In this document: one piece after another, positions 1 through 64,000 of the stretch | How positions within the stretch are numbered: the first letter of the stretch is position 1 | How the letters are laid out: every line of letters starts with the position of its first letter | From: Lentisphaerota bacterium | GTDB taxonomy: Bacteria; Verrucomicrobiota; Lentisphaeria; Victivallales; UBA1829 | Assembly: GCA_015061915.1 (NCBI GenBank) | Contig: SUVR01000004.1 | Location: forward strand, 62,001-126,000 | Length of the DNA stretch: 64,000 nt | Direction of reading: 5' to 3' | Made by a program: the position numbers and the translations under genes | Notes under the pieces: generated by a model | What the model saw: the letters and a program-made list of their open reading frames with translations, nothing else | What the model was told of the DNA's origin: nothing | Database searches by the model: none

Positions 1-1
1 T

Positions 2-3000
2 GCCCGCGTTGCCGGCCGCTATCATAACAATCAGATGGCGGAGATCGCAGCAAATCCGGAGAAGTACGGCAAAACTGCGTCCGCGAGCGAGTTTGTCCTT
101 GAGTTCCGCAGTACACCGGCCGGACGCGAGTTGTGGCTCAACGGCAGTTTTTTCCAGAAGATCCCCGAGTCAGTCACGTTTGATCAGATCAAGGTCTCCC
201 TGCCAGCTGGCGCAGTCTGCCCCGAACCGGAAATACGCAATGGTCCCGTGACTGTCGTCGCCCCGTGTTATCAGCCGGTCCCTGTAACGCCCGATGATGA
301 CATGATCCCCATTCCCGGGATGAAGCATTTTATGATCCCCCGGTGCGGGGAAGAAGACGCTTTTGCAACGGCACTCTGCAAGGTCAACCGGGGCTCCTAT
401 CTGCTGGAGTGCGACGGCTATCTCTCCCGGTCCGCCTTCGATGCCATGCCGGACAGTTTCATCCGCCGCGTTCCCGTCGCCCAGTACAACCGGGCGTATG
501 TCCTCTGCGCTCTTTCGCCCGATCCCGAAAAGAAGATGACAACCGATGTCACCGCACGCCTGACCAGTTTTTACAGTCCCAACAACGCCGGCTGCTCGCC
601 GGAGATGATCGCATATCAGACCGTCACGCTGCCCCGGAGTGAATCTGCTCCCCTGCCGCCGAATGTAAAACGCGTGGGTAACGGTATGTTCCTTGTCGCC
701 TTTGATCTGGATGTCGGTAAGATCCAGGACGTGATCTTTATGAAGAAAAACGCCTTCCTGGACTTTGAAGTGATGGGCGGTCTGTTCGAGGGGGATGACT
801 ACTATATCTACTGCGGCGGCAAGCCAGCCAAAACGCCTTCTGCGGTCAAAGTCTATGGGGCAGTTCTGGAACGGACTCCGGTCAGTATGATGGTGGAATC
901 CGGGCAGATCGGAAATATCTATTATCCCAACGAAACGCCCGCCATGACTGCTCACCTTTCGGGTGCGGCGGATCAGAACGTTACGGTCGACTGGATCGTG
1001 AAAGATCTGGATGGAAAGACGGTCTTTTCCAAACAGGATGTCTGGACGGTGAAACCTGCGGAAAAGACAGCGCTCCGCACCGAATTTCCGGTCAAAGCCA
1101 TCGGACACTATACGGTGAATGTTCAGCTGAAAGACCCCGCCGGAAAGGTGCTGGTCAACTATGCCGGCTCTTTCGTGCGAATCCCTGCCGATACCCGTAA
1201 AGCGTTCTATGATTCCCCGTACTTCCTCTGGAATTTCGGCGGCGCCCACGGCACTCCGGGCGATCTGGAAACGGTCAGTTATCTTTACAACCGCATCGGT
1301 GCCCGCAAGGCGCAGCTCTGGAATTACAAATATTCCGAAGAGGAAGTCCGATCCCACAAGATGATGCACGGTCCGTTCCCCTATCTGCGCTCCAAGGCGG
1401 CGACTCCGGAAGAACGGGCGAAAGATCTGGATGCCCAGATCCAGCGCCTGATCAAACGTTATCCCCACACGGACAGCGCGCTGATCTTCCATGAAAGCGG
1501 CGGCGGACCGGATCCGCTGGAACTCTGCGGCGGCGTCACGGAGATCACGCCGGAACAGAAGGCGGAAGATGAACGCAAAAGTCAGCGGGCGATCGAACTG
1601 GCGCAGGCATGGCGCAGAAACGCTCCGCATATCCGCCTGACCGTCGGCAACAGCGGCGGTACGATCGGGCTGATCGCCCGTCTGTTCCGGGCGGGCTATC
1701 CCCGGGATCTGATCGACCGGATCGGGGAGGAATCGGTGGGGCAGACCATGCCGCCGGAACGCTCTACTGCCGGATCCTTCTGGAAACTTTACGAACTGGG
1801 CAGGATCTACGGTTACAAAGATCTTGGTGTGGAAGCCTGCTATGAATGGAAATCCCGTCTGCCCCGCTGCTTTACGCCCCGGAAACACGCGTCGCTCTGC
1901 GCCCGGGACCTGCTGATCGCCCACGCTTGGAAGTCGCCCACCATTCCGGTCCCCGGCGGCTTTGAAAAGGCGAACAGTTATTATAATACGGTCTGGGGCG
2001 GCGGCGGTTTCACCCGTTATCCGCTGGCGCAGCCCCGCCCGGTCATCAGTGTGGGGGCTATCTTTACACATGTGTTCGATCAGGTGGAATTTCTCCGCAT
2101 GATCCCCACCGGCTCCCAGACAGTCTATGCGCTGGAATTCAGGAAGGGAGATGGCTTTATCTACGCGCTCTGGACGCCCCGCGGCTGTGTGAAGACTGCC
2201 GTCAATACCCGCGAAAAAGAACTGAACGGCATGGATATCTACGGTCGCCCGCTTGTCTGGAAGAGCGGCGAAAAACTCTCCGTTTCCGAAGAAGCGGTTT
2301 ACCTGATGAGCAGGACAAAGATCGAATCGTTCACCGCAGAATCGGAACGCTCATTCCCGTGGGAACAGTACTCCGGGATCGAAAATGCAGTCCTCTCCGT
2401 GAAAATGGATGACGCCGCAAAGTGGACCGCTGACATGCAGGAACACAGCCGTCTGAAACAGAACCCGAAGAGCCTGCCGACACTGGCACCGGGCAGCTAC
2501 ACGCTGAAGACGGTTACAGATAAAGAGCGCGGTAATTGTCTGGAAGTCAGCCTCGCACCAGTGGCGGAAGTGAAGAACCCGCTGCTGCAGGAATATGTGT
2601 TCATCCGCCCGCAGGAACCGGTCGTGTTGAACGGCAAGGCGGATACGGTAGGGCTGTGGATCAAGGGTAACTCCAGCTGGGCAAAGCTGTACTTTGAACT
2701 GGAGGACGCCGACGGCGATGTCTGGATGACTTTCAGCGCCTACTACGACTGGCCCGATCAGCTGGGGATCAACTTTGACGGCTGGCATCTGGTGTGCTGT
2801 CCGCTGACCGATGCCTCTCCGGTGAAAATCCCCTGTCCCAACGAGGATCGCTACATCTGGCGCCACATCCAGTCCGGAAAAGGCAGCGACCGGAAGCTGA
2901 CATTCCCGGTCAAGTTGCGCGGTGTAGGGATCGCCATGCCCCGGAAGGTGCTGAACATTCTGGAAATGGAAGATGTGAAGATCCAATCCGTGCGCCTCGG

Positions 3001-3019
3001 CGGTTTTGTCAATTATTGA
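2..3019 (+). CDS. Large putative glycoside hydrolase-like protein, 5' partial
   Basis: The reading frame is open to the left edge, so the gene probably starts outside the window; the first ATG inside is at 35. About 1000 residues are visible. The N-terminal part looks like beta-sandwich or jelly-roll material. A middle region from about residue 380 to 680 (counting from that ATG) resembles a TIM barrel: it carries Glu residues in the contexts ALIFHESGGG and GEESVGQ that could be catalytic. The C-terminal part again looks like a carbohydrate-binding sandwich. I recognise no defined family. The reading as a polysaccharide-processing enzyme is an inference from the fold-like pattern and from the many glycosidases in the window. 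No terminator is evident before the next promoter at 3041. Confidence 0.6.
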   Translation, partial: ARVAGRYHNNQMAEIAANPEKYGKTASASEFVLEFRSTPAGRELWLNGSFFQKIPESVTFDQIKVSLPAGAVCPEPEIRNGPVTVVAPCYQPVPVTPDDDMIPIPGMKHFMIPRCGEEDAFATALCKVNRGSYLLECDGYLSRSAFDAMPDSFIRRVPVAQYNRAYVLCALSPDPEKKMTTDVTARLTSFYSPNNAGCSPEMIAYQTVTLPRSESAPLPPNVKRVGNGMFLVAFDLDVGKIQDVIFMKKNAFLDFEVMGGLFEGDDYYIYCGGKPAKTPSAVKVYGAVLERTPVSMMVESGQIGNIYYPNETPAMTAHLSGAADQNVTVDWIVKDLDGKTVFSKQDVWTVKPAEKTALRTEFPVKAIGHYTVNVQLKDPAGKVLVNYAGSFVRIPADTRKAFYDSPYFLWNFGGAHGTPGDLETVSYLYNRIGARKAQLWNYKYSEEEVRSHKMMHGPFPYLRSKAATPEERAKDLDAQIQRLIKRYPHTDSALIFHESGGGPDPLELCGGVTEITPEQKAEDERKSQRAIELAQAWRRNAPHIRLTVGNSGGTIGLIARLFRAGYPRDLIDRIGEESVGQTMPPERSTAGSFWKLYELGRIYGYKDLGVEACYEWKSRLPRCFTPRKHASLCARDLLIAHAWKSPTIPVPGGFEKANSYYNTVWGGGGFTRYPLAQPRPVISVGAIFTHVFDQVEFLRMIPTGSQTVYALEFRKGDGFIYALWTPRGCVKTAVNTREKELNGMDIYGRPLVWKSGEKLSVSEEAVYLMSRTKIESFTAESERSFPWEQYSGIENAVLSVKMDDAAKWTADMQEHSRLKQNPKSLPTLAPGSYTLKTVTDKERGNCLEVSLAPVAEVKNPLLQEYVFIRPQEPVVLNGKADTVGLWIKGNSSWAKLYFELEDADGDVWMTFSAYYDWPDQLGINFDGWHLVCCPLTDASPVKIPCPNEDRYIWRHIQSGKGSDRKLTFPVKLRGVGIAMPRKVLNILEMEDVKIQSVRLGGFVNY

Positions 3020-3040
3020 GGGAAAAATACAGATTCCCTC

Positions 3041-3068
3041 TTGAAAAGTACGCTTTGTATGTTATATT
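3041..3068 (+). promoter_or_regulatory. Sigma-70-type promoter of the IscU-like/GGGtGRT pair
   Basis: -35 TTGAAA at 3041-3046, a 16-bp spacer, and -10 TATATT at 3063-3068. It lies about 64 bp before the start of the scaffold gene and has the same shape as most promoters in this window. Confidence 0.65.
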
Positions 3069-3131
3069 ATACGGATTTTTGATCATCGCAAAAACTACTA
3101 ACCAAACTTCTAACGATACAGGAGAATCAAA

Positions 3132-3839
3132 ATGACCTTCACTCATGAAGTCGAACAGATGTGCTGTGTCGCCAAGGGCCCGAAACACGGTCCCGCTCCG
3201 ATCCCGCAGGAAGGGAAATGGACGAAGGCGAAAGAGATCACGGAAATTTCCGGTCTCACTCACGGCGTCGGCTGGTGTGCCCCGCAGCAGGGTGCCTGCA
3301 AACTCACCCTCAACGTCAAAGATGGTATCATCCAGGAAGCTCTCGTTGAAACGATCGGCTGCTCCGGCATGACTCACTCCGCTGCCATGGCTGCGGAAAT
3401 CCTGCCCGGCAAAACCATCCTCGAAGCCCTGAACACGGACCTCGTCTGTGACGCGATCAACACTGCCATGCGCGAACTGTTCCTCCAGATCGTTTACGGC
3501 CGCACCCAGACTGCGTTCTCCGAAGGCGGTCTCCCCATCGGTGCCGGTCTGGAAGACCTCAAGCAGCTCCGTTCCATCACCGGTACCATGTACGGCACCT
3601 CCGCAAAGGGCGTCCGTTATCTGGAAATGGCGGAAGGCTATGTGACCGGTCTGGCTCTCGATGAAGACGATCAGGTCATCGGTTACGAGTTCGTCAACCT
3701 CGGCAAGATGATGGAAGCGATCAACTCCGGCAAGGAAGAGATCCTCAGTATGCCGACGAAAGACCTCGTCAAGAAATTCCAGAAGACCTACGGCCGCTTT
3801 GCCGATGCCGCCAAGGTCATCAACCCGCGCAAGGCATAA
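3132..3839 (+). CDS. Iron-sulfur cluster assembly scaffold protein, IscU/NifU-N-like
   Basis: A 235-residue protein resembling the IscU/NifU N-terminal scaffold, which holds nascent Fe-S clusters for delivery to apoproteins in the cytosol. Candidate cluster ligands are C49 or C56, C77 (in the context TIGCSGMTHS, matching the FGC-S-A-S block of IscU) and C106. The spacing is tighter than in IscU, and there is an extra N-terminal segment with a Cys pair at 11-12. The start is supported by a GGAG Shine-Dalgarno sequence before ATG 3132. It sits 18 bp before a GGGtGRT gene, a pairing I know from anaerobes. It is distinct from the full NifU encoded at 41522-42382, so two scaffolds are present. Confidence 0.82.
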   Translation: MTFTHEVEQMCCVAKGPKHGPAPIPQEGKWTKAKEITEISGLTHGVGWCAPQQGACKLTLNVKDGIIQEALVETIGCSGMTHSAAMAAEILPGKTILEALNTDLVCDAINTAMRELFLQIVYGRTQTAFSEGGLPIGAGLEDLKQLRSITGTMYGTSAKGVRYLEMAEGYVTGLALDEDDQVIGYEFVNLGKMMEAINSGKEEILSMPTKDLVKKFQKTYGRFADAAKVINPRKA

Positions 3840-3857
3840 GGAAGGGAGTTCGTCACT

Positions 3858-4856
3858 ATGGCACTTTTTGAAAGCTACGAACGCCGTATTGCTCAGATCA
3901 ACAAATTTCTGAACGATAACGGGATCGCTTCCATCGAAGAAGCAGAACAGATCACCAAAGGCAAAGGTCTGGACATCTATCAGCGTGTGAAAGACATCCA
4001 GCCGATCTGCTTTGAAAACGCCTGCTGGGCATACTTGGTCGGTGCTGCCGTCGCCATCAAGCGCGGTCAGACCGTTGCCAGCGAAATCGCCAAGACCCTC
4101 GGCGAAGGCCTCCAGAGCTTCTGCATCCCCGGTTCCGTTGCGGACGACCGTAAAGTCGGTATCGGCCACGGCAACCTGGCATCCATGCTCCTCGAAGACC
4201 AGACCAAGTGCTTTGCGTTCTGCGCAGGTCACGAATCCTTCGCTGCTGCTGAAGGTGCGATCGGTCTTGCCCGCAGCGCCAACAAAGCCCGTAAAGAACC
4301 CCTCCGCGTGATCCTGAACGGTCTCGGCAAAGACGCTGCCATGATCATCAGCCGTATCAACGGCTTCACCTTCGTTGAAACCGAATTCGACTATGCCACC
4401 GGCGAACTCAAAGTCGTCGCTGAAAAGGCATACTCCAAGGGCGAACGCGCAGCGGTCCGCTGCTACGGCGCTGATGACGTCCGTGAAGGCGTCGCCATTA
4501 TGTGGAACGAAGATGTGGATATCGCCATCACCGGTAACTCCACGAACCCGACCCGCTTCCAGCACCCGGTTATGGGCACCTACAAGAAAGAACGGATCGC
4601 CAACGGCAGAAAGTTCTTCTCTGTGGCTTCCGGCGGCGGCACGGGCAGAACCCTGCACCCGGACAACATGGCTGCCGGTCCTGCTTCCTACGGCATGACG
4701 GACACCATGGGCAGAATGCACTCCGACGCACAGTTCGCCGGTTCCTCCTCGGTTCCGGCACACGTCGAAATGATGGGTCTCATCGGCATGGGCAACAACC
4801 CCATGGTCGGTGCATCCGTTGACGTTGCTGTGGCTGTCGCTCAGGCGATGAAATAA
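3858..4856 (+). CDS. GGGtGRT family protein
   Basis: A 332-residue protein carrying the name-giving motif GGGTGRT at residues 259-265. The family (Pfam GGGtGRT) has no established biochemical role as far as I know; it recurs next to Fe-S scaffold genes, as here, which suggests a function in metallocluster assembly or in using that scaffold. The sequence looks soluble, with no signal peptide or membrane segment. AAGGAAGGGAG precedes the ATG. It is the last gene of a two-gene unit closed by the hairpin terminator at 4876. Confidence 0.88.
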   Translation: MALFESYERRIAQINKFLNDNGIASIEEAEQITKGKGLDIYQRVKDIQPICFENACWAYLVGAAVAIKRGQTVASEIAKTLGEGLQSFCIPGSVADDRKVGIGHGNLASMLLEDQTKCFAFCAGHESFAAAEGAIGLARSANKARKEPLRVILNGLGKDAAMIISRINGFTFVETEFDYATGELKVVAEKAYSKGERAAVRCYGADDVREGVAIMWNEDVDIAITGNSTNPTRFQHPVMGTYKKERIANGRKFFSVASGGGTGRTLHPDNMAAGPASYGMTDTMGRMHSDAQFAGSSSVPAHVEMMGLIGMGNNPMVGASVDVAVAVAQAMK

Positions 4857-4875
4857 GTCGCACTACTGCAATTCA

Positions 4876-4913
4876 GGGAGCGGTTTCTTTTTCCGGGAAA
4901 CCGCTCCCTTTTT
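4876..4913 (+). terminator. Rho-independent terminator after the GGGtGRT gene
   Basis: An 11-bp perfect stem (arms 4876-4886 and 4898-4908) followed by five T residues. It separates the Fe-S unit from der. Confidence 0.85.
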
Positions 4914-4951
4914 GACCATAGCAATGAACGGAAAGAAAGGCGGATGAGGCA

Positions 4952-6628
4952 ATGAAGGGCAAACGCAAAGTAAGTACAAAACGTTATCAGAAGCGCTACG
5001 ATGAAGCGTACGAACCGGATATGGAGCAGATCAACTCCGAGATCGCTGAACTTCAGGCGGCGGAGCAGGAGGATCGGGACGAAGAACGGGATCCGGGCGA
5101 TGATGCGTTGACAGACGTGCGCAGTGCGCTTCCCTCCATTGCCATCGTTGGCAGACCCAATGTGGGCAAATCTTCTCTGTTCAATGCCATCCTCAAGCGC
5201 AGACAGGCGATCGTGCATTTTGACAGCGGCGTGACACGGGACCGCGTCTCCGCTTCCGGCGTCTTTGATAAATGCCGTTTCACCCTCTTCGATACCGGCG
5301 GGCTCGGTATGTATCAGGGCGAAAAACGCGGCGTCGGGTTCTGGGACCGGATGATCGAAGAACAGGTGGACGCCGCTATCGCTTCCGCCGATACCATTCT
5401 CTTTGTGGTGGATGTACAGGCGGGGCTCAGCCCGCTGGATAAGAACATCGCCGCCAAGATCCGCACCTGCGGAAAAAAAGTCCTGCTCGTAGCGAACAAG
5501 GCAGACAACGCCGGGTTCGAGAAGCACGCGGATGAGTTCTACGAGCTGGGCTTTGACAAAGTCTATACCGTTTCCTGTCTCCACCGGAGAGGGATCGATG
5601 ACATGATGACGGAAGCCGTGGCGGGTCTGCCCCGGATCCGGGAAGGCCGCAAAGTGACCCGTCCTCTGCGGATCGCCGTCTTCGGCAGACCGAACGTGGG
5701 CAAGTCCTCTCTGGTCAACCGGATGCTGGGCGAACAGCGGGTCATTGTGAGCGATGTTCCCGGCACGACACGGGATACCATCGACGTGGAATTTATGCTC
5801 CCCTGCCGGGATGAACTCGTGCCTGCCATGATCGTGGACACCGCCGGGTTGCGGAAACGGTCCAAGGTGGATGACGCCGTGGAGCAGTACAGTAATATGC
5901 GTGCCGCCGAAGCATTGGAAACGTGCGATATCGTCCTTTTTGTGATCGAATCCAGCGTAGGCTTTGCCACGGCACAGGATAAAAGCATTGCCCGTATGGT
6001 GGAGGAATCCGGCAAGGGCTGTATCATCGTCGCCAACAAGTGGGACATCCGGGCGGACGGCAAGCGTGCGCAGGAAATGCTGGAGGACATCCACACCTCC
6101 CTGCCCAAGATGCGCTACGCCCCGGTGGTCTTCACCTCGGCAAAGACCGGGTACAACTTTGACGCCCTTTATGAAGCGATCGCCCAGCTCCGCGGGCAGA
6201 TGTCCCTCAAGATCTCCACGTCCATGCTGAACCGGGTGATCCAGGACGCCGTGACGCGGAATCTGCCGCCGGTGGTCGGCACAAAACCTCTGAAGATCTA
6301 CTACGGCACTATGACCAGTTCCACACCTCCGAAGGCAGTGCTTTTTGTGAACAAAGTCTCCTATTGTGCCGACACATACAAGACCTATCTGGTCAACTAT
6401 TTCCGCAAGGCGTTCGGTTTTGTGGGCTTCCCCGTGTTCATCCGTCTGCAGGAACGCGAACGGCGCGATTTGAGCGAAGTGGTGAACCATCAGGGCAGTA
6501 CCGGCAAGAAACACGTTGCCAACGCCAAACAGTACAAGGAAAAGAAGCAGAAAAGCATTGCTGCCAAGCACGAAAAACGGGCTGCCGCCCGGAAGAAAAA
6601 AGGCAGCTACGGCGCCTTTGAAGATTGA
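4952..6628 (+). CDS. der: Ribosome biogenesis GTPase Der (EngA)
   Basis: Two tandem GTPase domains, each with the P-loop GRPNVGKSSL (near residues 66 and 245), followed by the KH-like C-terminal domain. Der acts in 50S subunit maturation. The 558-residue protein is longer than typical Der (about 440-490). The extra length is a charged N-terminal extension of about 60 residues, acidic after a basic start, and a Lys/Ala-rich tail of about 40 residues. The start follows an AAAGGCGG-like ribosome site; a later start would cut into the first GTPase domain only after residue 60, so the extension could be shorter. It converges on the metallo-hydrolase gene with a 17-bp gap and no clear terminator. 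Confidence 0.95.
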   Translation: MKGKRKVSTKRYQKRYDEAYEPDMEQINSEIAELQAAEQEDRDEERDPGDDALTDVRSALPSIAIVGRPNVGKSSLFNAILKRRQAIVHFDSGVTRDRVSASGVFDKCRFTLFDTGGLGMYQGEKRGVGFWDRMIEEQVDAAIASADTILFVVDVQAGLSPLDKNIAAKIRTCGKKVLLVANKADNAGFEKHADEFYELGFDKVYTVSCLHRRGIDDMMTEAVAGLPRIREGRKVTRPLRIAVFGRPNVGKSSLVNRMLGEQRVIVSDVPGTTRDTIDVEFMLPCRDELVPAMIVDTAGLRKRSKVDDAVEQYSNMRAAEALETCDIVLFVIESSVGFATAQDKSIARMVEESGKGCIIVANKWDIRADGKRAQEMLEDIHTSLPKMRYAPVVFTSAKTGYNFDALYEAIAQLRGQMSLKISTSMLNRVIQDAVTRNLPPVVGTKPLKIYYGTMTSSTPPKAVLFVNKVSYCADTYKTYLVNYFRKAFGFVGFPVFIRLQERERRDLSEVVNHQGSTGKKHVANAKQYKEKKQKSIAAKHEKRAAARKKKGSYGAFED

Positions 6629-6645
6629 GGTGCAATTCTGTTTTT

Positions 6646-7482
6646 TCAGAACTCGAATGTCAGGCCATCGTAACAGGGCGTGACGTTGAGGGGCGTCATG
6701 ATCTTGAGCAGTTCTTCGTGGGGACAGACGCTGTGATGTTCAAAATGGGTGGCGAAATTGGGCGTCTCTTCCGTCATCAGCCCGTATTCGATCAGACGGG
6801 TGCGGAACTTGAGGTAAACATTCAAGCCCATGTGTGATTTTGCCAGATCGGGATTGCGTGCGGCGCCGTAGCAATCGATGATAGCGGCATCCAGTTTGTA
6901 TCCGCACTGGCGGATCATCTCCCACGTTTCATCGGACCACCAGCCGGTATCGTTGGCAATCAGCAGGGATTTTCCGCCACGGGTGAGGATGTAATTCAGG
7001 GGAGTCGTTCCGGGGTCGTGGTCGGCACGGACCGCAAAGATCTCCATGGAGCCATCCGGGGTGGTCAGGCGTTCGCCGGGGTGAATGGGGCAGGACCGCA
7101 TGGAAGCGTAGGCAAAACCGCCGCCTTTTTCTCCGCCGACACAGCGCTGGGGCATATCATCGCCGTAAAAATCCAGCACAGGCGGATTGAGGGCGAACTT
7201 GGGGGAACCGCGGCGACCGATCAGCTCCAGATTGAGGTGGTCGCCGTGGCAATGAGTATTCAGAACGCGCCTGATCTTTGCGTAGTCCACATAAAACAGG
7301 CGCATCTGTTCACGCAGGTCCGGACCGAAGTCGATCAGCGTATCGTCGTCGATGAGATAGCTGGTGCATCTTCTGTAATCGGGGCTTTCCGGGTTGCGCC
7401 GGGCGTGTTCGCAACTGGCGCAGGTGCAGAAAAGCGAGGGCACTCCTTCCGAGCCGCCGCTGCCGAGAACAGTAAACTTCAT
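6646..7482 (-). CDS. PhnP-like metallo-beta-lactamase-fold phosphodiesterase
   Basis: A 278-residue MBL-fold hydrolase. The metal motif H77-x-H79-x-D81-H82 is intact. The cysteines C19, C21 and C24 near the N-terminus match the structural zinc site of E. coli PhnP, a phosphoribosyl cyclic phosphodiesterase. Several hydrolases of this subgroup act on cyclic nucleotides or lipoyl/octanoyl esters, so the substrate is not fixed. It is the last gene of a leftward run after the PIG-L deacetylase (27-bp gap). No phn genes are in the window, so a phosphonate role is not supported here. Confidence 0.8.
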   Translation of the reverse strand: MKFTVLGSGGSEGVPSLFCTCASCEHARRNPESPDYRRCTSYLIDDDTLIDFGPDLREQMRLFYVDYAKIRRVLNTHCHGDHLNLELIGRRGSPKFALNPPVLDFYGDDMPQRCVGGEKGGGFAYASMRSCPIHPGERLTTPDGSMEIFAVRADHDPGTTPLNYILTRGGKSLLIANDTGWWSDETWEMIRQCGYKLDAAIIDCYGAARNPDLAKSHMGLNVYLKFRTRLIEYGLMTEETPNFATHFEHHSVCPHEELLKIMTPLNVTPCYDGLTFEF

Positions 7483-7509
7483 CTGCCGGACCTTCCGTGT
7501 TCCGTTCGA

Positions 7510-8319
7510 TCAGAAATCGACCTTGATGGCGTTTTCAAATTCCTCGTTGATGAAGGCGACACCGGCGGGGCCCAGCGCTTCCATCAGGGGATCGTCATCT
7601 TTTTCGCAGAATCCAACCGGGTTGTGGCGGATCCAGCCTTCGGCGATCCCGTATTTCTTGGAGAGGCGTCCGATCATCTTGCCGCCATCCACCAACCCCT
7701 GAATGTAGGAGTTGGTCGCCTGACTGACATCCAGCCAGGACTGCTGGCTCTTGTGGCAGGAGAGCATCTGCTTCTTCATCTCGATCACGGGTTCCACGTT
7801 CACGAAAATGCCGGGGATCACGGGACGGCGGAGGGTATCCACCAGCGAGTGCGGCATAGCGTGGTAAACGGTCAGGAAGTCATCAAACTTCTGGGAGGGA
7901 CGGGCAGTCTTTGCGTTGCCCATACCGCGGCAGAAGGCGGCGGAGACGGCGAGGCGTCCGGCGTTGACGTGGTCTTCCATATAGTCGTAAGGACCATGCG
8001 TCAGCACGATTTTGGGCTTCACATCCCGGACTTCCGGCAGGAGTTTGCCGAACAGCTCGGAGTTGTAAAAGACTTCCAGGTCGTTGCAGATGCTTTCGTG
8101 GTAGTGGAAGCCGGCAAGCGCACAGGCGTCAATGGCTTCCTGACGGCGCATCCGCACGATAGTTTCGTAGTCATACTTTTCCGTGCCGAGGCTGCCGTTT
8201 GCGATATTCATGTAGTGGATCTCCCAGCCCAGTTTCTGGAGCTGGAGGAGCGTACCCGCCATCTGGAATTCGATATCATCCGGATGGCAGGCGATCGCCA
8301 TAGCGACTTTGTTGGACAT
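7510..8319 (-). CDS. PIG-L (LmbE) family N-deacetylase
   Basis: A 269-residue zinc deacetylase of the LmbE/PIG-L family, with the HPDD motif at residues 12-15 and the distal EDHVNAGR zinc-ligand block. Members remove acetyl groups from N-acetylglucosamine-containing substrates (MshB, BshB, PIG-L, chitobiose deacetylase). The start at 8319 follows GAGGAG; a longer frame to 8367 would overlap the upstream gene and lacks a ribosome site. It lies 22 bp after a NagB-like gene. Together they could deacetylate and then deaminate an amino sugar, an inference from adjacency. Confidence 0.85.
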   Translation of the reverse strand: MSNKVAMAIACHPDDIEFQMAGTLLQLQKLGWEIHYMNIANGSLGTEKYDYETIVRMRRQEAIDACALAGFHYHESICNDLEVFYNSELFGKLLPEVRDVKPKIVLTHGPYDYMEDHVNAGRLAVSAAFCRGMGNAKTARPSQKFDDFLTVYHAMPHSLVDTLRRPVIPGIFVNVEPVIEMKKQMLSCHKSQQSWLDVSQATNSYIQGLVDGGKMIGRLSKKYGIAEGWIRHNPVGFCEKDDDPLMEALGPAGVAFINEEFENAIKVDF

Positions 8320-8341
8320 AGTGTTGCGCTCCTCTGAAAGA

Positions 8342-9268
8342 TCAGTGCATTTCCACGTCGCAGACACCGAATCCGCCGCGGAAGAAGCTGAAGGTCACAT
8401 CCGGGTGATCGGAGAGGAGACTCATGGGCACGGCGCTGTCCGCGATCTTCTTGGAGAGCATATAGGTGGTCAGGCGCATACCGAAGGGGTTGTCGTGGTG
8501 ACCGGGATGCCAGATGGAGACTTTTTCCGCCTTCCAGGTCTGGACAGGACCGACGGTGACCGCCACCGTGGGAACGTTCTGGACCGTGCCGCCGCCGGAG
8601 GTTCTGGCGTTCTGGATCAGGGTGATCGGGTGCAGGTCAACGATACGGGTGGAAAGTTTGCGGTATTCTTCCGGGCTGGGCGGATTGTCCACATAAGCAC
8701 CTTCGCGCTTGACAGGGTCGTTGAACGCCCAGTGCTTGGTTTCGCCCTGACCGCCCTGCATGAGGACGCAGCGGACATTTTCCCACGCCTTGTTGTATTC
8801 TTCCGGATTTTCCGTGGGGAAGTGGAGGTTTTCCATGGGCATACGGAGGTCTTCACGGATGCGGTTGAAGCACAGATCCATATCACACTTTGCGAAGCCC
8901 ATGGGGAAGTTCATATCGGCAGCCTTGCCATCGACAATCCATTCATCCATACCGAAGAAGTGGCAGTTCTTGAGGTCCAGATTCATAGCATTGACCATCT
9001 GGGCAACGATGGGGAGCTGTTCGGTGGGACCGATGGGACCGCAGACGCCGCAGGGGCGTTCGGGAGTCGCCTGCATCCAGGCAGAAATGTATTCCAGAGC
9101 TTCCGCAGCATAGAATTCCTGAATGGTGTCGTAGATATTGATCTTGAAACCGGGGCGCTCGTAATCTTTGAGCGTGTCAATGGTGATCTTTGCAGCTTCG
9201 TCGAGGATGCTGCGGTCGAGTGTGGTGTAGTCCCACCATGCCGGTGCCAGTTTGCTGAGTGCTCTCAT
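8342..9268 (-). CDS. Glucosamine-6-phosphate deaminase-like protein (NagB/6PGL fold)
   Basis: A 308-residue member of the NagB/6-phosphogluconolactonase fold. FGMDEW (105-110) corresponds to the F-x-MDEY block of NagB, and 175-185 corresponds to the G-x-DGHIAFNEP active-site loop. That loop here reads [11 protein letters not shown]: the catalytic Asp (D141 in E. coli NagB) is Thr177, Gly is Lys178, His179 is kept, and Glu is Asp184. Canonical deaminase chemistry is therefore doubtful. AAGGAGAAAAG precedes the start. It is followed closely by the PIG-L gene and preceded by panB (58 bp). Confidence 0.78.
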
Positions 9269-9326
9269 TTCTTTTCTCCTTGATTTGAGATCGTTTGTTT
9301 TGTATTATGGATTCCGTTCAAAAATC

Positions 9327-10136
9327 TTATTCGGTGGCGTTTTCCACGCCGGGGAATGTGCCGCTGCGGACATCGTCCACATAGGAAGAGACGGCATTTT
9401 TCATTTCGTTGCCCAGATCGGCATAACGCTTTGCGTGCTTGGGCAGGTATTCGGTAAAAAATCCCACAAGGTCCGCAATGACCTGCACCTGACCATCACA
9501 ATACGGTCCAGCTCCGATCCCGATGGTAGGGATATCCAGACTTTCTGTGATCTTCTTCGCCAAAGAGGCGGGCAGACATTCAAAGACAATGGCAAAGGCG
9601 CCCGCTTCCTGAAGTGCGATGGCATCCGCAAGCAGGGCTTCCGCCTCTTCCTCTTTTCTGCCGTGAATCCGGTAGCCGCCGGAAGTCTTGACAGACTGAG
9701 GAAGCAGACCGATGTGTGCGCAGACAGGGATCCCCGCCTCCACAAGGCGTTTGACCACAGGAATGGTGGAGTGATCAGTTTCCAGTTTCACCGCATCACA
9801 ATTTGCATCCTGGATCAGACGCGCCGCATTGAGCAGGGTCTGTTCTTCGGAAAGATGGAAGGAAAGGAAGGGCATATCACCCACAATGAATGTATCGGGA
9901 GCGCCGCGGCGGACCGCTTTGCAGTGGTGGACCATATCATCCATCGTAACCGGGACAGTATCCGAGTAACCGAGAGCCGCCATACCGAGAGAATCGCCGA
10001 CGAGAATCATATCCACGCCGCCCGCCTGCGCAAATTTTGCGGTGGGGGCATCGTATGCGGTGAGCATCACGATTTTTTCGCCATTGGTCTTCATCTTCCG
10101 GAGTGTCCGGACCGTATGTTTTTTTCCACTTGTCAT
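9327..10136 (-). CDS. panB: 3-methyl-2-oxobutanoate hydroxymethyltransferase
   Basis: PanB makes ketopantoate from 2-oxoisovalerate and 5,10-methylene-tetrahydrofolate, the first committed step of pantothenate (CoA) synthesis. The 269-residue length matches the family. The family blocks TAYDAP, VGDSLGM and VKLE, and the later GIGAG motif, are all present. GAGGAGAT precedes the ATG. No other pantothenate gene (panC, panD) is nearby. It is the promoter-proximal gene of the leftward run that continues into the amino-sugar genes, so cotranscription with functionally unrelated genes is possible. Confidence 0.95.
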   Translation of the reverse strand: MTSGKKHTVRTLRKMKTNGEKIVMLTAYDAPTAKFAQAGGVDMILVGDSLGMAALGYSDTVPVTMDDMVHHCKAVRRGAPDTFIVGDMPFLSFHLSEEQTLLNAARLIQDANCDAVKLETDHSTIPVVKRLVEAGIPVCAHIGLLPQSVKTSGGYRIHGRKEEEAEALLADAIALQEAGAFAIVFECLPASLAKKITESLDIPTIGIGAGPYCDGQVQVIADLVGFFTEYLPKHAKRYADLGNEMKNAVSSYVDDVRSGTFPGVENATE

Positions 10137-10185
10137 ATCGTATCTCCTCAGTAAAACGGATTCACATGGAACAAGGTTATGGCAT

Positions 10186-10213
10186 AATATACATAGAAAA
10201 GCCGCTAATGCAA
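10186..10213 (-). promoter_or_regulatory. Promoter of panB
   Basis: On the minus strand: -35 TTGCAT (10208-10213), 16-bp spacer, -10 TATATT (10186-10191), about 50 bp before panB. Confidence 0.6.
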
Positions 10214-10256
10214 GGAAAAAGCAGGCTGTTTTTCACAAAAAAGAAGAGATTTTCAT

Positions 10257-10285
10257 TTGAAAAATTGTCAGTATGAATGTAAAAT
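10257..10285 (+). promoter_or_regulatory. Promoter of the RNase R gene
   Basis: TTGAAA (10257-10262), 17-bp spacer, TAAAAT (10280-10285), about 32 bp before the start codon. It is divergent from the panB promoter. Confidence 0.5.
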
Positions 10286-10316
10286 TATAGCGAAAACCTG
10301 AAGGAAAGAAACGATT

Positions 10317-12293
10317 ATGGGCAAGAAAAAAGCAAAAAAACAGGGAAATGCAGCGGAACAGACGATCCGGGCAAAGTTTGCTGCAGCCAACGGCGGATTC
10401 GGCTTTGCCGTCCCGCTGGATCAGAAAAAAATCACACAGGATATCTTTATTCCACCCGCCTATACCGGCAATGCGATCGACGGGGACATTGTTCTTGTCC
10501 GGATCCGGAAAGAACGCAACGGCAAGCGGTTCCGGGAGGAAGACCGGGGACCGGTGGGGGAAATTGCGGAAGTGATCGAACACGGCAAAAAAAATATTGT
10601 TGCTCAACTGACCGGGAAACGTTCCGCCTGCCCTATGGATAAACATCTGCCGGAAGAAATCACGGTCAATACCCTTCCCAAAGGGGCAAAGACCGGCGAC
10701 TGGGTCAAACTCTCCCTGCTCAATACGGGGAAGAAGCGGACAAAAAACCTGTATGCGGAAGGCACGGAACGGATCGGGCGGTCCGGCACCGTGGCGGCTG
10801 ACCTCAAAGCCATTGCTGCCGAATTTGATCTGCAGGATAACGCATACACCGAAAAGCAGAATACTGCCGCCGGGAAACTGGAGCCGCTGGCAATCAAACG
10901 GGTCCGGATGACCAAGCCCTGGACCATCACGATCGACCCGGCAGATGCACACGATTTTGACGATGCGATCTCCCTCGCACCCGGCAAGACGAAAGAAGAG
11001 GTGCTGCTGGGTGTTCATATTGCCGATGTCGCCGCCTATATCCAGCCCGGATCGACCTTCGACAAAGAGGCTGCAAAACGCTGTTTTTCAGCCTATATTC
11101 CCGGTATGTTTCTTCCGATGCTCCCCAAAGCCCTGACGCAAAAGATGAGTCTGCGGGAGGGCGTGGATTCACCTGCACATACCATCCTTTTCACCGTTGA
11201 TAAAAAATCCGGTAAGATCAGAAAAACAGAACGCTTCCACTCCGTTGTCCGGATCAAAAAAAGGCTGGATTACGGAACCGTGCAGAACTTTCTGGACGAT
11301 CCGAAAAGCGCACCCGTTGATTGGACGGCAACATTCAAAAAGAATCTGAAACTTCTGACAGAAACCGTGCGGGCGATCCGGCAAAACCGGCGGGAACAGG
11401 AGCAGTTTCTGGATATGCCCCTGCCGGAAATCCGGGTCATCTGCGATGAAAAAACGAAGCGTATCACCGGGATCCAGCGCAAAGAACCGTGCGAGGCGGA
11501 TGCCCTTGTGGAAGAATGTATGCTTGCCGCCAACACCGCCGTGGCAGAGGAACTCATTGCCAAACAAACACCGGGTATGTTCCGGATCCATCCTGAACCG
11601 GATCCGGAGAAAATTGATCAGTTTGCCATGATCTGTATGGATTCCTTCCACTTCAGCCCCGGCGATATTCTCTCCTCCCGGACGGCGTGTCAGCATTTTC
11701 TGGCGTCGATCCCGGAAGGCACAAAAAAGCCGGTGATCCTCTCCCTGTTCCTGCGCTCCCTGCCCCGGGCATCTTATCAGGCGGAACCGGGATTGCACTA
11801 CGGACTCGGCAAAGAAAAATACGCTCATTTCACCAGTCCGATCCGGCGCTATCCGGACTTGCTGATCCATCAGCAGCTGTGGAATCTGGACTGTAACAAG
11901 GCTTTGAAGTCCAAAAAGAGACTGGCAGAGCTGGCAGAGACCTGTTCCCTGAAAGAAGAAAATGTGGATAACGCTTTTTTTGCCGCCAATGACCGGCTGA
12001 AACTGCATTTTCTGCAGGAAAACGGCGCTATGGAAAACGGCACTTTGTTTGAAGCTGTTATCAGCCGGGTGACTGCCGCAGGGATCGTATGCAGTATTGA
12101 CGAATTGGGGCTTTACGGGTTCATCCCCCGGGAACGGCTGCGGGGCGGCGATTACCGCAGATCCAGCGTCCGGCGCCAGAAAATGGTCTCCGGAACAGGT
12201 CACAATTCTTATAAAACCGGCGACTTTATTTATGTAACACTGGATGCCATTGATCCGGTCCGCGGCACAGTAACATTCCGTCCGGCAATTTAA
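10317..12293 (+). CDS. rnr: Ribonuclease R family 3'-5' exoribonuclease (RNase II/RNB)
   Basis: A 658-residue processive exoribonuclease that degrades structured RNA in the cytosol. Cold-shock-like RNA-binding domains lie in the first 200 residues. The RNB core starts near residue 205 with the metal-binding Asp cluster DPADAHDFDD, and HFTSPIRRYPDLLIHQQL lies near its end. A C-terminal S1 domain with a short basic end follows (about 575-645). It is shorter than E. coli RNase R (about 813), lacking the long N-terminal helix-turn-helix and Lys-rich tail. AAGGAAAG precedes the ATG. Confidence 0.92.
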   Translation: MGKKKAKKQGNAAEQTIRAKFAAANGGFGFAVPLDQKKITQDIFIPPAYTGNAIDGDIVLVRIRKERNGKRFREEDRGPVGEIAEVIEHGKKNIVAQLTGKRSACPMDKHLPEEITVNTLPKGAKTGDWVKLSLLNTGKKRTKNLYAEGTERIGRSGTVAADLKAIAAEFDLQDNAYTEKQNTAAGKLEPLAIKRVRMTKPWTITIDPADAHDFDDAISLAPGKTKEEVLLGVHIADVAAYIQPGSTFDKEAAKRCFSAYIPGMFLPMLPKALTQKMSLREGVDSPAHTILFTVDKKSGKIRKTERFHSVVRIKKRLDYGTVQNFLDDPKSAPVDWTATFKKNLKLLTETVRAIRQNRREQEQFLDMPLPEIRVICDEKTKRITGIQRKEPCEADALVEECMLAANTAVAEELIAKQTPGMFRIHPEPDPEKIDQFAMICMDSFHFSPGDILSSRTACQHFLASIPEGTKKPVILSLFLRSLPRASYQAEPGLHYGLGKEKYAHFTSPIRRYPDLLIHQQLWNLDCNKALKSKKRLAELAETCSLKEENVDNAFFAANDRLKLHFLQENGAMENGTLFEAVISRVTAAGIVCSIDELGLYGFIPRERLRGGDYRRSSVRRQKMVSGTGHNSYKTGDFIYVTLDAIDPVRGTVTFRPAI

Positions 12294-12328
12294 GACATAT
12301 ATTTTTCCATTTTTTCTTAAAATTGCGC

Positions 12329-12356
12329 TTGATTTTGAGGTGGTGTTGGATATATT
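12329..12356 (+). promoter_or_regulatory. Promoter of the GH27 gene
   Basis: TTGATT (12329-12334), 16-bp spacer, TATATT (12351-12356), about 51 bp before the GH27 start. Confidence 0.65.
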
Positions 12357-12407
12357 AGGCGTGGACCTTATATACTGTAAACAACAAAATCAAACGGAGA
12401 ACGGATC

Positions 12408-13571
12408 ATGGTTGTCAATACCCCCCCGATGGGCTGGAACTCGTGGAACACTTTTGGAACAAATATTTCGGATCAGCTGATCCGGGAAGTGGCAGATAAA
12501 TTCATCGAACTGGGCTTGGATGAAGCCGGTTACAAATATGTGGTGATCGATGACTGCTGGAGTCTGCGTGACCGGGATCCGGAAACCGGAAAGATCGTTG
12601 CCGACCCGGAAAAATTCCCCGCCGGCATGAAGGCGCTTTCGGATTATGTTCACTCCAAAGGGCTGAAGTTCGGGATGTATTCCTGCGCCGGTCTGCGTAC
12701 CTGCGGCAACTATCCCGGCAGCTTCGGACATGAATTTCTGGATGCTCAAACCTTCGCCGAATACGGCTGCGACTACCTGAAGTATGACTACTGCTACTTC
12801 CCCCACGACTCCGCAAAAACACCCAACACCTACCTCGTTATGGGCAACGCCCTCCGCGCCTGCGGCAGAGAGATCCTCTACTCCCTGTGCAACTGGGGAC
12901 AACAGGATGTCTGGACATGGGCAAAGGCTGTGGGCGGTAATATGTACCGCTCCACCGGGGATATCTTTGACAACGCCGTTTCCTTCTCGGACATCGCCAA
13001 GAGTCAGCTGGATAAATACTGCTACTCCGGCGCGACCTGTTTCAATGATATGGATATGCTGACCGTCGGGATGTACGGCAAAGGTAATGTGGGCTGCCAG
13101 AAAGACGAAATGACTGCCGAAGAAAAGAAAGTCTGGTTCGACCGCTACTGCAACCAGTTCTCCCTCTGGTGTATCATGGGCTCCCCGCTGATGCTGGGCG
13201 CAGATATCCGCAACATGGATGAAGATATCCTCAATCTGGTCAAGAACAAAGATCTGATCCGGATCAATCAGGACCCGGAATGCCGTCCCGCATTCAAGGT
13301 GACGGACTGGGATCCGGCGACCAGCGTCGGTCTGGCAAAACTGCTCTCCGACGGCACGATCGCACTCGGTCTTTTCAACTTCAATGAAGACGGCAGAAAG
13401 ATGCAGATCCTCTGCGAATCTCTGGGCTATCCCTATGCTTCCGGTTACGATCTGAAGGCACGGGACATCTTCACCGGCGAAGAACAGCTCCTGACCCGGG
13501 AAATGATGCTGGAAGATGTTGCCCCCTACGGCTGCCGTATGTTTATCCTCACCCCGGTAAAGCGCGCCTGA
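12408..13571 (+). CDS. Alpha-galactosidase, glycoside hydrolase family 27
   Basis: A 387-residue retaining alpha-galactosidase (or alpha-N-acetylgalactosaminidase). The family opening PPMGWNSWN is present, with the nucleophile Asp127 in YLKYDYC and the acid/base Asp185 in RSTGD. A C-terminal antiparallel beta domain follows (about 300-387). No signal peptide is visible, so it acts in the cytosol on oligosaccharides already taken up. GGAG lies before the ATG. The gene runs into a CxxC mini-protein gene (3-bp gap) and murA, so it may be cotranscribed with a cell-wall gene. Confidence 0.93.
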   Translation: MVVNTPPMGWNSWNTFGTNISDQLIREVADKFIELGLDEAGYKYVVIDDCWSLRDRDPETGKIVADPEKFPAGMKALSDYVHSKGLKFGMYSCAGLRTCGNYPGSFGHEFLDAQTFAEYGCDYLKYDYCYFPHDSAKTPNTYLVMGNALRACGREILYSLCNWGQQDVWTWAKAVGGNMYRSTGDIFDNAVSFSDIAKSQLDKYCYSGATCFNDMDMLTVGMYGKGNVGCQKDEMTAEEKKVWFDRYCNQFSLWCIMGSPLMLGADIRNMDEDILNLVKNKDLIRINQDPECRPAFKVTDWDPATSVGLAKLLSDGTIALGLFNFNEDGRKMQILCESLGYPYASGYDLKARDIFTGEEQLLTREMMLEDVAPYGCRMFILTPVKRA

Positions 13572-13574
13572 TCT

Positions 13575-13796
13575 ATGCCGGAGATCTGCTATCAATGCAA
13601 CAGCCCGGTGGTCGGCGACGGGATCGGGCTGAATAAAAAACTGGTCAACCGGGGTACGGAAAAATTCCTGTGTCTGCGGTGTCTCGCGGCACATTTCCGG
13701 ATCACGGAAGAAGAACTGGGCATTATGGCGGATCATTTCCGGGCTGCCGGCTGCACCTTATTTTCGCCACAAAAACAGGAGAGAACGGACCAATGA
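13575..13796 (+). CDS. Small CxxC-CxxC (zinc-ribbon-like) protein
   Basis: A 73-residue protein with two CxxC pairs (C5/C8 and C33/C36), spaced as in a zinc ribbon, then a helical C-terminal half. I do not recognise the family. Its stop codon overlaps the murA start (ATGA at 13793-13796), so the two are likely translationally coupled. Base composition and codon use match the neighbours, which supports a real gene. Confidence 0.65.
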   Translation: MPEICYQCNSPVVGDGIGLNKKLVNRGTEKFLCLRCLAAHFRITEEELGIMADHFRAAGCTLFSPQKQERTDQ

Positions 13797-15082
13797 AAAG
13801 TCTGATCATCGAAGGACCTTCCAAAATTTCCGGAACGATCGTACCGGGCGGCAACAAAAACGCAGCTCTGCCCATTGTGGCGGCGTGCCTGCTGACCGAA
13901 GAAGAAGTGGTGATCCACAATATGCCGGAAATCGTGGATGTACAGGTAATGCTGGATCTGGCGGCAAGTATCGGCGTCAAAGTGGAACGGAACGGCAAGA
14001 CCGTGAAGATCCATGCAAAAACGGTCACCAGCGCCACCCTGCCCTCCAAAATGTGCGCCCGTGTCCGTGGCTCGATCCTGTTTGCCGGTGCGGTAACTTA
14101 CCGTTGCGGAGAAGCACATATCGGGCTGCCCGGCGGCGACTTTATCGGCAGACGCAGGCTGGATTCCCATTACTACGGTCTCGGAAAACTGGGGATCACT
14201 TGTGACATCCGGGAAGGCATGGCGAACTTCTCCATTGCCAAAAAGCTGCGCGGCGCCGATATGTTTCTGGACGAAGCCAGTGTCACCGCTACGGAACAGA
14301 TCCTCATTGCCGCCAGCGTTGCACCCGGTAAGACGATCATCCGGAACGCAGCCAGCGAACCGCATATCCAGCAGCTGGCGGAACTGCTGAACAAAATGGG
14401 CGCAAAAATCGAAGGCATCGGCACAAACGAACTGAAAGTTCAAGGTGCTGAAATGCTGCACGGCGCTGAATATACCATTGACTCCGACCACGTGGAAGTG
14501 GCGTCCTTCCTTTCCCTTGCCGCCGCAACCAAAGGCGGACTTGACTTTGTGGGACCGATCCGCCCGCACCATTACTGGATGACGCGCCGTATGTTCGAGC
14601 GGTTCAATATCCGTTTCAAACTGGAACCGGACCACATTCATATGCCCGCAGGTCAGCGTCTCATCGTGCGGAAGGATGCAGGCGATGCGATCCCCGTGAT
14701 CGCAGACGGTCCGTGGCCCCAGTTCCCCAGCGATATGATGAGCTGTATGATCGTGGCTGCCACACAGGCACGGGGGACTGCCATGTTCTTCGAGAAAATG
14801 TTTGAAAGCCGGATGTACTTTGTGGACCGCCTCATTGCCATGGGAGCCAATGCCATTATCTGCGACCCGCACCGCGCCGTGATCACCGGCCCCTCCAAAC
14901 TCCGGGGTTTGCAGATGTCCAGTCCGGACATCCGGGCGGGCATGGCACTGGTTCTGGCGGCGGCTTGCGCCAAAGGCAGATCCGTGATCAACAATGCGGA
15001 TATGATCTACCGTGGCTACGAAGACCTGGTCCCGAAGCTCCGGAGTATCGGGGTCAATGTGGAAGAACAGGAACTGGATTGA
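13793..15082 (+). CDS. murA: UDP-N-acetylglucosamine 1-carboxyvinyltransferase
   Basis: MurA transfers enolpyruvate from PEP to UDP-GlcNAc, the first committed step of peptidoglycan synthesis. The 429-residue inside-out barrel has K22 in the NKNAALP block, the FPSDM block and the C-terminal DIRAG block. In the active-site loop LPGGDFIGRRRLDSH, residue 116 is Asp where E. coli has Cys115, the fosfomycin target. C115D-type MurA enzymes are active but fosfomycin-insensitive (Chlamydia, mycobacteria). The ATG at 13793 is preferred over an upstream in-frame ATG (13670) because it follows AGGAG and overlaps the previous stop. Confidence 0.93.
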   Translation: MKSLIIEGPSKISGTIVPGGNKNAALPIVAACLLTEEEVVIHNMPEIVDVQVMLDLAASIGVKVERNGKTVKIHAKTVTSATLPSKMCARVRGSILFAGAVTYRCGEAHIGLPGGDFIGRRRLDSHYYGLGKLGITCDIREGMANFSIAKKLRGADMFLDEASVTATEQILIAASVAPGKTIIRNAASEPHIQQLAELLNKMGAKIEGIGTNELKVQGAEMLHGAEYTIDSDHVEVASFLSLAAATKGGLDFVGPIRPHHYWMTRRMFERFNIRFKLEPDHIHMPAGQRLIVRKDAGDAIPVIADGPWPQFPSDMMSCMIVAATQARGTAMFFEKMFESRMYFVDRLIAMGANAIICDPHRAVITGPSKLRGLQMSSPDIRAGMALVLAAACAKGRSVINNADMIYRGYEDLVPKLRSIGVNVEEQELD

Positions 15083-15091
15083 GGTCCGTTC

Positions 15092-15883
15092 TCACTTGAA
15101 ACAGGGCGGACAGTCCAGTGTGTCCGCCATGGCCTCTTCTGCGGAGTAAAAAACTTTCTGCAGGTACAGCCCCCGGGGCGGCGCTACAAAATCCGGCAGG
15201 ATCGTTTCCGGATCAGCCACAGCATTGCGGAATGTTTCCACACTCATTTCCCCCGTTGCGACGGCATGAAGGCAGCCTACCACCCGCCGGATCATTTTGT
15301 GCAGGAATCCGGAGCCGGAAAAATAGAAGCAGTGCAGCGGTCCGAAGGAATGCAGCTCCGCCTTCCAGACGGTGCGGGGCTTCAAACTGGTGGCATCTTT
15401 TCTGCCTGTAAAACTGCGGAATATATGCTCACCCTCAAGGGTGTTCAGGGCGCACCGTACCGCATCCAGATCAAGCTTTTCTTCCGTCCAGCTCCAGCAG
15501 CATTTGGAAAGAAAAAGATTTTCCGCACCGGTATTGATCACATACACATACGCCTTACCGCAGGTCTCTGTAGCAAGAAAACGGGGCGGCATTTCCTGAA
15601 CAGAATCGATCCGGATATCGTGAGGCAGACGCTTGTTCAACTCCTGCCGGATCGTGTCACAGCAAAGTTTTTGTTCCGTGCGAAACGATGCCGTCATACC
15701 CACCGCATGGACACCTGCATCGGTGCGGCTGCAGCCGGAAAGGAACACAGTCTGATCTTTCAGCAGATTCCGGAGCGCAAACTCCATTACGCTCTGCACC
15801 GTTGTCTGATCCGGCTGATTCTGCCAACCGGCGTAACGGGTCCCATTGAAAGAAAAAGTAAGCATATATGTTTTTTCGTTCAT
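15092..15883 (-). CDS. truA: tRNA pseudouridine(38-40) synthase TruA
   Basis: A 263-residue pseudouridine synthase acting on positions 38-40 in the tRNA anticodon arm. The catalytic Asp55 is in SRTDAGVHA, and the C-terminal SGSGFLHKMIRR block is present. The frame is open upstream to 16294, but the real start is ATG 15883, which overlaps the stop of the yqaA-like gene as TGATG, indicating translational coupling. It is the last gene of a three-gene leftward operon and converges on murA with a 9-bp gap. Confidence 0.95.
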   Translation of the reverse strand: MNEKTYMLTFSFNGTRYAGWQNQPDQTTVQSVMEFALRNLLKDQTVFLSGCSRTDAGVHAVGMTASFRTEQKLCCDTIRQELNKRLPHDIRIDSVQEMPPRFLATETCGKAYVYVINTGAENLFLSKCCWSWTEEKLDLDAVRCALNTLEGEHIFRSFTGRKDATSLKPRTVWKAELHSFGPLHCFYFSGSGFLHKMIRRVVGCLHAVATGEMSVETFRNAVADPETILPDFVAPPRGLYLQKVFYSAEEAMADTLDCPPCFK

Positions 15884-16317
15884 CACAGATTTTCCTTTAT
15901 CGCAAGATGAATCCAAATCCAGAGAGCATAACGGCAGATTTTTCCGGCTGTCATAAAGAGCAGAAATTTTCCTGCAGGATAACGCATAAATCCGAGCGCA
16001 ATGGCAAAGACATCTCCCACCACCGGCAGAAAACAAAGAAATGCACCGGCGGCACCGAATCTGCCGATCCGTTTCTGCGCCCGTTCGATCTGATATGCCG
16101 TAACGCGGCAATATTTTTTCAGCCAGTCCAGCTTGCCGAGGCGTCCGAGGTACCAGGTGGTCATGCTTCCGGCGGCATTGCCCAATGTGGCACCGGCAAG
16201 AGCGAGTCCCCACGGCAGACCGGCTGCGAGCGCGGCACTGAGTGCAGCTTCGGAACTGAACGGCAAAACAGTCGCAGCCAGAAACGCTGCCCAAAACAGG
16301 GAAAAGAAAAGAAGCAT
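15883..16317 (-). CDS. YqaA/DedA-family (SNARE-associated/VTT) membrane protein
   Basis: A 144-residue inner-membrane protein with three to four hydrophobic segments. The pattern of SSE near the first segment, the GN-AGS block and a late FLPVVGD block matches the short YqaA branch of the DedA/VTT family. Larger members are implicated in lipid-carrier or phospholipid translocation; the short YqaA type has no firm role. Both ends overlap neighbours: TAATG with the lipoprotein stop and TGATG with truA, so all three are coupled. Confidence 0.85.
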   Translation of the reverse strand: MLLFFSLFWAAFLAATVLPFSSEAALSAALAAGLPWGLALAGATLGNAAGSMTTWYLGRLGKLDWLKKYCRVTAYQIERAQKRIGRFGAAGAFLCFLPVVGDVFAIALGFMRYPAGKFLLFMTAGKICRYALWIWIHLAIKENL

Positions 16318-17183
16318 TATTCGGCTTCCGCCTTTTTCAGGCTGTTTTCACGGAAGATCTTTTCCCGGTCCTTGAACCAGATCTTCAATTTTACCGGATC
16401 GTCACGGAGCTGCAGCATTTGAGAACGGAACTTATGAGCTTCTTCGGCAGTCAGATCATATTTTTTCAACAGACGGTAAAACTCAAATTCCGGAGCCGGA
16501 GCAGAGGAGCGGTAAATCACTTTCCCGGCAGGATTGCGGATCGTCCGGGCGGCAACGATCTTATCATCATTTACCGGTACTGTCGAAAAATTGTACTTCC
16601 GATGCAGTTCTTCGTACCCGACCTGCTCTGCATCTTCAGTCCGGTAGGTGAACCGGTTGCAACGATAGGAAACATGGTGAAAACGCTTGCCATTGCTCAG
16701 AGAGACCTGATCCACTTCCTGAATGGAGAACTCATCCGGATACTTTGTTAATCTCTCCCGGCTGTGCTGGAACAACTCACCGGCAAATCCGGTGGAATAA
16801 GATTCCTCCACTTTGGTCGCCCGGATGGCATATTTCTGCATTTTGATGTCCACAGTCACCAGGACCGCCACTTTGTCACCGGGACGGAACTGGCGGCAAT
16901 AGATCGGTCCGCCATATATGGTACAATTTTCAATATCAGCCGGAAAAAGGTTCCAGGAATGTTGCGCATAAAGCAGTTTGCCCTTCCCGATCGTAAAAGA
17001 ATCCCTGCCGATCTCTGTGATCGTGCCGAAATAAATATGAGTCTGGATAAAGGGGATATTTGCCGCCTCTGCCATTTCCACTGTTTCCGGATACCAATCG
17101 GAATTCTTCAGGACCTGCGGCATACAACCGGAAACTGCCCCGAACAGGATGAGGCTGATCAACAACAGCAGTATTTTTTTCAT
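16317..17183 (-). CDS. Putative lipoprotein of unknown function
   Basis: A 288-residue protein starting at ATG 17183 with a Lys-Lys/Leu-rich signal peptide and a lipobox AVSGC, so it is probably exported and lipid-anchored. An in-frame start at 17225 would bury the signal peptide and lacks support. The mature part has a small beta-rich domain (about 45-110, SH3/OB-like by eye) and a helical C-terminus. I recognise no family. It is the first gene of the operon with yqaA and truA, driven by the promoter at 17228-17255. Confidence 0.72.
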   Translation of the reverse strand: MKKILLLLISLILFGAVSGCMPQVLKNSDWYPETVEMAEAANIPFIQTHIYFGTITEIGRDSFTIGKGKLLYAQHSWNLFPADIENCTIYGGPIYCRQFRPGDKVAVLVTVDIKMQKYAIRATKVEESYSTGFAGELFQHSRERLTKYPDEFSIQEVDQVSLSNGKRFHHVSYRCNRFTYRTEDAEQVGYEELHRKYNFSTVPVNDDKIVAARTIRNPAGKVIYRSSAPAPEFEFYRLLKKYDLTAEEAHKFRSQMLQLRDDPVKLKIWFKDREKIFRENSLKKAEAE

Positions 17184-17227
17184 AAGTCCGTGAAAATCTC
17201 CAAGATTCCGAATATCTGTTAACAATC

Positions 17228-17255
17228 AATATAGCGCAATTTTTGAGTTTGTCAA
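17228..17255 (-). promoter_or_regulatory. Promoter of the lipoprotein-yqaA-truA operon
   Basis: On the minus strand: TTGACA (17250-17255), 16-bp spacer, TATATT (17228-17233). It is back to back with the sfsA promoter. Confidence 0.7.
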
Positions 17256-17283
17256 ATCCGGGAGCAAAAATTCCGTTTGCGGT

Positions 17284-17311
17284 TTGATTTTTTCGGTTCC
17301 GGCAGTAGAGT
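17284..17311 (+). promoter_or_regulatory. Promoter of sfsA
   Basis: TTGATT (17284-17289), 16-bp spacer, TAGAGT (17306-17311). The transcript would have a leader of only about 10-12 nt before the GAGGAG site and ATG. Confidence 0.5.
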
Positions 17312-17328
17312 ATGAAAGAGGAGATTTT

Positions 17329-18009
17329 ATGAAGTACAGCAAGATCACAACAGGCAGATTCATCAACCGGGCGAACCGCTTTATCGCCACGGTTGAAATT
17401 GACGGTATCCCAACCACGGTCCATGTCAAGAACACAGGACGGTGCCGGGAACTGCTGGTGCCGGGCGCAACCGTTTATCTCGCCGTTTCTGATAATCCGG
17501 CACGGAAGACAAAGTATGATCTGATCGCTGTTGACAAGAATGGTCTGCTCATCAATATGGACTCCCAGATCCCGAATGATGTCGCCGCAGAATGGCTGCC
17601 GGGAAGCGGTCTCTTTCCCCCGACTGCCATCATCCGGCGGGAAGTCACCTGTGGAAAATCCCGTTTCGATTTTATGATCCGTGACGGCGAAAAGACCTGC
17701 TATCTGGAAGTCAAAGGCGTCACACTGGAAGACAACGGCATTGCCCGTTTTCCGGATGCACCAACCGAACGGGGAGCAAAACATCTCCGGGAACTGACAT
17801 CACTGGTTGAACAGGGATTCTCCGCCTGCGTTCTATTTGTGATCCAGATGAAAACGATCCGTGAACTGCACCCGAACGATGCCATGGATCCCGCTTTCGG
17901 TGCTGCATTGCGGGAAGCTGCCGCCGCCGGGGTGATGATCCGTGCGGTGGATTGCCTTGTTACGCCGGAAAGTCTGGTTGCGGACTGCGAAGTAAAAGTC
18001 GTTCTGTGA
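17329..18009 (+). CDS. sfsA: SfsA family protein (sugar fermentation stimulation protein homolog)
   Basis: A 226-residue protein with an N-terminal OB-like domain and a C-terminal nuclease-like fold. Family blocks present are HVKNTGRCRELL, the RFDF block, YLEVKGVTL and FPDAPTERGAKH. SfsA was named for effects on maltose use in E. coli and is suspected to bind or cut nucleic acid; its biochemical role is unsettled. The ATG at 17329 follows GAGGAG; an in-frame ATG at 17284 overlaps the promoter and is rejected. Confidence 0.93.
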   Translation: MKYSKITTGRFINRANRFIATVEIDGIPTTVHVKNTGRCRELLVPGATVYLAVSDNPARKTKYDLIAVDKNGLLINMDSQIPNDVAAEWLPGSGLFPPTAIIRREVTCGKSRFDFMIRDGEKTCYLEVKGVTLEDNGIARFPDAPTERGAKHLRELTSLVEQGFSACVLFVIQMKTIRELHPNDAMDPAFGAALREAAAAGVMIRAVDCLVTPESLVADCEVKVVL

Positions 18010-18027
18010 ACAAAAAACAAAAATGAT

Positions 18028-18055
18028 TTGACATCACGCAAAAGCAGTTTATATT
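18028..18055 (+). promoter_or_regulatory. Promoter of the leucine-rich-repeat protein gene
   Basis: Consensus -35 TTGACA (18028-18033), 16-bp spacer, -10 TATATT (18050-18055), 42 bp before the start. Confidence 0.7.
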
Positions 18056-18097
18056 ACAGAAGAAAGAACAGGAATTATTCATAAGGAACAACCGGTC

Positions 18098-19171
18098 ATG
18101 ACACTAAAATTGAAACTGTTTTTCATCATTTTCTGCATTGCTCATTCTATTTTTTTATGCGAGGCTCAGGAAAAAAAGAAAAATATGGTCCCTCCACAGC
18201 CTGCAGCACCGCAGGAGGAACAGATCGAAGTCGATGGTATGCTTCTGACAAAGGATGGCAAAACCCTGATCAAACCCAAAAATTTCTGGCTCAATACGGC
18301 AACGATCCCGGATCAGGTAAGGATCATCCGTGGCGGTGCGTTCCGGCACCATGTCCGGCTTCAAAGTGTTGAGATCCCGGATTCCGTGGAGGAAATCGGT
18401 ATTGCAGCATTTCAGAACTGTTCAAAACTGCAAATGGTCAAGCTGCCGAACGGTCTGAAAAAGATCGAAGATTATCTGTTTTACAATTGTCCGGCGTTGT
18501 CTGAAATCGTGATCCCGGATTCCGTGGAAGAGATCGGCGAAGGCGCATTCTGGCACTGCAATAATCTGAAGCAGATCACTATTCCCCGGAATGTGAAAAA
18601 AATCGGCGGCAAAGCTTTGCTCGGCATTGATGAAATCATCCTTGACCCTGAACAGAAAACTTTTATCTTTGATGATGACGGGGTACTGATTGACCAGAAA
18701 GAAAAGATCCTCCTGCGTGTACCGCAACATCTTTCCGGAACTTATGAAGTGCCGGATGGTATCAAAACGATCAGCGGCGGGGCTTTTTACGGCTGCAGCC
18801 GTCTGATAAAAGTGGTGATTCCGGATAGCGTGGAAATGATTGGCGCAGAGGCGTTCAACAAGTGCAGAAATTTAAGGGAAATCATATTACCTGAAGGCTT
18901 GAAAATAATCGAACATCAGGCATTCGCCTATTGTCAGAATTTGCAGGCTGTCGACCTGCCCGATACGGTGGAAGAAATCCATTCCAAAGCCTTTTTGGGT
19001 TGTATCAACCTGACAAAGCTCAAGCTTTCAAAGTCCCTCAAAACAGTGAAAAAGAAAGCATTTGACAACTGTAAAAATCTGCAGACAATCATTGTACCGC
19101 AGACGATCTCTTACAGAACGCTTTGCTCCTGGCATATCCCCGGCCGGAAAATTATCCGCCCGAAGGACTGA
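18098..19171 (+). CDS. Secreted BspA-like leucine-rich-repeat (LRR_5) protein
   Basis: A 357-residue protein with an N-terminal signal peptide (about 1-22, hydrophobic run then CEAQ). About ten LRR_5 repeats of roughly 23 residues follow, recognisable by repeated IPDSVEEIG-x-x-AF-x-x-C units. BspA-type LRRs occur in exported adhesins of gut and oral bacteria; no anchor domain or sorting signal is visible here, so the protein is probably periplasmic or released. One repeat block (about 175-205) is interrupted by a non-canonical insert. It stands alone between its own promoter and a bidirectional terminator. Confidence 0.88.
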   Translation: MTLKLKLFFIIFCIAHSIFLCEAQEKKKNMVPPQPAAPQEEQIEVDGMLLTKDGKTLIKPKNFWLNTATIPDQVRIIRGGAFRHHVRLQSVEIPDSVEEIGIAAFQNCSKLQMVKLPNGLKKIEDYLFYNCPALSEIVIPDSVEEIGEGAFWHCNNLKQITIPRNVKKIGGKALLGIDEIILDPEQKTFIFDDDGVLIDQKEKILLRVPQHLSGTYEVPDGIKTISGGAFYGCSRLIKVVIPDSVEMIGAEAFNKCRNLREIILPEGLKIIEHQAFAYCQNLQAVDLPDTVEEIHSKAFLGCINLTKLKLSKSLKTVKKKAFDNCKNLQTIIVPQTISYRTLCSWHIPGRKIIRPKD

Positions 19172-19241
19172 GGAGACGATCCATACTTCCATACTCCGCT
19201 ATCCGGTCACAACTGCGTATAGCACACAAAGCATCGCAAGA

Positions 19242-19279
19242 CAAAAAAAGACTCCGTTCCATTTGGAGCGGAGTCTTTT
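19242..19279. terminator. Bidirectional terminator between the LRR gene and rpsD
   Basis: An 11-bp stem with one G-U-type mismatch (19250-19260 with 19265-19275), flanked by a run of A on the left and four T on the right, so it can serve both convergent genes. Confidence 0.75.
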
Positions 19280-19308
19280 GGTATACCGTTGCGGTATTGC
19301 CGTCAGGC

Positions 19309-19920
19309 TTAGCGGGCGTAGTATTCGACGACGCTCAAAGCCTTCACGTTCACCGGGATCTCTTCGATCATCGGTTCGCGGACGATCGTGATCTTCAGCG
19401 TTTCCTTGTCGGTTTCCACATAGGGAGGAACCGTGGAGGAAATGCCCTTGGCGATTTCAGCAACTGCCGGGGACTTTTCTGCGTTGATGGAAACGACCTG
19501 ACCGGGTTTCAGCTTGTAGGAGCCGCGGTCAACGATCTTGCCATCCACGAGAATGTGGCGGTGGCTGACAAACTGCTTGGCAGCAAAAATAGTGGGAGCG
19601 AAACCGGCATGATACACGATGGCATCGAGACGGGCTTCGATTTCCTGCATAAGTCTTTCGTTGGTCTTGCCGTCTTTGCGCTTGGCGGCGAGGAAAGCGT
19701 TGCGGAGCTGATTTTCAGTGAGCGCATAGTGAGCTTTCAGCTTCTGCTTTTCCTGCATCATTTCCCCGAAGGTGGAGAGTTTTTTACGCTTGGCGTTTTT
19801 GCCCTGCAGACCGGCAGCGTAAGTTCTGGCTTTGCCCTTGACAGTGGGGCAGTTCGGCATGTTCCAGACGCAGTAACCGAGGCGTCTGCACAGCTTGTGT
19901 TTTGCTTGAGCTTTCTTCAT
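19309..19920 (-). CDS. rpsD: 30S ribosomal protein S4
   Basis: A 203-residue primary 16S rRNA-binding protein. The N-terminal S4 domain has Cys11, Cys18 and Cys25 in a zinc-finger-like block; the C-terminal S4 RNA-binding (alpha-L) domain spans about 95-160, with the VSHRHILVDGKIVD block. The start at 19920 (MKKAQAKHK) follows an AAGGA site; the in-frame ATG at 19971 would lie in the structured leader. The gene is monocistronic here, not in an alpha operon with rpsM, rpsK and rpoA. S4 is a translational repressor in many bacteria, and the leader at 19956-19997 could be its target. Confidence 0.95.
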   Translation of the reverse strand: MKKAQAKHKLCRRLGYCVWNMPNCPTVKGKARTYAAGLQGKNAKRKKLSTFGEMMQEKQKLKAHYALTENQLRNAFLAAKRKDGKTNERLMQEIEARLDAIVYHAGFAPTIFAAKQFVSHRHILVDGKIVDRGSYKLKPGQVVSINAEKSPAVAEIAKGISSTVPPYVETDKETLKITIVREPMIEEIPVNVKALSVVEYYAR

Positions 19921-19955
19921 CCCGTAATCCTTTCCGTTGAAAGAGTTTAAGTAAC

Positions 19956-19997
19956 AGACCAAAGGCGTCAAGCTCCGTTACCGGGGGCCTTCAGTCT
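19956..19997 (-). promoter_or_regulatory. Structured rpsD leader, candidate S4 autoregulatory element
   Basis: On the minus strand the leader forms a two-part stem: AGAC with GTCT, then AAGGC with GCCTT, separated by a symmetric TG/TG internal loop. It encloses a CCG-GTAA-CGG hairpin with a GNRA tetraloop. It lies about 36-77 nt before the start codon. A ribosomal-protein leader is inferred from position and structure only. Confidence 0.4.
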
Positions 19998-20013
19998 ATA
20001 TCCGAATTCTTTT

Positions 20014-20042
20014 AATCTACACCACATTACGCTTTTTTTCAA
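20014..20042 (-). promoter_or_regulatory. Promoter of rpsD
   Basis: On the minus strand: TTGAAA (20037-20042), 17-bp spacer, TAGATT (20014-20019). It predicts a leader of about 85-90 nt. Confidence 0.5.
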
Positions 20043-20146
20043 GTCCGCTTTCAAACTTTTACAGATTTTTTTACTTTTTCCATGACGGTCCGGAGGCGAT
20101 TCTTTCCCAAAGCCTCAAATTCTTGCGTAAATTTTTGATTTTCCCC

Positions 20147-20174
20147 TTGCGAAAAGAAAATCTCATGCTAAAGT
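20147..20174 (+). promoter_or_regulatory. Promoter of fmt
   Basis: TTGCGA (20147-20152), 16-bp spacer, TAAAGT (20169-20174). The predicted transcription start falls at about 20181, which argues against the ATG at 20182 as the start codon. Confidence 0.45.
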
Positions 20175-20241
20175 ATGTTTTGTGTATTATAGAAACCAAT
20201 TTCGGGGTGTCGAGACGGATACGAACGGAAACAAAATCAAA

Positions 20242-21219
20242 GTGTACTTCATGGGTGCCGGGGCTTTTGCTCCGCCGGTACTCCGTGCCATTTGCGCCTG
20301 CAACGATATCGAACTTGTCGGGACCGCCACTCAGCCGGATAAAGCCGCCGGCAGAAAACGGATCCTGACCTCCACCCCGCTTGGACAATGGGCTGATGCG
20401 AACGGCGTTCCCTGTGATCGGGTCGTTTCGGTCAACACAGAGGACTTTCTGATGGAACTGCAGAAACTGGCTCCCGATCTGGTAGTCGTAGTCTCCTTCG
20501 GGCAGATCCTCAAACAGCCAATCCTGGATGCTCCCCGTTACGGATGTCTCAATGTCCATGCCTCCATTCTTCCCCGCTATCGCGGGGCTTCTCCCATCGC
20601 TTCCGCCATTCTCAACGGCGATGAAGAAACCGGTGTCACTTTTATGCAGATGGAGCGGGGTCTGGACTCCGGCCCCATGTATACCATCGACCGGATGCCC
20701 ATCCCGGCAGGGATCACCACGGAAGCATTGGAAAAGCAACTGGCTGAAATGGCGGGCGACCGCATTGCGGAAGTGATCCGGGAAATCGTCAATGGCTCCC
20801 GCAAACCCGTTCCCCAGCCGGAAAATGGCGTGACCATCGCCACAAAAATCCGCAAAGTAGATGGTTCAGTGGACTGGACCGAAGATGCCGCACTCATCGA
20901 ACGGCGGATCCGGGCATACGCAAAATGGCCCAACACCCGCTTCTGCTTTGCCGGAAAGGACCGTCCTGTTCAGGTGCGGATCACCTCTGCAACAGCAACT
21001 GCGTGGTCTCCGGCAGGTGAGCCGGGAAAAATCCTTTCCATGCCGAACGGGAAACGGCAGCTGATGGTCAAATGCGGCAGCGGCGCACTGCTGATCGAAC
21101 GCGTGCTGCCCGAGGGAAAAAAGGAAATGGCAGTGGCGGACTTTATCAATGGAGCACACTTGAATGTTGGCGACTTGCTCCTGAACGGTCCGGATAAACT
21201 CCCTGCCGCAAGTGAATGA
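20242..21219 (+). CDS. fmt: Methionyl-tRNA formyltransferase
   Basis: Fmt formylates the initiator Met-tRNA. The hydrolase-like core has the family block NVHASILPRYRGASPI (catalytic Asn and His) and the downstream Asp in GLDSGP; the C-terminal OB domain binds the tRNA. The start is uncertain. ATG 20182 coincides with the predicted transcription start and would add about 20 atypical residues; GTG 20242 gives a protein beginning at the usual first strand (YFMGAG) with a GGAA upstream. I use GTG 20242 (325 residues). RNase E/G follows after 70 bp. Confidence 0.93.
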   Translation: MYFMGAGAFAPPVLRAICACNDIELVGTATQPDKAAGRKRILTSTPLGQWADANGVPCDRVVSVNTEDFLMELQKLAPDLVVVVSFGQILKQPILDAPRYGCLNVHASILPRYRGASPIASAILNGDEETGVTFMQMERGLDSGPMYTIDRMPIPAGITTEALEKQLAEMAGDRIAEVIREIVNGSRKPVPQPENGVTIATKIRKVDGSVDWTEDAALIERRIRAYAKWPNTRFCFAGKDRPVQVRITSATATAWSPAGEPGKILSMPNGKRQLMVKCGSGALLIERVLPEGKKEMAVADFINGAHLNVGDLLLNGPDKLPAASE

Positions 21220-21289
21220 AAAAACTGTGATCCGGTGAACCTGGCTTACGCACCGTTTGGACGCCAACGCAAAGGAAGAAACTGCAATC

Positions 21290-22966
21290 ATGGCTAAAAA
21301 AAAACAGATCATCCTCAACTGTGAGGAACTCGAAACCCGTGCCGCATACCTGAAAAACGGCAGGCTGGAAGAATATGAACTGGAACGCACGTGCGATGAG
21401 ATCGTGCCGGGCTCCATCTATCTGGCAAAAATCGTGCGCCACGAACCCGGTCTCGAAGCCGCTTTCGCCGACATCGGCGCAGAAAAAAATGCTTTCATCC
21501 ATTACCGGGATATGCTCCCGGCGTCTTACGATATGCTGGACAACATCCGGCAGCTGGATGAGCAGGAAGACGCCATCAAACAGACCGGCAAAAAGGGCAA
21601 AGTTGCCAAAGGCGCACCGAAAAAGCTGTTGGGCATCGTAACTGAAAAACTGCGTACATTTATGGGGCGCACCAATAAAGCACAGCGTCTCAAAGAGCTG
21701 GAAGAAAAAATCCATTCCGGCAAGATCACCAGCAAGGATATTCCCAAGGTATTTCCCTGCGGTTCGGAAGTGCTGGTGCAGGTCACAAAAGGTCCCATCG
21801 GCACAAAAGGTGCGCGGGCAACCACGAATATCACCCTTGCCGGACGCTATCTGGTGCTGCTGCCCTACTCCAAGCACATCGGACTTTCCAGCAAGATCGA
21901 TGACAAAAAAGAGCGGGATCGCCTCCGGAAGATCCTCCGCTCTCTGGAACTGCCGGAAGCTATGGGGCTGATTTGCCGGACGGTCGGCGAAGGCAGAAAA
22001 GCCGTTTTCTTTGAACGGGATCTGCATATGCTGCTGGATCTCTGGCTCAAGGTGGAACAGGCGCTTGAGCAGCCGCACGCACCAAAACTCGTCCTGCCCG
22101 AACCCACCCTCCTCGAACGGACCGTGCGGGACTCCCTGACCGATGAAATCGATGAGATCATTGTGGACAGCAAGGAAAAATACGAATTCCTGCAGGATGC
22201 TCTGAAAAAATTTGTCGGCAACGACTTCCAGACGAAACTGACCCTCCACAAGCGGGCGGACTCCGTCTTCAGCCGCTATAAAGTCTCCGAACAGGTCGCC
22301 GCCATCTTCAACCGGGTGGTCCCCCTGCCCGGCGGCGGGTATCTCTGCATTGATGAAACCGAAGCGCTGATCGCCATTGACATCAACTCCGGCAAGAGTA
22401 AGAACGGCAAGGACCAGCCCGAACTGGTGCTGAAGACCAATCTGGAGGCGGCGGAAGAGATCGCCCGCCAGATGCGGCTCCGGAACATCGGCGGTCAGGT
22501 GGTGATCGACTTCATCGACATGGCGAATGCGCAGGACCGGGAAAAAGTCAATTCCGCCATGAAAAAATTTCTCAGGGAAGACCGGGCAAAAACAAAGGTC
22601 CTGCCCATCAGCAAGTTCGGTCTGATGGAAATGACCCGCCAGCGGGAACACGAAAGCGTCAAGGACCTGGTGTACGACCTGTGTCCGTACTGCAACGGTT
22701 CCGGTCATGTCAAATCCGCTATCACCATGAGCGTGGAGATCCAGCGCAGACTGAAAGAAGTCCTGCGGAAGAAGGGCGGAAAGAAGAACGGGATCCGGGT
22801 CATCATGAACCCCACGATCCTCGCACGACTGAAGAACGACGATGCCGAACTGCTCACCGATCTGGAAAATCAGTACGGCAAGGACCTTCAGTTCCGGGCA
22901 GACCCCACGATCCATATTGAAGAATTCAAGTTGGTCGACCCTAAAACCGGCACTTCATTGGATTGA
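21290..22966 (+). CDS. rng: Ribonuclease E/G family endoribonuclease
   Basis: A 558-residue single-strand-specific endoribonuclease for rRNA processing and mRNA decay. An N-terminal S1 domain, the RNase H-like/5'-sensor region, the catalytic DINSGK block and the second acidic block VIDFIDM are present. The zinc-link CPYCNGSG, typical of the family, comes near residue 470. The S1 domain is split by a Lys-rich insert of roughly 50-60 residues (about 85-145). No long RNase E-type scaffold C-terminus exists, so it is closer to RNase G in layout. AAGGAAG precedes ATG 21290. Confidence 0.92.
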   Translation: MAKKKQIILNCEELETRAAYLKNGRLEEYELERTCDEIVPGSIYLAKIVRHEPGLEAAFADIGAEKNAFIHYRDMLPASYDMLDNIRQLDEQEDAIKQTGKKGKVAKGAPKKLLGIVTEKLRTFMGRTNKAQRLKELEEKIHSGKITSKDIPKVFPCGSEVLVQVTKGPIGTKGARATTNITLAGRYLVLLPYSKHIGLSSKIDDKKERDRLRKILRSLELPEAMGLICRTVGEGRKAVFFERDLHMLLDLWLKVEQALEQPHAPKLVLPEPTLLERTVRDSLTDEIDEIIVDSKEKYEFLQDALKKFVGNDFQTKLTLHKRADSVFSRYKVSEQVAAIFNRVVPLPGGGYLCIDETEALIAIDINSGKSKNGKDQPELVLKTNLEAAEEIARQMRLRNIGGQVVIDFIDMANAQDREKVNSAMKKFLREDRAKTKVLPISKFGLMEMTRQREHESVKDLVYDLCPYCNGSGHVKSAITMSVEIQRRLKEVLRKKGGKKNGIRVIMNPTILARLKNDDAELLTDLENQYGKDLQFRADPTIHIEEFKLVDPKTGTSLD

Positions 22967-22996
22967 ATCGCACAACATCGAAAATTCAACACATAA

Positions 22997-26179
<3,183 letters not shown>

Positions 26180-26197
26180 AACAGAAGGATGCCGGTT

Positions 26198-26354
26198 GGA
26201 CGGCAGCCGGCTCCGGCGCGGCAGCCGTGAGTGCCGGAAAAAATCGGTTGCGATTTTTTCCGCACTCACGGGTTCTGCCCGGCAGAACCGGTCAGCGGGG
26301 CGGGTGGCGACCCGCCCGCTGACCGCTGCCGCGCCGGAGTCCGTGCTGCCGTCC
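26198..26354. repeat. Four-way-junction palindromic element A
   Basis: Left outer arm 26198-26225 pairs with right outer arm 26325-26354 (about 28 bp, two bulged bases). The space between is filled completely by three hairpins with no spacer: 26226-26270 (about 20 bp, one bulge), 26271-26289 (8 bp, GGTTCTGC arm) and 26290-26324 (about 15 bp, one bulge). The whole could fold as a cloverleaf or extrude as a cruciform. It lies between lacZ and dgt, carries no T-tract at its end, and has the same plan as element B at 43309. Confidence 0.8.
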
Positions 26355-26405
26355 GGTCAAACTTTTTCCTCCAACCAGACTGTATTCAAGAAAGACCTTT
26401 TCCCT

Positions 26406-27545
26406 ATGATTCCCCGTTCCCGTCAGGACCTGATCCGGCTTGAAAATGATTCTCTTGCGCCCTATGCGATCCGTTCGGAGGGTGCAGCTTCGACCCGTCT
26501 CCATCCAGAGCCGATCCACCCGTTCCGTACGGACTTTCAGCGTGACCGGGACCGGGTTCTGCACAGCCGTGCGTTCCGGCGTCTGGAGTACAAGACGCAG
26601 GTCTTTCTGAGTGGTTCAGGCGACCACCTGCGGAACCGTCTGACCCATACCATTGAGGTGGCAGCCATTGCGAAGACGATTTCCAACGCACTATCGCTGA
26701 ACATCGACCTGACGGAAGCGATCGCCCTGGCGCACGATCTGGGGCATACACCGTTCGGGCACGCCGGTGAGCGGGCGATGGCGGTCATCATGGCGAACAA
26801 CGGCGGTTTTGACCACAATCTGCAAGCGCTGCGGGTGATCGATCATCTGGAGATCAAGTATCCTGAATACGATGGGATCAACCTGACCATTGCGGCACGG
26901 CAGGGGCTGATCAAGCACCGGACGCCCGGTATGACTGCGCTGGATGGCATTCTGCTCCCGCCCAAGCCCGGTCTGGAGGCGCAGGTGGCGGATCTGGCGG
27001 ACGACCTGACCTACTACGGGCACGATGTGGATGACGGTCTGGATTCGGGTATTCTCACTCACGAGATGCTGTCCTCTCTGGAAATCTGGCAGCGTGCCTG
27101 TGAATTGGCAAAACAGCACAAATATCTCCCCGGCGATGACCGTTTCCTCCCCTTTGCGGTCCGGTCGCTCATCGACATGATGGTGGGGGATGCCATCCGT
27201 AACTCTGCAAAACAGATCGAAGCGGCGGCACCCGCCTCGCCGGAAGAAGTCATGCAGCTGCCGAAGATGCTGATCTCCTTCAGTCCGGAGTTCCAGAAGC
27301 TGACCGATGATCTGAAAAAATTTCTGTACGAAAATCTCTACTTCGGGCCGGAACTGAGCAAACTGAACGAGCTTTCCATGAGTCGTCTTTCCTACCTTTT
27401 CGATACGTTCTGCGCCCATCCGGAAGAAATGGGATCCTCCGCCCGGAACCGGATCGAAAGCGATGGTCTGACACGGGCGGTGGCAGATCACATTGCGGGT
27501 ATGACGGACAACTTTGCGGTCAGCGAGTATCTGCGTCTGAAATAA
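26406..27545 (+). CDS. dgt: Deoxyguanosinetriphosphate triphosphohydrolase-like HD protein
   Basis: A 379-residue dNTP triphosphohydrolase of the HD superfamily, which removes triphosphate from dNTPs and influences dNTP pools. The block SRAFRRLEYKTQVF, the His of RLTHTIEVA and the HD pair in LAHDLGHTPFGHAGE are present. ATG 26406 is chosen because it starts just before the family's conserved N-terminus; the open frame further upstream runs through the palindrome. No strong ribosome site is visible. It converges on glpQ. Confidence 0.92.
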   Translation: MIPRSRQDLIRLENDSLAPYAIRSEGAASTRLHPEPIHPFRTDFQRDRDRVLHSRAFRRLEYKTQVFLSGSGDHLRNRLTHTIEVAAIAKTISNALSLNIDLTEAIALAHDLGHTPFGHAGERAMAVIMANNGGFDHNLQALRVIDHLEIKYPEYDGINLTIAARQGLIKHRTPGMTALDGILLPPKPGLEAQVADLADDLTYYGHDVDDGLDSGILTHEMLSSLEIWQRACELAKQHKYLPGDDRFLPFAVRSLIDMMVGDAIRNSAKQIEAAAPASPEEVMQLPKMLISFSPEFQKLTDDLKKFLYENLYFGPELSKLNELSMSRLSYLFDTFCAHPEEMGSSARNRIESDGLTRAVADHIAGMTDNFAVSEYLRLK

Positions 27546-27661
27546 ATCAGGCTTGGCGGGTAACCCCGCAGAATTCATCGCTGAACGGTCCGGCAGCGCC
27601 CTTCTTGTTCACGTTCCCGGAGCAGATATCCTCTTTTCGTTCGTTCAACCTGTAGAAGATC
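27546..27661. other. Convergent intergenic gap, dgt/glpQ
   Basis: A short region between convergent genes. Two weak GC hairpins are visible (around 27556-27572 and 27579-27598) but no T-tract, so I cannot call a terminator. Confidence 0.3.
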
Positions 27662-28408
27662 TTACTTGCGCAGAGCGGCTTTCATCGCTGCAGCAACATT
27701 GCTGGTGATGGCATCCACGCCGTTCGCTTCAAAGTAACGGCAGCGTTCTTCATCGTCGATGGTCCAGACCGCCAGATAGTAACCGCGCTTCTTCACTTCG
27801 GCAAGGAATTCAGGCGTAAGGACATCGTTGCTTCCGCCAACATCCAGACCGTCAGCGCCGATCCGTTCCAGCGTGGAGAAAATGTCATCCCAGGTATAGC
27901 GGGGAGTTCCGTCTTCGTTATTCCGCATATGAGCGAGCCAGAGAGCGGGCACTTCGGGGATGACTTTTTTACATTCCGCCACCATATCCGCCTGGAAGGA
28001 AATCATCACGATCTGTTCAAAGGGGATGGAGGAATTTTCGATCTCTTTGCGCATGGCGGCGACCACTTCCGGATCGTTTGCCTTGACTTCCACAAAATAT
28101 TTACGACCCGGCTTCAGGGTCTTGAGAGAATCGGAAAACAGGGGGATCTTTTCGCCCTTATACGCTTCGTGATGACCGGAAACATCCAGCAGTTCCAGTT
28201 CAACAAAAGGCGTCTCTTCGATCACCCGATCTACACCGGACATCCGTTTTGTGCTGAAATCATGACCGCAGACCAGCAGTTTTTCCGCGGTGAAATGAAT
28301 ATCGCACTCCATGCCGTCCGTATCTCTTTCGTTGGAAAGGCGGTAGGCTGCGAGTGTGTTTTCAGGGGCGTCGTGGGATTCTCCACGGTGGGAAATAAAA
28401 ATGCTCAT
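27662..28408 (-). CDS. Glycerophosphodiester phosphodiesterase family protein
   Basis: A 248-residue GDPD-family TIM barrel that hydrolyses glycerophosphodiesters to glycerol-3-phosphate and an alcohol. The catalytic pair of blocks is intact: ISHRGESHDAPENT near the N-terminus and the metal-binding E-x-D in GMECDIHFT, followed by the HD of CGHDFST. No signal peptide is visible, so a cytosolic form (UgpQ-like) is likely. Start follows AGAAGGAAG. It stands alone, divergent from lon. Confidence 0.92.
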   Translation of the reverse strand: MSIFISHRGESHDAPENTLAAYRLSNERDTDGMECDIHFTAEKLLVCGHDFSTKRMSGVDRVIEETPFVELELLDVSGHHEAYKGEKIPLFSDSLKTLKPGRKYFVEVKANDPEVVAAMRKEIENSSIPFEQIVMISFQADMVAECKKVIPEVPALWLAHMRNNEDGTPRYTWDDIFSTLERIGADGLDVGGSNDVLTPEFLAEVKKRGYYLAVWTIDDEERCRYFEANGVDAITSNVAAAMKAALRK

Positions 28409-28531
28409 TGTTCGGCTTCCTTCTGTTATTTGTTCCGTAAAAGTTCACTTTCCTTGCATACTATTACCTACTTTTTCCGTTTTTCAATGTCTTCTTATAA
28501 AAAATAAATCAAAAAAAGTCTGCACGCCCAC

Positions 28532-28559
28532 TTGTTAATTTAAAATTATGGAGTAGGTT
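28532..28559 (+). promoter_or_regulatory. Promoter of the lon operon
   Basis: TTGTTA (28532-28537), 16-bp spacer, TAGGTT (28554-28559), about 63 bp before lon. I see no CIRCE or other heat-shock operator. Confidence 0.4.
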
Positions 28560-28621
28560 ACTGTGTGGGGGATTACATTATTGGAAACAGGAACAAAAAA
28601 AGAAGGGGAACAGGAAAGATT

Positions 28622-31255
28622 ATGAGTGACCAGAACAATATGAATAATGATGACTTCGGGATCAAGCGCCCGAAAGATACGTACACGATCACCATCAGCG
28701 GCGGCGAACAGCTGAAACCGGTGGATGGCGGCGACAACGAAAGAATTATGGATGTACCCGCCCTGCCCCTGAGCGATGTGGTGGTATTTCCGTATGCCCT
28801 CTCCCCCCTGATGCTGAACGATGACAAATCGGTCCGCACCATCGAATCTGCCGTTTCCAACGAACGGTTCGTGGCGTTCTTTCCGGAAATGCCGGATGAA
28901 CCGGCACCGGATCAGGCGGATGGCATCGACTTGAAAGTAAAACCCATTGAACTCAACGGCAGAAAAGTCTCCTCGGTGGGCGTGCTGGTCCGTATCGTAA
29001 AAATGCTCAAGTTCCCGGATGGCACCCTGCGGGTCCTCGTGCGCGGTCTCTCCCGTGTCCAGTTCCTTTCCATTCAGTCCCGTGTTCCCTTTACAACGGT
29101 CCGGACAGAACGGCTGGAACCGGGCGTTGACAACTCCATTGAGACCATGGCAATGGTCCGGAACGCCATCAAGCAATTTCAGGAGATCATCTCCTTCTCT
29201 CCCAATTTTCCGGAAGAACTGCGGATCGCAGTTTCCAATCTGACCGATAATACCCGGATCGCAGACCTGATCGCCGATACGCTCAATATCTCCTACCGGG
29301 AAAAACTCGCCCTGCTGACGATCAACGATCTGCAGGAACGGCTGCACCTCCTTGCGATCCTGCTGAACCGGGAAGTGGAAGTACTGCGTCTCGGTTCCGA
29401 GATCCAGAGTCAGGTCCACGATGTTATGAGCAAACAGCAGCGGGAATTTTTCCTGCGGGAACAGCTCAAACAGATCAAGGAAGAACTGGGCGAAGGCAAC
29501 CGGAACCCCGATATTGTCTCCATCAATGAACGTATGGAAAAAGTGGATCTTCCTCCGAATATCCGCGACCTGATCAACAAGGAAGTGGAACGGCTGGATA
29601 TCATCCCGCAAGCATCCGGCGAGTACAATATTGCTTACACCTATATCGACTGGCTCCTTTCCGTTCCGTGGAACGAATACACGGAAGACCGGCTGGATGT
29701 GAACGAAGCTGCCCGGATCCTGGATGAAGACCACTACGGGCTGCAGGATGTGAAAGAACGGATCCTGGAATATCTCTCCGTTCTTCAGCTCAAAAAGAAC
29801 CGTAAAGCTCCAATCATCTGTTTTGCAGGTCCTCCGGGCGTGGGAAAAACATCTCTCGGCAAATCCATCGCCAGCGCTATGGGCAGAAAATTTGTGCGTA
29901 TCTCGCTGGGCGGGATCAAGGATGAAGCGGAGATCCGCGGACACCGCCGCACCTATATCGGCGCACTTCCCGGCAGAATCATTCAGGGGATGAAAAAAGC
30001 CGGCACCAGCAACCCGGTGTTTATGCTGGACGAACTGGACAAAGTAGGCAATGATTACCGGGGCGATCCGGCTTCCGCCCTGCTGGAAGTATTGGACCCC
30101 CAGCAGAATTCCTCCTTCAACGATCATTATCTGGAAGTGGACTACGACTTGAGTTCGGTGATGTTCATTGCCACCGCCAATATTGAAGATACCATTCCAC
30201 GCCCCCTGCTGGACCGTATGGAAATGATCCGTCTGCCCGGTTATACCGCCATGGAAAAACACGAGATCGCACGCCGGTATCTGATTCCCCGCCAGATGAA
30301 AGAAAACGGACTGAAAACAGAAGACATCCGGTTCACCCGCAGTGCGTTGGATGAAGTCATCACCTTCTACACCGTGGAAGCTGGCGTCCGCAATCTGGAA
30401 CGGACCTTCGGTACAATTTGCCGGAAACTGGCAAGAAAGATCGTGGAAGGTGCCGTGGAAGCGGGATCCGGCTATGTCGTTACGCCCGCCGTGGTGCAGG
30501 ACTTGCTCGGACCCCGGAAGTTCCAGATGGATAAATCGGAAGATCAGCCACAGATCGGTATCGCCACCGGTATGGCATGGACCAGCGTCGGCGGCTCCAC
30601 CCTGCCGGTGGAAGCAACGATGATGCCCGGTAAAGGCGATCTCAAACTGACCGGCTCTCTGGGCGATGTGATGAAGGAAAGCGCGATGACCGCCTTCAGC
30701 CTTGTCCGCAGCAGATGCAGCGAACTGGGAATCGATTGCGATGTCTTCGGCAAGTACGATTTCCATATCCACGTGCCGGATGGCGCCACACCGAAGGATG
30801 GTCCCAGTGCCGGGGTCACCCTCACGACTGCCCTGGTCTCTCTGCTGACGAAACGCCCGGTCCGTCCCCATCTCTCCATGACCGGTGAGATCACGCTCCG
30901 GGGTAAAGTCACGGCGGTCGGCGGCATCAAGGAAAAAGTCATTGCTGCGCTCCGGGCTGGCGTTCGGGACATTATGATGCCCGCAGACAACGAAAAAGAT
31001 CTGCACGATGTTCCGGAAGAAGTCAAGAAAGCCGTCAAGTTCCACTTTGCAGATAAGATCGAAGATGTGCTTGCGTTTGCTATGCCGAAAAATGTCAAAG
31101 CCTGTCCCGCAAACAAGGCCAAGGCGGTAAAAGATGAAATCTACACCTTTGACCTGCCGCAGGACGACGATGCAGAAACACCCGCAAAGCCCGCCCCGGC
31201 AAAGAAAAAACGCACCGCAACACGCAAGAAAAAGAAAACAGAGGAAGAAAAATGA
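28622..31255 (+). CDS. lon: ATP-dependent protease Lon
   Basis: An 877-residue AAA+ serine protease for misfolded and regulatory proteins. The order is LAN substrate domain (about 40-250), helical linker, AAA module with GPPGVGKT, and the protease domain with Ser729 in PKDGPSAG and Lys772 in KEK; their 43-residue spacing equals that in E. coli. The last 35 or so residues are a Lys/Pro/Ala/Thr-rich tail absent from most Lon proteins. ATG 28622 follows GGAAAG. The stop overlaps the next start (ATGA). Confidence 0.95.
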   Translation: MSDQNNMNNDDFGIKRPKDTYTITISGGEQLKPVDGGDNERIMDVPALPLSDVVVFPYALSPLMLNDDKSVRTIESAVSNERFVAFFPEMPDEPAPDQADGIDLKVKPIELNGRKVSSVGVLVRIVKMLKFPDGTLRVLVRGLSRVQFLSIQSRVPFTTVRTERLEPGVDNSIETMAMVRNAIKQFQEIISFSPNFPEELRIAVSNLTDNTRIADLIADTLNISYREKLALLTINDLQERLHLLAILLNREVEVLRLGSEIQSQVHDVMSKQQREFFLREQLKQIKEELGEGNRNPDIVSINERMEKVDLPPNIRDLINKEVERLDIIPQASGEYNIAYTYIDWLLSVPWNEYTEDRLDVNEAARILDEDHYGLQDVKERILEYLSVLQLKKNRKAPIICFAGPPGVGKTSLGKSIASAMGRKFVRISLGGIKDEAEIRGHRRTYIGALPGRIIQGMKKAGTSNPVFMLDELDKVGNDYRGDPASALLEVLDPQQNSSFNDHYLEVDYDLSSVMFIATANIEDTIPRPLLDRMEMIRLPGYTAMEKHEIARRYLIPRQMKENGLKTEDIRFTRSALDEVITFYTVEAGVRNLERTFGTICRKLARKIVEGAVEAGSGYVVTPAVVQDLLGPRKFQMDKSEDQPQIGIATGMAWTSVGGSTLPVEATMMPGKGDLKLTGSLGDVMKESAMTAFSLVRSRCSELGIDCDVFGKYDFHIHVPDGATPKDGPSAGVTLTTALVSLLTKRPVRPHLSMTGEITLRGKVTAVGGIKEKVIAALRAGVRDIMMPADNEKDLHDVPEEVKKAVKFHFADKIEDVLAFAMPKNVKACPANKAKAVKDEIYTFDLPQDDDAETPAKPAPAKKKRTATRKKKKTEEEK

Positions 31256-32040
31256 AACGATTGCTCATCGCCATTCTGCTGACCGCATTTCTGGTCCCTG
31301 TTCTCCCTGCACAGGAAATGCCGGATTTTTCCAGGATCCCCGCAGAGCAGTTCCTGCAATATACGATCCATCGTTTGAAACCGGATCCGCAAAAGGAAAT
31401 CTGGATGAAGATGAACGGCAAGATCCAGCACCGCAGAAAGGGATTCAGCACACTGACTTCGCCCATCCGGTTGGGTGTTCTGTTTATGCCTGCCCGGGCA
31501 ATGGGTGTCCTTTCTCTGGATGACGGCGCGGAAAGCTACCGCCTGACTCAGCAGTTCACCGTGCCGCCCACACCCCCCACCTGTATCCCCGCAGGAAACG
31601 GGCAGGATGCGGCAAAAGCAAAGCTGCCGGTATTCGGACTCTCCCCCAACGATCTGATGCTGGGATTTCTCTACCGGAAACCGGTCCGGGAGGAAGCGCA
31701 GACTCATGTTTCCATTTACAACACCCGCGTGTTTGTCATGTTTCTGCCCAAGGGAACGGATGGCGAAAAAGACTTTGATCAGTATGCACGGGTCTACATC
31801 AGTACGGAATACCTGGTCCCTCTCAAGGTCGAATGGTTCAAGGAAGATCCTGTCGGAAAAGATCCGGAACCGTACCGCTCTTTTGAAATCACCGCCATCA
31901 AAAAAATCAATGGCTATGTCATGGTTTCCAAAATGCGCCTCGATGGTCCGGACTGGCGTACCCGGATCGACTTCTCCCATCTGGATATCGGAGAAGTGGA
32001 TGAAAACGGCGCTCCGAAAGATCTTTTCAACCTCAAGTAA
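31252..32040 (+). CDS. LolA-like outer membrane lipoprotein-sorting protein
   Basis: A 262-residue exported protein with a clear signal peptide (1-20). The mature part is beta-rich and ends in W-x-TRIDFSHLDIGE, as in the outer-membrane lipoprotein-sorting (LolA/RseB-like) family. Such proteins carry lipids or lipoproteins across the periplasm, which fits a diderm envelope. It overlaps lon by ATGA and lies 12 bp before the TadE-like gene. Confidence 0.75.
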   Translation: MKRLLIAILLTAFLVPVLPAQEMPDFSRIPAEQFLQYTIHRLKPDPQKEIWMKMNGKIQHRRKGFSTLTSPIRLGVLFMPARAMGVLSLDDGAESYRLTQQFTVPPTPPTCIPAGNGQDAAKAKLPVFGLSPNDLMLGFLYRKPVREEAQTHVSIYNTRVFVMFLPKGTDGEKDFDQYARVYISTEYLVPLKVEWFKEDPVGKDPEPYRSFEITAIKKINGYVMVSKMRLDGPDWRTRIDFSHLDIGEVDENGAPKDLFNLK

Positions 32041-32052
32041 AGGAATCACGAT

Positions 32053-32679
32053 ATGACCCGGTGCAGTATCCGGACAATTTTGCAAAAACGCAATCGGCAG
32101 AGCGGACAGGCGATCTCCGAACTGGCGGTCTGCCTCATCGGTCTGCTGGTGGTGCTGCTCGGATTTCTCCTGCTCTCCACGCTCTCGCAGGAAGGTGTCA
32201 CAAATGTGATCGCCGCCAGACAGGATGCCGATAAAAACGCCCGGAACGGTCAGAGCAGCGTCGGCAGCAGCAGTACACTGGAAAATATTTCTCACTGGGA
32301 CTACGGTCCGAGAGGCGTGCCGTTCAACCGGGACGATACCCCCGTAAAAGCAACAAACAACAGCGGCAGTGTTTTTTTCGGACAACTGACCGACAATGGA
32401 GGAAAATTCGACTTCAAGACCGCCGGCAACGATTCGTGGCTGCCGGAATACTACAACCCGTTGAAAAAATTACAGAAAGATGATATCCTGCTGGATGCCG
32501 CCAATCTGACCGTCGGATCCTCTACCGAAAAGGATCCCCTCGGGAAGCGCGGCTTGGAATCACTCAAAAACGCAGCAAGAAATATCCTGGGCGTCCGGGC
32601 AGATTTTGAAGTGACGGATTATGTATTTATGCCGGAAAAGGTAACCGTCCCCCTCCCGGAAGAAGCCACCGGAAAGTAA
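32053..32679 (+). CDS. TadE-like/pseudopilin-like membrane protein
   Basis: A 208-residue protein. Its N-terminus is basic, then SGQAISELAVCLIGLLVVLLG: a Gly-Gln step, a conserved Glu five residues later and one long hydrophobic helix, as in TadE-type pseudopilins (minor Flp pilus components). The rest is a soluble, Asn/Asp/Lys-rich domain that I do not recognise. No tad or flp secretion genes are in the window, so the pilus link is tentative. Confidence 0.6.
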   Translation: MTRCSIRTILQKRNRQSGQAISELAVCLIGLLVVLLGFLLLSTLSQEGVTNVIAARQDADKNARNGQSSVGSSSTLENISHWDYGPRGVPFNRDDTPVKATNNSGSVFFGQLTDNGGKFDFKTAGNDSWLPEYYNPLKKLQKDDILLDAANLTVGSSTEKDPLGKRGLESLKNAARNILGVRADFEVTDYVFMPEKVTVPLPEEATGK

Positions 32680-32714
32680 GCAGAATTTTGAACAGGAAAG
32701 AAAGGATTACAAAT

Positions 32715-33209
32715 ATGAATCGGTTGACAGACCCCGCAAGCAAGATCATGACGCTGGCAGATGCGGTGGAGTGGCGCGAAAAAATGCGCATCGCCGGAAA
32801 AAGAGTCTCTCTCACAAACGGATGCTTTGACCTTTTGCACCGGGGACACGCCGAATATCTCAAAGCTGCCGCAGAACTGGCGGATGCACTGGTGGTCCTC
32901 ATCAATTCCGATGAGTCCGTCCGGGAACTGAAAGGTCCCACCCGCCCCGTCAACTGCGAATATGACCGGGCGTACCTCCTCGGATGCTTTGCTTTCATCG
33001 ATGCAGTGGTCGTCTTCAACGGAAAACGCTGCACCAAAGAACTGGATGCCCTCGCACCGGATGCGTATGCAAAAGGCGGCGATTACACCATCGAAACATT
33101 GGATCCGGAGGAACGGGAAGCTCTCCTCAATGCCGGAACGGAGATCTCCTTTATCCCCTTCGTTCCCGACCACTCAACGACAAGGCTGATCGAAAAAGCA
33201 AAAGGCTGA
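32715..33209 (+). CDS. rfaE2: D-glycero-beta-D-manno-heptose 1-phosphate adenylyltransferase-type nucleotidyltransferase
   Basis: A 164-residue cytidylyltransferase-fold enzyme equal to the C-terminal half of HldE. The nucleotide motif TNGCFDLLHRGHAEYL and the end motif STTRLI are intact. It makes ADP-heptose precursor for the LPS inner core. Start ATG 32715 follows AAAGGATT; an upstream TTG at 32688 is less likely. It is the last gene of the lon unit and is followed by two tandem terminators. Confidence 0.9.
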   Translation: MNRLTDPASKIMTLADAVEWREKMRIAGKRVSLTNGCFDLLHRGHAEYLKAAAELADALVVLINSDESVRELKGPTRPVNCEYDRAYLLGCFAFIDAVVVFNGKRCTKELDALAPDAYAKGGDYTIETLDPEEREALLNAGTEISFIPFVPDHSTTRLIEKAKG

Positions 33210-33228
33210 TCCGGTCGTTTCATTTTTT

Positions 33229-33276
33229 GCGGTGTAAAACCTCCCGACCCGGTTTTGCACCGCCTTCTTTTTTTTG
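33229..33276 (+). terminator. Terminator 1 after rfaE2
   Basis: A 13-bp perfect stem (33229-33241 with 33251-33263), then CTTC and a run of eight T. Confidence 0.85.
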
Positions 33277-33283
33277 ATTTCCG

Positions 33284-33330
33284 AGCGAAACTGCAAAGCA
33301 AATCTGTCTTCCTGCAGTTTCGCTTTTTTT
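33284..33330 (+). terminator. Terminator 2, tandem
   Basis: A 12-bp perfect stem (33284-33295 with 33313-33324) followed by seven T. It insulates the cell-division cluster from read-through. Confidence 0.85.
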
Positions 33331-33413
33331 GCGTATTTCAAAAGTAAAATCCTTTTTTTCCACTTTTTTCCTTTCATTTTCAGCCGTCTGCGGCTCCGTC
33401 AAAGAAAATCCAT

Positions 33414-33451
33414 AAAAAAAGTCAAAAAAAATTGAAAAATTTTTCAAAAAA
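33414..33451 (+). promoter_or_regulatory. Phased A-tracts upstream of the mraZ promoter
   Basis: A-runs at about 33414-33420, 33424-33431, 33435-33439 and 33446-33451, spaced by roughly one helical turn just upstream of -35. Curved DNA or an UP element is the likely reading. Confidence 0.5.
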
Positions 33452-33454
33452 GGC

Positions 33455-33510
33455 TTGAAACGCGCGATATTTAGGGTAAATTAGTGGAGGTTAGGTGAAA
33501 TTAGGTGAAT
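33455..33510 (+). promoter_or_regulatory. mraZ promoter with four tandem decamers (candidate MraZ operator)
   Basis: -35 TTGAAA (33455-33460), 16-bp spacer, -10 TAAATT (33477-33482). Four direct decamers beginning TTAG occupy 33471-33510 with an exact 10-bp period; the clearest is TTAGGTGAAA. They cover the -10 and the transcription start. MraZ of E. coli binds short repeats with a 10-bp period in its own promoter, so these are strong candidates for autorepression sites. Confidence 0.7.
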
Positions 33511-33532
33511 TCCGCAAATCGAAAGGTGCAAT

Positions 33533-33976
33533 ATGGCAGAAACAAGTGCAACACCCTCTCTTTTCAGAGATTATGTGTTCAGCATTGACGCTCAGGGGCG
33601 CGTGGCTGTGCCAGCTGACTGGCGTTCTGCAAGCACGACTTTCATGCTCATTCCGGGAAAAGAAGCTACTCTGCAACTGTATCCGGAAACCACTTTCAAC
33701 GAACAGATCATGCCAAAACTGCGGCAGATCTCTGCAACAGATCCCGTTGCGCTCCGGATGAGACGGCAACTGGGTAAACTGGTCTGTTCGTGCGTGTGCG
33801 ATAAGCAGGGGCGGATCCAGATCTCACCGGAACTGTTGAAATTTGCAAATCTGGAAAAGCGGGCGGCTCTGATCGGATCCGGTGACTTTGCACAGATCAT
33901 GACTGCAGAACGGTGGGAAGCCGAACAGCGTGAAAGCGACTTCGCAAGCGAAGACTTCCTGGATATTCTGGGGTGA
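33533..33976 (+). CDS. mraZ: Transcriptional regulator MraZ
   Basis: A 147-residue protein with two AbrB/SpoVT-like MraZ half-domains (about 10-55 and 80-130), with family blocks DAQGRVAVPADWR and DKQGRIQISPELL. MraZ forms a ring oligomer and represses the division/cell-wall cluster. GAAAGGTG lies before the ATG. Its stop TGA overlaps the rsmH ATG at 33976. Confidence 0.93.
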   Translation: MAETSATPSLFRDYVFSIDAQGRVAVPADWRSASTTFMLIPGKEATLQLYPETTFNEQIMPKLRQISATDPVALRMRRQLGKLVCSCVCDKQGRIQISPELLKFANLEKRAALIGSGDFAQIMTAERWEAEQRESDFASEDFLDILG

Positions 33977-34932
33977 TGCAAATGGATGGTGTGGAATGTC
34001 ATATACCGGTTTTACCGGATGAGACGATTGAATGTGTCATGCCGTGGACAAGCGGTGCGGTGCGGGTCATCGACGGCACCGTCGGGTATGGCGGGCACAG
34101 CTCATTGATACTGAAAAAAAATCCGGAAGCACTGCTTCTGGGGATCGATCGGGACAAAGGCGCACTGGCGTTCTCAAAAGAACGGCTGGCATTTGCCGGA
34201 AACCGTGTTCAGCTGGCATACGGGAACTTTTCCACGCTGGCAGAACGGGCAGCAGAGATCGGTTGGAACAAGGTCGATTCCATTCTGTTGGATATCGGTG
34301 TTTCCTCCCCCCAGATTGATACGCCGGAGCGGGGTTTTTCCTTCCGCTTTGAGGCGCCGCTGGATATGCGTATGGACCGGAGCAGCCGTCTGACGGCAGC
34401 CGATGTGGTCAACACATATTCCGGCGAAGAACTGACCCGGATCTTCCGGGAATACGGCGAGATCCGCGAGGCAAAAAAACTTGCCAATGCGATCCTGCGG
34501 GAACGGGAGACGGAAGCGATCACTACCTGCGGAAAACTGGCGGAGATCTGCGAGAAAGCACTGGGTAAACCGGGCAGACGCACCGGACCGCCGGCACCGA
34601 CTCTGCCCTTTCAGGCGATCCGGATCGAAGTCAACGGAGAACTGGATGAACTGGAACAGGCGCTGGAATCGGCAGTAAATCTGCTGAACCCGGGCGGCAG
34701 ACTTTCGGTGATCAGTTTTCACTCGCTGGAAGACAGGATCGTCAAACGTTTCTTTCAGGAGATGGCAGTCACCTGCAAGTGTCCGCCGGGATGCCCGGTC
34801 TGCATCTGCAACTGGCAGCCGAAGCTGGAGATCCTGACCAGAAAACCCCTTACTGCATCCGCCGGGGAGTTGGCAAAAAACAGCCGTTCCGCCTGTGCAA
34901 AATTGCGGTCAGCAAAGCGGATCAACGGATAA
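33976..34932 (+). CDS. rsmH: 16S rRNA (cytosine(1402)-N(4))-methyltransferase RsmH
   Basis: A 318-residue SAM-dependent methyltransferase for C1402 in the 16S decoding centre. It starts with HIPVLPDETIECV, then the SAM motif DGTVGYGGHS, and ends in the RsmH C-terminal block (ISFHSLEDRIVKRFF). A CxCPPGCPxCxC cluster at about 255-265 could bind zinc, as seen in many RsmH proteins. GTG 33973, ATG 33976 and ATG 33982 are all possible starts; 33976 gives a TGATG overlap with mraZ. Confidence 0.94.
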   Translation: MQMDGVECHIPVLPDETIECVMPWTSGAVRVIDGTVGYGGHSSLILKKNPEALLLGIDRDKGALAFSKERLAFAGNRVQLAYGNFSTLAERAAEIGWNKVDSILLDIGVSSPQIDTPERGFSFRFEAPLDMRMDRSSRLTAADVVNTYSGEELTRIFREYGEIREAKKLANAILRERETEAITTCGKLAEICEKALGKPGRRTGPPAPTLPFQAIRIEVNGELDELEQALESAVNLLNPGGRLSVISFHSLEDRIVKRFFQEMAVTCKCPPGCPVCICNWQPKLEILTRKPLTASAGELAKNSRSACAKLRSAKRING

Positions 34933-34985
34933 ATCAGTATAAAAAAGAAGATTAAATAACGGAAAACGGACAAGGAGAACAGAGT

Positions 34986-35402
34986 ATGAACGAATTTACA
35001 AGAAAAATGAAACCCTCGCTTTCAGCGGACAGAGTACGGCAGCCCAGGAAGAAATCCCGTGCTGCGGTAGTTATGGCAGTGATCCTGCCGGCAATCGTTT
35101 TTGCGTTCGTTATGATCTGTTTCCGGATCCATTATACGACTCAGGTCGAAAAACTGAATCAGAAGGCGGCGTATCTGGATAACGAGATCGAACAGGTGCG
35201 TTACAATATCCAGAACATCCAGAACCGGAAAGACGCCCTCTGCAGCCTCCCGCACATCCGGAAGCAGATCGCAAGATTCAATCTGCCTCTGGTGCCGCGC
35301 CAGCCCAGCCAGTTGAGCTATCTCCGGGCGGAAAACAGCCCCTCCAATCATCAGTCAAATTCTGCATTTTCTTCTGAAAACCGGGTTGCTCAGGTAAAGT
35401 GA
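34986..35402 (+). CDS. ftsL: FtsL-like cell division protein
   Basis: A 138-residue bitopic protein: basic N-terminus, one membrane segment (about 26-46), then a coiled-coil-like stretch (about 50-80) and a low-complexity Ser/Asn tail. Sequence identity to FtsL is always weak; the call rests on size, topology and its place between rsmH and the penicillin-binding protein gene, the standard ftsL position. GGAG precedes the start. The next gene starts 1 bp after its stop. Confidence 0.72.
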   Translation: MNEFTRKMKPSLSADRVRQPRKKSRAAVVMAVILPAIVFAFVMICFRIHYTTQVEKLNQKAAYLDNEIEQVRYNIQNIQNRKDALCSLPHIRKQIARFNLPLVPRQPSQLSYLRAENSPSNHQSNSAFSSENRVAQVK

Positions 35403-35403
35403 T

Positions 35404-37269
35404 ATGCCCAATAAGGAATTAAAAACAGTTTTTTTCCGTTTGCTGTTTTTCTTTCTTCTGGTCATTGCGTGCTTTATTTTTGCCGGTATGCAGATGTACC
35501 GGATCCAAATCACGCGCCACGATGAACTGCTCCGGGCGGCACAGGCTCAATATCGCAGCACAATGACAGAGCAGACCAGCATGGGCGAGATCTACGACTG
35601 CAACGGCAATCGTCTGGTCAGCAATAAATTTGTCAAGACCATTATTTTCGACCCCAGTATCGTTCCTTCTGCGGATGACCGGGAAAAGATCGCACATCTT
35701 CTTTCCCATCTCATGCCGGAACTGGACTATAAAGAACTGCTCCGGAAAATGAACAGCGATGTTTTGTCCGGGAAAAAAGTGCAGTACGTTGTCCTTGCCA
35801 GGGATGTGGATTTTGAAAAAGCAACGGAGATCGAAAAAAACATCATCGGTATGCATATGCGGGGGCTTACGTTCAAACGCGTGAACCGCCGTTTCTATCC
35901 CAAAGGAAGGATGCTTGCCAATGTGCTGGGGATCAGTTACATCAGCAACGAAGAAACCACCGGTGTTTCCGGATTGGAAGGTACATTCAAGAAGGAACTC
36001 AAGGGGGAAGACGGAAAAATCTCCTATTATCAGGGCGGGGATGGCTCGATCATCCGTGGAACGGTGAACAAACACATCAGCGGTCAAAGCGGAAAAAATG
36101 TCTACCTGACGATCAATGAACCGATCCAGGCAATTTTGGAAGAGGAAATCGACCAGCTTTATGCAGATACCGGCTCCAAAGCAGTCTATGCAGCCATTGC
36201 AGATCCTTATACCGGTGACATCCTTGCCATAGCTCAGCGTCCGACATTCGATCCGAATGACCGCCGTACAATGAAAGACAAACTTGCCAGTACCAATCTG
36301 ATCTCCGCCAATCCCTACGAGCCGGGGTCTGTTATGAAACCTTTTGTTGTTTCCATGGCGCTGGATGACGGCGTGATCAAACGGGATACCATCATCCGGA
36401 CCGGGTTCGATAAAACATGGTTCTATGCGGGGCGTCCTTTACGGGACACCCATATTGTCGGCAATGCCACTCCCCTGCAGGTCATTCAGCACTCCAGCAA
36501 CATCGGCACTGCCATGATCGCAGTTATGCTCGGCGAAAAACGGGTGTATGAGATCCTTTCCTCTTTCGGATTCGGCAGAAAGACCGGGCTGCCCATCACG
36601 CCGGAAAGTTCCGGCAGATTGAATCCGGTCAAAAAATGGGACTCTCTGACCGTCACCCGAATCTGCATCGGACACGCCATCATGGTCACGCCGCTGCAGC
36701 TGCTCCGGGCATATTGTATGCTGGCAAACGGCGGTTATCCGGTCCAGCTGCGTATGATTGATGCGATTGAAGATGAAAAGAACGGCAAAGTGAAACAGCC
36801 TTATCTCATCAGTACGGAATCTGTTTTCAAAAATCCCGGCACCCACCGGGAAGTGGTCCGTATGCTGAAAACGGTCACAAAACCGGGTGGCACCTCTTCA
36901 CAGTCTGCGGTCCCCGGCTTTGAAGTTGCCGGAAAGACCGGAACGGCAAACAAGATCGAAAACGGCAGATATGTCAAAGGAAAATATTTCTCCTCGTTCT
37001 GCGGCTTCATTCCCGCCGATAATCCGAAGTTTGTGATCGTGATCACCTGCGATGAACCCACAGGCAAAAACCTTTACGGCGGTTCCACATCCGGTCCTGC
37101 ATTCGCACGGATCGCAAAACGCACGCTGGACTACATGGATGTCCAGCCCGATATGACGCTGGAAGAATGGGAAAAAATGATCTCTGAGGCAAAGAAGCAG
37201 AGTCACAAAGATATGATGAAGCGGGAAAATGACCGGCGCGCATCTCTCGGAATGGCGCCGCTGCAGTAA
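35404..37269 (+). CDS. ftsI: Division-type penicillin-binding protein (FtsI/PBP transpeptidase)
   Basis: A 621-residue bitopic transpeptidase that cross-links septal peptidoglycan. Membrane anchor at about 8-30, PBP dimerisation domain (about 55-210), and a transpeptidase domain with Ser309 in EPGSVMKPF, SSN in IQHSSNIG and KTGTAN. No C-terminal PASTA domain. It ends the short cell-division run; the murE, murF, mraY, ftsW and ftsZ genes do not follow, because the next gene is convergent rarA 4 bp away. Confidence 0.92.
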   Translation: MPNKELKTVFFRLLFFFLLVIACFIFAGMQMYRIQITRHDELLRAAQAQYRSTMTEQTSMGEIYDCNGNRLVSNKFVKTIIFDPSIVPSADDREKIAHLLSHLMPELDYKELLRKMNSDVLSGKKVQYVVLARDVDFEKATEIEKNIIGMHMRGLTFKRVNRRFYPKGRMLANVLGISYISNEETTGVSGLEGTFKKELKGEDGKISYYQGGDGSIIRGTVNKHISGQSGKNVYLTINEPIQAILEEEIDQLYADTGSKAVYAAIADPYTGDILAIAQRPTFDPNDRRTMKDKLASTNLISANPYEPGSVMKPFVVSMALDDGVIKRDTIIRTGFDKTWFYAGRPLRDTHIVGNATPLQVIQHSSNIGTAMIAVMLGEKRVYEILSSFGFGRKTGLPITPESSGRLNPVKKWDSLTVTRICIGHAIMVTPLQLLRAYCMLANGGYPVQLRMIDAIEDEKNGKVKQPYLISTESVFKNPGTHREVVRMLKTVTKPGGTSSQSAVPGFEVAGKTGTANKIENGRYVKGKYFSSFCGFIPADNPKFVIVITCDEPTGKNLYGGSTSGPAFARIAKRTLDYMDVQPDMTLEEWEKMISEAKKQSHKDMMKRENDRRASLGMAPLQ

Positions 37270-37273
37270 AAAA

Positions 37274-38602
37274 TCACTGTCCGTCTTTCATCTTGCGCTG
37301 TTTCTCCCGGCGCAATTTGTTCCAATAGTCCAGACGCCGCTGGATCTCCCGTTCAAAGCCCCGTTCCACCGGCTGATAGAACGTTTTGCGCCCCATTCCC
37401 TCCGGAAAATAATCCTGTCCGGAGAAACCGTCTTCGGTATCGGGATCGTACTGATACCCCTTGTTGTATCCCAATTCCTTCATCAGCTTGGTAGGAGCGT
37501 TGAGAATGTGCATCGGCGGCGTCAGGGAGCCGGTCTGCTTCGCTTCGGCAAGCGCCTTTGGCCAAGCCTTGTAAACACTGGTTGATTTAGGTGCAGTCCC
37601 CAGATAGACCACCAGTTCCGCAATGGCAAGATCCCCTTCCGGCGATCCCAGCCGTTCGTAGGCATCCCACGCCGAAATGGCAAACTGGAGGGCATTCGGA
37701 TCTGCCAGACTTACATCTTCCATCGCAAACCGGGTCAGACGCCGCAGCAGGTAGAGAGGATCCTCTCCGCCATCGATCATGCGTGCCGCCCAGTAAAGCG
37801 CCGCATCCGGGTCGGAGCCGCGCAGGGACTTATGCAGCGCACTGATCAGGTTGTAATGTCCTTCACGATCCTTGTCGTATTGAGGTGCCCGCTGCTGCAC
37901 GATCTTCATCAGTCCGGCAGAATCCAGCATTTCATCTTCTTTGGTCAGATCAAAAACGGTCTCAATAAGATTGATAAAATATCTGCCGTCGCCGTCCGCC
38001 AGCTGCAGGAGCGTGGCGCGTGCTTCATCGGTCAGTGACAGCTTGCGACCGCTTTCCGCCTCTGCACGGAGAACGATCTTTTCAAGCGCCGTTTTATCCA
38101 GATGATTCAGCACAAAGACCTTACACCGGGAAAGCAGAGCGCTGTTCAGTTCAAACGAGGGATTTTCTGTAGTCGCACCGACAAGCACCACGGTCCCGTT
38201 TTCTACATAAGGCAGAAAACCATCCTGCTGCGCCCGGTTGAAACGGTGGATCTCATCCACAAAGAGAAGCGTTCCCTCCCCTGCAAGACGGCGCCGTTTG
38301 GCATCGTCAAAGGCTTTCCGCAGTTCAGCGATGCCGGAAAAAACAGCGGAAATGGCAACAAAGTGCATATTGGTATGCTGCGCCATGATCCGGGCGCAAG
38401 TGGTCTTGCCGCATCCGGGAGGTCCCCAGAGGATGAAGCTGGAAAGTTTGTTGCTTTCGATCATCCGCCGCAAGGGTCCGTCCGGTCCCAGCAGATGATC
38501 CTGCCCAACGATGTCATCCAGACTTTTCGGGCGCAGACGATCCGCCAGCGGACGCTGGATATTGCTCGCAAAAAGGGAATCGGTCTCTTCCTCAAAGCTC
38601 AT
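37274..38602 (-). CDS. rarA: Replication-associated recombination protein RarA (MgsA) AAA+ ATPase
   Basis: A 442-residue clamp-loader-like AAA+ ATPase active at stalled replication forks. N-terminal RPLADRLRPKSLDDIVGQ, Walker A GPPGCGKTT, Walker B LFVDEIHRFN, and the C-terminal tetramerisation domain are complete. Its start overlaps the hisB stop (ATGA at 38599-38602), so the two are cotranscribed although their functions are unrelated. Confidence 0.94.
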   Translation of the reverse strand: MSFEEETDSLFASNIQRPLADRLRPKSLDDIVGQDHLLGPDGPLRRMIESNKLSSFILWGPPGCGKTTCARIMAQHTNMHFVAISAVFSGIAELRKAFDDAKRRRLAGEGTLLFVDEIHRFNRAQQDGFLPYVENGTVVLVGATTENPSFELNSALLSRCKVFVLNHLDKTALEKIVLRAEAESGRKLSLTDEARATLLQLADGDGRYFINLIETVFDLTKEDEMLDSAGLMKIVQQRAPQYDKDREGHYNLISALHKSLRGSDPDAALYWAARMIDGGEDPLYLLRRLTRFAMEDVSLADPNALQFAISAWDAYERLGSPEGDLAIAELVVYLGTAPKSTSVYKAWPKALAEAKQTGSLTPPMHILNAPTKLMKELGYNKGYQYDPDTEDGFSGQDYFPEGMGRKTFYQPVERGFEREIQRRLDYWNKLRREKQRKMKDGQ

Positions 38603-39183
38603 AACACGCCTTTGGTGGAAGGAACGCCCTTGACCCGGGGATCAATGCTGACCGCCTCGGAAAGCGCCCGGGCAAAGCCCTTGAAGATGGATTCAAAGAT
38701 GTGGTGCGTTTCGCCCGCCGCCAGCATCTTGATGTGCAGATTCATGCCGCCTTTCACGGAGAGAGCGGTGAAAAATTCCTTGAAGAGAGCCGTATCCATA
38801 TCCTTGATGAAGGGAGCGGGGACGGGGACATCGTAAACGAGGTACGGTCTGCCGGAGAGGTCCAGCGCCACGAGGGAAAGGGTCTCATCCATGGGCAGCA
38901 GGAAGTTTCCGTAGCGACGGATCCCGCACTTGTCGCCGAGCGCCTGAATAATGGCTTCGCCGAGAGCAAGCCCCATGTCTTCCATCGTGTGATGGCAGTC
39001 CACATCCAGATCGCCCTTTGCCTCCACGGTCAGGTCAAAATTGCCGTGCTTGGCAAAAAGGGTCAGCATATGATCCATGAATCCGATCCCGGTGGAGATC
39101 GTGCTGTTGCCTTCGCCGTCAAGATCGATCGTTACGAGGATGTCGGTTTCTTTCGTGGTACGTTTTACACTGCCTGTTCTCAT
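38599..39183 (-). CDS. hisB: Imidazoleglycerol-phosphate dehydratase
   Basis: A 194-residue monofunctional HisB, dehydrating imidazole-glycerol phosphate in histidine synthesis. Both metal-binding blocks are present: GFMDHML, DCHHTMEDMG and the later GMNLHI with GETHHIFES. No other his gene is nearby. CAGGAG lies before the ATG. Confidence 0.95.
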   Translation of the reverse strand: MRTGSVKRTTKETDILVTIDLDGEGNSTISTGIGFMDHMLTLFAKHGNFDLTVEAKGDLDVDCHHTMEDMGLALGEAIIQALGDKCGIRRYGNFLLPMDETLSLVALDLSGRPYLVYDVPVPAPFIKDMDTALFKEFFTALSVKGGMNLHIKMLAAGETHHIFESIFKGFARALSEAVSIDPRVKGVPSTKGVL

Positions 39184-39226
39184 GTGGAGACTCCTGTTGA
39201 TTGTATGTTATCGTTATATTTTCTGT

Positions 39227-40330
39227 TCAGATGATCCGTTTTTCCGTTTCCGCATCAAAGAGATGAGCCCGTTTCCCGTACAGCGCCAGATCCAGTTCAT
39301 CCCCTACGGCGACCTGCCGGTGGGCATCCACCCGGGCGATACAGGACGCCCCGGTGCCTGCATCCAGATAGAGATAGGTCTCTGCGCCCATCGGCTCCCG
39401 CACTTCCACTTTTGCGTGGAGCCGGGCGACCGATCCGGATTTTTCCGCCTGGTCCGACCCGATGTCTTCCGGACGGATGCCATAAACAACCGTTTTTCCG
39501 GCATAATCCTTTATCGTCTCTGTCCAATCCGGCGGCAGGGGAATACAAATATTTCCTGCCCGGAAAGAGAATCCGCCATCGTGTTCCTGCAATTCTCCGC
39601 GGATCAAATTCATCGGCGGCGTACCGATAAAACCGGCAACAAACAGATTCGCCGGATTGTCATAAATATTCATTGGCGTATCCACCTGCTGGATCACGCC
39701 GTCCTTCATAACGCAGATCCGGTCCCCCATGGTCATAGCTTCCGCCTGATCGTGGGTCACATAGATCATCGTTGCTTCCAGCCGGGTATGCAGCTTGCTG
39801 ATCTCCGCCCGCATCTGAACGCGCATTTTTGCATCCAGATTGGAGAGCGGTTCATCAAACAGAAAGACCGCCGGCTTCCGGACAATGGCTCTACCCACAG
39901 CCACCCGCTGACGCTGTCCGCCGGAAAGTGCTTTCGGTTTCCGGTCAAGATACCCGTTCAAACCGAGGATCTCCGCCGTCTCACGGACCCGTCTCTCTAT
40001 ATCGGCTTTGGGGATCTTCCGCAGTTTCAGCCCGAACGCCAGATTTTCATACACGGTCATGTGGGGGTACAGCGCATAATTCTGAAACACCATGGCAATA
40101 TCCCGATCCTTCGGGGGAACATTGTTCACCACCCGGTCCCCGATCCGGATCGTGCCGTCACTGACATCCTCCAGACCGGCGATCATCCGCAGCATCGTGG
40201 ATTTTCCGCAGCCGGAGGGTCCCACCAAAACCATAAATTCACGGTCATTCACGGTCAGAGAAAGCCGGTTGACGGCAAGTACGCCACCCTCGTAGACTTT
40301 ACTGACTTCGCTGACCGTTACGTTTGCCAT
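39227..40330 (-). CDS. ugpC: Sugar ABC transporter ATP-binding protein (MalK/UgpC/MsmX type)
   Basis: A 367-residue ATPase with Walker A at 37-45 (GPSGCGKST), signature LSGGQRQR at 135-142, Walker B FLFDEP near 156-161 and a C-terminal TOBE/OB regulatory domain (about 235-360) typical of MalK-like subunits. No permease or binding-protein gene adjoins it, so it may be a shared ATPase serving several sugar importers, as MsmX does in Bacillus. The ATG at 40330 is preferred to one at 40369 that lies inside nifS. It is 17 bp downstream of nifS. Confidence 0.9.
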   Translation of the reverse strand: MANVTVSEVSKVYEGGVLAVNRLSLTVNDREFMVLVGPSGCGKSTMLRMIAGLEDVSDGTIRIGDRVVNNVPPKDRDIAMVFQNYALYPHMTVYENLAFGLKLRKIPKADIERRVRETAEILGLNGYLDRKPKALSGGQRQRVAVGRAIVRKPAVFLFDEPLSNLDAKMRVQMRAEISKLHTRLEATMIYVTHDQAEAMTMGDRICVMKDGVIQQVDTPMNIYDNPANLFVAGFIGTPPMNLIRGELQEHDGGFSFRAGNICIPLPPDWTETIKDYAGKTVVYGIRPEDIGSDQAEKSGSVARLHAKVEVREPMGAETYLYLDAGTGASCIARVDAHRQVAVGDELDLALYGKRAHLFDAETEKRII

Positions 40331-40347
40331 TTCCGTTCGATTTCCGT

Positions 40348-41520
40348 TCAGTTCTGCTGCTGTTTCCAATAGGGCGAGATCTCACGCAGACGTGCGATCA
40401 CCGGCGGCAGCACTTCCAGAACACGGTCTACTTCCGCTTCCGTGTTGTAACGGGAGAAGCTGAAACGGATGGAGCCGTGTGCGGCGGTGTAAGGAACCCC
40501 CATGGCACGCAGTACGTGGGACGGTTCCAGGCTGCCGGTTGTGCAGGCACTGCCGCTGCTGGCGCAGATGTTGTGCATATCCAGCAGCATCAGGATGGAT
40601 TCGCCTTCGATGTATTCAAAAGAAATGTTTGCCGTGTTGGGCAAACGGTGTTCCACATCGCCATTGATCCGGACCGAAGGAATGGAGGCAAGAACGCCCT
40701 GCTCCAGTTTATCCCGCAACGCACGGACCGCTGTGTTTTCGTGACCGATGTTCGCCAGCGCCAGTTCCGCCGCCTTGCCGAGACCAACAATGCTCGCCAG
40801 GTTCTCCGTTCCCGCACGGCGGCCATGCTCCTGATGTCCTCCGATGATGTACGGATGGAACCGGACACCGCGTTTTACATACAGCGCACCGATCCCTTTC
40901 GGAGCGTGGAACTTGTGACCGGAAAGGCTCAACATATCGATGGGCAGTTCTGCCAGATTCATCGGAACTTTTCCAACCGCCTGGACCGCGTCCGTATGGA
41001 AGAGCGCGCCGTTTTTCCGGGCAAGCTCGCCCAGTTCGATCACGGGCTGGATGTTGCCGGTCTCGTTGTTCGCCCACATCACAGACACAACTGCTGTTTC
41101 GGAGTCGATCATCTCGCGCGCACGGTCCATATCCAGTCTGCCTCTGGCATCCACGGGAATGATGGAGACTTTATAGCCGTTCCGCTCCAGTTCTTTGCCC
41201 AGATTCAGCACAGCAGGATGTTCGACTTTGGAAATGACAACTTTTCTGCGTTTGGGGCAGATGGAAAGCGCCGAACGGATCGCCGTGGTATCGCTTTCCG
41301 TACCGCAGGAGGTAAAGATGATCTCGGAGTTCTGCGCACCGATCAAAGCTCCCAGTTGCGCACGGGCTTCTTCCACCTTCGCAGCAAGCTGTCCGCCGAA
41401 ACGGTGAATACTGGAGGGGTTGCCGTAAAACTCCGTGAGATACGGCGTCATCGCCTCGAAAACTTCCGGCGCCACACAGGTGGTCGCGTTGTTGTCCAGG
41501 TAGATAATATTGCTGCTCAT
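40348..41520 (-). CDS. nifS: Cysteine desulfurase NifS/IscS
   Basis: A 390-residue PLP enzyme that supplies sulfur for Fe-S clusters. PLP-binding Lys203 in SGHKFHAPKG and the active Cys326 in SSGSACTTGS are present; the short loop before Cys marks a group I (NifS/IscS) enzyme. It lies 1 bp after nifU, forming a NIF-type pair. No nitrogenase genes are nearby, so general or oxygen-sensitive Fe-S assembly is the likely role. Confidence 0.94.
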   Translation of the reverse strand: MSSNIIYLDNNATTCVAPEVFEAMTPYLTEFYGNPSSIHRFGGQLAAKVEEARAQLGALIGAQNSEIIFTSCGTESDTTAIRSALSICPKRRKVVISKVEHPAVLNLGKELERNGYKVSIIPVDARGRLDMDRAREMIDSETAVVSVMWANNETGNIQPVIELGELARKNGALFHTDAVQAVGKVPMNLAELPIDMLSLSGHKFHAPKGIGALYVKRGVRFHPYIIGGHQEHGRRAGTENLASIVGLGKAAELALANIGHENTAVRALRDKLEQGVLASIPSVRINGDVEHRLPNTANISFEYIEGESILMLLDMHNICASSGSACTTGSLEPSHVLRAMGVPYTAAHGSIRFSFSRYNTEAEVDRVLEVLPPVIARLREISPYWKQQQN

Positions 41521-41521
41521 C

Positions 41522-42382
41522 TTACTTGACTTCCTCTACTTGCAGGTCGGCACAGACCAATTCCTGAAGTTTGCCTTCCACCAGTTTTTTCAGCGTGAGG
41601 GAGGCATTGGGACAGGCCGCGCACATACCTTTGAGGCGCACATGGACCACTTTTCCTTCCAGATCAATCAGCTCAATGCTGCCGCCATCCCGTTCCAATG
41701 CGGGCTTGATCTCTTTGTCAATGACTTCCTGAACGCGGAGGATCTTTTTGACAAGAGAAAGAGAATCGAAGGAATCTTCCTGCACGGGAGCGGGTTCTGC
41801 CCACATTTCATCCAGGATCTCCTGAATGGAATCCAGACACATACCGCAGGCACCGCCCGCCTTGGTATATTCCGTGATTTCTTCCACGGTATGCAGATTA
41901 TTGATCTTGGCAACCTTGCGGATCTTGGCATCCGTGATCCCGAAACAGTGGCAGATGATTCTGCCTTCGTGGTCGGTTTCATCCACTTCCAGTTCTTCGT
42001 AAGGTTCGCCGTGTTTCTTCTTGTAGTCCACGATCGCCGCCTGAAGAGCCTCCATTCCCATCACAGAACAGTGCATTTTTTCTTCCGGCAGTTCGCCGAG
42101 GGCATCGGCAATGTTCCGGTTGGTGATTTTGGCAGCTTCATCCAGTGTCAGCCCTTTGACCAGTTCGGTCAGAACGGAACTGGAAGCGATGGCGCTGGCG
42201 CAGCCGAATGTCTGAAATTTGATGTCACTGATCCGTTTTTCATCATCCAGACGGATCGTGATCTTGAGTGCGTCACCGCAGGTCATGTTACCGACTTCTG
42301 CTTCTGCATCGGGATTTTCAATGGTACCCACATTCCGGGGGTTCAGGAAGTGGTCCATCACTTTATCTGTATAGTTCCACAT
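41522..42382 (-). CDS. nifU: NifU Fe-S cluster scaffold, three-domain
   Basis: A 286-residue full-length NifU. The IscU-type N-terminal domain has Cys35, Cys61 and Cys105; the central [2Fe-2S] BFD-like domain has Cys144, Cys146, Cys179 and Cys182; the C-terminal NFU domain has Cys254 and Cys257 (CAACP). All cluster ligands are intact. AAAGGAG lies before the ATG. It is the first gene of nifU-nifS-ugpC. Confidence 0.95.
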   Translation of the reverse strand: MWNYTDKVMDHFLNPRNVGTIENPDAEAEVGNMTCGDALKITIRLDDEKRISDIKFQTFGCASAIASSSVLTELVKGLTLDEAAKITNRNIADALGELPEEKMHCSVMGMEALQAAIVDYKKKHGEPYEELEVDETDHEGRIICHCFGITDAKIRKVAKINNLHTVEEITEYTKAGGACGMCLDSIQEILDEMWAEPAPVQEDSFDSLSLVKKILRVQEVIDKEIKPALERDGGSIELIDLEGKVVHVRLKGMCAACPNASLTLKKLVEGKLQELVCADLQVEEVK

Positions 42383-42431
42383 GGAAAAATCTCCTTTCCT
42401 TGCGTATGTGTTAAAAATAAGTTCAATAGAT

Positions 42432-42460
42432 AATATATCACGCGCGTGCCGATTTTACAA
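42432..42460 (-). promoter_or_regulatory. Promoter of nifU-nifS
   Basis: On the minus strand: TTGTAA (42455-42460), 17-bp spacer, TATATT (42432-42437). Confidence 0.5.
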
Positions 42461-42478
42461 GGGAGTTGACCGGAGAAA

Positions 42479-42492
42479 GAACAAGTTTGTTC
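42479..42492. promoter_or_regulatory. 14-bp dyad, candidate operator
   Basis: Perfect 6-bp arms GAACAA and TTGTTC around a 2-bp centre, in the region between divergent nifU and the Cys-rich lipoprotein gene, just upstream of the nifU -35. The regulator is unknown. Confidence 0.35.
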
Positions 42493-42602
42493 GGGAAAAA
42501 ATTGAAGAAAAACTCCAACTTTCAGGATGCTGCGGTGTCTATTGCCTCTGCCGGGGCATGGAGGCAAGCCCGTACCGGAAACAAGAAAAAAGGAGGTTCA
42601 CT

Positions 42603-43229
42603 ATGATGAAAGTACTGTCAAAAACCCTGTTTACTGCAGCCGCGATCCTGTTCTGCGCCGGATTCACCGGCTGTAAATGTTGTGCCGATGAAAAAAAAGC
42701 GTGCGACCCCAAAGATGATGCGCAGTGCAACACCTGCAACTGCCCCGTCCTGCTGGTGATCGGAGAAGATGAAGAACAGATCGGCGACTGCACCGTATGC
42801 ACCGTGTGGTGTCAGGAATACACTCCCTGCATGAATGCAGCTGCCGCCTGCCCCGCCATCGCAAAGCATACCTTGAAAGATGCACCTCTGTGCGCAAAAT
42901 GCAAAGATGCCATTATGGCAAACGCTCCCCAGCGGAAAGACTGCGCTGTGTGCGGCAAAGAAGCAAAGCCCTGTGCAGCCTGTACGGATAAACTCCATAA
43001 CAGCAAGGTCAAAGATCTGATGAGCGCCGAGTCTATGAAGGCAAATATGAACTGCAAAGAATGTAAGAAAACCACCGAAGCCGCCGCAAAAGCAAAAGCG
43101 GAAAAAATGAAAAAAGCCGATAATGCAGATGACGACGATGATGTGGTCGTGGTGGAAGAAGTCGATGCCGTGATCGTTCCGGTCCCGGCTCCGGCAGACG
43201 ACACAAAGAAAACCGAAGAAAAAAAGTAA
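42603..43229 (+). CDS. Cysteine-rich lipoprotein, unknown function
   Basis: A 208-residue protein preceded by a near-perfect AAGGAGG site. The signal peptide ends in a lipobox (FTGC, Cys24). The mature part holds about 20 Cys, including six CxxC pairs (42/45, 63/66, 97/100, 113/116, 123/126, 149/152), and ends in an acidic then Pro/Lys tail. No haem (CxxCH) motif is present. It could bind metal or Fe-S clusters, or be heavily disulfide-bonded; I recognise no family. It is divergent from nifU-nifS and closed by the terminator at 43273. Confidence 0.75.
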   Translation: MMKVLSKTLFTAAAILFCAGFTGCKCCADEKKACDPKDDAQCNTCNCPVLLVIGEDEEQIGDCTVCTVWCQEYTPCMNAAAACPAIAKHTLKDAPLCAKCKDAIMANAPQRKDCAVCGKEAKPCAACTDKLHNSKVKDLMSAESMKANMNCKECKKTTEAAAKAKAEKMKKADNADDDDDVVVVEEVDAVIVPVPAPADDTKKTEEKK

Positions 43230-43272
43230 CTCGAAATAACACCGGTCAATCCGGTAGCTGATCGTGTCCGGT

Positions 43273-43302
43273 ACGGGGGAACTGAAAAGCCCCCGTTTTT
43301 TT
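43273..43302 (+). terminator. Terminator after the Cys-rich lipoprotein gene
   Basis: A 7-bp GC-rich stem (43273-43279 with 43290-43296) followed by a run of T. Confidence 0.8.
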
Positions 43303-43308
43303 GTTTAT

Positions 43309-43459
43309 GCCTCTTCCACCAACGGCGGACGGGGCGGCACGGCGCGCGGTTAAACCGCGCTGCCGCCGTATGCGCAGTTTTCCTGCGCGCATACGGCGGC
43401 GGTTCTGCGCAGAGCGCAGAACCTGCCGTGCCGCCCGCTCCGCCGTTGGTGGAAGAGGC
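43309..43459. repeat. Four-way-junction palindromic element B
   Basis: Outer arms 43309-43343 and 43425-43459 pair over 35 bp with two mismatches. Between them lie three hairpins, with one unpaired base before the second and one after the third: 43344-43360 (7 bp), 43362-43400 (about 14-16 bp) and 43401-43423 (10 bp, arm GGTTCTGCGC). The plan equals that of element A, and the GGTTCTGC arm is shared, although the rest differs. It lies between a terminator and the antiporter promoter, so it is outside both transcripts as predicted. Confidence 0.82.
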
Positions 43460-43514
43460 GATCTCATCTGTTGTTCATTACCGTTTTTAAATCTTTTTTT
43501 ACATAATCTGCCGG

Positions 43515-43543
43515 TTGATTTTCTCATACGCAAGGTGTATATT
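43515..43543 (+). promoter_or_regulatory. Promoter of the antiporter unit
   Basis: TTGATT (43515-43520), 17-bp spacer, TATATT (43538-43543), 62 bp before the start codon. Confidence 0.6.
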
Positions 43544-43605
43544 ATGTTTTTATGATTCATAAACTATCAACTAAAACATAAAACTGTGAAGGATTCAAAG
43601 GAAAG

Positions 43606-45807
43606 ATGCTGAACTTTCATTTGAGCGTTGTGCAGCAGATCGCGATTCTCGCGCTTCAGCTGGGTGTCATCATTTTTGCCGCAAAGTTTTGCGGTGACTT
43701 TGCAAAAAAACTGAAAATGCCCTCCGTGCTGGGGGAACTGTGTGCCGGTATCATCATCGGTCCCTGCGTGCTTGGCGGTGCCGCTCTTGCGGGCAAACTG
43801 ATCCAGTGGGGCATTCCGCTGGATGCGATCCACCTGGAAAACGGTCTGTTCGGTTTTACGCCGGATGTTGTTGCTCATGGGGTTGATGAAGCTGGAAAAG
43901 AAGCGGCAGTCACTTTGAAAAACATCACGTTCCAAACCTATCATTCTTCCCTTTATGCGCTTGCCACGATCGGCTCCATTCTTCTGCTGTTTATGTCCGG
44001 TCTGGAAACGGACCTGCGGATGTTCTTCCGTTACTCTCTGGTCGGTACGATCGTGGGGATCGGCGGGGTGATCTTCTCCTACTTCTTCGGTGCGGGGATC
44101 GGCGTTTACATGCTGGGACTTTCCTGGATGGATCCGGTTTCAATGTTCCTGGGTATTCTCTGTACGGCGACCAGCGTGGGTATTACCGCGCGTATTCTTT
44201 CTGAAAAGAAGAAAGTGGATACACCGGAAGGTGTGACGATCCTTGCCGCGGCGGTGATCGACGACGTTCTCGGTGTGATCTGCCTCGCTGTTGTTGTCGG
44301 CATTGTCGGTGCCAGCAGTTCCGGAGGCACTCCGGCCTGGGGTGAAATCGGCATCACGGCGGCAAAATGTGTCGGTTTCTGGCTGGTTGCAACTGCGATC
44401 GGTCTGCTTCTCGCCCGTCACATTGCAAAATTCCTCAAGATTTTCAAAAGCCCCATCATCTTTGCCTCTCTCTCCTTCGGTCTGGCACTGATCCTGGCGG
44501 GTATTTTTGAAATGAACCACCTTGCCATGATCATTGGTGCATACGTTATGGGCTTGAGTCTTTCCAAGACGGATATTTCCTTTGCGATCCAGACCGCACT
44601 TGAACCGCTCGCCGCATTCTTTGTGCCCATCTTCTTCGTGGTCATGGGTATGCTGGTGGATATCAGCGTTTTCGCAAAAATGGATGTTCTCAAGATCGGT
44701 GCGGTCTATGCTCTGCTGGCGATCATTGCCAAAGTTCTCGGCTGTGCGCTGCCGGCTCTGTTCATGAACTTCAACACCATCGGTTCCCTGCGTATCGGGT
44801 GCGGTATGATCCCCCGTGGTGAAGTTGCCCTCATCATTGCCGGTATCGGTATGACAATGGGGATCCTGGACAGCAATGTCTTCGGTATTGCGATCATCAT
44901 GACGCTGGCGACCACGCTCTTTGCGCCGCCCCTGCTCTCCTTCACCCTCAGTGTCGGCGGCAAAGGCACCCGCAAGGATGAAAAAGATATGTCGGTGGTT
45001 CACACCTCCTTCCCCTTCCCCTCTGTCATGGTTACGGACTTTGTACTTCGTCGCCTCATTGAAAATCTGGAATCGGAAGGGTACATGCTTTCCCATCTGG
45101 ACAAAGATTCCGGCGTGCTTCAGATCCGCAAGGACAACCTCTCCTTTGCTCTGACCAAGAGTCCGAAGGAATTTGTGTTTGAATCCAACCCGGACGAAGT
45201 CCCGTTCATCCGTGCCATCATGTTTGAATCCATCGTGGCACTGCATCAGGATCTGGAAGGTCTGAAGAAACTGGCGAATCCGGAAGAGATCCGCAAGGAT
45301 TACTTTGACGCTTCCGCTGAAGTCTTTGCGCCGGAAAACAGCAAGCAGATCCGCACTATGATCGAAAAAGGACTCTGCCTCAACAGCATCATCATGGATC
45401 TGAAAGCAAACACCAAGGAAGCAGTCATCAAAGAAATGATCTGCCGCCTCGCCGGCAATGGTCTGCTTCTGGATAAAGATCTCTGCGAAAAAGATGTTCT
45501 GGAACGGGAAGCGATCGTTTCCACCTGCTTCCAGAACGGGATCGCCCTGCCCCACGGCAGAACGGACGGGGTCAAGGAACTGGTCGCGGCTGTCGGTATC
45601 AACCGGAACGGTTACAATTTTGATGCCATTGACGGCAAGCCCTCCAAGATCTTTGTGATGTGCCTCAGCCCGAAAAACTCGGATGGTCCCCACATCGAAT
45701 TTGTGGCAACGGTCGGCTCCGTGCTGGCAAAACAGGAAAACATTGACAGTATTCTTTCTGCCGAAACGCCGGAAGAAGTCTTTGCGATCCTGGACATCAA
45801 AAAGTAA
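43606..45807 (+). CDS. Cation:proton antiporter (CPA2) fused to a PTS EIIA domain
   Basis: A 733-residue fusion. Residues about 1-455 form 12-13 membrane segments of the Na+(K+)/H+ exchanger type (CPA2, KefB-like). A soluble linker of about 100 residues follows. Residues about 585-733 match a fructose/nitrogen-type PTS EIIA domain with the phospho-acceptor His650 in ALPHGRTDG. Phosphorylation by a PTS relay may gate ion exchange; this is inferred from the fusion. No PTS EI or HPr gene is in the window. AAAGGAAAG precedes the start. Confidence 0.88.
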   Translation: MLNFHLSVVQQIAILALQLGVIIFAAKFCGDFAKKLKMPSVLGELCAGIIIGPCVLGGAALAGKLIQWGIPLDAIHLENGLFGFTPDVVAHGVDEAGKEAAVTLKNITFQTYHSSLYALATIGSILLLFMSGLETDLRMFFRYSLVGTIVGIGGVIFSYFFGAGIGVYMLGLSWMDPVSMFLGILCTATSVGITARILSEKKKVDTPEGVTILAAAVIDDVLGVICLAVVVGIVGASSSGGTPAWGEIGITAAKCVGFWLVATAIGLLLARHIAKFLKIFKSPIIFASLSFGLALILAGIFEMNHLAMIIGAYVMGLSLSKTDISFAIQTALEPLAAFFVPIFFVVMGMLVDISVFAKMDVLKIGAVYALLAIIAKVLGCALPALFMNFNTIGSLRIGCGMIPRGEVALIIAGIGMTMGILDSNVFGIAIIMTLATTLFAPPLLSFTLSVGGKGTRKDEKDMSVVHTSFPFPSVMVTDFVLRRLIENLESEGYMLSHLDKDSGVLQIRKDNLSFALTKSPKEFVFESNPDEVPFIRAIMFESIVALHQDLEGLKKLANPEEIRKDYFDASAEVFAPENSKQIRTMIEKGLCLNSIIMDLKANTKEAVIKEMICRLAGNGLLLDKDLCEKDVLEREAIVSTCFQNGIALPHGRTDGVKELVAAVGINRNGYNFDAIDGKPSKIFVMCLSPKNSDGPHIEFVATVGSVLAKQENIDSILSAETPEEVFAILDIKK

Positions 45808-45822
45808 TTTCTGACTGTGAAT

Positions 45823-46959
45823 ATGAAAAAGGAAGCTGCGAAACAGAAAAAAATCTGCTTCAAAGGCGTCCTTTTTTATGCCGTCATTTCCACCCTGCTG
45901 ACACTGACGGGAATAGGAGGTGCATTTCTTATGGCGAGATTCGGTTCATTGCCCACTGCCGCAGAAACAGCACAATGGCAAGAACTTGAAAACTACCGGG
46001 ACGGCAGATTCCACAATCTGGAAACCAACGACTTTGCAGCAAAAAAAGCGGTCCGGAAATCGGGTTTCCTCAAGTTTCTTTTCAAGTCAAAAAATGCGCC
46101 ATCCTTTTCGATCCCGCAAAAACAGGACCGGCACAACAATGCTCCGCTCAAGGATGCGTTCAGTGTTTACTGGCTGGGACATTCCAGCCTGATCTTTGAG
46201 TTGGGCGATGCCCGTTTTATGACGGATCCGGTCTTCGGAAATGCGGCTCCGGTTCCGGGGATCGTCACCCGTTACTGCGAACCGCCTATCCGCCGGGAGG
46301 AACTGCCGGAGCTGGACTTCATCATTGTTTCCCACGACCATTACGATCACCTGGAATATACCACGATCCGGGCGCTGAAAGATACCGAAATTATCTTTGT
46401 CACGCCCGTTGGTGTCGGTGCAAGGCTCCGCTCCTTCGGGATCAAGCCGGAGAACATCCGGGAACTTTACTGGTACGAAAGCACGCAGATCGGCAATACC
46501 ACGATCACTGCCGCTCCCGGACGACACTTTTCCGGCAGAACACTGAAAGACCGTTACAAAACGCTCTGGGCAAGCTGGATCATCGAAAACGGCGGAAAAA
46601 AGATCTTTTTCGGCGGCGACAGCGGCTATGGAAAACATTTCAAAGAGATCGGAAAAAAATTCGGTCCTTTTGATCTCGTCTGTCTTGAAATTGATGCGTG
46701 GAACGAAAACTGGAAGAACAATCATATGTTCCCGCACGAATTTCCGGTAGCGGCAAAAGAGCTGAACGCAAAACTTGCCATGCCCATTCATTGGGCGGTG
46801 TTTGACCTCGCTATGCACCCGTGGAAAGAATCCATCACGTTGGTAACGGACGAGGCAAAAAAAGCCGGACTCCCTCTTTTCACCCCCATGATGGGTGAGA
46901 TCGCTTATCCCGGAATAACAAAAACCTGCCCCTGGTGGCAGGAGCTGCCGGAGCGTTGA
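45823..46959 (+). CDS. Membrane-anchored MBL-fold hydrolase (RomA/NAPE-PLD-like)
   Basis: A 378-residue protein: one N-terminal membrane segment (about 12-36), then an MBL-fold domain with SHDHYDHLE (metal ligands) and further His/Asp positions (GRHFSGR, GGDSGYG, MPIHWAVF). This layout matches bacterial NAPE-hydrolysing phospholipase D-like/RomA proteins. GTG 45817 and ATG 45823 are possible starts; an internal ATG at 45931 has a better GGAGG site but would lose the membrane segment. It starts 15 bp after the antiporter gene. Confidence 0.83.
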   Translation: MKKEAAKQKKICFKGVLFYAVISTLLTLTGIGGAFLMARFGSLPTAAETAQWQELENYRDGRFHNLETNDFAAKKAVRKSGFLKFLFKSKNAPSFSIPQKQDRHNNAPLKDAFSVYWLGHSSLIFELGDARFMTDPVFGNAAPVPGIVTRYCEPPIRREELPELDFIIVSHDHYDHLEYTTIRALKDTEIIFVTPVGVGARLRSFGIKPENIRELYWYESTQIGNTTITAAPGRHFSGRTLKDRYKTLWASWIIENGGKKIFFGGDSGYGKHFKEIGKKFGPFDLVCLEIDAWNENWKNNHMFPHEFPVAAKELNAKLAMPIHWAVFDLAMHPWKESITLVTDEAKKAGLPLFTPMMGEIAYPGITKTCPWWQELPER

Positions 46960-46960
46960 G

Positions 46961-48355
46961 ATGGCTCCCCGCTGTACCCTCACGTTCAACGAAGGTACCC
47001 TGATCCTGTCCGGCGATCCGGATGCGCTGACTCTGCTCCGGGATGAACTTACTTATGATGATCGGATCCGTTCCTGGCGCGCTCCGGCATACCGTTATGA
47101 AGCAATCATGCGCACCCTTTACGGCGCTGGCGTAACGGTCACGGACAACGCCCGGAATTATCCGGATCTGCCACTGACACTCCACTCCCCCCACAAGCCT
47201 CTGAAGCACCAGCAGTACGCTATGCAGCAATGGCTGACGGCAAAAAGGCGCGGCGTCGTCGTGATGCCTACCGGATCGGGTAAGACTTTTCTTGCGTTCC
47301 TTGCCATCCAGAGCGTACAGCGCCCCACTCTTGTCATTGTTCCGACGATCGATCTGCTTCAGCAATGGGCGCGGCAGCTGGAGGAGGCGTTTCAGATCCC
47401 GGTCGGTATGCTGGGCGGCGGAAGTCACGACATCCAGCCGGTCACGGTATCCACCTACGACTCTGCGGTCCTGCGTATGAATGAGATCGGCAACCGTTTC
47501 GGACTGGTCATCTTTGACGAATGTCATCACCTGCCCGGTGAAATCAACCGCAGTGCCGCCACGCTCTGCCTCGCTCCTTACCGGCTGGGCTTGACCGCCA
47601 CCCCCGAACGGAACGACGACGGCGAGGAAGTGCTGCAGCGGATCGTAGGCAATATCGTCTGCCGCATCCATATTGACGAGTTGGAAGGGACCGTGCTTTC
47701 CCCCTATGTAACAAAGCGGATCTTTGTGCCGCTGGAGCCGGATGAACTGGCGGAATATCAGGCGGCGCGAAAGAAATATGTGGATTTTGTCCGGGCAAAC
47801 AACATTGATTTTCAGGCACCGGATGGCTGGCAGCGTTTTATGCTTCTCTGCGCACGGATGAACGGCGGCCGTGCCGTACTTCAGGCGTGGCTCCGGCAAC
47901 GGGAGATCGCCCGCTGCGGCAGGGCAAAACTCAATGTACTCTGGCAGATCATCCGGAATCATCCCGCGGAGCGTTGCATCATCTTCACGGCGGACAACGA
48001 CACTGCGTACCGGATCGGCGAGGCGCTCTGTTTCCCCGTTCTCACCCACAAGACAAAGGCGGCGGAACGGAAAGAATTTCTGGCAAAATTCCGGTCCGGT
48101 GAATACAATGTTCTTGTGACCAGCCGGGTATTGAACGAAGGTGTGGACGTACCGGAAGCATCCATCGGGATCGTGGTTTCCGGCTCGGCAGGGACACGGG
48201 AACACGTACAGCGGCTGGGGCGTATCCTGCGCCGGAGCAAAGAAGGCAAACTGGCACAACTGTTTGAACTGGTCAGCGAAGGAACCTCCGAGATGAGTGT
48301 CAGCGAACGACGCCGCGCCAACCGGGCATACAACCGCAGGAGGACATCATGCTGA
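46961..48355 (+). CDS. XPB-like DEAD/H-box DNA helicase
   Basis: A 464-residue SF2 helicase. An N-terminal domain of about 75 residues resembles the damage-recognition part of archaeal XPB. Motif I MPTGSGKT, motif II DECH, motif III TATPER and motif VI QRLGRILRR are intact. A thumb-like insert lies between the two RecA domains. The gene overlaps the next (Bax1-type nuclease) by 7 nt, the arrangement of archaeal XPB-Bax1 pairs, which suggests a nucleotide-excision-type repair helicase and nuclease complex. Confidence 0.88.
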   Translation: MAPRCTLTFNEGTLILSGDPDALTLLRDELTYDDRIRSWRAPAYRYEAIMRTLYGAGVTVTDNARNYPDLPLTLHSPHKPLKHQQYAMQQWLTAKRRGVVVMPTGSGKTFLAFLAIQSVQRPTLVIVPTIDLLQQWARQLEEAFQIPVGMLGGGSHDIQPVTVSTYDSAVLRMNEIGNRFGLVIFDECHHLPGEINRSAATLCLAPYRLGLTATPERNDDGEEVLQRIVGNIVCRIHIDELEGTVLSPYVTKRIFVPLEPDELAEYQAARKKYVDFVRANNIDFQAPDGWQRFMLLCARMNGGRAVLQAWLRQREIARCGRAKLNVLWQIIRNHPAERCIIFTADNDTAYRIGEALCFPVLTHKTKAAERKEFLAKFRSGEYNVLVTSRVLNEGVDVPEASIGIVVSGSAGTREHVQRLGRILRRSKEGKLAQLFELVSEGTSEMSVSERRRANRAYNRRRTSC

Positions 48356-49518
48356 CAAAAGATCTGCTCCGGCTCCGGGCGTCCGGATCGTACCTGCGTC
48401 CACAATTTCTCAAAACGGATGACCACGAACTGCTCCAATTTGCAAAGGAACTGATCGCCATTTATGAAGAGGGGATCGGAGAACAGGCGGAAACGCTGGA
48501 TAATCTGGCGGAGATGCTCGTGCTGCGTCAGAAAGATCTGAAACTGGCGCGGGGACTGCTCAAAGTCGTACGCAGCCGTGCAATTTTTTCCGGCGAAAAC
48601 GATGATTTTCCGTACACGGAAAAACGGCAGGAAGTCTTTGCCCGCACCATGGAACTGCTCCGCAGCGGCGCCCTGCCGGAAGATCCCCGCTCTGTCCGGG
48701 ATCACATCTACCCGGACACCCGCCTTCTCTACGGCGATCTGCCTGAAAACGAGGCGTTGATCCGGTTCAAAAAGACTTTCCCGCAGGAAGCATTGGAGCG
48801 CTACAACACCGGACTGGTTCAAGGGGCATTGCTCACAGCAGGGGCACTGGAACTTTCCATTCCGGCAGCAACTCCGGCGGCGGACTTGCGAAACCTGTTC
48901 CGGAGCTTGCGTTTCTTCCGGCTTCTATTCTCCGGCTGCATCGAAAAAAAGATGCTGAAACTGGTCATCGACGGTCCCGCTTCCATCCTTGAAAACAGTC
49001 TCAAGTACGGGTTGCAGCTCGCCTGTTTCTTCCCGGCGGTCTGCCGTCTGCCACAATGGAAACTGGCTTGTTCCGTGATGAAAAACGGAAAGATATACCG
49101 GCTTGTACTGGATGAAAGTTCCCGTCTGCAAAGCCATCGTGCCCAATTCAGCGGAAATCTGGAGGAACACCGGATGTTCCTCGCCTACTTCCGTGAACAC
49201 GGCGAAGGCTGGAAAATTGATGACACTCCCGGATACCTCTCCCCCGATCCGCAGCGGATCATCTTCCCCGATTTTCAGTTCACGAAGGACGGCAGAACGG
49301 TCTGTCTGGAACTGTTCCACCGCTGGCACGCAACCGCCTTGAACGAACGGCTGGCGAATCCTCCGGAGGGACTCATCATCGGAGTGGACCGATCGCTGTT
49401 GAAAAAAGACGGCGTTCTGAAAGCAAAACTGGAAGCAGATCCCTTCTTTCAAAAATGCGGTTTCTTTTTCCGCGACTTCCCCGGCACGGAAAATGTACTG
49501 AAATTGTTGAATAAATAA
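48349..49518 (+). CDS. Bax1-like (DUF790) nuclease, partner of XPB helicase
   Basis: A 389-residue protein of the DUF790/Bax1 type. The N-terminus MLTKDLLRLR is typical of the family. The C-terminal region (about 300-350) carries a PD-(D/E)xK-like core: FPDFQF followed by CLELFHRWH; the usual Lys position is altered. Bax1 of archaea cuts DNA and works with XPB. The 7-nt overlap with the helicase gene supports joint production. No terminator is evident downstream. Confidence 0.83.
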   Translation: MLTKDLLRLRASGSYLRPQFLKTDDHELLQFAKELIAIYEEGIGEQAETLDNLAEMLVLRQKDLKLARGLLKVVRSRAIFSGENDDFPYTEKRQEVFARTMELLRSGALPEDPRSVRDHIYPDTRLLYGDLPENEALIRFKKTFPQEALERYNTGLVQGALLTAGALELSIPAATPAADLRNLFRSLRFFRLLFSGCIEKKMLKLVIDGPASILENSLKYGLQLACFFPAVCRLPQWKLACSVMKNGKIYRLVLDESSRLQSHRAQFSGNLEEHRMFLAYFREHGEGWKIDDTPGYLSPDPQRIIFPDFQFTKDGRTVCLELFHRWHATALNERLANPPEGLIIGVDRSLLKKDGVLKAKLEADPFFQKCGFFFRDFPGTENVLKLLNK

Positions 49519-49529
49519 CATTTTTTTCC

Positions 49530-49557
49530 TTGATTTTTCTCTCTGAAGCTGTATCTT
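49530..49557 (+). promoter_or_regulatory. Promoter of the SGNH/GH2 unit
   Basis: TTGATT (49530-49535), 16-bp spacer, TATCTT (49552-49557), 58 bp before the start. Confidence 0.5.
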
Positions 49558-49614
49558 TCTTCTGTCGGTATCCATTTATCAACCAAAACCAACAGAAAGT
49601 CATGAGAGATCATC

Positions 49615-50697
49615 ATGAAAATTGAAGAAATCGACAAAAATTTCAAGACCGCTGACCTCGGCGGCACCCCTGTGAATTTTTATAACGCCTGTACCGCCCC
49701 CTTTGTGATCGAAGGTTTTGCGTGGCGCAAAGACGGCGAGACAACGTTCTACCGTCTGCCCCGCAATTTCACGAAGGACGATGTGAACGAAGGCGCTCTT
49801 TATCTCGCCAACAACACCTCCGGCGGCGTGATCCGTTTCCGCACAAATTCCCCGTATATCGCCATCCGGGCGAAACTGGTCTACTCCGCCGATATGAACC
49901 ATATGCCCCGCGCAGGCAGTGCCGGGTTCGACATCTACCGCGGCAGACACCATGTGGGCACTGCTCAGCCCAGTCGGGATCAGGCGGCTATGGAACAGAT
50001 CCTCTGCCAGAATCCCCTGCCCGGAAAGATGGGCGATTTCACCGTGAATATGCCCCTTTACGGCGGCTGTGCGGATATTGAGATCGGGCTGGCTCCGGGA
50101 GCAAAACTCCTTCCCCCGAAAGCACATAAAGTCAAACTGCCGATCCTTTTCTACGGCTCCTCCATCACCCAGGGCGGATGCGCCTCCCGTCCGGGCAATA
50201 TGTACCCCTCTCACCTGTGCCGTGCAGTGGATGCCCCCCAGATCAATCTGGGCTTCTCCGGGTCCGGCAGGGGCGAGATCGCGGTGGCGAAGGCGATCGC
50301 TTCCGTTCCGCTGGCGGCATTCGTTATGGACTACGACCACAACGCCCCCAATGTTGAACATCTGGAAAAGACTCACGAAAAGTTCTTCAAGGCGATCCGG
50401 AAAAAACAGCCGCTTGTACCCATCATCATTATGAGCAAGTGCGACATTTATCCCGAATTCAAAAACGGAACATACGCCGACAGCTGCAAGCGCAAAGCGG
50501 TCATTTACAAGACATACGAAAATGCGGTCAAAGCCGGTGACAAACATGTTTACTTCATTGATGGTGAGGTCCTCTTCGGCAAGTCGGAACGCACCACCTG
50601 CACCGTGGACCGCTGTCACCCCAACGATTACGGCTTCTTTATGATGTATAAAGCCGTATTGCCCGTCCTCAAAAAAGCGCTGGCGGAAGCCGAATAA
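49615..50697 (+). CDS. SGNH/GDSL esterase with GxDLY N-terminal domain
   Basis: A 360-residue two-domain protein. The N-terminal half has the GxDLY-like step (AGFDIY), and the C-terminal half is an SGNH hydrolase with Ser183 in YGSSITQG and the Asp-His pair in VDRCHPND. These proteins are probably carbohydrate esterases, removing acyl groups from sugars. No signal peptide is present. It is followed after 15 bp by a GH2 enzyme with an AGGAGG site, so de-esterification and glycoside cleavage may be linked. Confidence 0.87.
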   Translation: MKIEEIDKNFKTADLGGTPVNFYNACTAPFVIEGFAWRKDGETTFYRLPRNFTKDDVNEGALYLANNTSGGVIRFRTNSPYIAIRAKLVYSADMNHMPRAGSAGFDIYRGRHHVGTAQPSRDQAAMEQILCQNPLPGKMGDFTVNMPLYGGCADIEIGLAPGAKLLPPKAHKVKLPILFYGSSITQGGCASRPGNMYPSHLCRAVDAPQINLGFSGSGRGEIAVAKAIASVPLAAFVMDYDHNAPNVEHLEKTHEKFFKAIRKKQPLVPIIIMSKCDIYPEFKNGTYADSCKRKAVIYKTYENAVKAGDKHVYFIDGEVLFGKSERTTCTVDRCHPNDYGFFMMYKAVLPVLKKALAEAE

Positions 50698-50712
50698 CAG
50701 CAGGAGGGTTTT

Positions 50713-52440
50713 ATGGTCCACAGTTACCCCGTTTATCCCACCCGCACCCGCACGGATCTCGGCGGGCTCTGGGATTTTGCGTTCCTCTCTGAAAAGGAAG
50801 CCGCCCTCCCCGAATTTGAATCGCCGGCAGGGATCGTCTTCAACGATAAACAACTCGTTCCCGGCTGCTTCGATGCCACCGGCACGTACGCCGGACAGCG
50901 TGGGATCGGGATCTACCGGACCGCAGTCAAAGTCGGCAAGTCCGGCAAAGTCCGTCTGGAGATCGGTGCCACCACCGTTTCCGCAAAGATTTTCTGGGAC
51001 AACGCCCTGATCGCCGAAAACAAGCTCGCCTACTCCGGCGTGGCATATGAGTTCGATACCACCGCCGGTAAGCACGAACTGGTCGTTGCGGTGGAAAACC
51101 GGATCGATACGGACTATAACCCGCTGGCGTGGAACTATTACGACTTCCATTTCGCTGGCGGTATCCTCCGCTCCATCTGCCTGTATGAACTGCCGGAAGG
51201 AACCCGCCTCGGACGCTGCGCTGTCACCACACTGGACATCGCCACTGGAAAAGTCCGGTTGGATTCAGAACTGGTCAACGCACCGGAAGCCATGATCCAG
51301 ACACTCGCGGTTGCCTTCGATGATGCCGCCGCCCAGCCGTACGAATTTTCCTTCGCCAACGGCGTGGCAACGCTGGAACTGAACGTGCCGGACTTCAAAC
51401 TCTGGAGTCCGGAAGAACCCAACCTCCACATCGTAACGGTCTCCCTGCCCGATGGCTCCGATGCCGTTACCGAACGCTTCGGGATCCGCACTGTGGAGAC
51501 GAAAGATCAGAAGATCCTGCTCAACGGAAAGCCGATCTATCCCGCCGGTTACAACCGCCACGAAGCGCATCCGGAATTCGGCGTGACCCTGCCTCCGGCG
51601 ATCATGATGGAAGACCTGCAGATCCTCCGCTCCATGAACTGCAATTTTGTGCGCGGCTGCCATTATCCGCAGGACCAGTATTTCCTGGATCTCTGCGACG
51701 AACTGGGCTTTATGGTCTGGGAAGAATCTCTCGGCTGGGGCAACCGGCCGGAACAGGGCGAACGGGAAGACTTCTGCGCTCTTCAGCGGGAACAGACCGT
51801 TCTCATGGTCAGAAACAGCCGCAACCACCCCTGCGTGATCATGTGGGGCTTCCTGAATGAATGTCACTCCCATACCGAGCCGTATCGCAAACTCATCGGG
51901 CAGCTGGTCAAAGACATCAAGGCGCTCGACACCACCCGCCCCACCACGTTTGCCTCCATGATGATCGCATACGGCGAACAGTGTCTGGATCTGGTGGATA
52001 TCATCTCCTGCAACACCTATCCCGGCTGGTACGGCGTTGACAACAACGAACCGGATCCGCAGAGGAAGATCGCACCCCGCATGGATCAGGTCATTGCGGA
52101 AACAAGCACCCCCGAACTGGTGAACAAGCCCCTGCTGATCAGCGAGATCGGTACCGCCGCTCTTGCCGGATGTCACGACAGAGTCCGCAGACAGCAGTGG
52201 ACCGAGGAGTTTCAGAACGATTACATTCAGGAAGTCATCGACGTTCTGACGGAACGCCCCCGGATTCAGGGCTTGATCCTCTGGCAGTTCTGCGATGCCC
52301 GCACCTATGTGGGTGGAGGCGCTCTGAACCGGGCAAGAGGTTTCAACAACAAAGGTTCACTGGATGAATACCGCCGGGAAAAACTGGTGGCGGATACCGT
52401 CCGGCACGCCTTCACGAAAGCACCTTTTAACGGAAAATAA
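50713..52440 (+). CDS. Glycoside hydrolase family 2 enzyme (beta-glucuronidase-like)
   Basis: A 575-residue GH2 enzyme with three domains: jelly roll (about 1-160), immunoglobulin-like (about 165-265) and TIM barrel. Acid/base Glu383 in WGFLNE and nucleophile Glu478 in ISEIGT are present. Length and the QFCDARTYVG-NRARGFNNKG block resemble beta-glucuronidases more than LacZ, but beta-galactosidase or beta-galacturonidase activity cannot be excluded. No signal peptide. AGGAGG lies before the ATG. Confidence 0.9.
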   Translation: MVHSYPVYPTRTRTDLGGLWDFAFLSEKEAALPEFESPAGIVFNDKQLVPGCFDATGTYAGQRGIGIYRTAVKVGKSGKVRLEIGATTVSAKIFWDNALIAENKLAYSGVAYEFDTTAGKHELVVAVENRIDTDYNPLAWNYYDFHFAGGILRSICLYELPEGTRLGRCAVTTLDIATGKVRLDSELVNAPEAMIQTLAVAFDDAAAQPYEFSFANGVATLELNVPDFKLWSPEEPNLHIVTVSLPDGSDAVTERFGIRTVETKDQKILLNGKPIYPAGYNRHEAHPEFGVTLPPAIMMEDLQILRSMNCNFVRGCHYPQDQYFLDLCDELGFMVWEESLGWGNRPEQGEREDFCALQREQTVLMVRNSRNHPCVIMWGFLNECHSHTEPYRKLIGQLVKDIKALDTTRPTTFASMMIAYGEQCLDLVDIISCNTYPGWYGVDNNEPDPQRKIAPRMDQVIAETSTPELVNKPLLISEIGTAALAGCHDRVRRQQWTEEFQNDYIQEVIDVLTERPRIQGLILWQFCDARTYVGGGALNRARGFNNKGSLDEYRREKLVADTVRHAFTKAPFNGK

Positions 52441-52473
52441 TACAGAAAATCAAAAAATAATAGTTTTTGTCAA

Positions 52474-52501
52474 TTGAAAACGGCAAAACTTCATCTATAA
52501 T
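52474..52501 (+). promoter_or_regulatory. Promoter of the isomerase/MocA unit
   Basis: TTGAAA (52474-52479), 16-bp spacer, consensus TATAAT (52496-52501), 82 bp before the start. Confidence 0.7.
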
Positions 52502-52582
52502 AATGGATGAAGCTTACGTTTCTTTTACAAAACATCAAACCAAAACAGCAGGCAAAAGCCTGTAAATGAGGAGTAAAAAACT

Positions 52583-53380
52583 ATGAAACCGTTGGCAGTA
52601 CAGCTGTACTCCCTCAGAGAGTACGCAGAAAAAGATTTCGTCCAGGTCCTGAAAAAAGTCGCTGAAATCGGCTACAAAGCAGTCGAACCCGCCGGCTTCT
52701 TCAACCTCTCCCCCGCTGAATTCAAGAAGATCATTGATGACCTGGGTCTGGAAATGTACTCCAGCCATCGTCCCTGGGCTAACAGCACCGCCGATGTCAA
52801 TGAAATCGTCGACATCATGGGTACCCTCGGTCTGGACAACTGCGTTTGCGGTTACGGTCCCGATGCCTTCAAGGATCTGGATGCCATCAAGAGAACGGCT
52901 GATAATTCCAACGCCATGATCGAAGCCTTCAAGAAGCAGGGCCTCACCCTCTTCCAGCACAACCACTACTGGGAATTTGAACGCATCGACGGCAGACTCA
53001 AATATGACATCTATGATGAACTCTGCCCCGATATGAAGTACGAAATCGACTGCTTCTGGAGCACCAACAAGGGCACCGAAGATCCCGTCGCTATGCTCAA
53101 CAAGTTCGCAGACAAGACCATCTTCATGCACATGAAGGACGGTATCTGCAAGCAGGAAGCGGACAACGCCGGCATGAAGAACGGCCTCCTCGATATGAAG
53201 ATCGATCTGCTCCCCCTCGGCACCGGTACTCTCCCCATTCCGGATCTGGTCAAGGCGGCTCCCGCACAGGTCAAGACCATCGTGGTCGAACTGGACTACT
53301 GCTCCGTGGAAATGTGGAAGGCGATCGAAGAAAGCTACAAGTATATGACCGAAAACGGTCTCTGCGCAGGCAACAAGTAA
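52583..53380 (+). CDS. Sugar phosphate isomerase/epimerase-like TIM barrel (xylose isomerase-like)
   Basis: A 265-residue AP-endonuclease-2/xylose-isomerase-like TIM barrel. The first strand MKPLAVQLYSLR is typical. Metal-site acidic and His residues occur along the barrel (HNHYWEF, MKYEIDCFW, FMHMKDG, VVELDYC). Family members isomerise or epimerise free sugars or inositols, and often act with Gfo/Idh/MocA dehydrogenases; one follows after 30 bp. The exact substrate is unknown. GAGGAG lies before the ATG. Confidence 0.88.
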   Translation: MKPLAVQLYSLREYAEKDFVQVLKKVAEIGYKAVEPAGFFNLSPAEFKKIIDDLGLEMYSSHRPWANSTADVNEIVDIMGTLGLDNCVCGYGPDAFKDLDAIKRTADNSNAMIEAFKKQGLTLFQHNHYWEFERIDGRLKYDIYDELCPDMKYEIDCFWSTNKGTEDPVAMLNKFADKTIFMHMKDGICKQEADNAGMKNGLLDMKIDLLPLGTGTLPIPDLVKAAPAQVKTIVVELDYCSVEMWKAIEESYKYMTENGLCAGNK

Positions 53381-53410
53381 GTCGAACTTCTCATCAGGAG
53401 AAAGAACCTT

Positions 53411-54607
53411 ATGGCTGCTGTGAAAAAAGCACCCGCAAAGAAGGCTGCCGCACCGAAGAAACCCGCCGTACCCCGGGGAAAGAAATTCCGCAAGGTCAAA
53501 ATGGGAATCATCGGTTGCGGTATGATTTCCGACACCTACTTCCAGGCGTCCAAAAAATTCAATGTCATTGAAGTGGTCGCCTGCTCGGACATCATTCCCG
53601 AACGCGCAAAAAAGAAAGAGGAAATGTACGGCTGCAAGGCTATGACCAATGAAGAACTGCTCGCCCGCAAGGACATCGAGATCGTTCTCAACCTCACGCC
53701 TCCGCAGGTACACTCCAAAATCGCCATGGATACCCTCAACGCCGGAAAGCACGCATACAGCGAAAAGCCTTTCGGCGTGGACGAAGCCGATGCCGCAAAG
53801 GTTATGGCTCTCGCGAAGAAAAAAGGTCTCCGTGTCGGTTGCGCGCCCGATACCTTCCTCGGCGGCGGCATCCAGACCTGCCGCAAGATGCTGGATGACG
53901 GCTGGATCGGAAAACCCATCGCCGCCACCGCCATGGTTCTCGGACGCGGTCCCGAAAAGTGGGGTCAGGCGCCCTTCTTCTACGACTACGGTGCAGGTCC
54001 CATGCTGGACCTGGGTCCCTACTATGTAACGGCGCTGGTCAACTTCTTCGGTCCTGCCAAGAGCGTTACCGCCATCACAAAGAAGGGATCTGAATCCCGG
54101 ACGCTCGGTGCGGAAGTCGGCGAAACCTACAAGGACATCTACAAGCCCTTCGACCGCTACCCGGTCACGGTGACCACTCACCTGACCGGCGTGATCGAAT
54201 TCCAGAGCGGCGTCCTTGCCACAGTCATTGCCAGCTTTGAAGCGTACGCCCACAATCATCCGCCCATCGAAATTTACGGCGATGAAGGCACGCTGCTGGT
54301 TCCGGATCCCAACACTTTCGGCGGTCCGGTCAAGATCTTCCGTCACGGTGAAAACAAATGGATCGAAGCGCCCCTCTCCCATATCTACACGGAAAACAGC
54401 CGATCCATCGGCGCCGCGGATATGGCGATCGCGCTTCAGACCGGCAGAAAACACCGCTGTAACGGCGATCTGGCAAACCATGTCCTTGAGATTATGCTTG
54501 CCTTTGACAAGTCCAGCAAACTGGGCAAAAAGGTCGATCTCAAGACGACCTGCGAACGCCCGGAACCCCTCCAGCTCGGTCTGGAACACGGTGAAGTTGA
54601 AAAGTAA
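53411..54607 (+). CDS. Gfo/Idh/MocA family NAD(P)-dependent oxidoreductase with Lys/Ala/Pro-rich N-terminal tail
   Basis: A 398-residue oxidoreductase. The Rossmann domain starts at about residue 31 (MGIIGCGMIS), has the EKPFG motif near residue 115, and the C-terminal dimerisation domain follows. It probably oxidises a sugar at C-3 or a polyol. The first 30 residues are a histone-H1-like run of Lys, Ala and Pro that the family normally lacks; ATG 53411 has the ribosome site AGGAGAAAG, and an alternative internal start would be needed to remove the tail. Terminator at 54632. Confidence 0.88.
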   Translation: MAAVKKAPAKKAAAPKKPAVPRGKKFRKVKMGIIGCGMISDTYFQASKKFNVIEVVACSDIIPERAKKKEEMYGCKAMTNEELLARKDIEIVLNLTPPQVHSKIAMDTLNAGKHAYSEKPFGVDEADAAKVMALAKKKGLRVGCAPDTFLGGGIQTCRKMLDDGWIGKPIAATAMVLGRGPEKWGQAPFFYDYGAGPMLDLGPYYVTALVNFFGPAKSVTAITKKGSESRTLGAEVGETYKDIYKPFDRYPVTVTTHLTGVIEFQSGVLATVIASFEAYAHNHPPIEIYGDEGTLLVPDPNTFGGPVKIFRHGENKWIEAPLSHIYTENSRSIGAADMAIALQTGRKHRCNGDLANHVLEIMLAFDKSSKLGKKVDLKTTCERPEPLQLGLEHGEVEK

Positions 54608-54631
54608 TTTTCAGCGGATATCGTAAATTCG

Positions 54632-54666
54632 ATGCGCTCTGTGAAATACCGGAGCGCATTTTTTTT
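54632..54666 (+). terminator. Terminator after the MocA gene
   Basis: An 8-bp perfect stem (54632-54639 with 54652-54659) and a run of eight T. Confidence 0.82.
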
Positions 54667-54675
54667 GTTTCTCTC

Positions 54676-54703
54676 TTGAAATGCGGATTTTCGGGAGTAT
54701 ATT
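54676..54703 (+). promoter_or_regulatory. Promoter of the AraC regulator gene
   Basis: TTGAAA (54676-54681), 16-bp spacer, TATATT (54698-54703). The start codon follows at 54724 with AAGGAG between, so the leader is very short. Confidence 0.65.
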
Positions 54704-54723
54704 GAGTGTAAGGAGAAAATACA

Positions 54724-55617
54724 ATGGAAGCCATCAACGAGATCAAAATGGAAAAACAGACTCATCCGGATCTTTCCGTGTTGAGCCCCTTTGATCTGGT
54801 ATTTGAATACAAAACCGAGCCTGATCCCGGCTTTCACGGGGACTCCCATTATGCCTTGCAGATCTGTATGGTCCTCCACGGCGAAGCGGAGATGATGCTG
54901 GAAAATTTCAATGATACGTATACTGCGGGCGATCTCTGGTGGAATATGTGCTGGGAACCCCATGCGTACCGGCTTTCCGGAAGACGAAACTTTGTAGTGG
55001 CAGTAAACATCGACGTGGAACAGCTTGGCTCCTGCAGTCCTTTCGGCGGTTGCAACTGGCTGGCGCCCTTTGTGGCGAAACCGCAAAACCGTTTCAAGCC
55101 CTCCACGCCGGAGGAACGGCAGTTTATCCAAAACACCGGCAGACGGCTTTTTCATCTCTGTCACAAAAAGGAAAACAACTGGCGGATCTCTGCGTGGCTG
55201 CTGATCCATGAACTGCTGATCTTTGCGATCAACCGTATGAATTGGAACGGGTTGGAACCGAAAGGTGAGACGGCGGAGCCGGTCAAAAACTTCTCCCGGA
55301 TCCGTATGGCACTGAACAAGGTCTGGATTTCGGATGCACGCCCGCCCAGTCTTTCGGAAGCGGCAAAAATGTGTGCATTGAGTCCCAGTCGTTTTTCCGA
55401 GCTGTTCCGCCGTACTATGGGGGTGAGTTACGGAAAATTTGCGATCCGGGTCCGTATGTCCAACGCGGCAAAAGATCTGCTTTCCGGACGTTTCTCACTG
55501 GAAGAGATCTCGCAGAAATGGGGCTTTTTCGATTCCGCCCATTTCTGCCATTCGTTCAAGAAATTCTACCGGATCAGCCCCAGCCAGTTTGTTTCACGCA
55601 AGGCGGGCGGCGTCTGA
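54724..55617 (+). CDS. AraC family transcriptional regulator
   Basis: A 297-residue regulator. The N-terminal half (about 20-150) is a cupin-like sugar-sensing domain; the C-terminal 100 residues hold two helix-turn-helix motifs with the AraC signature (FFDSAHFCHSFKKFYRISPSQF). It follows the SGNH/GH2/isomerase/MocA genes and probably controls one or both units in response to a sugar, an inference from position. Its stop abuts the stop of the convergent gene with no base between. Confidence 0.9.
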   Translation: MEAINEIKMEKQTHPDLSVLSPFDLVFEYKTEPDPGFHGDSHYALQICMVLHGEAEMMLENFNDTYTAGDLWWNMCWEPHAYRLSGRRNFVVAVNIDVEQLGSCSPFGGCNWLAPFVAKPQNRFKPSTPEERQFIQNTGRRLFHLCHKKENNWRISAWLLIHELLIFAINRMNWNGLEPKGETAEPVKNFSRIRMALNKVWISDARPPSLSEAAKMCALSPSRFSELFRRTMGVSYGKFAIRVRMSNAAKDLLSGRFSLEEISQKWGFFDSAHFCHSFKKFYRISPSQFVSRKAGGV

Positions 55618-56262
55618 TCAGCTGTTTTTTCCGTTGCGGGTTTCACGGATGATGGCAAGGGCATCCTCCCGCAGATGCAGCATTTCTTCACGGGCAAGAT
55701 GCATGATCTCTGCCGTTTCTGCATCGGTCGTACCCAATTTTTCCATCAGTCCGAGGATCTCATTGGTATCGGCGACAAACCGTTTGCAAAGCGCGATGGT
55801 GAGAGCAGGCATCTCTCCCGGCGCCAGTTCGATCACATCCGTGACCCGCGCCATGATCCGCCCCAGAATGGTCAGGATCTTCACCACGGACTCCGACTCT
55901 TCCGGACAGGTTGCTTTTTCCGCAAAGACCGTACAGAACTTCCGCACGATCCTGCCGCAAAGAATATAAATGGAAGCACCCGGACGTTTCTGCCATTCTT
56001 CGTCCCAGCGTTTCCGTTCCTCTTCCTCTTCCGCTTCCTCCGGGGGCAGTTCCTCTTTCGGCGGCAGTTTCGCAGGCCAGGGTTCACCGGTGGGGGCAAG
56101 GGATTTTTTCCGTTGGATGTGACGGTAGATGATCTCATCTTCCGCAGGCAGGTCGATGAACCGGGGCAATTCTTGAAAATAGGCATTGACCCGGGCATCG
56201 TCCTTGCGCAGTTCCTGTTCCCAGTCGAACTCGCTCCAGTGTTCTTTCAGCGGCGACGGCAT
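55618..56262 (-). CDS. Conserved-looking hypothetical protein, acidic
   Basis: A 214-residue soluble protein: charged N-terminal half with a Pro/Glu-rich stretch (about 65-90) and a helical C-terminal half with weakly amphipathic helices. I recognise no family. ATG 56262 lies 4 bp after the rsfS stop; an in-frame TTG at 56274 would overlap rsfS. It is the third gene of nadD-rsfS-hypothetical and ends exactly against the araC-type gene. Confidence 0.6.
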   Translation of the reverse strand: MPSPLKEHWSEFDWEQELRKDDARVNAYFQELPRFIDLPAEDEIIYRHIQRKKSLAPTGEPWPAKLPPKEELPPEEAEEEEERKRWDEEWQKRPGASIYILCGRIVRKFCTVFAEKATCPEESESVVKILTILGRIMARVTDVIELAPGEMPALTIALCKRFVADTNEILGLMEKLGTTDAETAEIMHLAREEMLHLREDALAIIRETRNGKNS

Positions 56263-56266
56263 AAAA

Positions 56267-56836
56267 TCATTCAACCGCGGCTTTCCGCTTCTTCGCTTCG
56301 GCGTCCAGCTTCTTCACAATGTCTTCGCGGGGGGCATCGCCCCACAGTTCTTCCAGTTGATACTTTTCCCGTGCGTCCTGGGTCATCACATGGATAATGG
56401 CGTAACCAAAGTCCACAATGATCCAATGGCTGCGCTGATCCCCGTTGCAAAGCAGAGGGCGGATTTCCATTTTCTCACGGACTTCCCGCTGGATCCGCTC
56501 CGCGATGGCACCGATGTGGGGTTCGGAAAGACCGGTACAAAGGATGTAATAATCGCTCTGGGCGGTATCGATCCCGCGCATATCAAGACGCAGAATATTC
56601 TCCGCTTTACGGTCGTATGCAACCTGTTCACACAGTTCGATCAGTTTTTCCGCCAGCGTCTTTTCCGCAGTTTTTTTCGGGGCTGCTTTCTTGACGGTCG
56701 TCTTCTTGGCGGCAGTCGTCTTCTTCGCTGCAGTCGTTTTCTTCACTGCAGTCGTTTTCTTCGCTGCAGTCGTCTTGGCAGTTGTCGTCTTTTTGGCGGT
56801 GGTCTTTTTCGTGGTTTTCTTTGCTTCTGTAGTCAT
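56267..56836 (-). CDS. rsfS: Ribosome silencing factor RsfS (Iojap) with repeat-built Lys/Thr/Ala tail
   Basis: A 189-residue protein. The RsfS domain (about 62-178), which binds L14 on the 50S subunit and blocks subunit joining, has the block DYYILCTG and the HWIIVDFG-x-x-x-HV block. In front is a 60-residue run of Lys, Thr and Ala, histone-H1-like, coded partly by four 18-bp direct repeats. RsfS normally has about 110-130 residues, so the extension is extra. It lies 12 bp after nadD, a common pairing. Confidence 0.92.
   Translation of the reverse strand: MTTEAKKTTKKTTAKKTTTAKTTAAKKTTAVKKTTAAKKTTAAKKTTVKKAAPKKTAEKTLAEKLIELCEQVAYDRKAENILRLDMRGIDTAQSDYYILCTGLSEPHIGAIAERIQREVREKMEIRPLLCNGDQRSHWIIVDFGYAIIHVMTQDAREKYQLEELWGDAPREDIVKKLDAEAKKRKAAVE
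56712..56783. repeat. Four 18-bp direct repeats inside rsfS
   Basis: Units start at 56712, 56730, 56748 and 56766, differing by a few bases; each codes six residues of the KKTTAA type. Copy number could vary by slippage without changing frame. Confidence 0.8.
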
Positions 56837-56848
56837 CAGCGTGATTCC

Positions 56849-57457
56849 TCAATTTCTATAATAATTTTTCTTTTGAATTTCGTTCAATACCGGTGCGGGA
56901 ATCAAATCTTCCCCCGGCAATACACCATTTTTCAGCAGCGTGCGCAACTGCGTGGAAGAAACCGGAAAAACAGGCGCTTCCGCCATATATCCGGCAAGCA
57001 GTTTTTCCGTTTCGGCAACAGACCAGTTTCCGTGCAGGATTTCCGCAGAAACAACGCTTTCCGGGCGGGGATAGGAAAGAACTGTAAACTCCTGCACGAT
57101 CTCGTGTGCCTTGAACCAGAGATGCAGAGTCGCAAGGCTGTCGCCTCCGATCAACAGGCAGATCTCATCCCCCGGATAACGTTCCGCCAGCGCCCGGAGC
57201 GTATCGATCGAATAGGACTTTCCTTCCCGTTCGCACTCAATATCGGAAATTTCTGCGTTTGCCATGCCACGGATCCCAGCCTCCACCATCGCGCGGCGAT
57301 CGGCATAAGGCAGGATCTCCCGTGTCTTATGGGGCGGAACCGGGGCAGGCACAAAAAGAACGCGATCTACGATCCCCTTGTCGAGGATGTACTGCGCCAG
57401 AGCTGCGTGCCCCGCATGAAACGGATCAAATGTCCCGCCGAACATAGCAATTTTCAT
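56849..57457 (-). CDS. nadD: Nicotinate-nucleotide adenylyltransferase
   Basis: A 202-residue enzyme that adenylates nicotinate mononucleotide in NAD synthesis. GGTFDPFHAGHAALA (nucleotide-binding H-x-G-H) and the C-terminal SSTQLR motif are present. ATG 57457 follows AAGGAG; the frame open to 57580 upstream overlaps the divergent gene and promoter and is rejected. It leads the nadD-rsfS-hypothetical unit. Confidence 0.94.
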   Translation of the reverse strand: MKIAMFGGTFDPFHAGHAALAQYILDKGIVDRVLFVPAPVPPHKTREILPYADRRAMVEAGIRGMANAEISDIECEREGKSYSIDTLRALAERYPGDEICLLIGGDSLATLHLWFKAHEIVQEFTVLSYPRPESVVSAEILHGNWSVAETEKLLAGYMAEAPVFPVSSTQLRTLLKNGVLPGEDLIPAPVLNEIQKKNYYRN

Positions 57458-57484
57458 ATTTTTCCGATTTCTCCTTGAAAAATT

Positions 57485-57512
57485 TTGCAAACATGATATT
57501 TTAGCGTAAAAT
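57485..57512 (+). promoter_or_regulatory. Promoter of the CCA/poly(A) polymerase gene
   Basis: TTGCAA (57485-57490), 16-bp spacer, TAAAAT (57507-57512). Confidence 0.55.
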
Positions 57513-57541
57513 TCAGAAAAAACAAATTGAAAGTAAAGAAA

Positions 57542-58909
57542 ATGAGAGAATTTTTCTATAATCCGCCACAAACGCTGCAAAAATCACCCGCATGGCAGGG
57601 AATGTGTCAGGTCATCACCACTCTGCATAACGCCGGTTATGATGCTTATCTGGTAGGCGGCGGCGTTCGGGATATGCTCCTGGGAAAAGCCCCCAAGGAT
57701 CTGGATATCACCACATCCGCCACTCCGGAACAGATCTCGGCGCTCTTTGAAAAAGCAATCCCCCTCGGCGCTTCCTTCGGCGTCATTACCGTGCTGATCG
57801 ATGCCATCCCCTACGAAGTCGCAACCTTCCGCGAGGAACGGGAGTACAGCGATGGCAGACACCCCGAACAGATCCTCTACACGAACGATGTCTCACTGGA
57901 CGTGGCACGACGGGATTTCACCATCAATGCCCTGCTCTTCGATCCGGTAAAAAATACCGTCATCGACTACGTCGGCGGGCTGGATGATCTGAAACACGGC
58001 ATTCTCCGGACCGTTGGCGATCCCGAACTGCGGTTCCGCGAAGACCACTTGCGGATGCTCCGCGCGGTGCGCTTCGCCGCACGGCTTGGTTACAAGACGG
58101 AAGGTGAAACGCTCCGTGCGCTGTCGCTCCTTGCCCCTCTGGTCAAAAGCGTTTCCCCCGAACGGATCCGCGAGGAGCTGGAAAAGATGCTGCTGCACAC
58201 CAGTCGGGAACAGGCGTTCCGGCTTCTGGCGGAAACTGGACTGCTCCGGCAGGTCCTGCCGGAGATCGACGACCTCCGTGGTGTCACCCAGCCGGTGCAG
58301 TTCCACCCCGAAGGCGATGTCTTTGAACACACTATGCTGATGCTCTCCCATATTGCCGTCCCGTCCCCTGCCCTTGTCTGGGCGGTTCTGCTGCACGATG
58401 TGGGAAAACCTGCCACACGATCGGTCAAGGATGGCATCCCCCATTTTTACGGACACGAAGCAGTCGGGGCAGACATGGCGGAAATCATCCTCAAGCGTCT
58501 GCATCATTCCAATGCAGTTATTGAATCGGTTGTTCCGGCGGTACGGAATCATATGCGGTTTGCCCACATTGACAAAATGAAGGCGGCGAAATGGAAGCGG
58601 ATCGCTGCAGATAAAAACTTTCCCGTTGAACTGGAACTGCACCGGATCGACTGCATTTCCTGTCATGCGCTCATGGGAAATTACCTGCTTATGCTGGACC
58701 GTCTTGCCCAGTTGGAACGGGAAGCGAAAGATACCGCCCTGCCCCCGCCACTGTTGAACGGCGGCGACCTGATCCGTCTCGGAATGAAGCCCGGTCCTGC
58801 CATGGGGATCCTGCTGCACGAAATCACCGATCTTCAGTTGGAAAACGAACTGCGTACAAAAGAAGAAGCCCTTGCTTTTGCAAGGGCGAAACTCTTTACG
58901 ATGCGCTGA
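57542..58909 (+). CDS. CCA tRNA nucleotidyltransferase / poly(A) polymerase family protein with HD domain
   Basis: A 455-residue class II nucleotidyltransferase. The head has VGGGVRDMLLG and the metal pair KDLDI; RRDFTINAL and the RFREDHLRMLRAVRFAAR block follow. From about residue 255 an HD-type domain is present (LLHDVGKP), followed by a helical tail. It adds CCA to tRNA or tails RNA; sequence alone does not separate the two. ATG 57542 is chosen over TTG 57527, which falls too close to the predicted transcription start. It overlaps convergent rnhA by 14 bp at the 3' end. Confidence 0.9.
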   Translation: MREFFYNPPQTLQKSPAWQGMCQVITTLHNAGYDAYLVGGGVRDMLLGKAPKDLDITTSATPEQISALFEKAIPLGASFGVITVLIDAIPYEVATFREEREYSDGRHPEQILYTNDVSLDVARRDFTINALLFDPVKNTVIDYVGGLDDLKHGILRTVGDPELRFREDHLRMLRAVRFAARLGYKTEGETLRALSLLAPLVKSVSPERIREELEKMLLHTSREQAFRLLAETGLLRQVLPEIDDLRGVTQPVQFHPEGDVFEHTMLMLSHIAVPSPALVWAVLLHDVGKPATRSVKDGIPHFYGHEAVGADMAEIILKRLHHSNAVIESVVPAVRNHMRFAHIDKMKAAKWKRIAADKNFPVELELHRIDCISCHALMGNYLLMLDRLAQLEREAKDTALPPPLLNGGDLIRLGMKPGPAMGILLHEITDLQLENELRTKEEALAFARAKLFTMR

Positions 58910-59372
58910 ATCCGGGATCTTCCAGCCATTTTTCTTTCTTGGCAGCCGCAGCACGTGCCAGTTCATCGCAGCGGTTGTTGTTCACATTGCTGGCGTGCCC
59001 CTTCACCCACTTGAACGTAACCTGATGGATAGAGAGCAATTCATCCAGCAACTGCCACAAATCCCGGTTCAAAACCGGTTCTTTATCGGACTTGCTCCAA
59101 TTCCGGGCTTTCCAGTTTTTCAGCCAGTTCTTACGGACTGCATTCACAAGATAGGAGGAGTCGGAGTACAGCACCACCTTGCAGGGTTCTTTCAGCAGAC
59201 GCAGTGCTGCGATCGCGCCCAGAAGTTCCATCCGGTTATTTGTCGTCTGACGATAACCGCCGGAAGTTTCCCGGCGGAACTTTCCATAAAGCAGGATCGC
59301 ACCGTAACCACCCGGACCGGGGTTGCCGCTGCAGGCGCCGTCCGTAAAGATCTCAACCTCTTTCAGCGCCAT
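58896..59372 (-). CDS. rnhA: Ribonuclease HI
   Basis: A 158-residue enzyme that cuts the RNA strand of RNA-DNA hybrids. The four acidic catalytic residues are Asp11, Glu49, Asp71 and Asp136, all in their usual contexts (FTDGACSGNPG, NRMELLGA, YSDSSYL, RCDELA). Its ATG overlaps the mgtC-type stop (TGATG). Its 3' end overlaps the convergent polymerase gene by 14 bp. Confidence 0.95.
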   Translation of the reverse strand: MALKEVEIFTDGACSGNPGPGGYGAILLYGKFRRETSGGYRQTTNNRMELLGAIAALRLLKEPCKVVLYSDSSYLVNAVRKNWLKNWKARNWSKSDKEPVLNRDLWQLLDELLSIHQVTFKWVKGHASNVNNNRCDELARAAAAKKEKWLEDPGFSAS

Positions 59373-60049
59373 CAGCAGGATTCCAGTTTCTCCACAATGG
59401 CGTCCTTGTACTTTGCCATGCCGTCCAGCAAATGCTTTTCATCATGCAGTTCGTTGTGGGTACGCAGGTAAAGGTTCACTTTGTAATTTTCTTTCCCGGT
59501 ATCCACGGAGTAACGGATGATCTTGTAATCCAGCGTTGCCAATTCATCGGTCACTGCAGCAATACATTCCGGATTTTTCGTTTTGAACACGAGCTGAATA
59601 TTCTTCACTTTGACATTTCTCGTGCAGAAGTGCAGCACTTCCAACCCGATCAGAACCAGCGCAGTCCCGGCGCAGGCAATGAAGTACAGTCCGCAACCGG
59701 CGGCAAGCCCGATCCCGGCAACAGTCCAGATCCCGGCAGCAGTCGTCAAACCATGTACCGAGTGTTTGTGCATCATGATCGTACCGGCACCGATGAAACC
59801 GATCCCGCTGACCACCTGTGCTGCGATTCGGGCGGGGTCACTCTTCATAGGGTCCCGTCCGTCAGCAATGTAGATCGAAACCAGCATGATCACCGCACTG
59901 CCAAGCGCCACCAGAAAATGGGTACGCATCCCCGCTTCTTTGGCACGCAGGCTGCGTTCCAGCCCGATCAAGGCGCCAAGACCACCGGCAAGAACAAGTC
60001 TGCCAAGCCACATCATTTGAGTTGAAATGTCGATTGTTGAAAGATCCAT
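59372..60049 (-). CDS. MgtC/SapB family membrane protein
   Basis: A 225-residue inner-membrane protein: five hydrophobic segments in the first 140 residues with the MgtC blocks GALIGLER, RTH, GIGFIGAGTI and GLTTAAGIW, then a cytosolic ACT-like domain (about 145-225). The family is linked to magnesium limitation and intracellular survival, partly by control of ATP synthase in Salmonella, but most members are uncharacterised. It is coupled to rnhA by TGATG. Confidence 0.9.
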   Translation of the reverse strand: MDLSTIDISTQMMWLGRLVLAGGLGALIGLERSLRAKEAGMRTHFLVALGSAVIMLVSIYIADGRDPMKSDPARIAAQVVSGIGFIGAGTIMMHKHSVHGLTTAAGIWTVAGIGLAAGCGLYFIACAGTALVLIGLEVLHFCTRNVKVKNIQLVFKTKNPECIAAVTDELATLDYKIIRYSVDTGKENYKVNLYLRTHNELHDEKHLLDGMAKYKDAIVEKLESC

Positions 60050-60061
60050 TCGTTTTTCTCC

Positions 60062-61441
60062 TTAACCAAGTCCGGCGAACTTGATTTTTTCCTGTTGTTT
60101 TTCGTAGCCGGGAATATCATTTTCCGCCCCGCCGAAGCAGACAAGTGACACCGAATATCCGGGCAGAATGATATTTTCCGGATCATCTATTCCGATTTGT
60201 TTGAATACATTTTTTTCATCGATCAGGAAACAGGCTGTGGGCTGTTCCTGCACCTCCAGACTTGCCAGCACGCCCTCCCGTTCAAAGTTGGCAAGCAGCA
60301 GCGCTCCTTTCGTTCCGTCCGTCGCAGCAAGCGCGGTTATAAATTCACTTTCACTGCCGCTGACGACCGTCTCCGCCGCCGTACCCAGTTTGTATAACTG
60401 GTTGAACGCCTTGAACGAATAGTAGGTATGGGTGACTTCCATACTGGGGAAGTGGTAAAGCCCGCAGTATGCGCGCGTGGGCATAGCATCGTAATACATC
60501 GCCTTGTCGATGGGCGATTTCTGCATCAGGCAGAATGCCGCCGCCACGAAGGACGCCCCTACCGGACCTTTCATGGTCACAAACGCATTGCCATGACTGG
60601 AGTTCATACAGTTCCATTCGTTAAAGATATTTTCCACATCGTTGAAACCATACTCCTTCAACCTGGCGTCCACATAGTTGGCGTGCAGCACGATCTCCCG
60701 GGGATCATAGGTGTAAAGATGCCAGGAATAAAAATCAAAGGGCAGATCATTGGCTTTGACAAATTTCAGAAACTCATCATACCACGTCAGGAACGAACAG
60801 TAAAAATCATTCGTTTTTTTGTCCTCCCGGTTGATCGAGTAAAAACCGCAGCCCGCATATCCGCCAACTTTGATGTTGGGAAAATCTTTTTTCAGACGGC
60901 GTGCCGTCACAGCATAAAGGTCAAAATATTCCTGCATTGTTCCGGACCACATAGGAGGATTTTCCGGTTCGTTCCAGACTTCCCAGTAGGTAATGCCCAG
61001 TTTCATGCCGTCCGCCCAGCCTTCATTGTAGTGCCGGACGATTCCCGCACAAATCGCAGCCCACTTGTCGTAATCCGCTGGCGGCGCGATCCGGTAGGCT
61101 TTGATCTTGTAATAGTTTTCGATGGTCACGCCCAGACGGTAGAAAGGTTCGATCCCGGAATCCGCCAGCGTTTTCAGGTAAGCATCTGTGAACGCAAAAT
61201 CATAAGATGCAGGATCTTCCGGATCTGCATTAAAATCCGGAAAAACATTCGGGATATCCACATAATGAGTTCCGCCCCACATACCGGCGGTATCGTGCAG
61301 ACGGCAGTAAGGGATTCCTGCATCTGACAGTTCCGGCAGGGAGCTGTTTAACCTGATCGGGCTGTTGTTGATCCCGTGCAGCGCTTTGATTTTCTCCTGA
61401 GTATGGGAAAAATCCACTTTGATCCGGACATTATTTTTCAT
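60062..61441 (-). CDS. Glycoside hydrolase family 39-like enzyme
   Basis: A 459-residue clan-A TIM-barrel hydrolase. Acid/base Glu158 in WEVWNEPE and nucleophile Glu275 in NIFNEWN lie at the ends of strands 4 and 7. GH39 includes beta-xylosidases and alpha-L-iduronidases. A beta-sandwich C-terminus follows. No signal peptide, so it is probably cytosolic. It lies downstream of the mini-gene array but is cut off from it by the terminator at 61521. Confidence 0.85.
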   Translation of the reverse strand: MKNNVRIKVDFSHTQEKIKALHGINNSPIRLNSSLPELSDAGIPYCRLHDTAGMWGGTHYVDIPNVFPDFNADPEDPASYDFAFTDAYLKTLADSGIEPFYRLGVTIENYYKIKAYRIAPPADYDKWAAICAGIVRHYNEGWADGMKLGITYWEVWNEPENPPMWSGTMQEYFDLYAVTARRLKKDFPNIKVGGYAGCGFYSINREDKKTNDFYCSFLTWYDEFLKFVKANDLPFDFYSWHLYTYDPREIVLHANYVDARLKEYGFNDVENIFNEWNCMNSSHGNAFVTMKGPVGASFVAAAFCLMQKSPIDKAMYYDAMPTRAYCGLYHFPSMEVTHTYYSFKAFNQLYKLGTAAETVVSGSESEFITALAATDGTKGALLLANFEREGVLASLEVQEQPTACFLIDEKNVFKQIGIDDPENIILPGYSVSLVCFGGAENDIPGYEKQQEKIKFAGLG

Positions 61442-61472
61442 AAGGTAACCTTTGTGCTTGTTCGGCTTGATA

Positions 61473-61499
61473 ATCGTATATGGTACTGTAACGCGTCAA
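61473..61499 (-). promoter_or_regulatory. Possible promoter of the GH39 gene
   Basis: On the minus strand: TTGACG (61494-61499), 15-bp spacer, TACGAT (61473-61478). The -10 is weak. Confidence 0.35.
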
Positions 61500-61520
61500 A
61501 CGGATTTTTCAAGCAAAATA

Positions 61521-61555
61521 AAAAAGACTCCGGAGAAAAATTCCGGAGTCTTTTT
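61521..61555. terminator. Terminator closing the mini-gene array
   Basis: A 9-bp perfect stem (61526-61534 with 61542-61550) extended by A5/T5 flanks to 14 bp; it works in both directions. It resembles the terminator at 19242. Confidence 0.88.
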
Positions 61556-61577
61556 GAATCGGCTGAGCCGACTGCGA

Positions 61578-61817
61578 TTACTTCGCTGCTTCGTTCTTCT
61601 GCAGGACGCCAGCTTCCAGGAGCTTGTCGATCAGCTGCTGCATGCTGTTGAATGCGGAGAGGAAGCCCTGCGGGGGCATGATGATACGGACGTTGGCTTC
61701 CGGAACGGGAGCCTTGCCTTCTTCTTCCGGCTGGAGGGTCACGAAGTCATAGCGGACCATGCCGCCTGCGAAGTGGATCTGACCGATACCGTCTGCAAAA
61801 ATTTCTTTCTTAGCCAT
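61578..61817 (-). CDS. Tandem mini-gene copy 4 (79 residues), unknown function
   Basis: The last of four tandem paralogs in the order of transcription. The protein has a beta-rich N-terminal half (IGQIHFAGGMVRYDFVTL), a Pro/Glu linker, the invariant block VRIIMPPQGF and an amphipathic helix (about 52-70), then a short KNEAAK end. I do not recognise the family. The ribosome site AAGGAG lies in an A/C-rich, apparently unstructured leader like those of the other copies. DNA differences from copies 2 and 3 are almost all silent. Confidence 0.8.
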   Translation of the reverse strand: MAKKEIFADGIGQIHFAGGMVRYDFVTLQPEEEGKAPVPEANVRIIMPPQGFLSAFNSMQQLIDKLLEAGVLQKNEAAK

Positions 61818-61875
61818 TGTAATTTCTCCTTAATGTAAATTGTCGTTTTCTGTTGATTCTGTATTGGTTGTGCGA

Positions 61876-62115
61876 TTACTTCGCAGCTTCGTTCTTCTGC
61901 AGGACACCAGCTTCCAGAAGCTTGTCGATCAGCTGCTGCATGCTGTTGAAGGCGGAGAGGAAGCCCTGCGGGGGCATGATGATGCGGACGTTGGCTTCCG
62001 GAACCGGAGCTTTGCCTTCTTCTTCCGGCTGGAGGGTCACGAAGTCATAGCGGACCATGCCGCCTGCGAAGTGGATCTGACCGATACCATCTGCAAAAAT
62101 TTCTTTCTTTTCCAT
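61876..62115 (-). CDS. Tandem mini-gene copy 3 (79 residues), unknown function
   Basis: It differs from copies 2 and 4 in protein only at residue 2 (Glu for Ala). Several silent differences separate it from copy 4, so the duplication is not brand-new and the protein sequence has been held constant. The spacer before it (62116-62173) is nearly identical to the spacer before copy 4. Confidence 0.8.
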   Translation of the reverse strand: MEKKEIFADGIGQIHFAGGMVRYDFVTLQPEEEGKAPVPEANVRIIMPPQGFLSAFNSMQQLIDKLLEAGVLQKNEAAK

Positions 62116-62173
62116 TGTAATTTCTCCTTAATGTAAATTGTTGTTTTCTGTTGATTCTGTGTTGGTTGTGCGA

Positions 62174-62413
62174 TTACTTCGCAGCTTCGTTCTTCTGCAG
62201 GACGCCAGCTTCCAGAAGCTTGTCGATCAGCTGCTGCATACTGTTGAAGGCGGAGAGGAAGCCCTGCGGGGGCATGATGATGCGGACGTTGGCTTCCGGA
62301 ACGGGAGCTTTGCCTTCTTCTTCCGGCTGGAGGGTCACGAAGTCATAGCGGACCATGCCGCCTGCGAAGTGGATCTGACCGATACCGTCTGCAAAAATTT
62401 CTTTCTTAGCCAT
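62174..62413 (-). CDS. Tandem mini-gene copy 2 (79 residues), unknown function
   Basis: The protein is identical to copy 4. It ends in KNEAAK, lacking the Lys/Ala-rich tail of copy 1. The spacer before it (62414-62467) has diverged from the other two spacers but keeps the AAGGAG site, so the first duplication step is older than the later ones. Confidence 0.8.
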   Translation of the reverse strand: MAKKEIFADGIGQIHFAGGMVRYDFVTLQPEEEGKAPVPEANVRIIMPPQGFLSAFNSMQQLIDKLLEAGVLQKNEAAK

Positions 62414-62467
62414 TGTTTTATCTCCTTAATTTTGTGTTTGTTCTGTTAGTTGCTGTTGAGGTTCTGA

Positions 62468-62755
62468 TTACTTCTTGGAGGATTTCTTTGCTGCTTTGGG
62501 AGCTTCTTCAGCTGCGGGAGCTGCGGGTTCGTTCTTCTGCAGGACGCCGGCTTCCAGGAGCTTGTCGATCAGCTGCTGCATGCTGTTGAAGGCGGAGAGG
62601 AAGCCCTGCGGGGGCATGATGATACGGACATTAGCTTCCGGAACCGGAGCTTTGCCTTCTTCTTCCGGCTGGAGGGTCACGAAGTCATAGCGGACCATGC
62701 CGCCTGCGAAGTGGATCTGACCGATACCGTCTGCAAAAATTTCTTTCTTAGCCAT
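62468..62755 (-). CDS. Tandem mini-gene copy 1 (95 residues), promoter-proximal, tailed form
   Basis: The first copy in the transcript. Its first 74 residues equal those of copies 2 and 4; it then carries a 21-residue Ala/Pro/Glu then Lys/Ser-rich tail (ending KKSSKK) that the others lack. The tail resembles the Lys-rich tails of RsfS, Lon and the MocA-type enzyme in this window. AAGGAG lies 10 bp before the ATG. Confidence 0.82.
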   Translation of the reverse strand: MAKKEIFADGIGQIHFAGGMVRYDFVTLQPEEEGKAPVPEANVRIIMPPQGFLSAFNSMQQLIDKLLEAGVLQKNEPAAPAAEEAPKAAKKSSKK

Positions 62756-62797
62756 TGTAATTTCTCCTTATGATGTATTTTTTTGTTGTTTCGGCTG

Positions 62798-62830
62798 TTG
62801 AAAAAGAAAGTGCGCCTGTCTTCAGGGCAC
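62798..62830 (-). terminator. Terminator-like hairpin between leader and first mini-gene
   Basis: On the minus strand GTGC-CCTG, loop AAGA, CAGG-(C)-GCAC is followed by TTTCTTTTTC. It would release a short RNA of about 480-490 nt, or attenuate transcription into the array. Confidence 0.5.
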
Positions 62831-62870
62831 GGTGCATCTCAAGAGAGACGCAGATAGGGGACGGAAAGGC

Positions 62871-63242
62871 TCACAGCGTGAGAGCTGTGCATTTCCGGGT
62901 AAGATGTCCGCAGGAAACTCTGCGGAAAGAGGGAGCGGCATGACGGGCAAACCGATCAGACTTGGTGACGGTCTTGCGCGCTGCCGGTGCAAAAGCATTT
63001 ACAGTAATGCAAAGATTTGCGGAGAACGCCGTTTCACGATAGAGATAAGCGGCGATCCCGGCTTTGACTTCAAAGCAAAGCCCGATAGAAAGGACAGAAG
63101 CGGAAACAGAGGGAACTGCCTGATTCCAGTATTCCATTCCGGAGAACTGATTGCGGACAGCAACAACGGCACCTTCCCGCTCTTTCAGCGAGAATGTCTC
63201 AACCGCACTCTGGCGGATGCTGCAGTAGAAATTGTTGTCCAT
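62871..63242 (-). CDS. Possible 123-residue protein in the array leader (doubtful)
   Basis: A frame starting at ATG 63242, with AGGAAAG about 12 nt upstream, runs for 123 codons (MDNNFYCSIRQ...). Third positions are rich in pyrimidines, but so is the whole strand. The C-terminal 35 residues look random and overlap the strong hairpins. No family is recognised. I rank it below the structured-RNA reading. Confidence 0.25.
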   Translation of the reverse strand: MDNNFYCSIRQSAVETFSLKEREGAVVAVRNQFSGMEYWNQAVPSVSASVLSIGLCFEVKAGIAAYLYRETAFSANLCITVNAFAPAARKTVTKSDRFARHAAPSFRRVSCGHLTRKCTALTL

Positions 63243-63296
63243 GTTGTTCAGCTTTCCTGTTTCGTTTTCCGGCACGATCCTGTGCCTACATAAAAC

Positions 63297-63324
63297 ATTA
63301 TATCCCTTTTTTGCAAAAAGTCAA
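63297..63324 (-). promoter_or_regulatory. Near-consensus promoter of the mini-gene array
   Basis: On the minus strand: TTGACT (63319-63324), 16-bp spacer, TATAAT (63297-63302). It is the best sigma-70 match in the window. Confidence 0.8.
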
Positions 63325-63329
63325 GACCA

Positions 63330-63366
63330 TTTTTTGCATTTTTTTGCATTTTTTTGCATTTTTTTT
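63330..63366 (-). promoter_or_regulatory. Phased A-tracts (UP element/curved DNA) of the array promoter
   Basis: On the minus strand four A-runs of 6-8 bases (63359-63366, 63349-63355, 63339-63345, 63330-63335) recur with an exact 10-bp step, separated by TGC, directly upstream of the -35. This is the classic layout of bent DNA that boosts strong promoters. Confidence 0.75.
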
Positions 63367-63404
63367 CAAAAACCAGCAGATTTCCCCTCCTTTCGCAACT
63401 CGAA

Positions 63405-64000
63405 TCAATACGGTGAACCTGCGTGAATGAAATCTCCGGCGTTCTTCTTTGTGATGATCTTTGAAGGTATAATTATTTCTTTTTCGGGCGTTTTTCCATT
63501 TTTGAGGAAGTCGAAAGCTGCCCGGATCCCGGCGCAGATCATTTCCGGCGGATAAGTCACTGTCGCCTTGACAACTGCAGGGTTGCCATCTGCAACCATT
63601 TTGACCACGCTCTGGGCTCCGCCGCCACCGACAAAGACTTTCACATCGTTCCGTCCGGATTTCTGAAACGCTTTGATCGCCCCGAGCAGCACATCATCAT
63701 CACCAGCCCAGACGCCATCGATCTGCGGGTGTTTCTGCAGCAGCAGTTCCATCGCCATCATGCCTTTTTCCGTATTCCAATAAGCATCTGCACTTTCCAA
63801 TACGATAACGGCAGGGAATTCCGCTTTGAGCGTATCCAGGAATCCGCCGGCACGGTCATTATCGATCGGACACGGCATACCCCGGAGGAAAACGATCTTT
63901 CCCTGCCCTTTCAATTCATTGCCGAGCGCCCGGGCAGCTTCCACACCGAAAGACCGGTTGTCACCATTTACAAACACATCTTCCACCCGTTCGGAGAGGG
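63405..64000 (-). CDS. Sugar ABC transporter periplasmic binding protein (Peripla_BP_4), 5' partial
   Basis: The frame is open to the right edge, so the N-terminus and any signal peptide are outside the window. The visible 198 or so residues cover the second lobe and hinge of a ribose-binding-protein-like fold: GQGKIVFLRG, NDRAGGF (ligand-contacting Asn-Asp-Arg), DGVWAGDDDVLLGAIKAF and the late VTYPPEMICAGI block. It delivers a monosaccharide to an ABC importer. Its promoter and transporter partners lie beyond the edge. No terminator hairpin is seen after the stop. Confidence 0.85.
   Translation of the reverse strand, partial: LSERVEDVFVNGDNRSFGVEAARALGNELKGQGKIVFLRGMPCPIDNDRAGGFLDTLKAEFPAVIVLESADAYWNTEKGMMAMELLLQKHPQIDGVWAGDDDVLLGAIKAFQKSGRNDVKVFVGGGGAQSVVKMVADGNPAVVKATVTYPPEMICAGIRAAFDFLKNGKTPEKEIIIPSKIITKKNAGDFIHAGSPY

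Follow-up and report, generated by a model that had tools for sequence, protein, structure and literature searches.

REPs are 20–40 bp long, conserved in sequence and marked by a GTAG or CGTC tag. The usual form of a bidirectional intrinsic terminator is one hairpin between an A-run and a T-run, and fungal double-hairpin elements are GC-rich palindromic sequences that undergo rapid change, merger and shuffling. According to the part of PMC3733652 that deals with their placement, REPs are extragenic palindromes dispersed behind genes, in gaps whose flanking open reading frames are unidirectional or convergent; yeast mitochondrial GC clusters are presented, in the pertinent part of PMC4478555, as GC-rich palindromes subject to rapid sequence change, merger and shuffling. 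Here we describe a family of palindromes represented by two elements, A and B, in a 64,000-nucleotide window (the whole stretch analyzed, positions 62,001 to 126,000 of contig SUVR01000004.1) from the genome of an uncultured Lentisphaeria bacterium of the gut. Like REP, BIME and REPIN sequences, its members are dispersed extragenic palindromes in unidirectional and convergent gaps and not in divergent ones, but they are about 120–200 bp long, four-way and without shared sequence: GTAG or CGTC occurs within 14 nt of an end in 1/43 elements, and in place of the many near-identical copies of a conserved repeat that characterize REPs, BLASTN found no second sequence copy of A or B in their own 2.49-Mb genome. 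Many of them, though not element B, recall bidirectional intrinsic terminators in their GC-rich hairpins and T-runs for both strands between convergent genes, yet here two hairpins face each other, their T-runs pair into a third one and an outer stem surrounds them all. Yeast mitochondrial GC clusters are also GC-rich palindromes with drift and shuffling; unlike the present elements, whose positions are conserved between species, they are organellar, shorter (GC42 has 42 nt) and mobile as judged by polymorphism. MITEs and insertion sequence ends resemble the family in being non-coding and intergenic with terminal inverted repeats, but the listed outer stems have no common terminus, only words in common, A and B lack near-identical copies, and no obvious target duplication was seen by eye in the flanks of element B.

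The earlier note on this window had described element B as an outer stem of 35 bp with two mismatches that encloses exactly three abutting hairpins, and our mapping of arms and hairpins bears this out (Table 1). The outer arms, of 35 nt each, are 94% complementary, their two mismatches lying side by side in a 2×2 internal loop, and the only spacers are a single T between hairpins 1 and 2 and another 3′ of hairpin 3. The RNA fold of element B (−142.4 kcal/mol, compared to −72.4 for dinucleotide shuffles; z = −17.2, equaled by 0/200 shuffles) is far beyond chance, and with DNA parameters the z score against dinucleotide shuffles is −16.4. Element A follows the same plan (z = −15.5). The two do share the GGTTCTGC hairpin arm, as had been reported, which by itself is weak evidence because a hairpin-arm 8-mer is common to 57/378 element pairs. 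A BLASTN search with element B in 41 genomes (its own and 40 relatives) returned, besides itself, chance-level matches only, and the whole window has 0 Rfam matches at the gathering score. The gene downstream of element B appears, from a reading of its translation, to encode a sodium/proton-antiporter-like membrane protein. Between the upstream gene and element B lies a separate terminator-like hairpin, detected by our own finder and missed by a terminator scan with a loop limit of 8.

Table 1. Coordinates, in the window, of elements A and B and of the features next to element B
Feature	Coordinates	Strand	Remarks
Element A	26198–26354	.	same plan as B; outer stem 26198–26225 / 26325–26354
Hairpins of element A	26226–26270, 26271–26289, 26290–26324	.	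three inside the outer stem
Gene upstream of element B	42603–43229	+	stop 80 nt before element B
Separate intrinsic terminator-like hairpin and T-run	43273–43302	+	between upstream gene and element B; loop 10
Element B, outer stem 5′ arm	43309–43343	.	35 nt
Element B, hairpin 1	43344–43360	.	7 bp
Element B, hairpin 2	43362–43400	.	16 bp; central, longest
Element B, hairpin 3	43401–43423	.	10 bp; GGTTCTGC arm
Element B, outer stem 3′ arm	43425–43459	.	33/35 positions paired
Gene downstream of element B	43606–45807	+	733 aa; start 147 nt past element B

Scanning the window and 14 sampled stretches for fold energy revealed more regions with the same plan and different letters. After further sampling, a structural parser picked out 3-hairpin elements from 707 kb of this genome and none from 329 kb of relatives. 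A first covariance model, derived from a single pair of orthologs and giving sequence very little weight (effective number 0.36), matched 32/32 chosen loci with scores of 22.8 to 150 bits on the better strand. When the 32 loci are aligned on both strands (64 rows), 96% of cells are paired compared to 50% after shuffling, with both-sided changes at 67/67 modeled pairs. The refined model R2 detected 21 elements in 707,469 bp of the same genome and nothing further up to E = 1; since its training elements were taken from there, a match was built in for most of the 21, and L080:5784 is the new one. Extrapolation gives an estimate of about 74 elements for the whole genome. R2 also found 4 elements in 205 kb of a second species of the genus (G001), a sample partly picked for its ortholog content, and none in 456 kb sampled from other genera, where ~13 would be expected at the density of the first genome. 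Genome-wide searches returned matches in 2/36 genomes of the family, both from this genus, and in 1/288 genomes of the phylum sample, namely the same genome; such searches undercount elements, as only limited first-look candidates are scored (≤87 per genome in the family and 10 per genome in the phylum). In the phylum search, the 10 scored candidates of this genome gave 10 matches at 9 places. The structure-based scan proposed in the earlier note thus uncovers further elements in the same genus and none in the other genera sampled, near-identical sequence copies of A or B being absent, and the suggestion of a dispersed family of junction-forming elements with one architecture and different sequences is strongly supported by both the 21 elements in 707 kb and the covariation at all modeled pairs. 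The one invariant of this family is the fold of its DNA, in which the outer stem encloses exactly three hairpins and a four-way junction results. Repeat finders seek shared letters and hence miss a family that keeps its shape while its letters drift; this one was picked up immediately by a covariance model carrying next to no sequence information. A literature search that left subscription journals mostly outside its reach returned no description of such a family. An assembly artefact is unlikely since two separate assemblies hold corresponding elements with paired differences. Several contigs of G001 stop inside or near elements (the ends of L170 and L182 and the start of G001:C228); long palindromes therefore probably break short-read assembly, and elements are probably undercounted in this fragmented genome.

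The elements start close behind stop codons. With genes predicted by our simple codon-usage script, the 27 oriented elements of the first genome divide into 15 in convergent, 12 in tandem and 0 in divergent gaps; of the 158 sampled gaps longer than 150 bp, 57 are divergent, 74 tandem and 27 convergent. The orientation count omits L081:12710, located in a doubtful predicted gene, the unparsed L189 and L226, and a spurious structure at L081:2626. The latter belongs to a long intergenic stretch (L081:2626–2969) of stacked terminator-like hairpins that has a different plan and no model match. Twelve of the 77 convergent gene pairs in the sample hold an element. The placement between genes read in the same direction, pointed out earlier for A and B, is correct for these two and does not extend to the family; an association with the 3′ ends of genes and with intrinsic terminators, unforeseen in that account, fits better.

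In 17/28 elements, hairpin 2 has a T-run at its 5′ foot and an A-run at its 3′ foot. Judged from sequence, hairpin 1 and this T-run together resemble a terminator for the forward direction, and hairpin 3 with the T-run of the opposite strand resembles one for the reverse direction. Among 32 gene ends facing an element, a hairpin with a T-run is found inside the element in 19 cases, before the element in 6 and nowhere in 7, compared to 55/511 other gene ends with such a signal within 110 nt, an unmatched control that includes operon-internal ends. The reverse-strand T-run is also retained in elements between tandem genes, with no convergent gene there to require it. We consider that the explanation with about an even chance of being right is that of genus-restricted, REP-like dispersed palindromes, most copies of which would serve as compound bidirectional terminators and whose pairing would be kept in DNA. 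Hairpin 1 and the T-run at the foot of hairpin 2 would stop one RNA polymerase, while the opposing polymerase would be stopped by hairpin 3, read on the other strand, and the T-run that the opposite arm of hairpin 2 supplies behind it; the two facing T-runs, being complementary, would themselves build the central hairpin. If so, the family would show convergent genes sharing one compact terminator built of two facing ones. The paired T- and A-runs thus account for the third, central hairpin and leave the outer stem unexplained, and termination alone is insufficient for the latter because a transcript stopping after hairpin 1 would not form it.

The T-run layout is absent from the remaining 11/28 elements, 4/28 having no A/T run of 5 at all. 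Element B is one of these: such a run, present in most other family members, is lacking throughout its length, hairpin 2 included. Since element B and others do without this layout, and since in six cases, B included, a separate terminator-like site stands between the element and a neighboring gene, the fold appears to have a role or a persistence beyond termination. By its fold element B is a member of the family, but it is probably not itself a terminator, and for this reason we keep in view, as a less likely reading, a class of chromosomal elements defined by DNA shape alone, four-way-junction palindromes that would be maintained at ~70 places by arm-to-arm copying and selection on the extruded fold, on top of which termination would have been built.

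Comparison of the two species bears on the history of the family, which rests on these two representatives of the genus. Where both flanks could be compared, an element occupies the corresponding locus in both species in 10/11 cases. The exception is L085:15065–15280, whose G001 counterpart L131 is without such an element; it is not a clean empty site, as L131 contains about 170 bp more of other DNA, and none was found between the two species. At this site, on the minus strand of L131 (about 1070–1515), the intergenic region is longer and holds several terminator-like hairpins together with repeated GCGGCACGGG-type units. In one-sided comparisons, L081 and L048 reach an element at a contig end, and for L053 the G001 side, with a single anchor, has no element in the next 600 nt. 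Within the family, the 57 pairs with hairpin-arm 8-mers in common compare to a shuffled mean of 10.9 (maximum 18), and 59 pairs share inner outer-stem 8-mers compared to 8.9 after shuffling (maximum 17); these shuffles preserve base composition only, hence dinucleotide bias may give part of the excess. CGGAGC stands at a hairpin foot in 12/34 elements, compared to at most 7 in shuffles, and the commonest outer-stem 6-mer, in 11/34 elements, is within the shuffle maximum of 12. The GGTTCTGC arm of A and B is one such shared word. We take these words as a sign of common descent, followed by heavy drift and a degree of reshuffling, and those of arms and outer stems suggest an ancient dispersal.

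The same data can be read as the trace of non-autonomous mobile palindromes, REP/BIME- or MITE-like, mobilized by a hairpin-reading transposase and left after genes only since insertions into promoters and genes were purged. The dispersal within one genus only, the words common to unlinked elements and the case of L052 and L089, whose outer stems are nearly identical and whose hairpins differ, are all compatible with this, as is the preference of published REPs for unidirectional and convergent gaps in the section of PMC3733652 cited above. We nevertheless regard it as unlikely: the genome has no near-identical copies of A and B, no shared terminal sequence, recurrent tag or clean empty site was seen, and sites are kept between species. 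Recent mobility in particular is disfavored because sites are conserved and copies are absent; the mobility envisaged in the earlier note therefore has no support for recent times and finds an echo only in the ancient dispersal that the shared words suggest. Under the explanation that we prefer, dispersed palindromes mostly acting as compound terminators, the stem lineage of this Lentisphaeria genus would be where the family arose and spread, after which it would largely have stayed put, its sequences drifting, complementary arms changing together and tips sometimes flipping.

The four-way junction being the sole invariant, the elements could also be cruciform sites for a junction protein, or gyrase or nucleoid sites absorbing supercoils between converging genes, which would agree with the favored convergent gaps and with a DNA fold as exceptional as the RNA fold; with 12/27 oriented elements in non-convergent positions, we judge this to be rather improbable.

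How pairing is kept while letters change was assessed mainly from orthologs, to which we give more weight because the covariation alignment was fitted to the structure and has both strands. In ten ortholog pairs, with both folds considered, 513 pairs are unchanged, 19 show double changes and 14 have single mismatches, 205 shifted and 37 gapped pairs being left out of the count. All 19 double changes are Watson-Crick and 9 are transversions. L046 and L119 further differ by a symmetric two-base difference in both arms. Divergence between species affects 8.1% of aligned sites in stems, 33% in loops and junctions, a figure inflated by inverted or replaced tips, and 13.9% in flanks. Between species, hairpin 1 of L041 matches exactly when inverted (score 32 vs 20). 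The inverted comparison is also closer than the direct one for hairpin 2 of L041, hairpin 3 of L087 and hairpin 2 of L046/L119. A conserved tip orientation is thereby ruled out for at least 4 hairpins; these inversions are DNA events at inverted repeats. Over 2,867 pairs in 43 elements, single mismatches comprise 18 GT, 17 AC and 17 others, and a count in tandem elements read in the direction of their genes gives 5 GT and 4 AC, so that the G-U preference expected from RNA wobble tolerance, which we looked for among these mismatches, is absent. Because of this absence and of the tips inverted between species, we infer that pairing is kept at the level of DNA; together with the low divergence of stems, these observations point to maintenance in DNA plus purifying selection on stems. 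Selection on a hairpin or cruciform, arm-to-arm copying during repair or replication, or both, would be the means.

Arm-to-arm copying might even suffice, the palindromes perpetuating themselves by template switching as a mutational by-product with no selected role. The double changes, the symmetric indel, the tip inversions and an ordinary spectrum of single mismatches with transition types in excess are what such a process would leave, but stems four times less diverged than loops are not predicted by arm copying alone, and both the constant number of exactly three hairpins and the strict placement after stop codons speak against it, which makes this reading quite improbable. Finally, a structured RNA, either a 3′ UTR or a small RNA whose cloverleaf would be selected, for example, against exonucleases, is very improbable in spite of the location right behind stop codons and the very stable RNA folds of A and B, since a selected RNA helix would favor G-U and the mismatches are symmetric, tip inversions and transversion double changes bypass wobble, and the window has no Rfam match.

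Returning to palindromes whose pairing is kept in DNA, loss of SbcCD as the reason for their survival was rejected on the strength of sbcD, which is present above the curated cut-off in both species. Dozens of independent palindromes and a second species amount to a natural experiment on how long palindromes stay complementary despite an intact sbcD, and this experiment also bears on whether cruciforms form in living cells. Two variant elements, L221:394–528 in G001 and L046:13829–14033, have a T-rich stem in hairpin 1, which suggests that the arms of elements can swap places or be replaced.

Follow-up and report, generated by a model that had tools for sequence, protein, structure and literature searches.

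The array analysed here is an amplified, probably strongly expressed operon that consists of a promoter, a companion gene, four DUF3467-like gene copies and a terminator. It lies on contig C10 of the 2.49-Mb MAG of a gut bacterium of the Lentisphaeria (Victivallales), and "the window" denotes the whole stretch of 64,000 nucleotides that was analysed. Profile comparison makes the array protein a remote relative of DUF3467 (PF11950) by homology, and not a DUF3467 member. We see about an even chance that it is a mass-produced cytosolic accessory for giant-adhesin type I secretion, acting as a chaperone or a targeting factor. The association comes from gene neighbourhood, and the biochemical role is what we infer.

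All elements of the operon are on the minus strand. The promoter TTGACT-N16-TATAAT spans 63297-63324 (-35 at 63319-63324, -10 at 63297-63302) and is preceded by four A-tracts at 10-bp steps (63330-63365), which form an UP-like or intrinsically bent element. It is the sole match to TTGACW-N15-18-TATAAT in the 64 kb, where 0.01 matches are expected, and the phased A-tracts upstream of it had zero expectation in shuffles. The preliminary description had placed the array behind this promoter. The promoter is real, but a 123-aa ORF that had been overlooked precedes copy 1. This companion ORF (62871-63242, C-terminus ..CTALTL, CAI 0.54) is the operon's first gene and comes ~50 nt past the promoter, and the distance from the promoter to copy 1 is ~540 nt. 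A riboswitch between promoter and array was considered, and Rfam gave nothing credible for the region. Hence, the stretch is read as coding. When the DNA of the promoter and companion stretch was compared across the family, only the A-tract region matched elsewhere, and it is of low complexity. A-tract sites elsewhere in the genome marked no obvious class of strong genes.

The four genes stand in direct tandem. Copy 1 (62468-62755) encodes 95 aa, a DUF3467-like domain followed by an A/P/E/K tail. Copy 2 (62174-62413), copy 3 (61876-62115, with a MEKK start) and copy 4 (61578-61817) each encode a DUF3467-like protein of 79 aa. The start-to-start spacing is 342/298/298. The AAGGAG Shine-Dalgarno site of copy 1 is at 62764-62769, and the same element lies 5' of each copy. 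An intrinsic terminator (61521-61555; hairpin of 14 pairs with a T-rich tail, fold z -4.0) closes the operon. The preliminary description was thus correct on the four tandem copies of 79-95 aa, on the near-consensus promoter with its phased A-tracts, on the AAGGAG sites and on the strong terminator. The array copies are 86-96% identical to the reference copy at the DNA level, and the core differs from copy to copy by 4-7 synonymous and 0-2 non-synonymous changes. As these differences are almost all synonymous, the four copies look real and selected, and not like an assembly echo.

High production of the array protein is likely, because the codon adaptation of the copies is at the level of ribosomal proteins and above that of the other ORFs in the window. 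With nine ribosomal-protein genes from the same genome as the reference set (their own CAI, 0.60-0.87), the copies reach 0.816, 0.827, 0.843 and 0.840 (copies 1 to 4), and the other window ORFs of 150 aa or more (n = 48) do not exceed 0.79. In 2000 simulated genes encoding the same protein with background codons, the mean CAI was 0.55 and the maximum 0.76. The earlier proposal of abundant production is therefore likely to hold, as predicted from these codon values and the near-consensus promoter.

The family gene is conserved across the Lentisphaeria, usually with one copy per locus. Of 100 relatives, 79 carry it, mostly with ~75-90% identity across the taxonomic families of the order, and a profile search recovered it in other classes of the phylum as well. 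Its dN/dS is 0.01-0.13. Among the relatives examined, the four-copy array occurs in this genome only. In the sister species (G001), one contig starts within the 3'-terminal part of a family copy that precedes another, which indicates a tandem array there too, and G059 carries two copies in tandem. Arrays may be under-counted in short-read MAGs, as contigs would break inside them.

The earlier statement that the protein belongs to no recognised family holds for direct searches: its matches in Pfam, NCBIfam, PHROG and PDB sequences were chance only (ribosomal S20 and others). It does not hold for profile-profile comparison. Aligned by hhalign with ~34 Bacteroidales and Verrucomicrobiota DUF3467 proteins, the family gave a probability of 93% (P ~4e-7) over a span of only ~41 columns. 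The value was 87% with close family members only, and eight column-shuffled control profiles stayed at or below 9%. The DUF3467 model itself did not match the four copies. It matched 6/22 family members weakly (best E 0.0017), gave weak matches on family members in whole-genome searches of G038, G045 and G057, and reached its gathering cut-off (25 bits) in 0/61 relatives. Both groups share a core of R/Y-x-D-F, R-I-I-M/L-x-P and a helix. Unlike DUF3467, the family protein carries an E/G/P-rich loop as an insertion, and its helix ends differently (EAGVLQKN). Its AlphaFold model is beta-beta-beta-alpha (pLDDT 79), and a Foldseek search of the monomer model against the PDB gave no significant match (best E 0.46). 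No signal peptide is seen in the sequence. In L119 (G032:C38), a distant family domain is N-terminal in an ORF that continues, by eye, as methyltransferase-like sequence.

Many loci of the relatives carry an ORF of ~90-130 aa located ~15-110 nt downstream of the family gene. These companions are basic in their C-terminal half and end characteristically in -LRL, -GWRL or -FTL. An HMM was built from 34 of them, with the window ORF excluded, and searched against 2859 ORFs. The window ORF was matched with E=4.9e-5, and clear noise starts at 0.72. Its position differs, as it precedes the array in the window and follows the family gene in the 36 matches from relatives. Companion pairs in relatives have a dN/dS of 0.24-0.54, compared with the far lower range of the family gene, which marks the companion as a real, fast-evolving protein. 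The -hxRL-type end is found in 34/48 neighbouring ORFs versus 27/1420 others, a descriptive count computed after the pattern had been noticed. A companion is missing from many family loci. A Pfam search with the companion gave no credible match. Homology between companion and family protein, at which a companion model of low confidence (pLDDT 52) had hinted, was rejected (hhalign 0.2%).

The neighbourhood of the family gene in relatives points to secretion. We sampled 80 loci and counted same-strand genes that start no more than 2.6 kb past the family gene, with ORFs of at least 1100 aa as giants. A giant or a TolC-like OEP followed the family gene in 29/65 testable loci, versus 1/64 in the mirror-image upstream control; these counts ignore kinship, and loci of related genomes are non-independent. 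Among the 19 giants counted, those of L056 and L062 resemble signal-peptide proteins instead. In longer stretches, giants of 2385-4883 aa stand beside family genes and have no recognisable signal peptide. Ten measured giants contain 7-16% D+E versus 4-6% K+R, and one giant carries RTX repeats in an HMM scan. At L191 (G007:C94), a giant exoprotein is followed by HPr-kinase-like and PqqD-like proteins.

Some family loci continue with TolC and then a giant, and others with HlyB and then HlyD. A distant family branch stands directly before hlyB-hlyD in G045, G316, G055 and G196 (L194, L201, L249, L260). The order recurs in another class (G196, L260), and about seven further genomes show a comparable spacing by coordinates. 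In the examples scanned, the HlyB-type exporters match TIGR01846 with 640-682 bits, under the 725-bit cut-off, and HlyD matches TIGR01843 above its cut-off. HMM scans also support the OEP/TolC identity of neighbours, and the exporter carries a C39-like domain. The family gene is beside TolC in G251 and, by similarity, in G238, and 5/6 examined family loci of G316 adjoin giant, TolC or HlyBD genes. It precedes a TIGR04414 O-heptosyltransferase at L263 and L267 (565-570 bits, cut-off 200) and also at L083 and L110. No secretion gene is adjacent in more than half of the family loci. Family and type I HlyD co-occur significantly across all genomes (61/18/7/14, p=3e-4), but the association is modest and not significant in genomes at least 90% complete (p=0.07). 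At L246 (G006:C81), the family gene and its companion are oriented divergently from hlyB-hlyD. A ScmE-like radical SAM protein and a ScmC-like protein come next, and a second distant family member lies beyond them. We found no paper on a module of family gene and giant-protein secretion.

This exporter and substrate neighbourhood is found in the relatives' loci and not at the window locus. The neighbours of the array encode a sugar-binding protein and an enzyme of family GH39, and no secretion gene adjoins it. The genome nevertheless has the parts of the module, as HlyB-HlyD is encoded on contig C7 (L242) and a heptosyltransferase (587 bits) with an AIDA-type target on contig C21; the array is separate, and adjacency is absent. 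On C21 (G000:C21, L278:10577-16978, minus strand), a TibC-like O-heptosyltransferase gene precedes that of an AIDA-type protein of 1696 aa with strand-loop-strand repeats. The C-terminus of this protein reads ..KVTTIA, and it has 14 heptosylation-target repeats (TIGR04415). The TIGR04414 enzyme and the TIGR04415 repeats are those of the TibC/BAHT autotransporter heptosyltransferases (eLife 2014, PMC4358343), and the enzyme adjoins family genes in some relatives. Unlike the targets in that system, the 1696-aa protein has no autotransporter barrel in scans. In L280 (G092:C36), hlyB, hlyD and a heptosyltransferase form one run, which links O-heptosylation to type I secretion. The absence of a barrel and the position of the enzyme gene after hlyB-hlyD suggest type I and not type V export, and the 1696-aa protein is possibly a type I-exported heptosylated adhesin.

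Type I secretion systems with RTX or large adhesin substrates share the neighbours HlyB, HlyD and TolC and the mostly acidic giants with the loci described here. The HlyB found here differs by an extra N-terminal region of ~140 aa. The family protein itself is no exporter, adaptor or channel, as it has 79-95 aa and looks soluble. Adhesins of several thousand residues are usually described as needing three membrane parts only for their type I secretion, and we know of no canonical system with a DUF3467-like or companion gene.

As the family gene in relatives adjoins genes for the glycosylation and export of giant surface proteins, it probably encodes an export accessory. That the protein is small, conserved and likely abundant, with these gene neighbours, leads us to infer a stoichiometric cytosolic one. 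In the proposed module, HlyB-HlyD-TolC would export giant, mostly acidic surface proteins of beta-helix, RTX or AIDA-like type, which a TibC-like enzyme, present in many genomes, would O-heptosylate. The small beta-beta-beta-alpha protein may bind large amounts of the secretion ATPase or of unfolded giant chains, and would thereby keep the chains export-competent or target them. Its likeliest contact would be the substrate or the N-terminal region of the exporter. The companion could be a fast-evolving partner fitted to a substrate or a regulator, and multicopy expression would meet the stoichiometric need.

The main rival, which we consider unlikely, is an RNA-polymerase-associated or transcription factor that helps to transcribe the giant messages. 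It draws on the remote DUF3467 homology, since Bacteroidales DUF3467 genes lie behind rpoC, with an RpoC C-terminal motif within 1.5 kb in 25/31 loci (L207-L237). This placement suggests that the wider family has another role. A literature search on DUF3467 gave one incidental mention and no paper on this placement. Giant genes of 7-15 kb would fit such a factor, and the weak top fold matches include nucleic-acid-binding PUR, MRP and PC4-like proteins, but these matches are non-significant. In contrast to the Bacteroidales, no family gene lies behind rpoC in this genome. The family gene also precedes hlyB-hlyD, TolC and heptosyltransferase genes, which are of ordinary length, and a polymerase factor has no obvious need for ribosomal-protein-level supply from four copies.

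The preliminary description had favoured a structural, storage, nucleoid or surface role for an abundant protein, and such a role with no link to secretion is in our view rather less probable still. The abundance signature of promoter and codon usage suits this view, and two distant paralogues (L117 in G034, L120 in G020) have long K/P/A-rich, histone-H1-like tails, of which copy 1 has a short counterpart. Most members, however, lack a long basic tail, and placement beside secretion and glycosylation genes would be left unexplained. Given the lack of a visible signal peptide and of a significant fold match, and a neighbourhood that points to type I secretion, this assignment is not supported: abundance aside, the storage, nucleoid and structural readings are without support. 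We regard as improbable, and as the weakest candidate, an arrangement in which the companion is an exported bacteriocin-like or surface peptide and the DUF3467-like protein acts as its immunity protein, as its carrier or as a helper in its export, with the type I exporter serving both. The very fast evolution of the companion, its basic C-terminal half and recurrent end, and the exporter's C39-like domain agree with this arrangement. Against it stand the low CAI of the companion in the window, the lack of a visible double-glycine leader, its absence from many family loci and the failure to find a credible Pfam match.

Returning to the export accessory, we tentatively propose a wider scheme, which we hold to be possible rather than probable. 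A new two-protein accessory, a conserved DUF3467-like protein with a hypervariable companion, would serve giant-adhesin type I export and perhaps O-heptosylation across the Lentisphaeria, with tandem amplification raising the dose in some species. If true, this accessory would give DUF3467-type proteins their first functional context, and giant-adhesin type I secretion would gain a new component, a highly conserved cytosolic partner made in large amounts. It would also provide a testable role for the unexplained DUF3467 and a pointer to surface decoration by gut Lentisphaeria.
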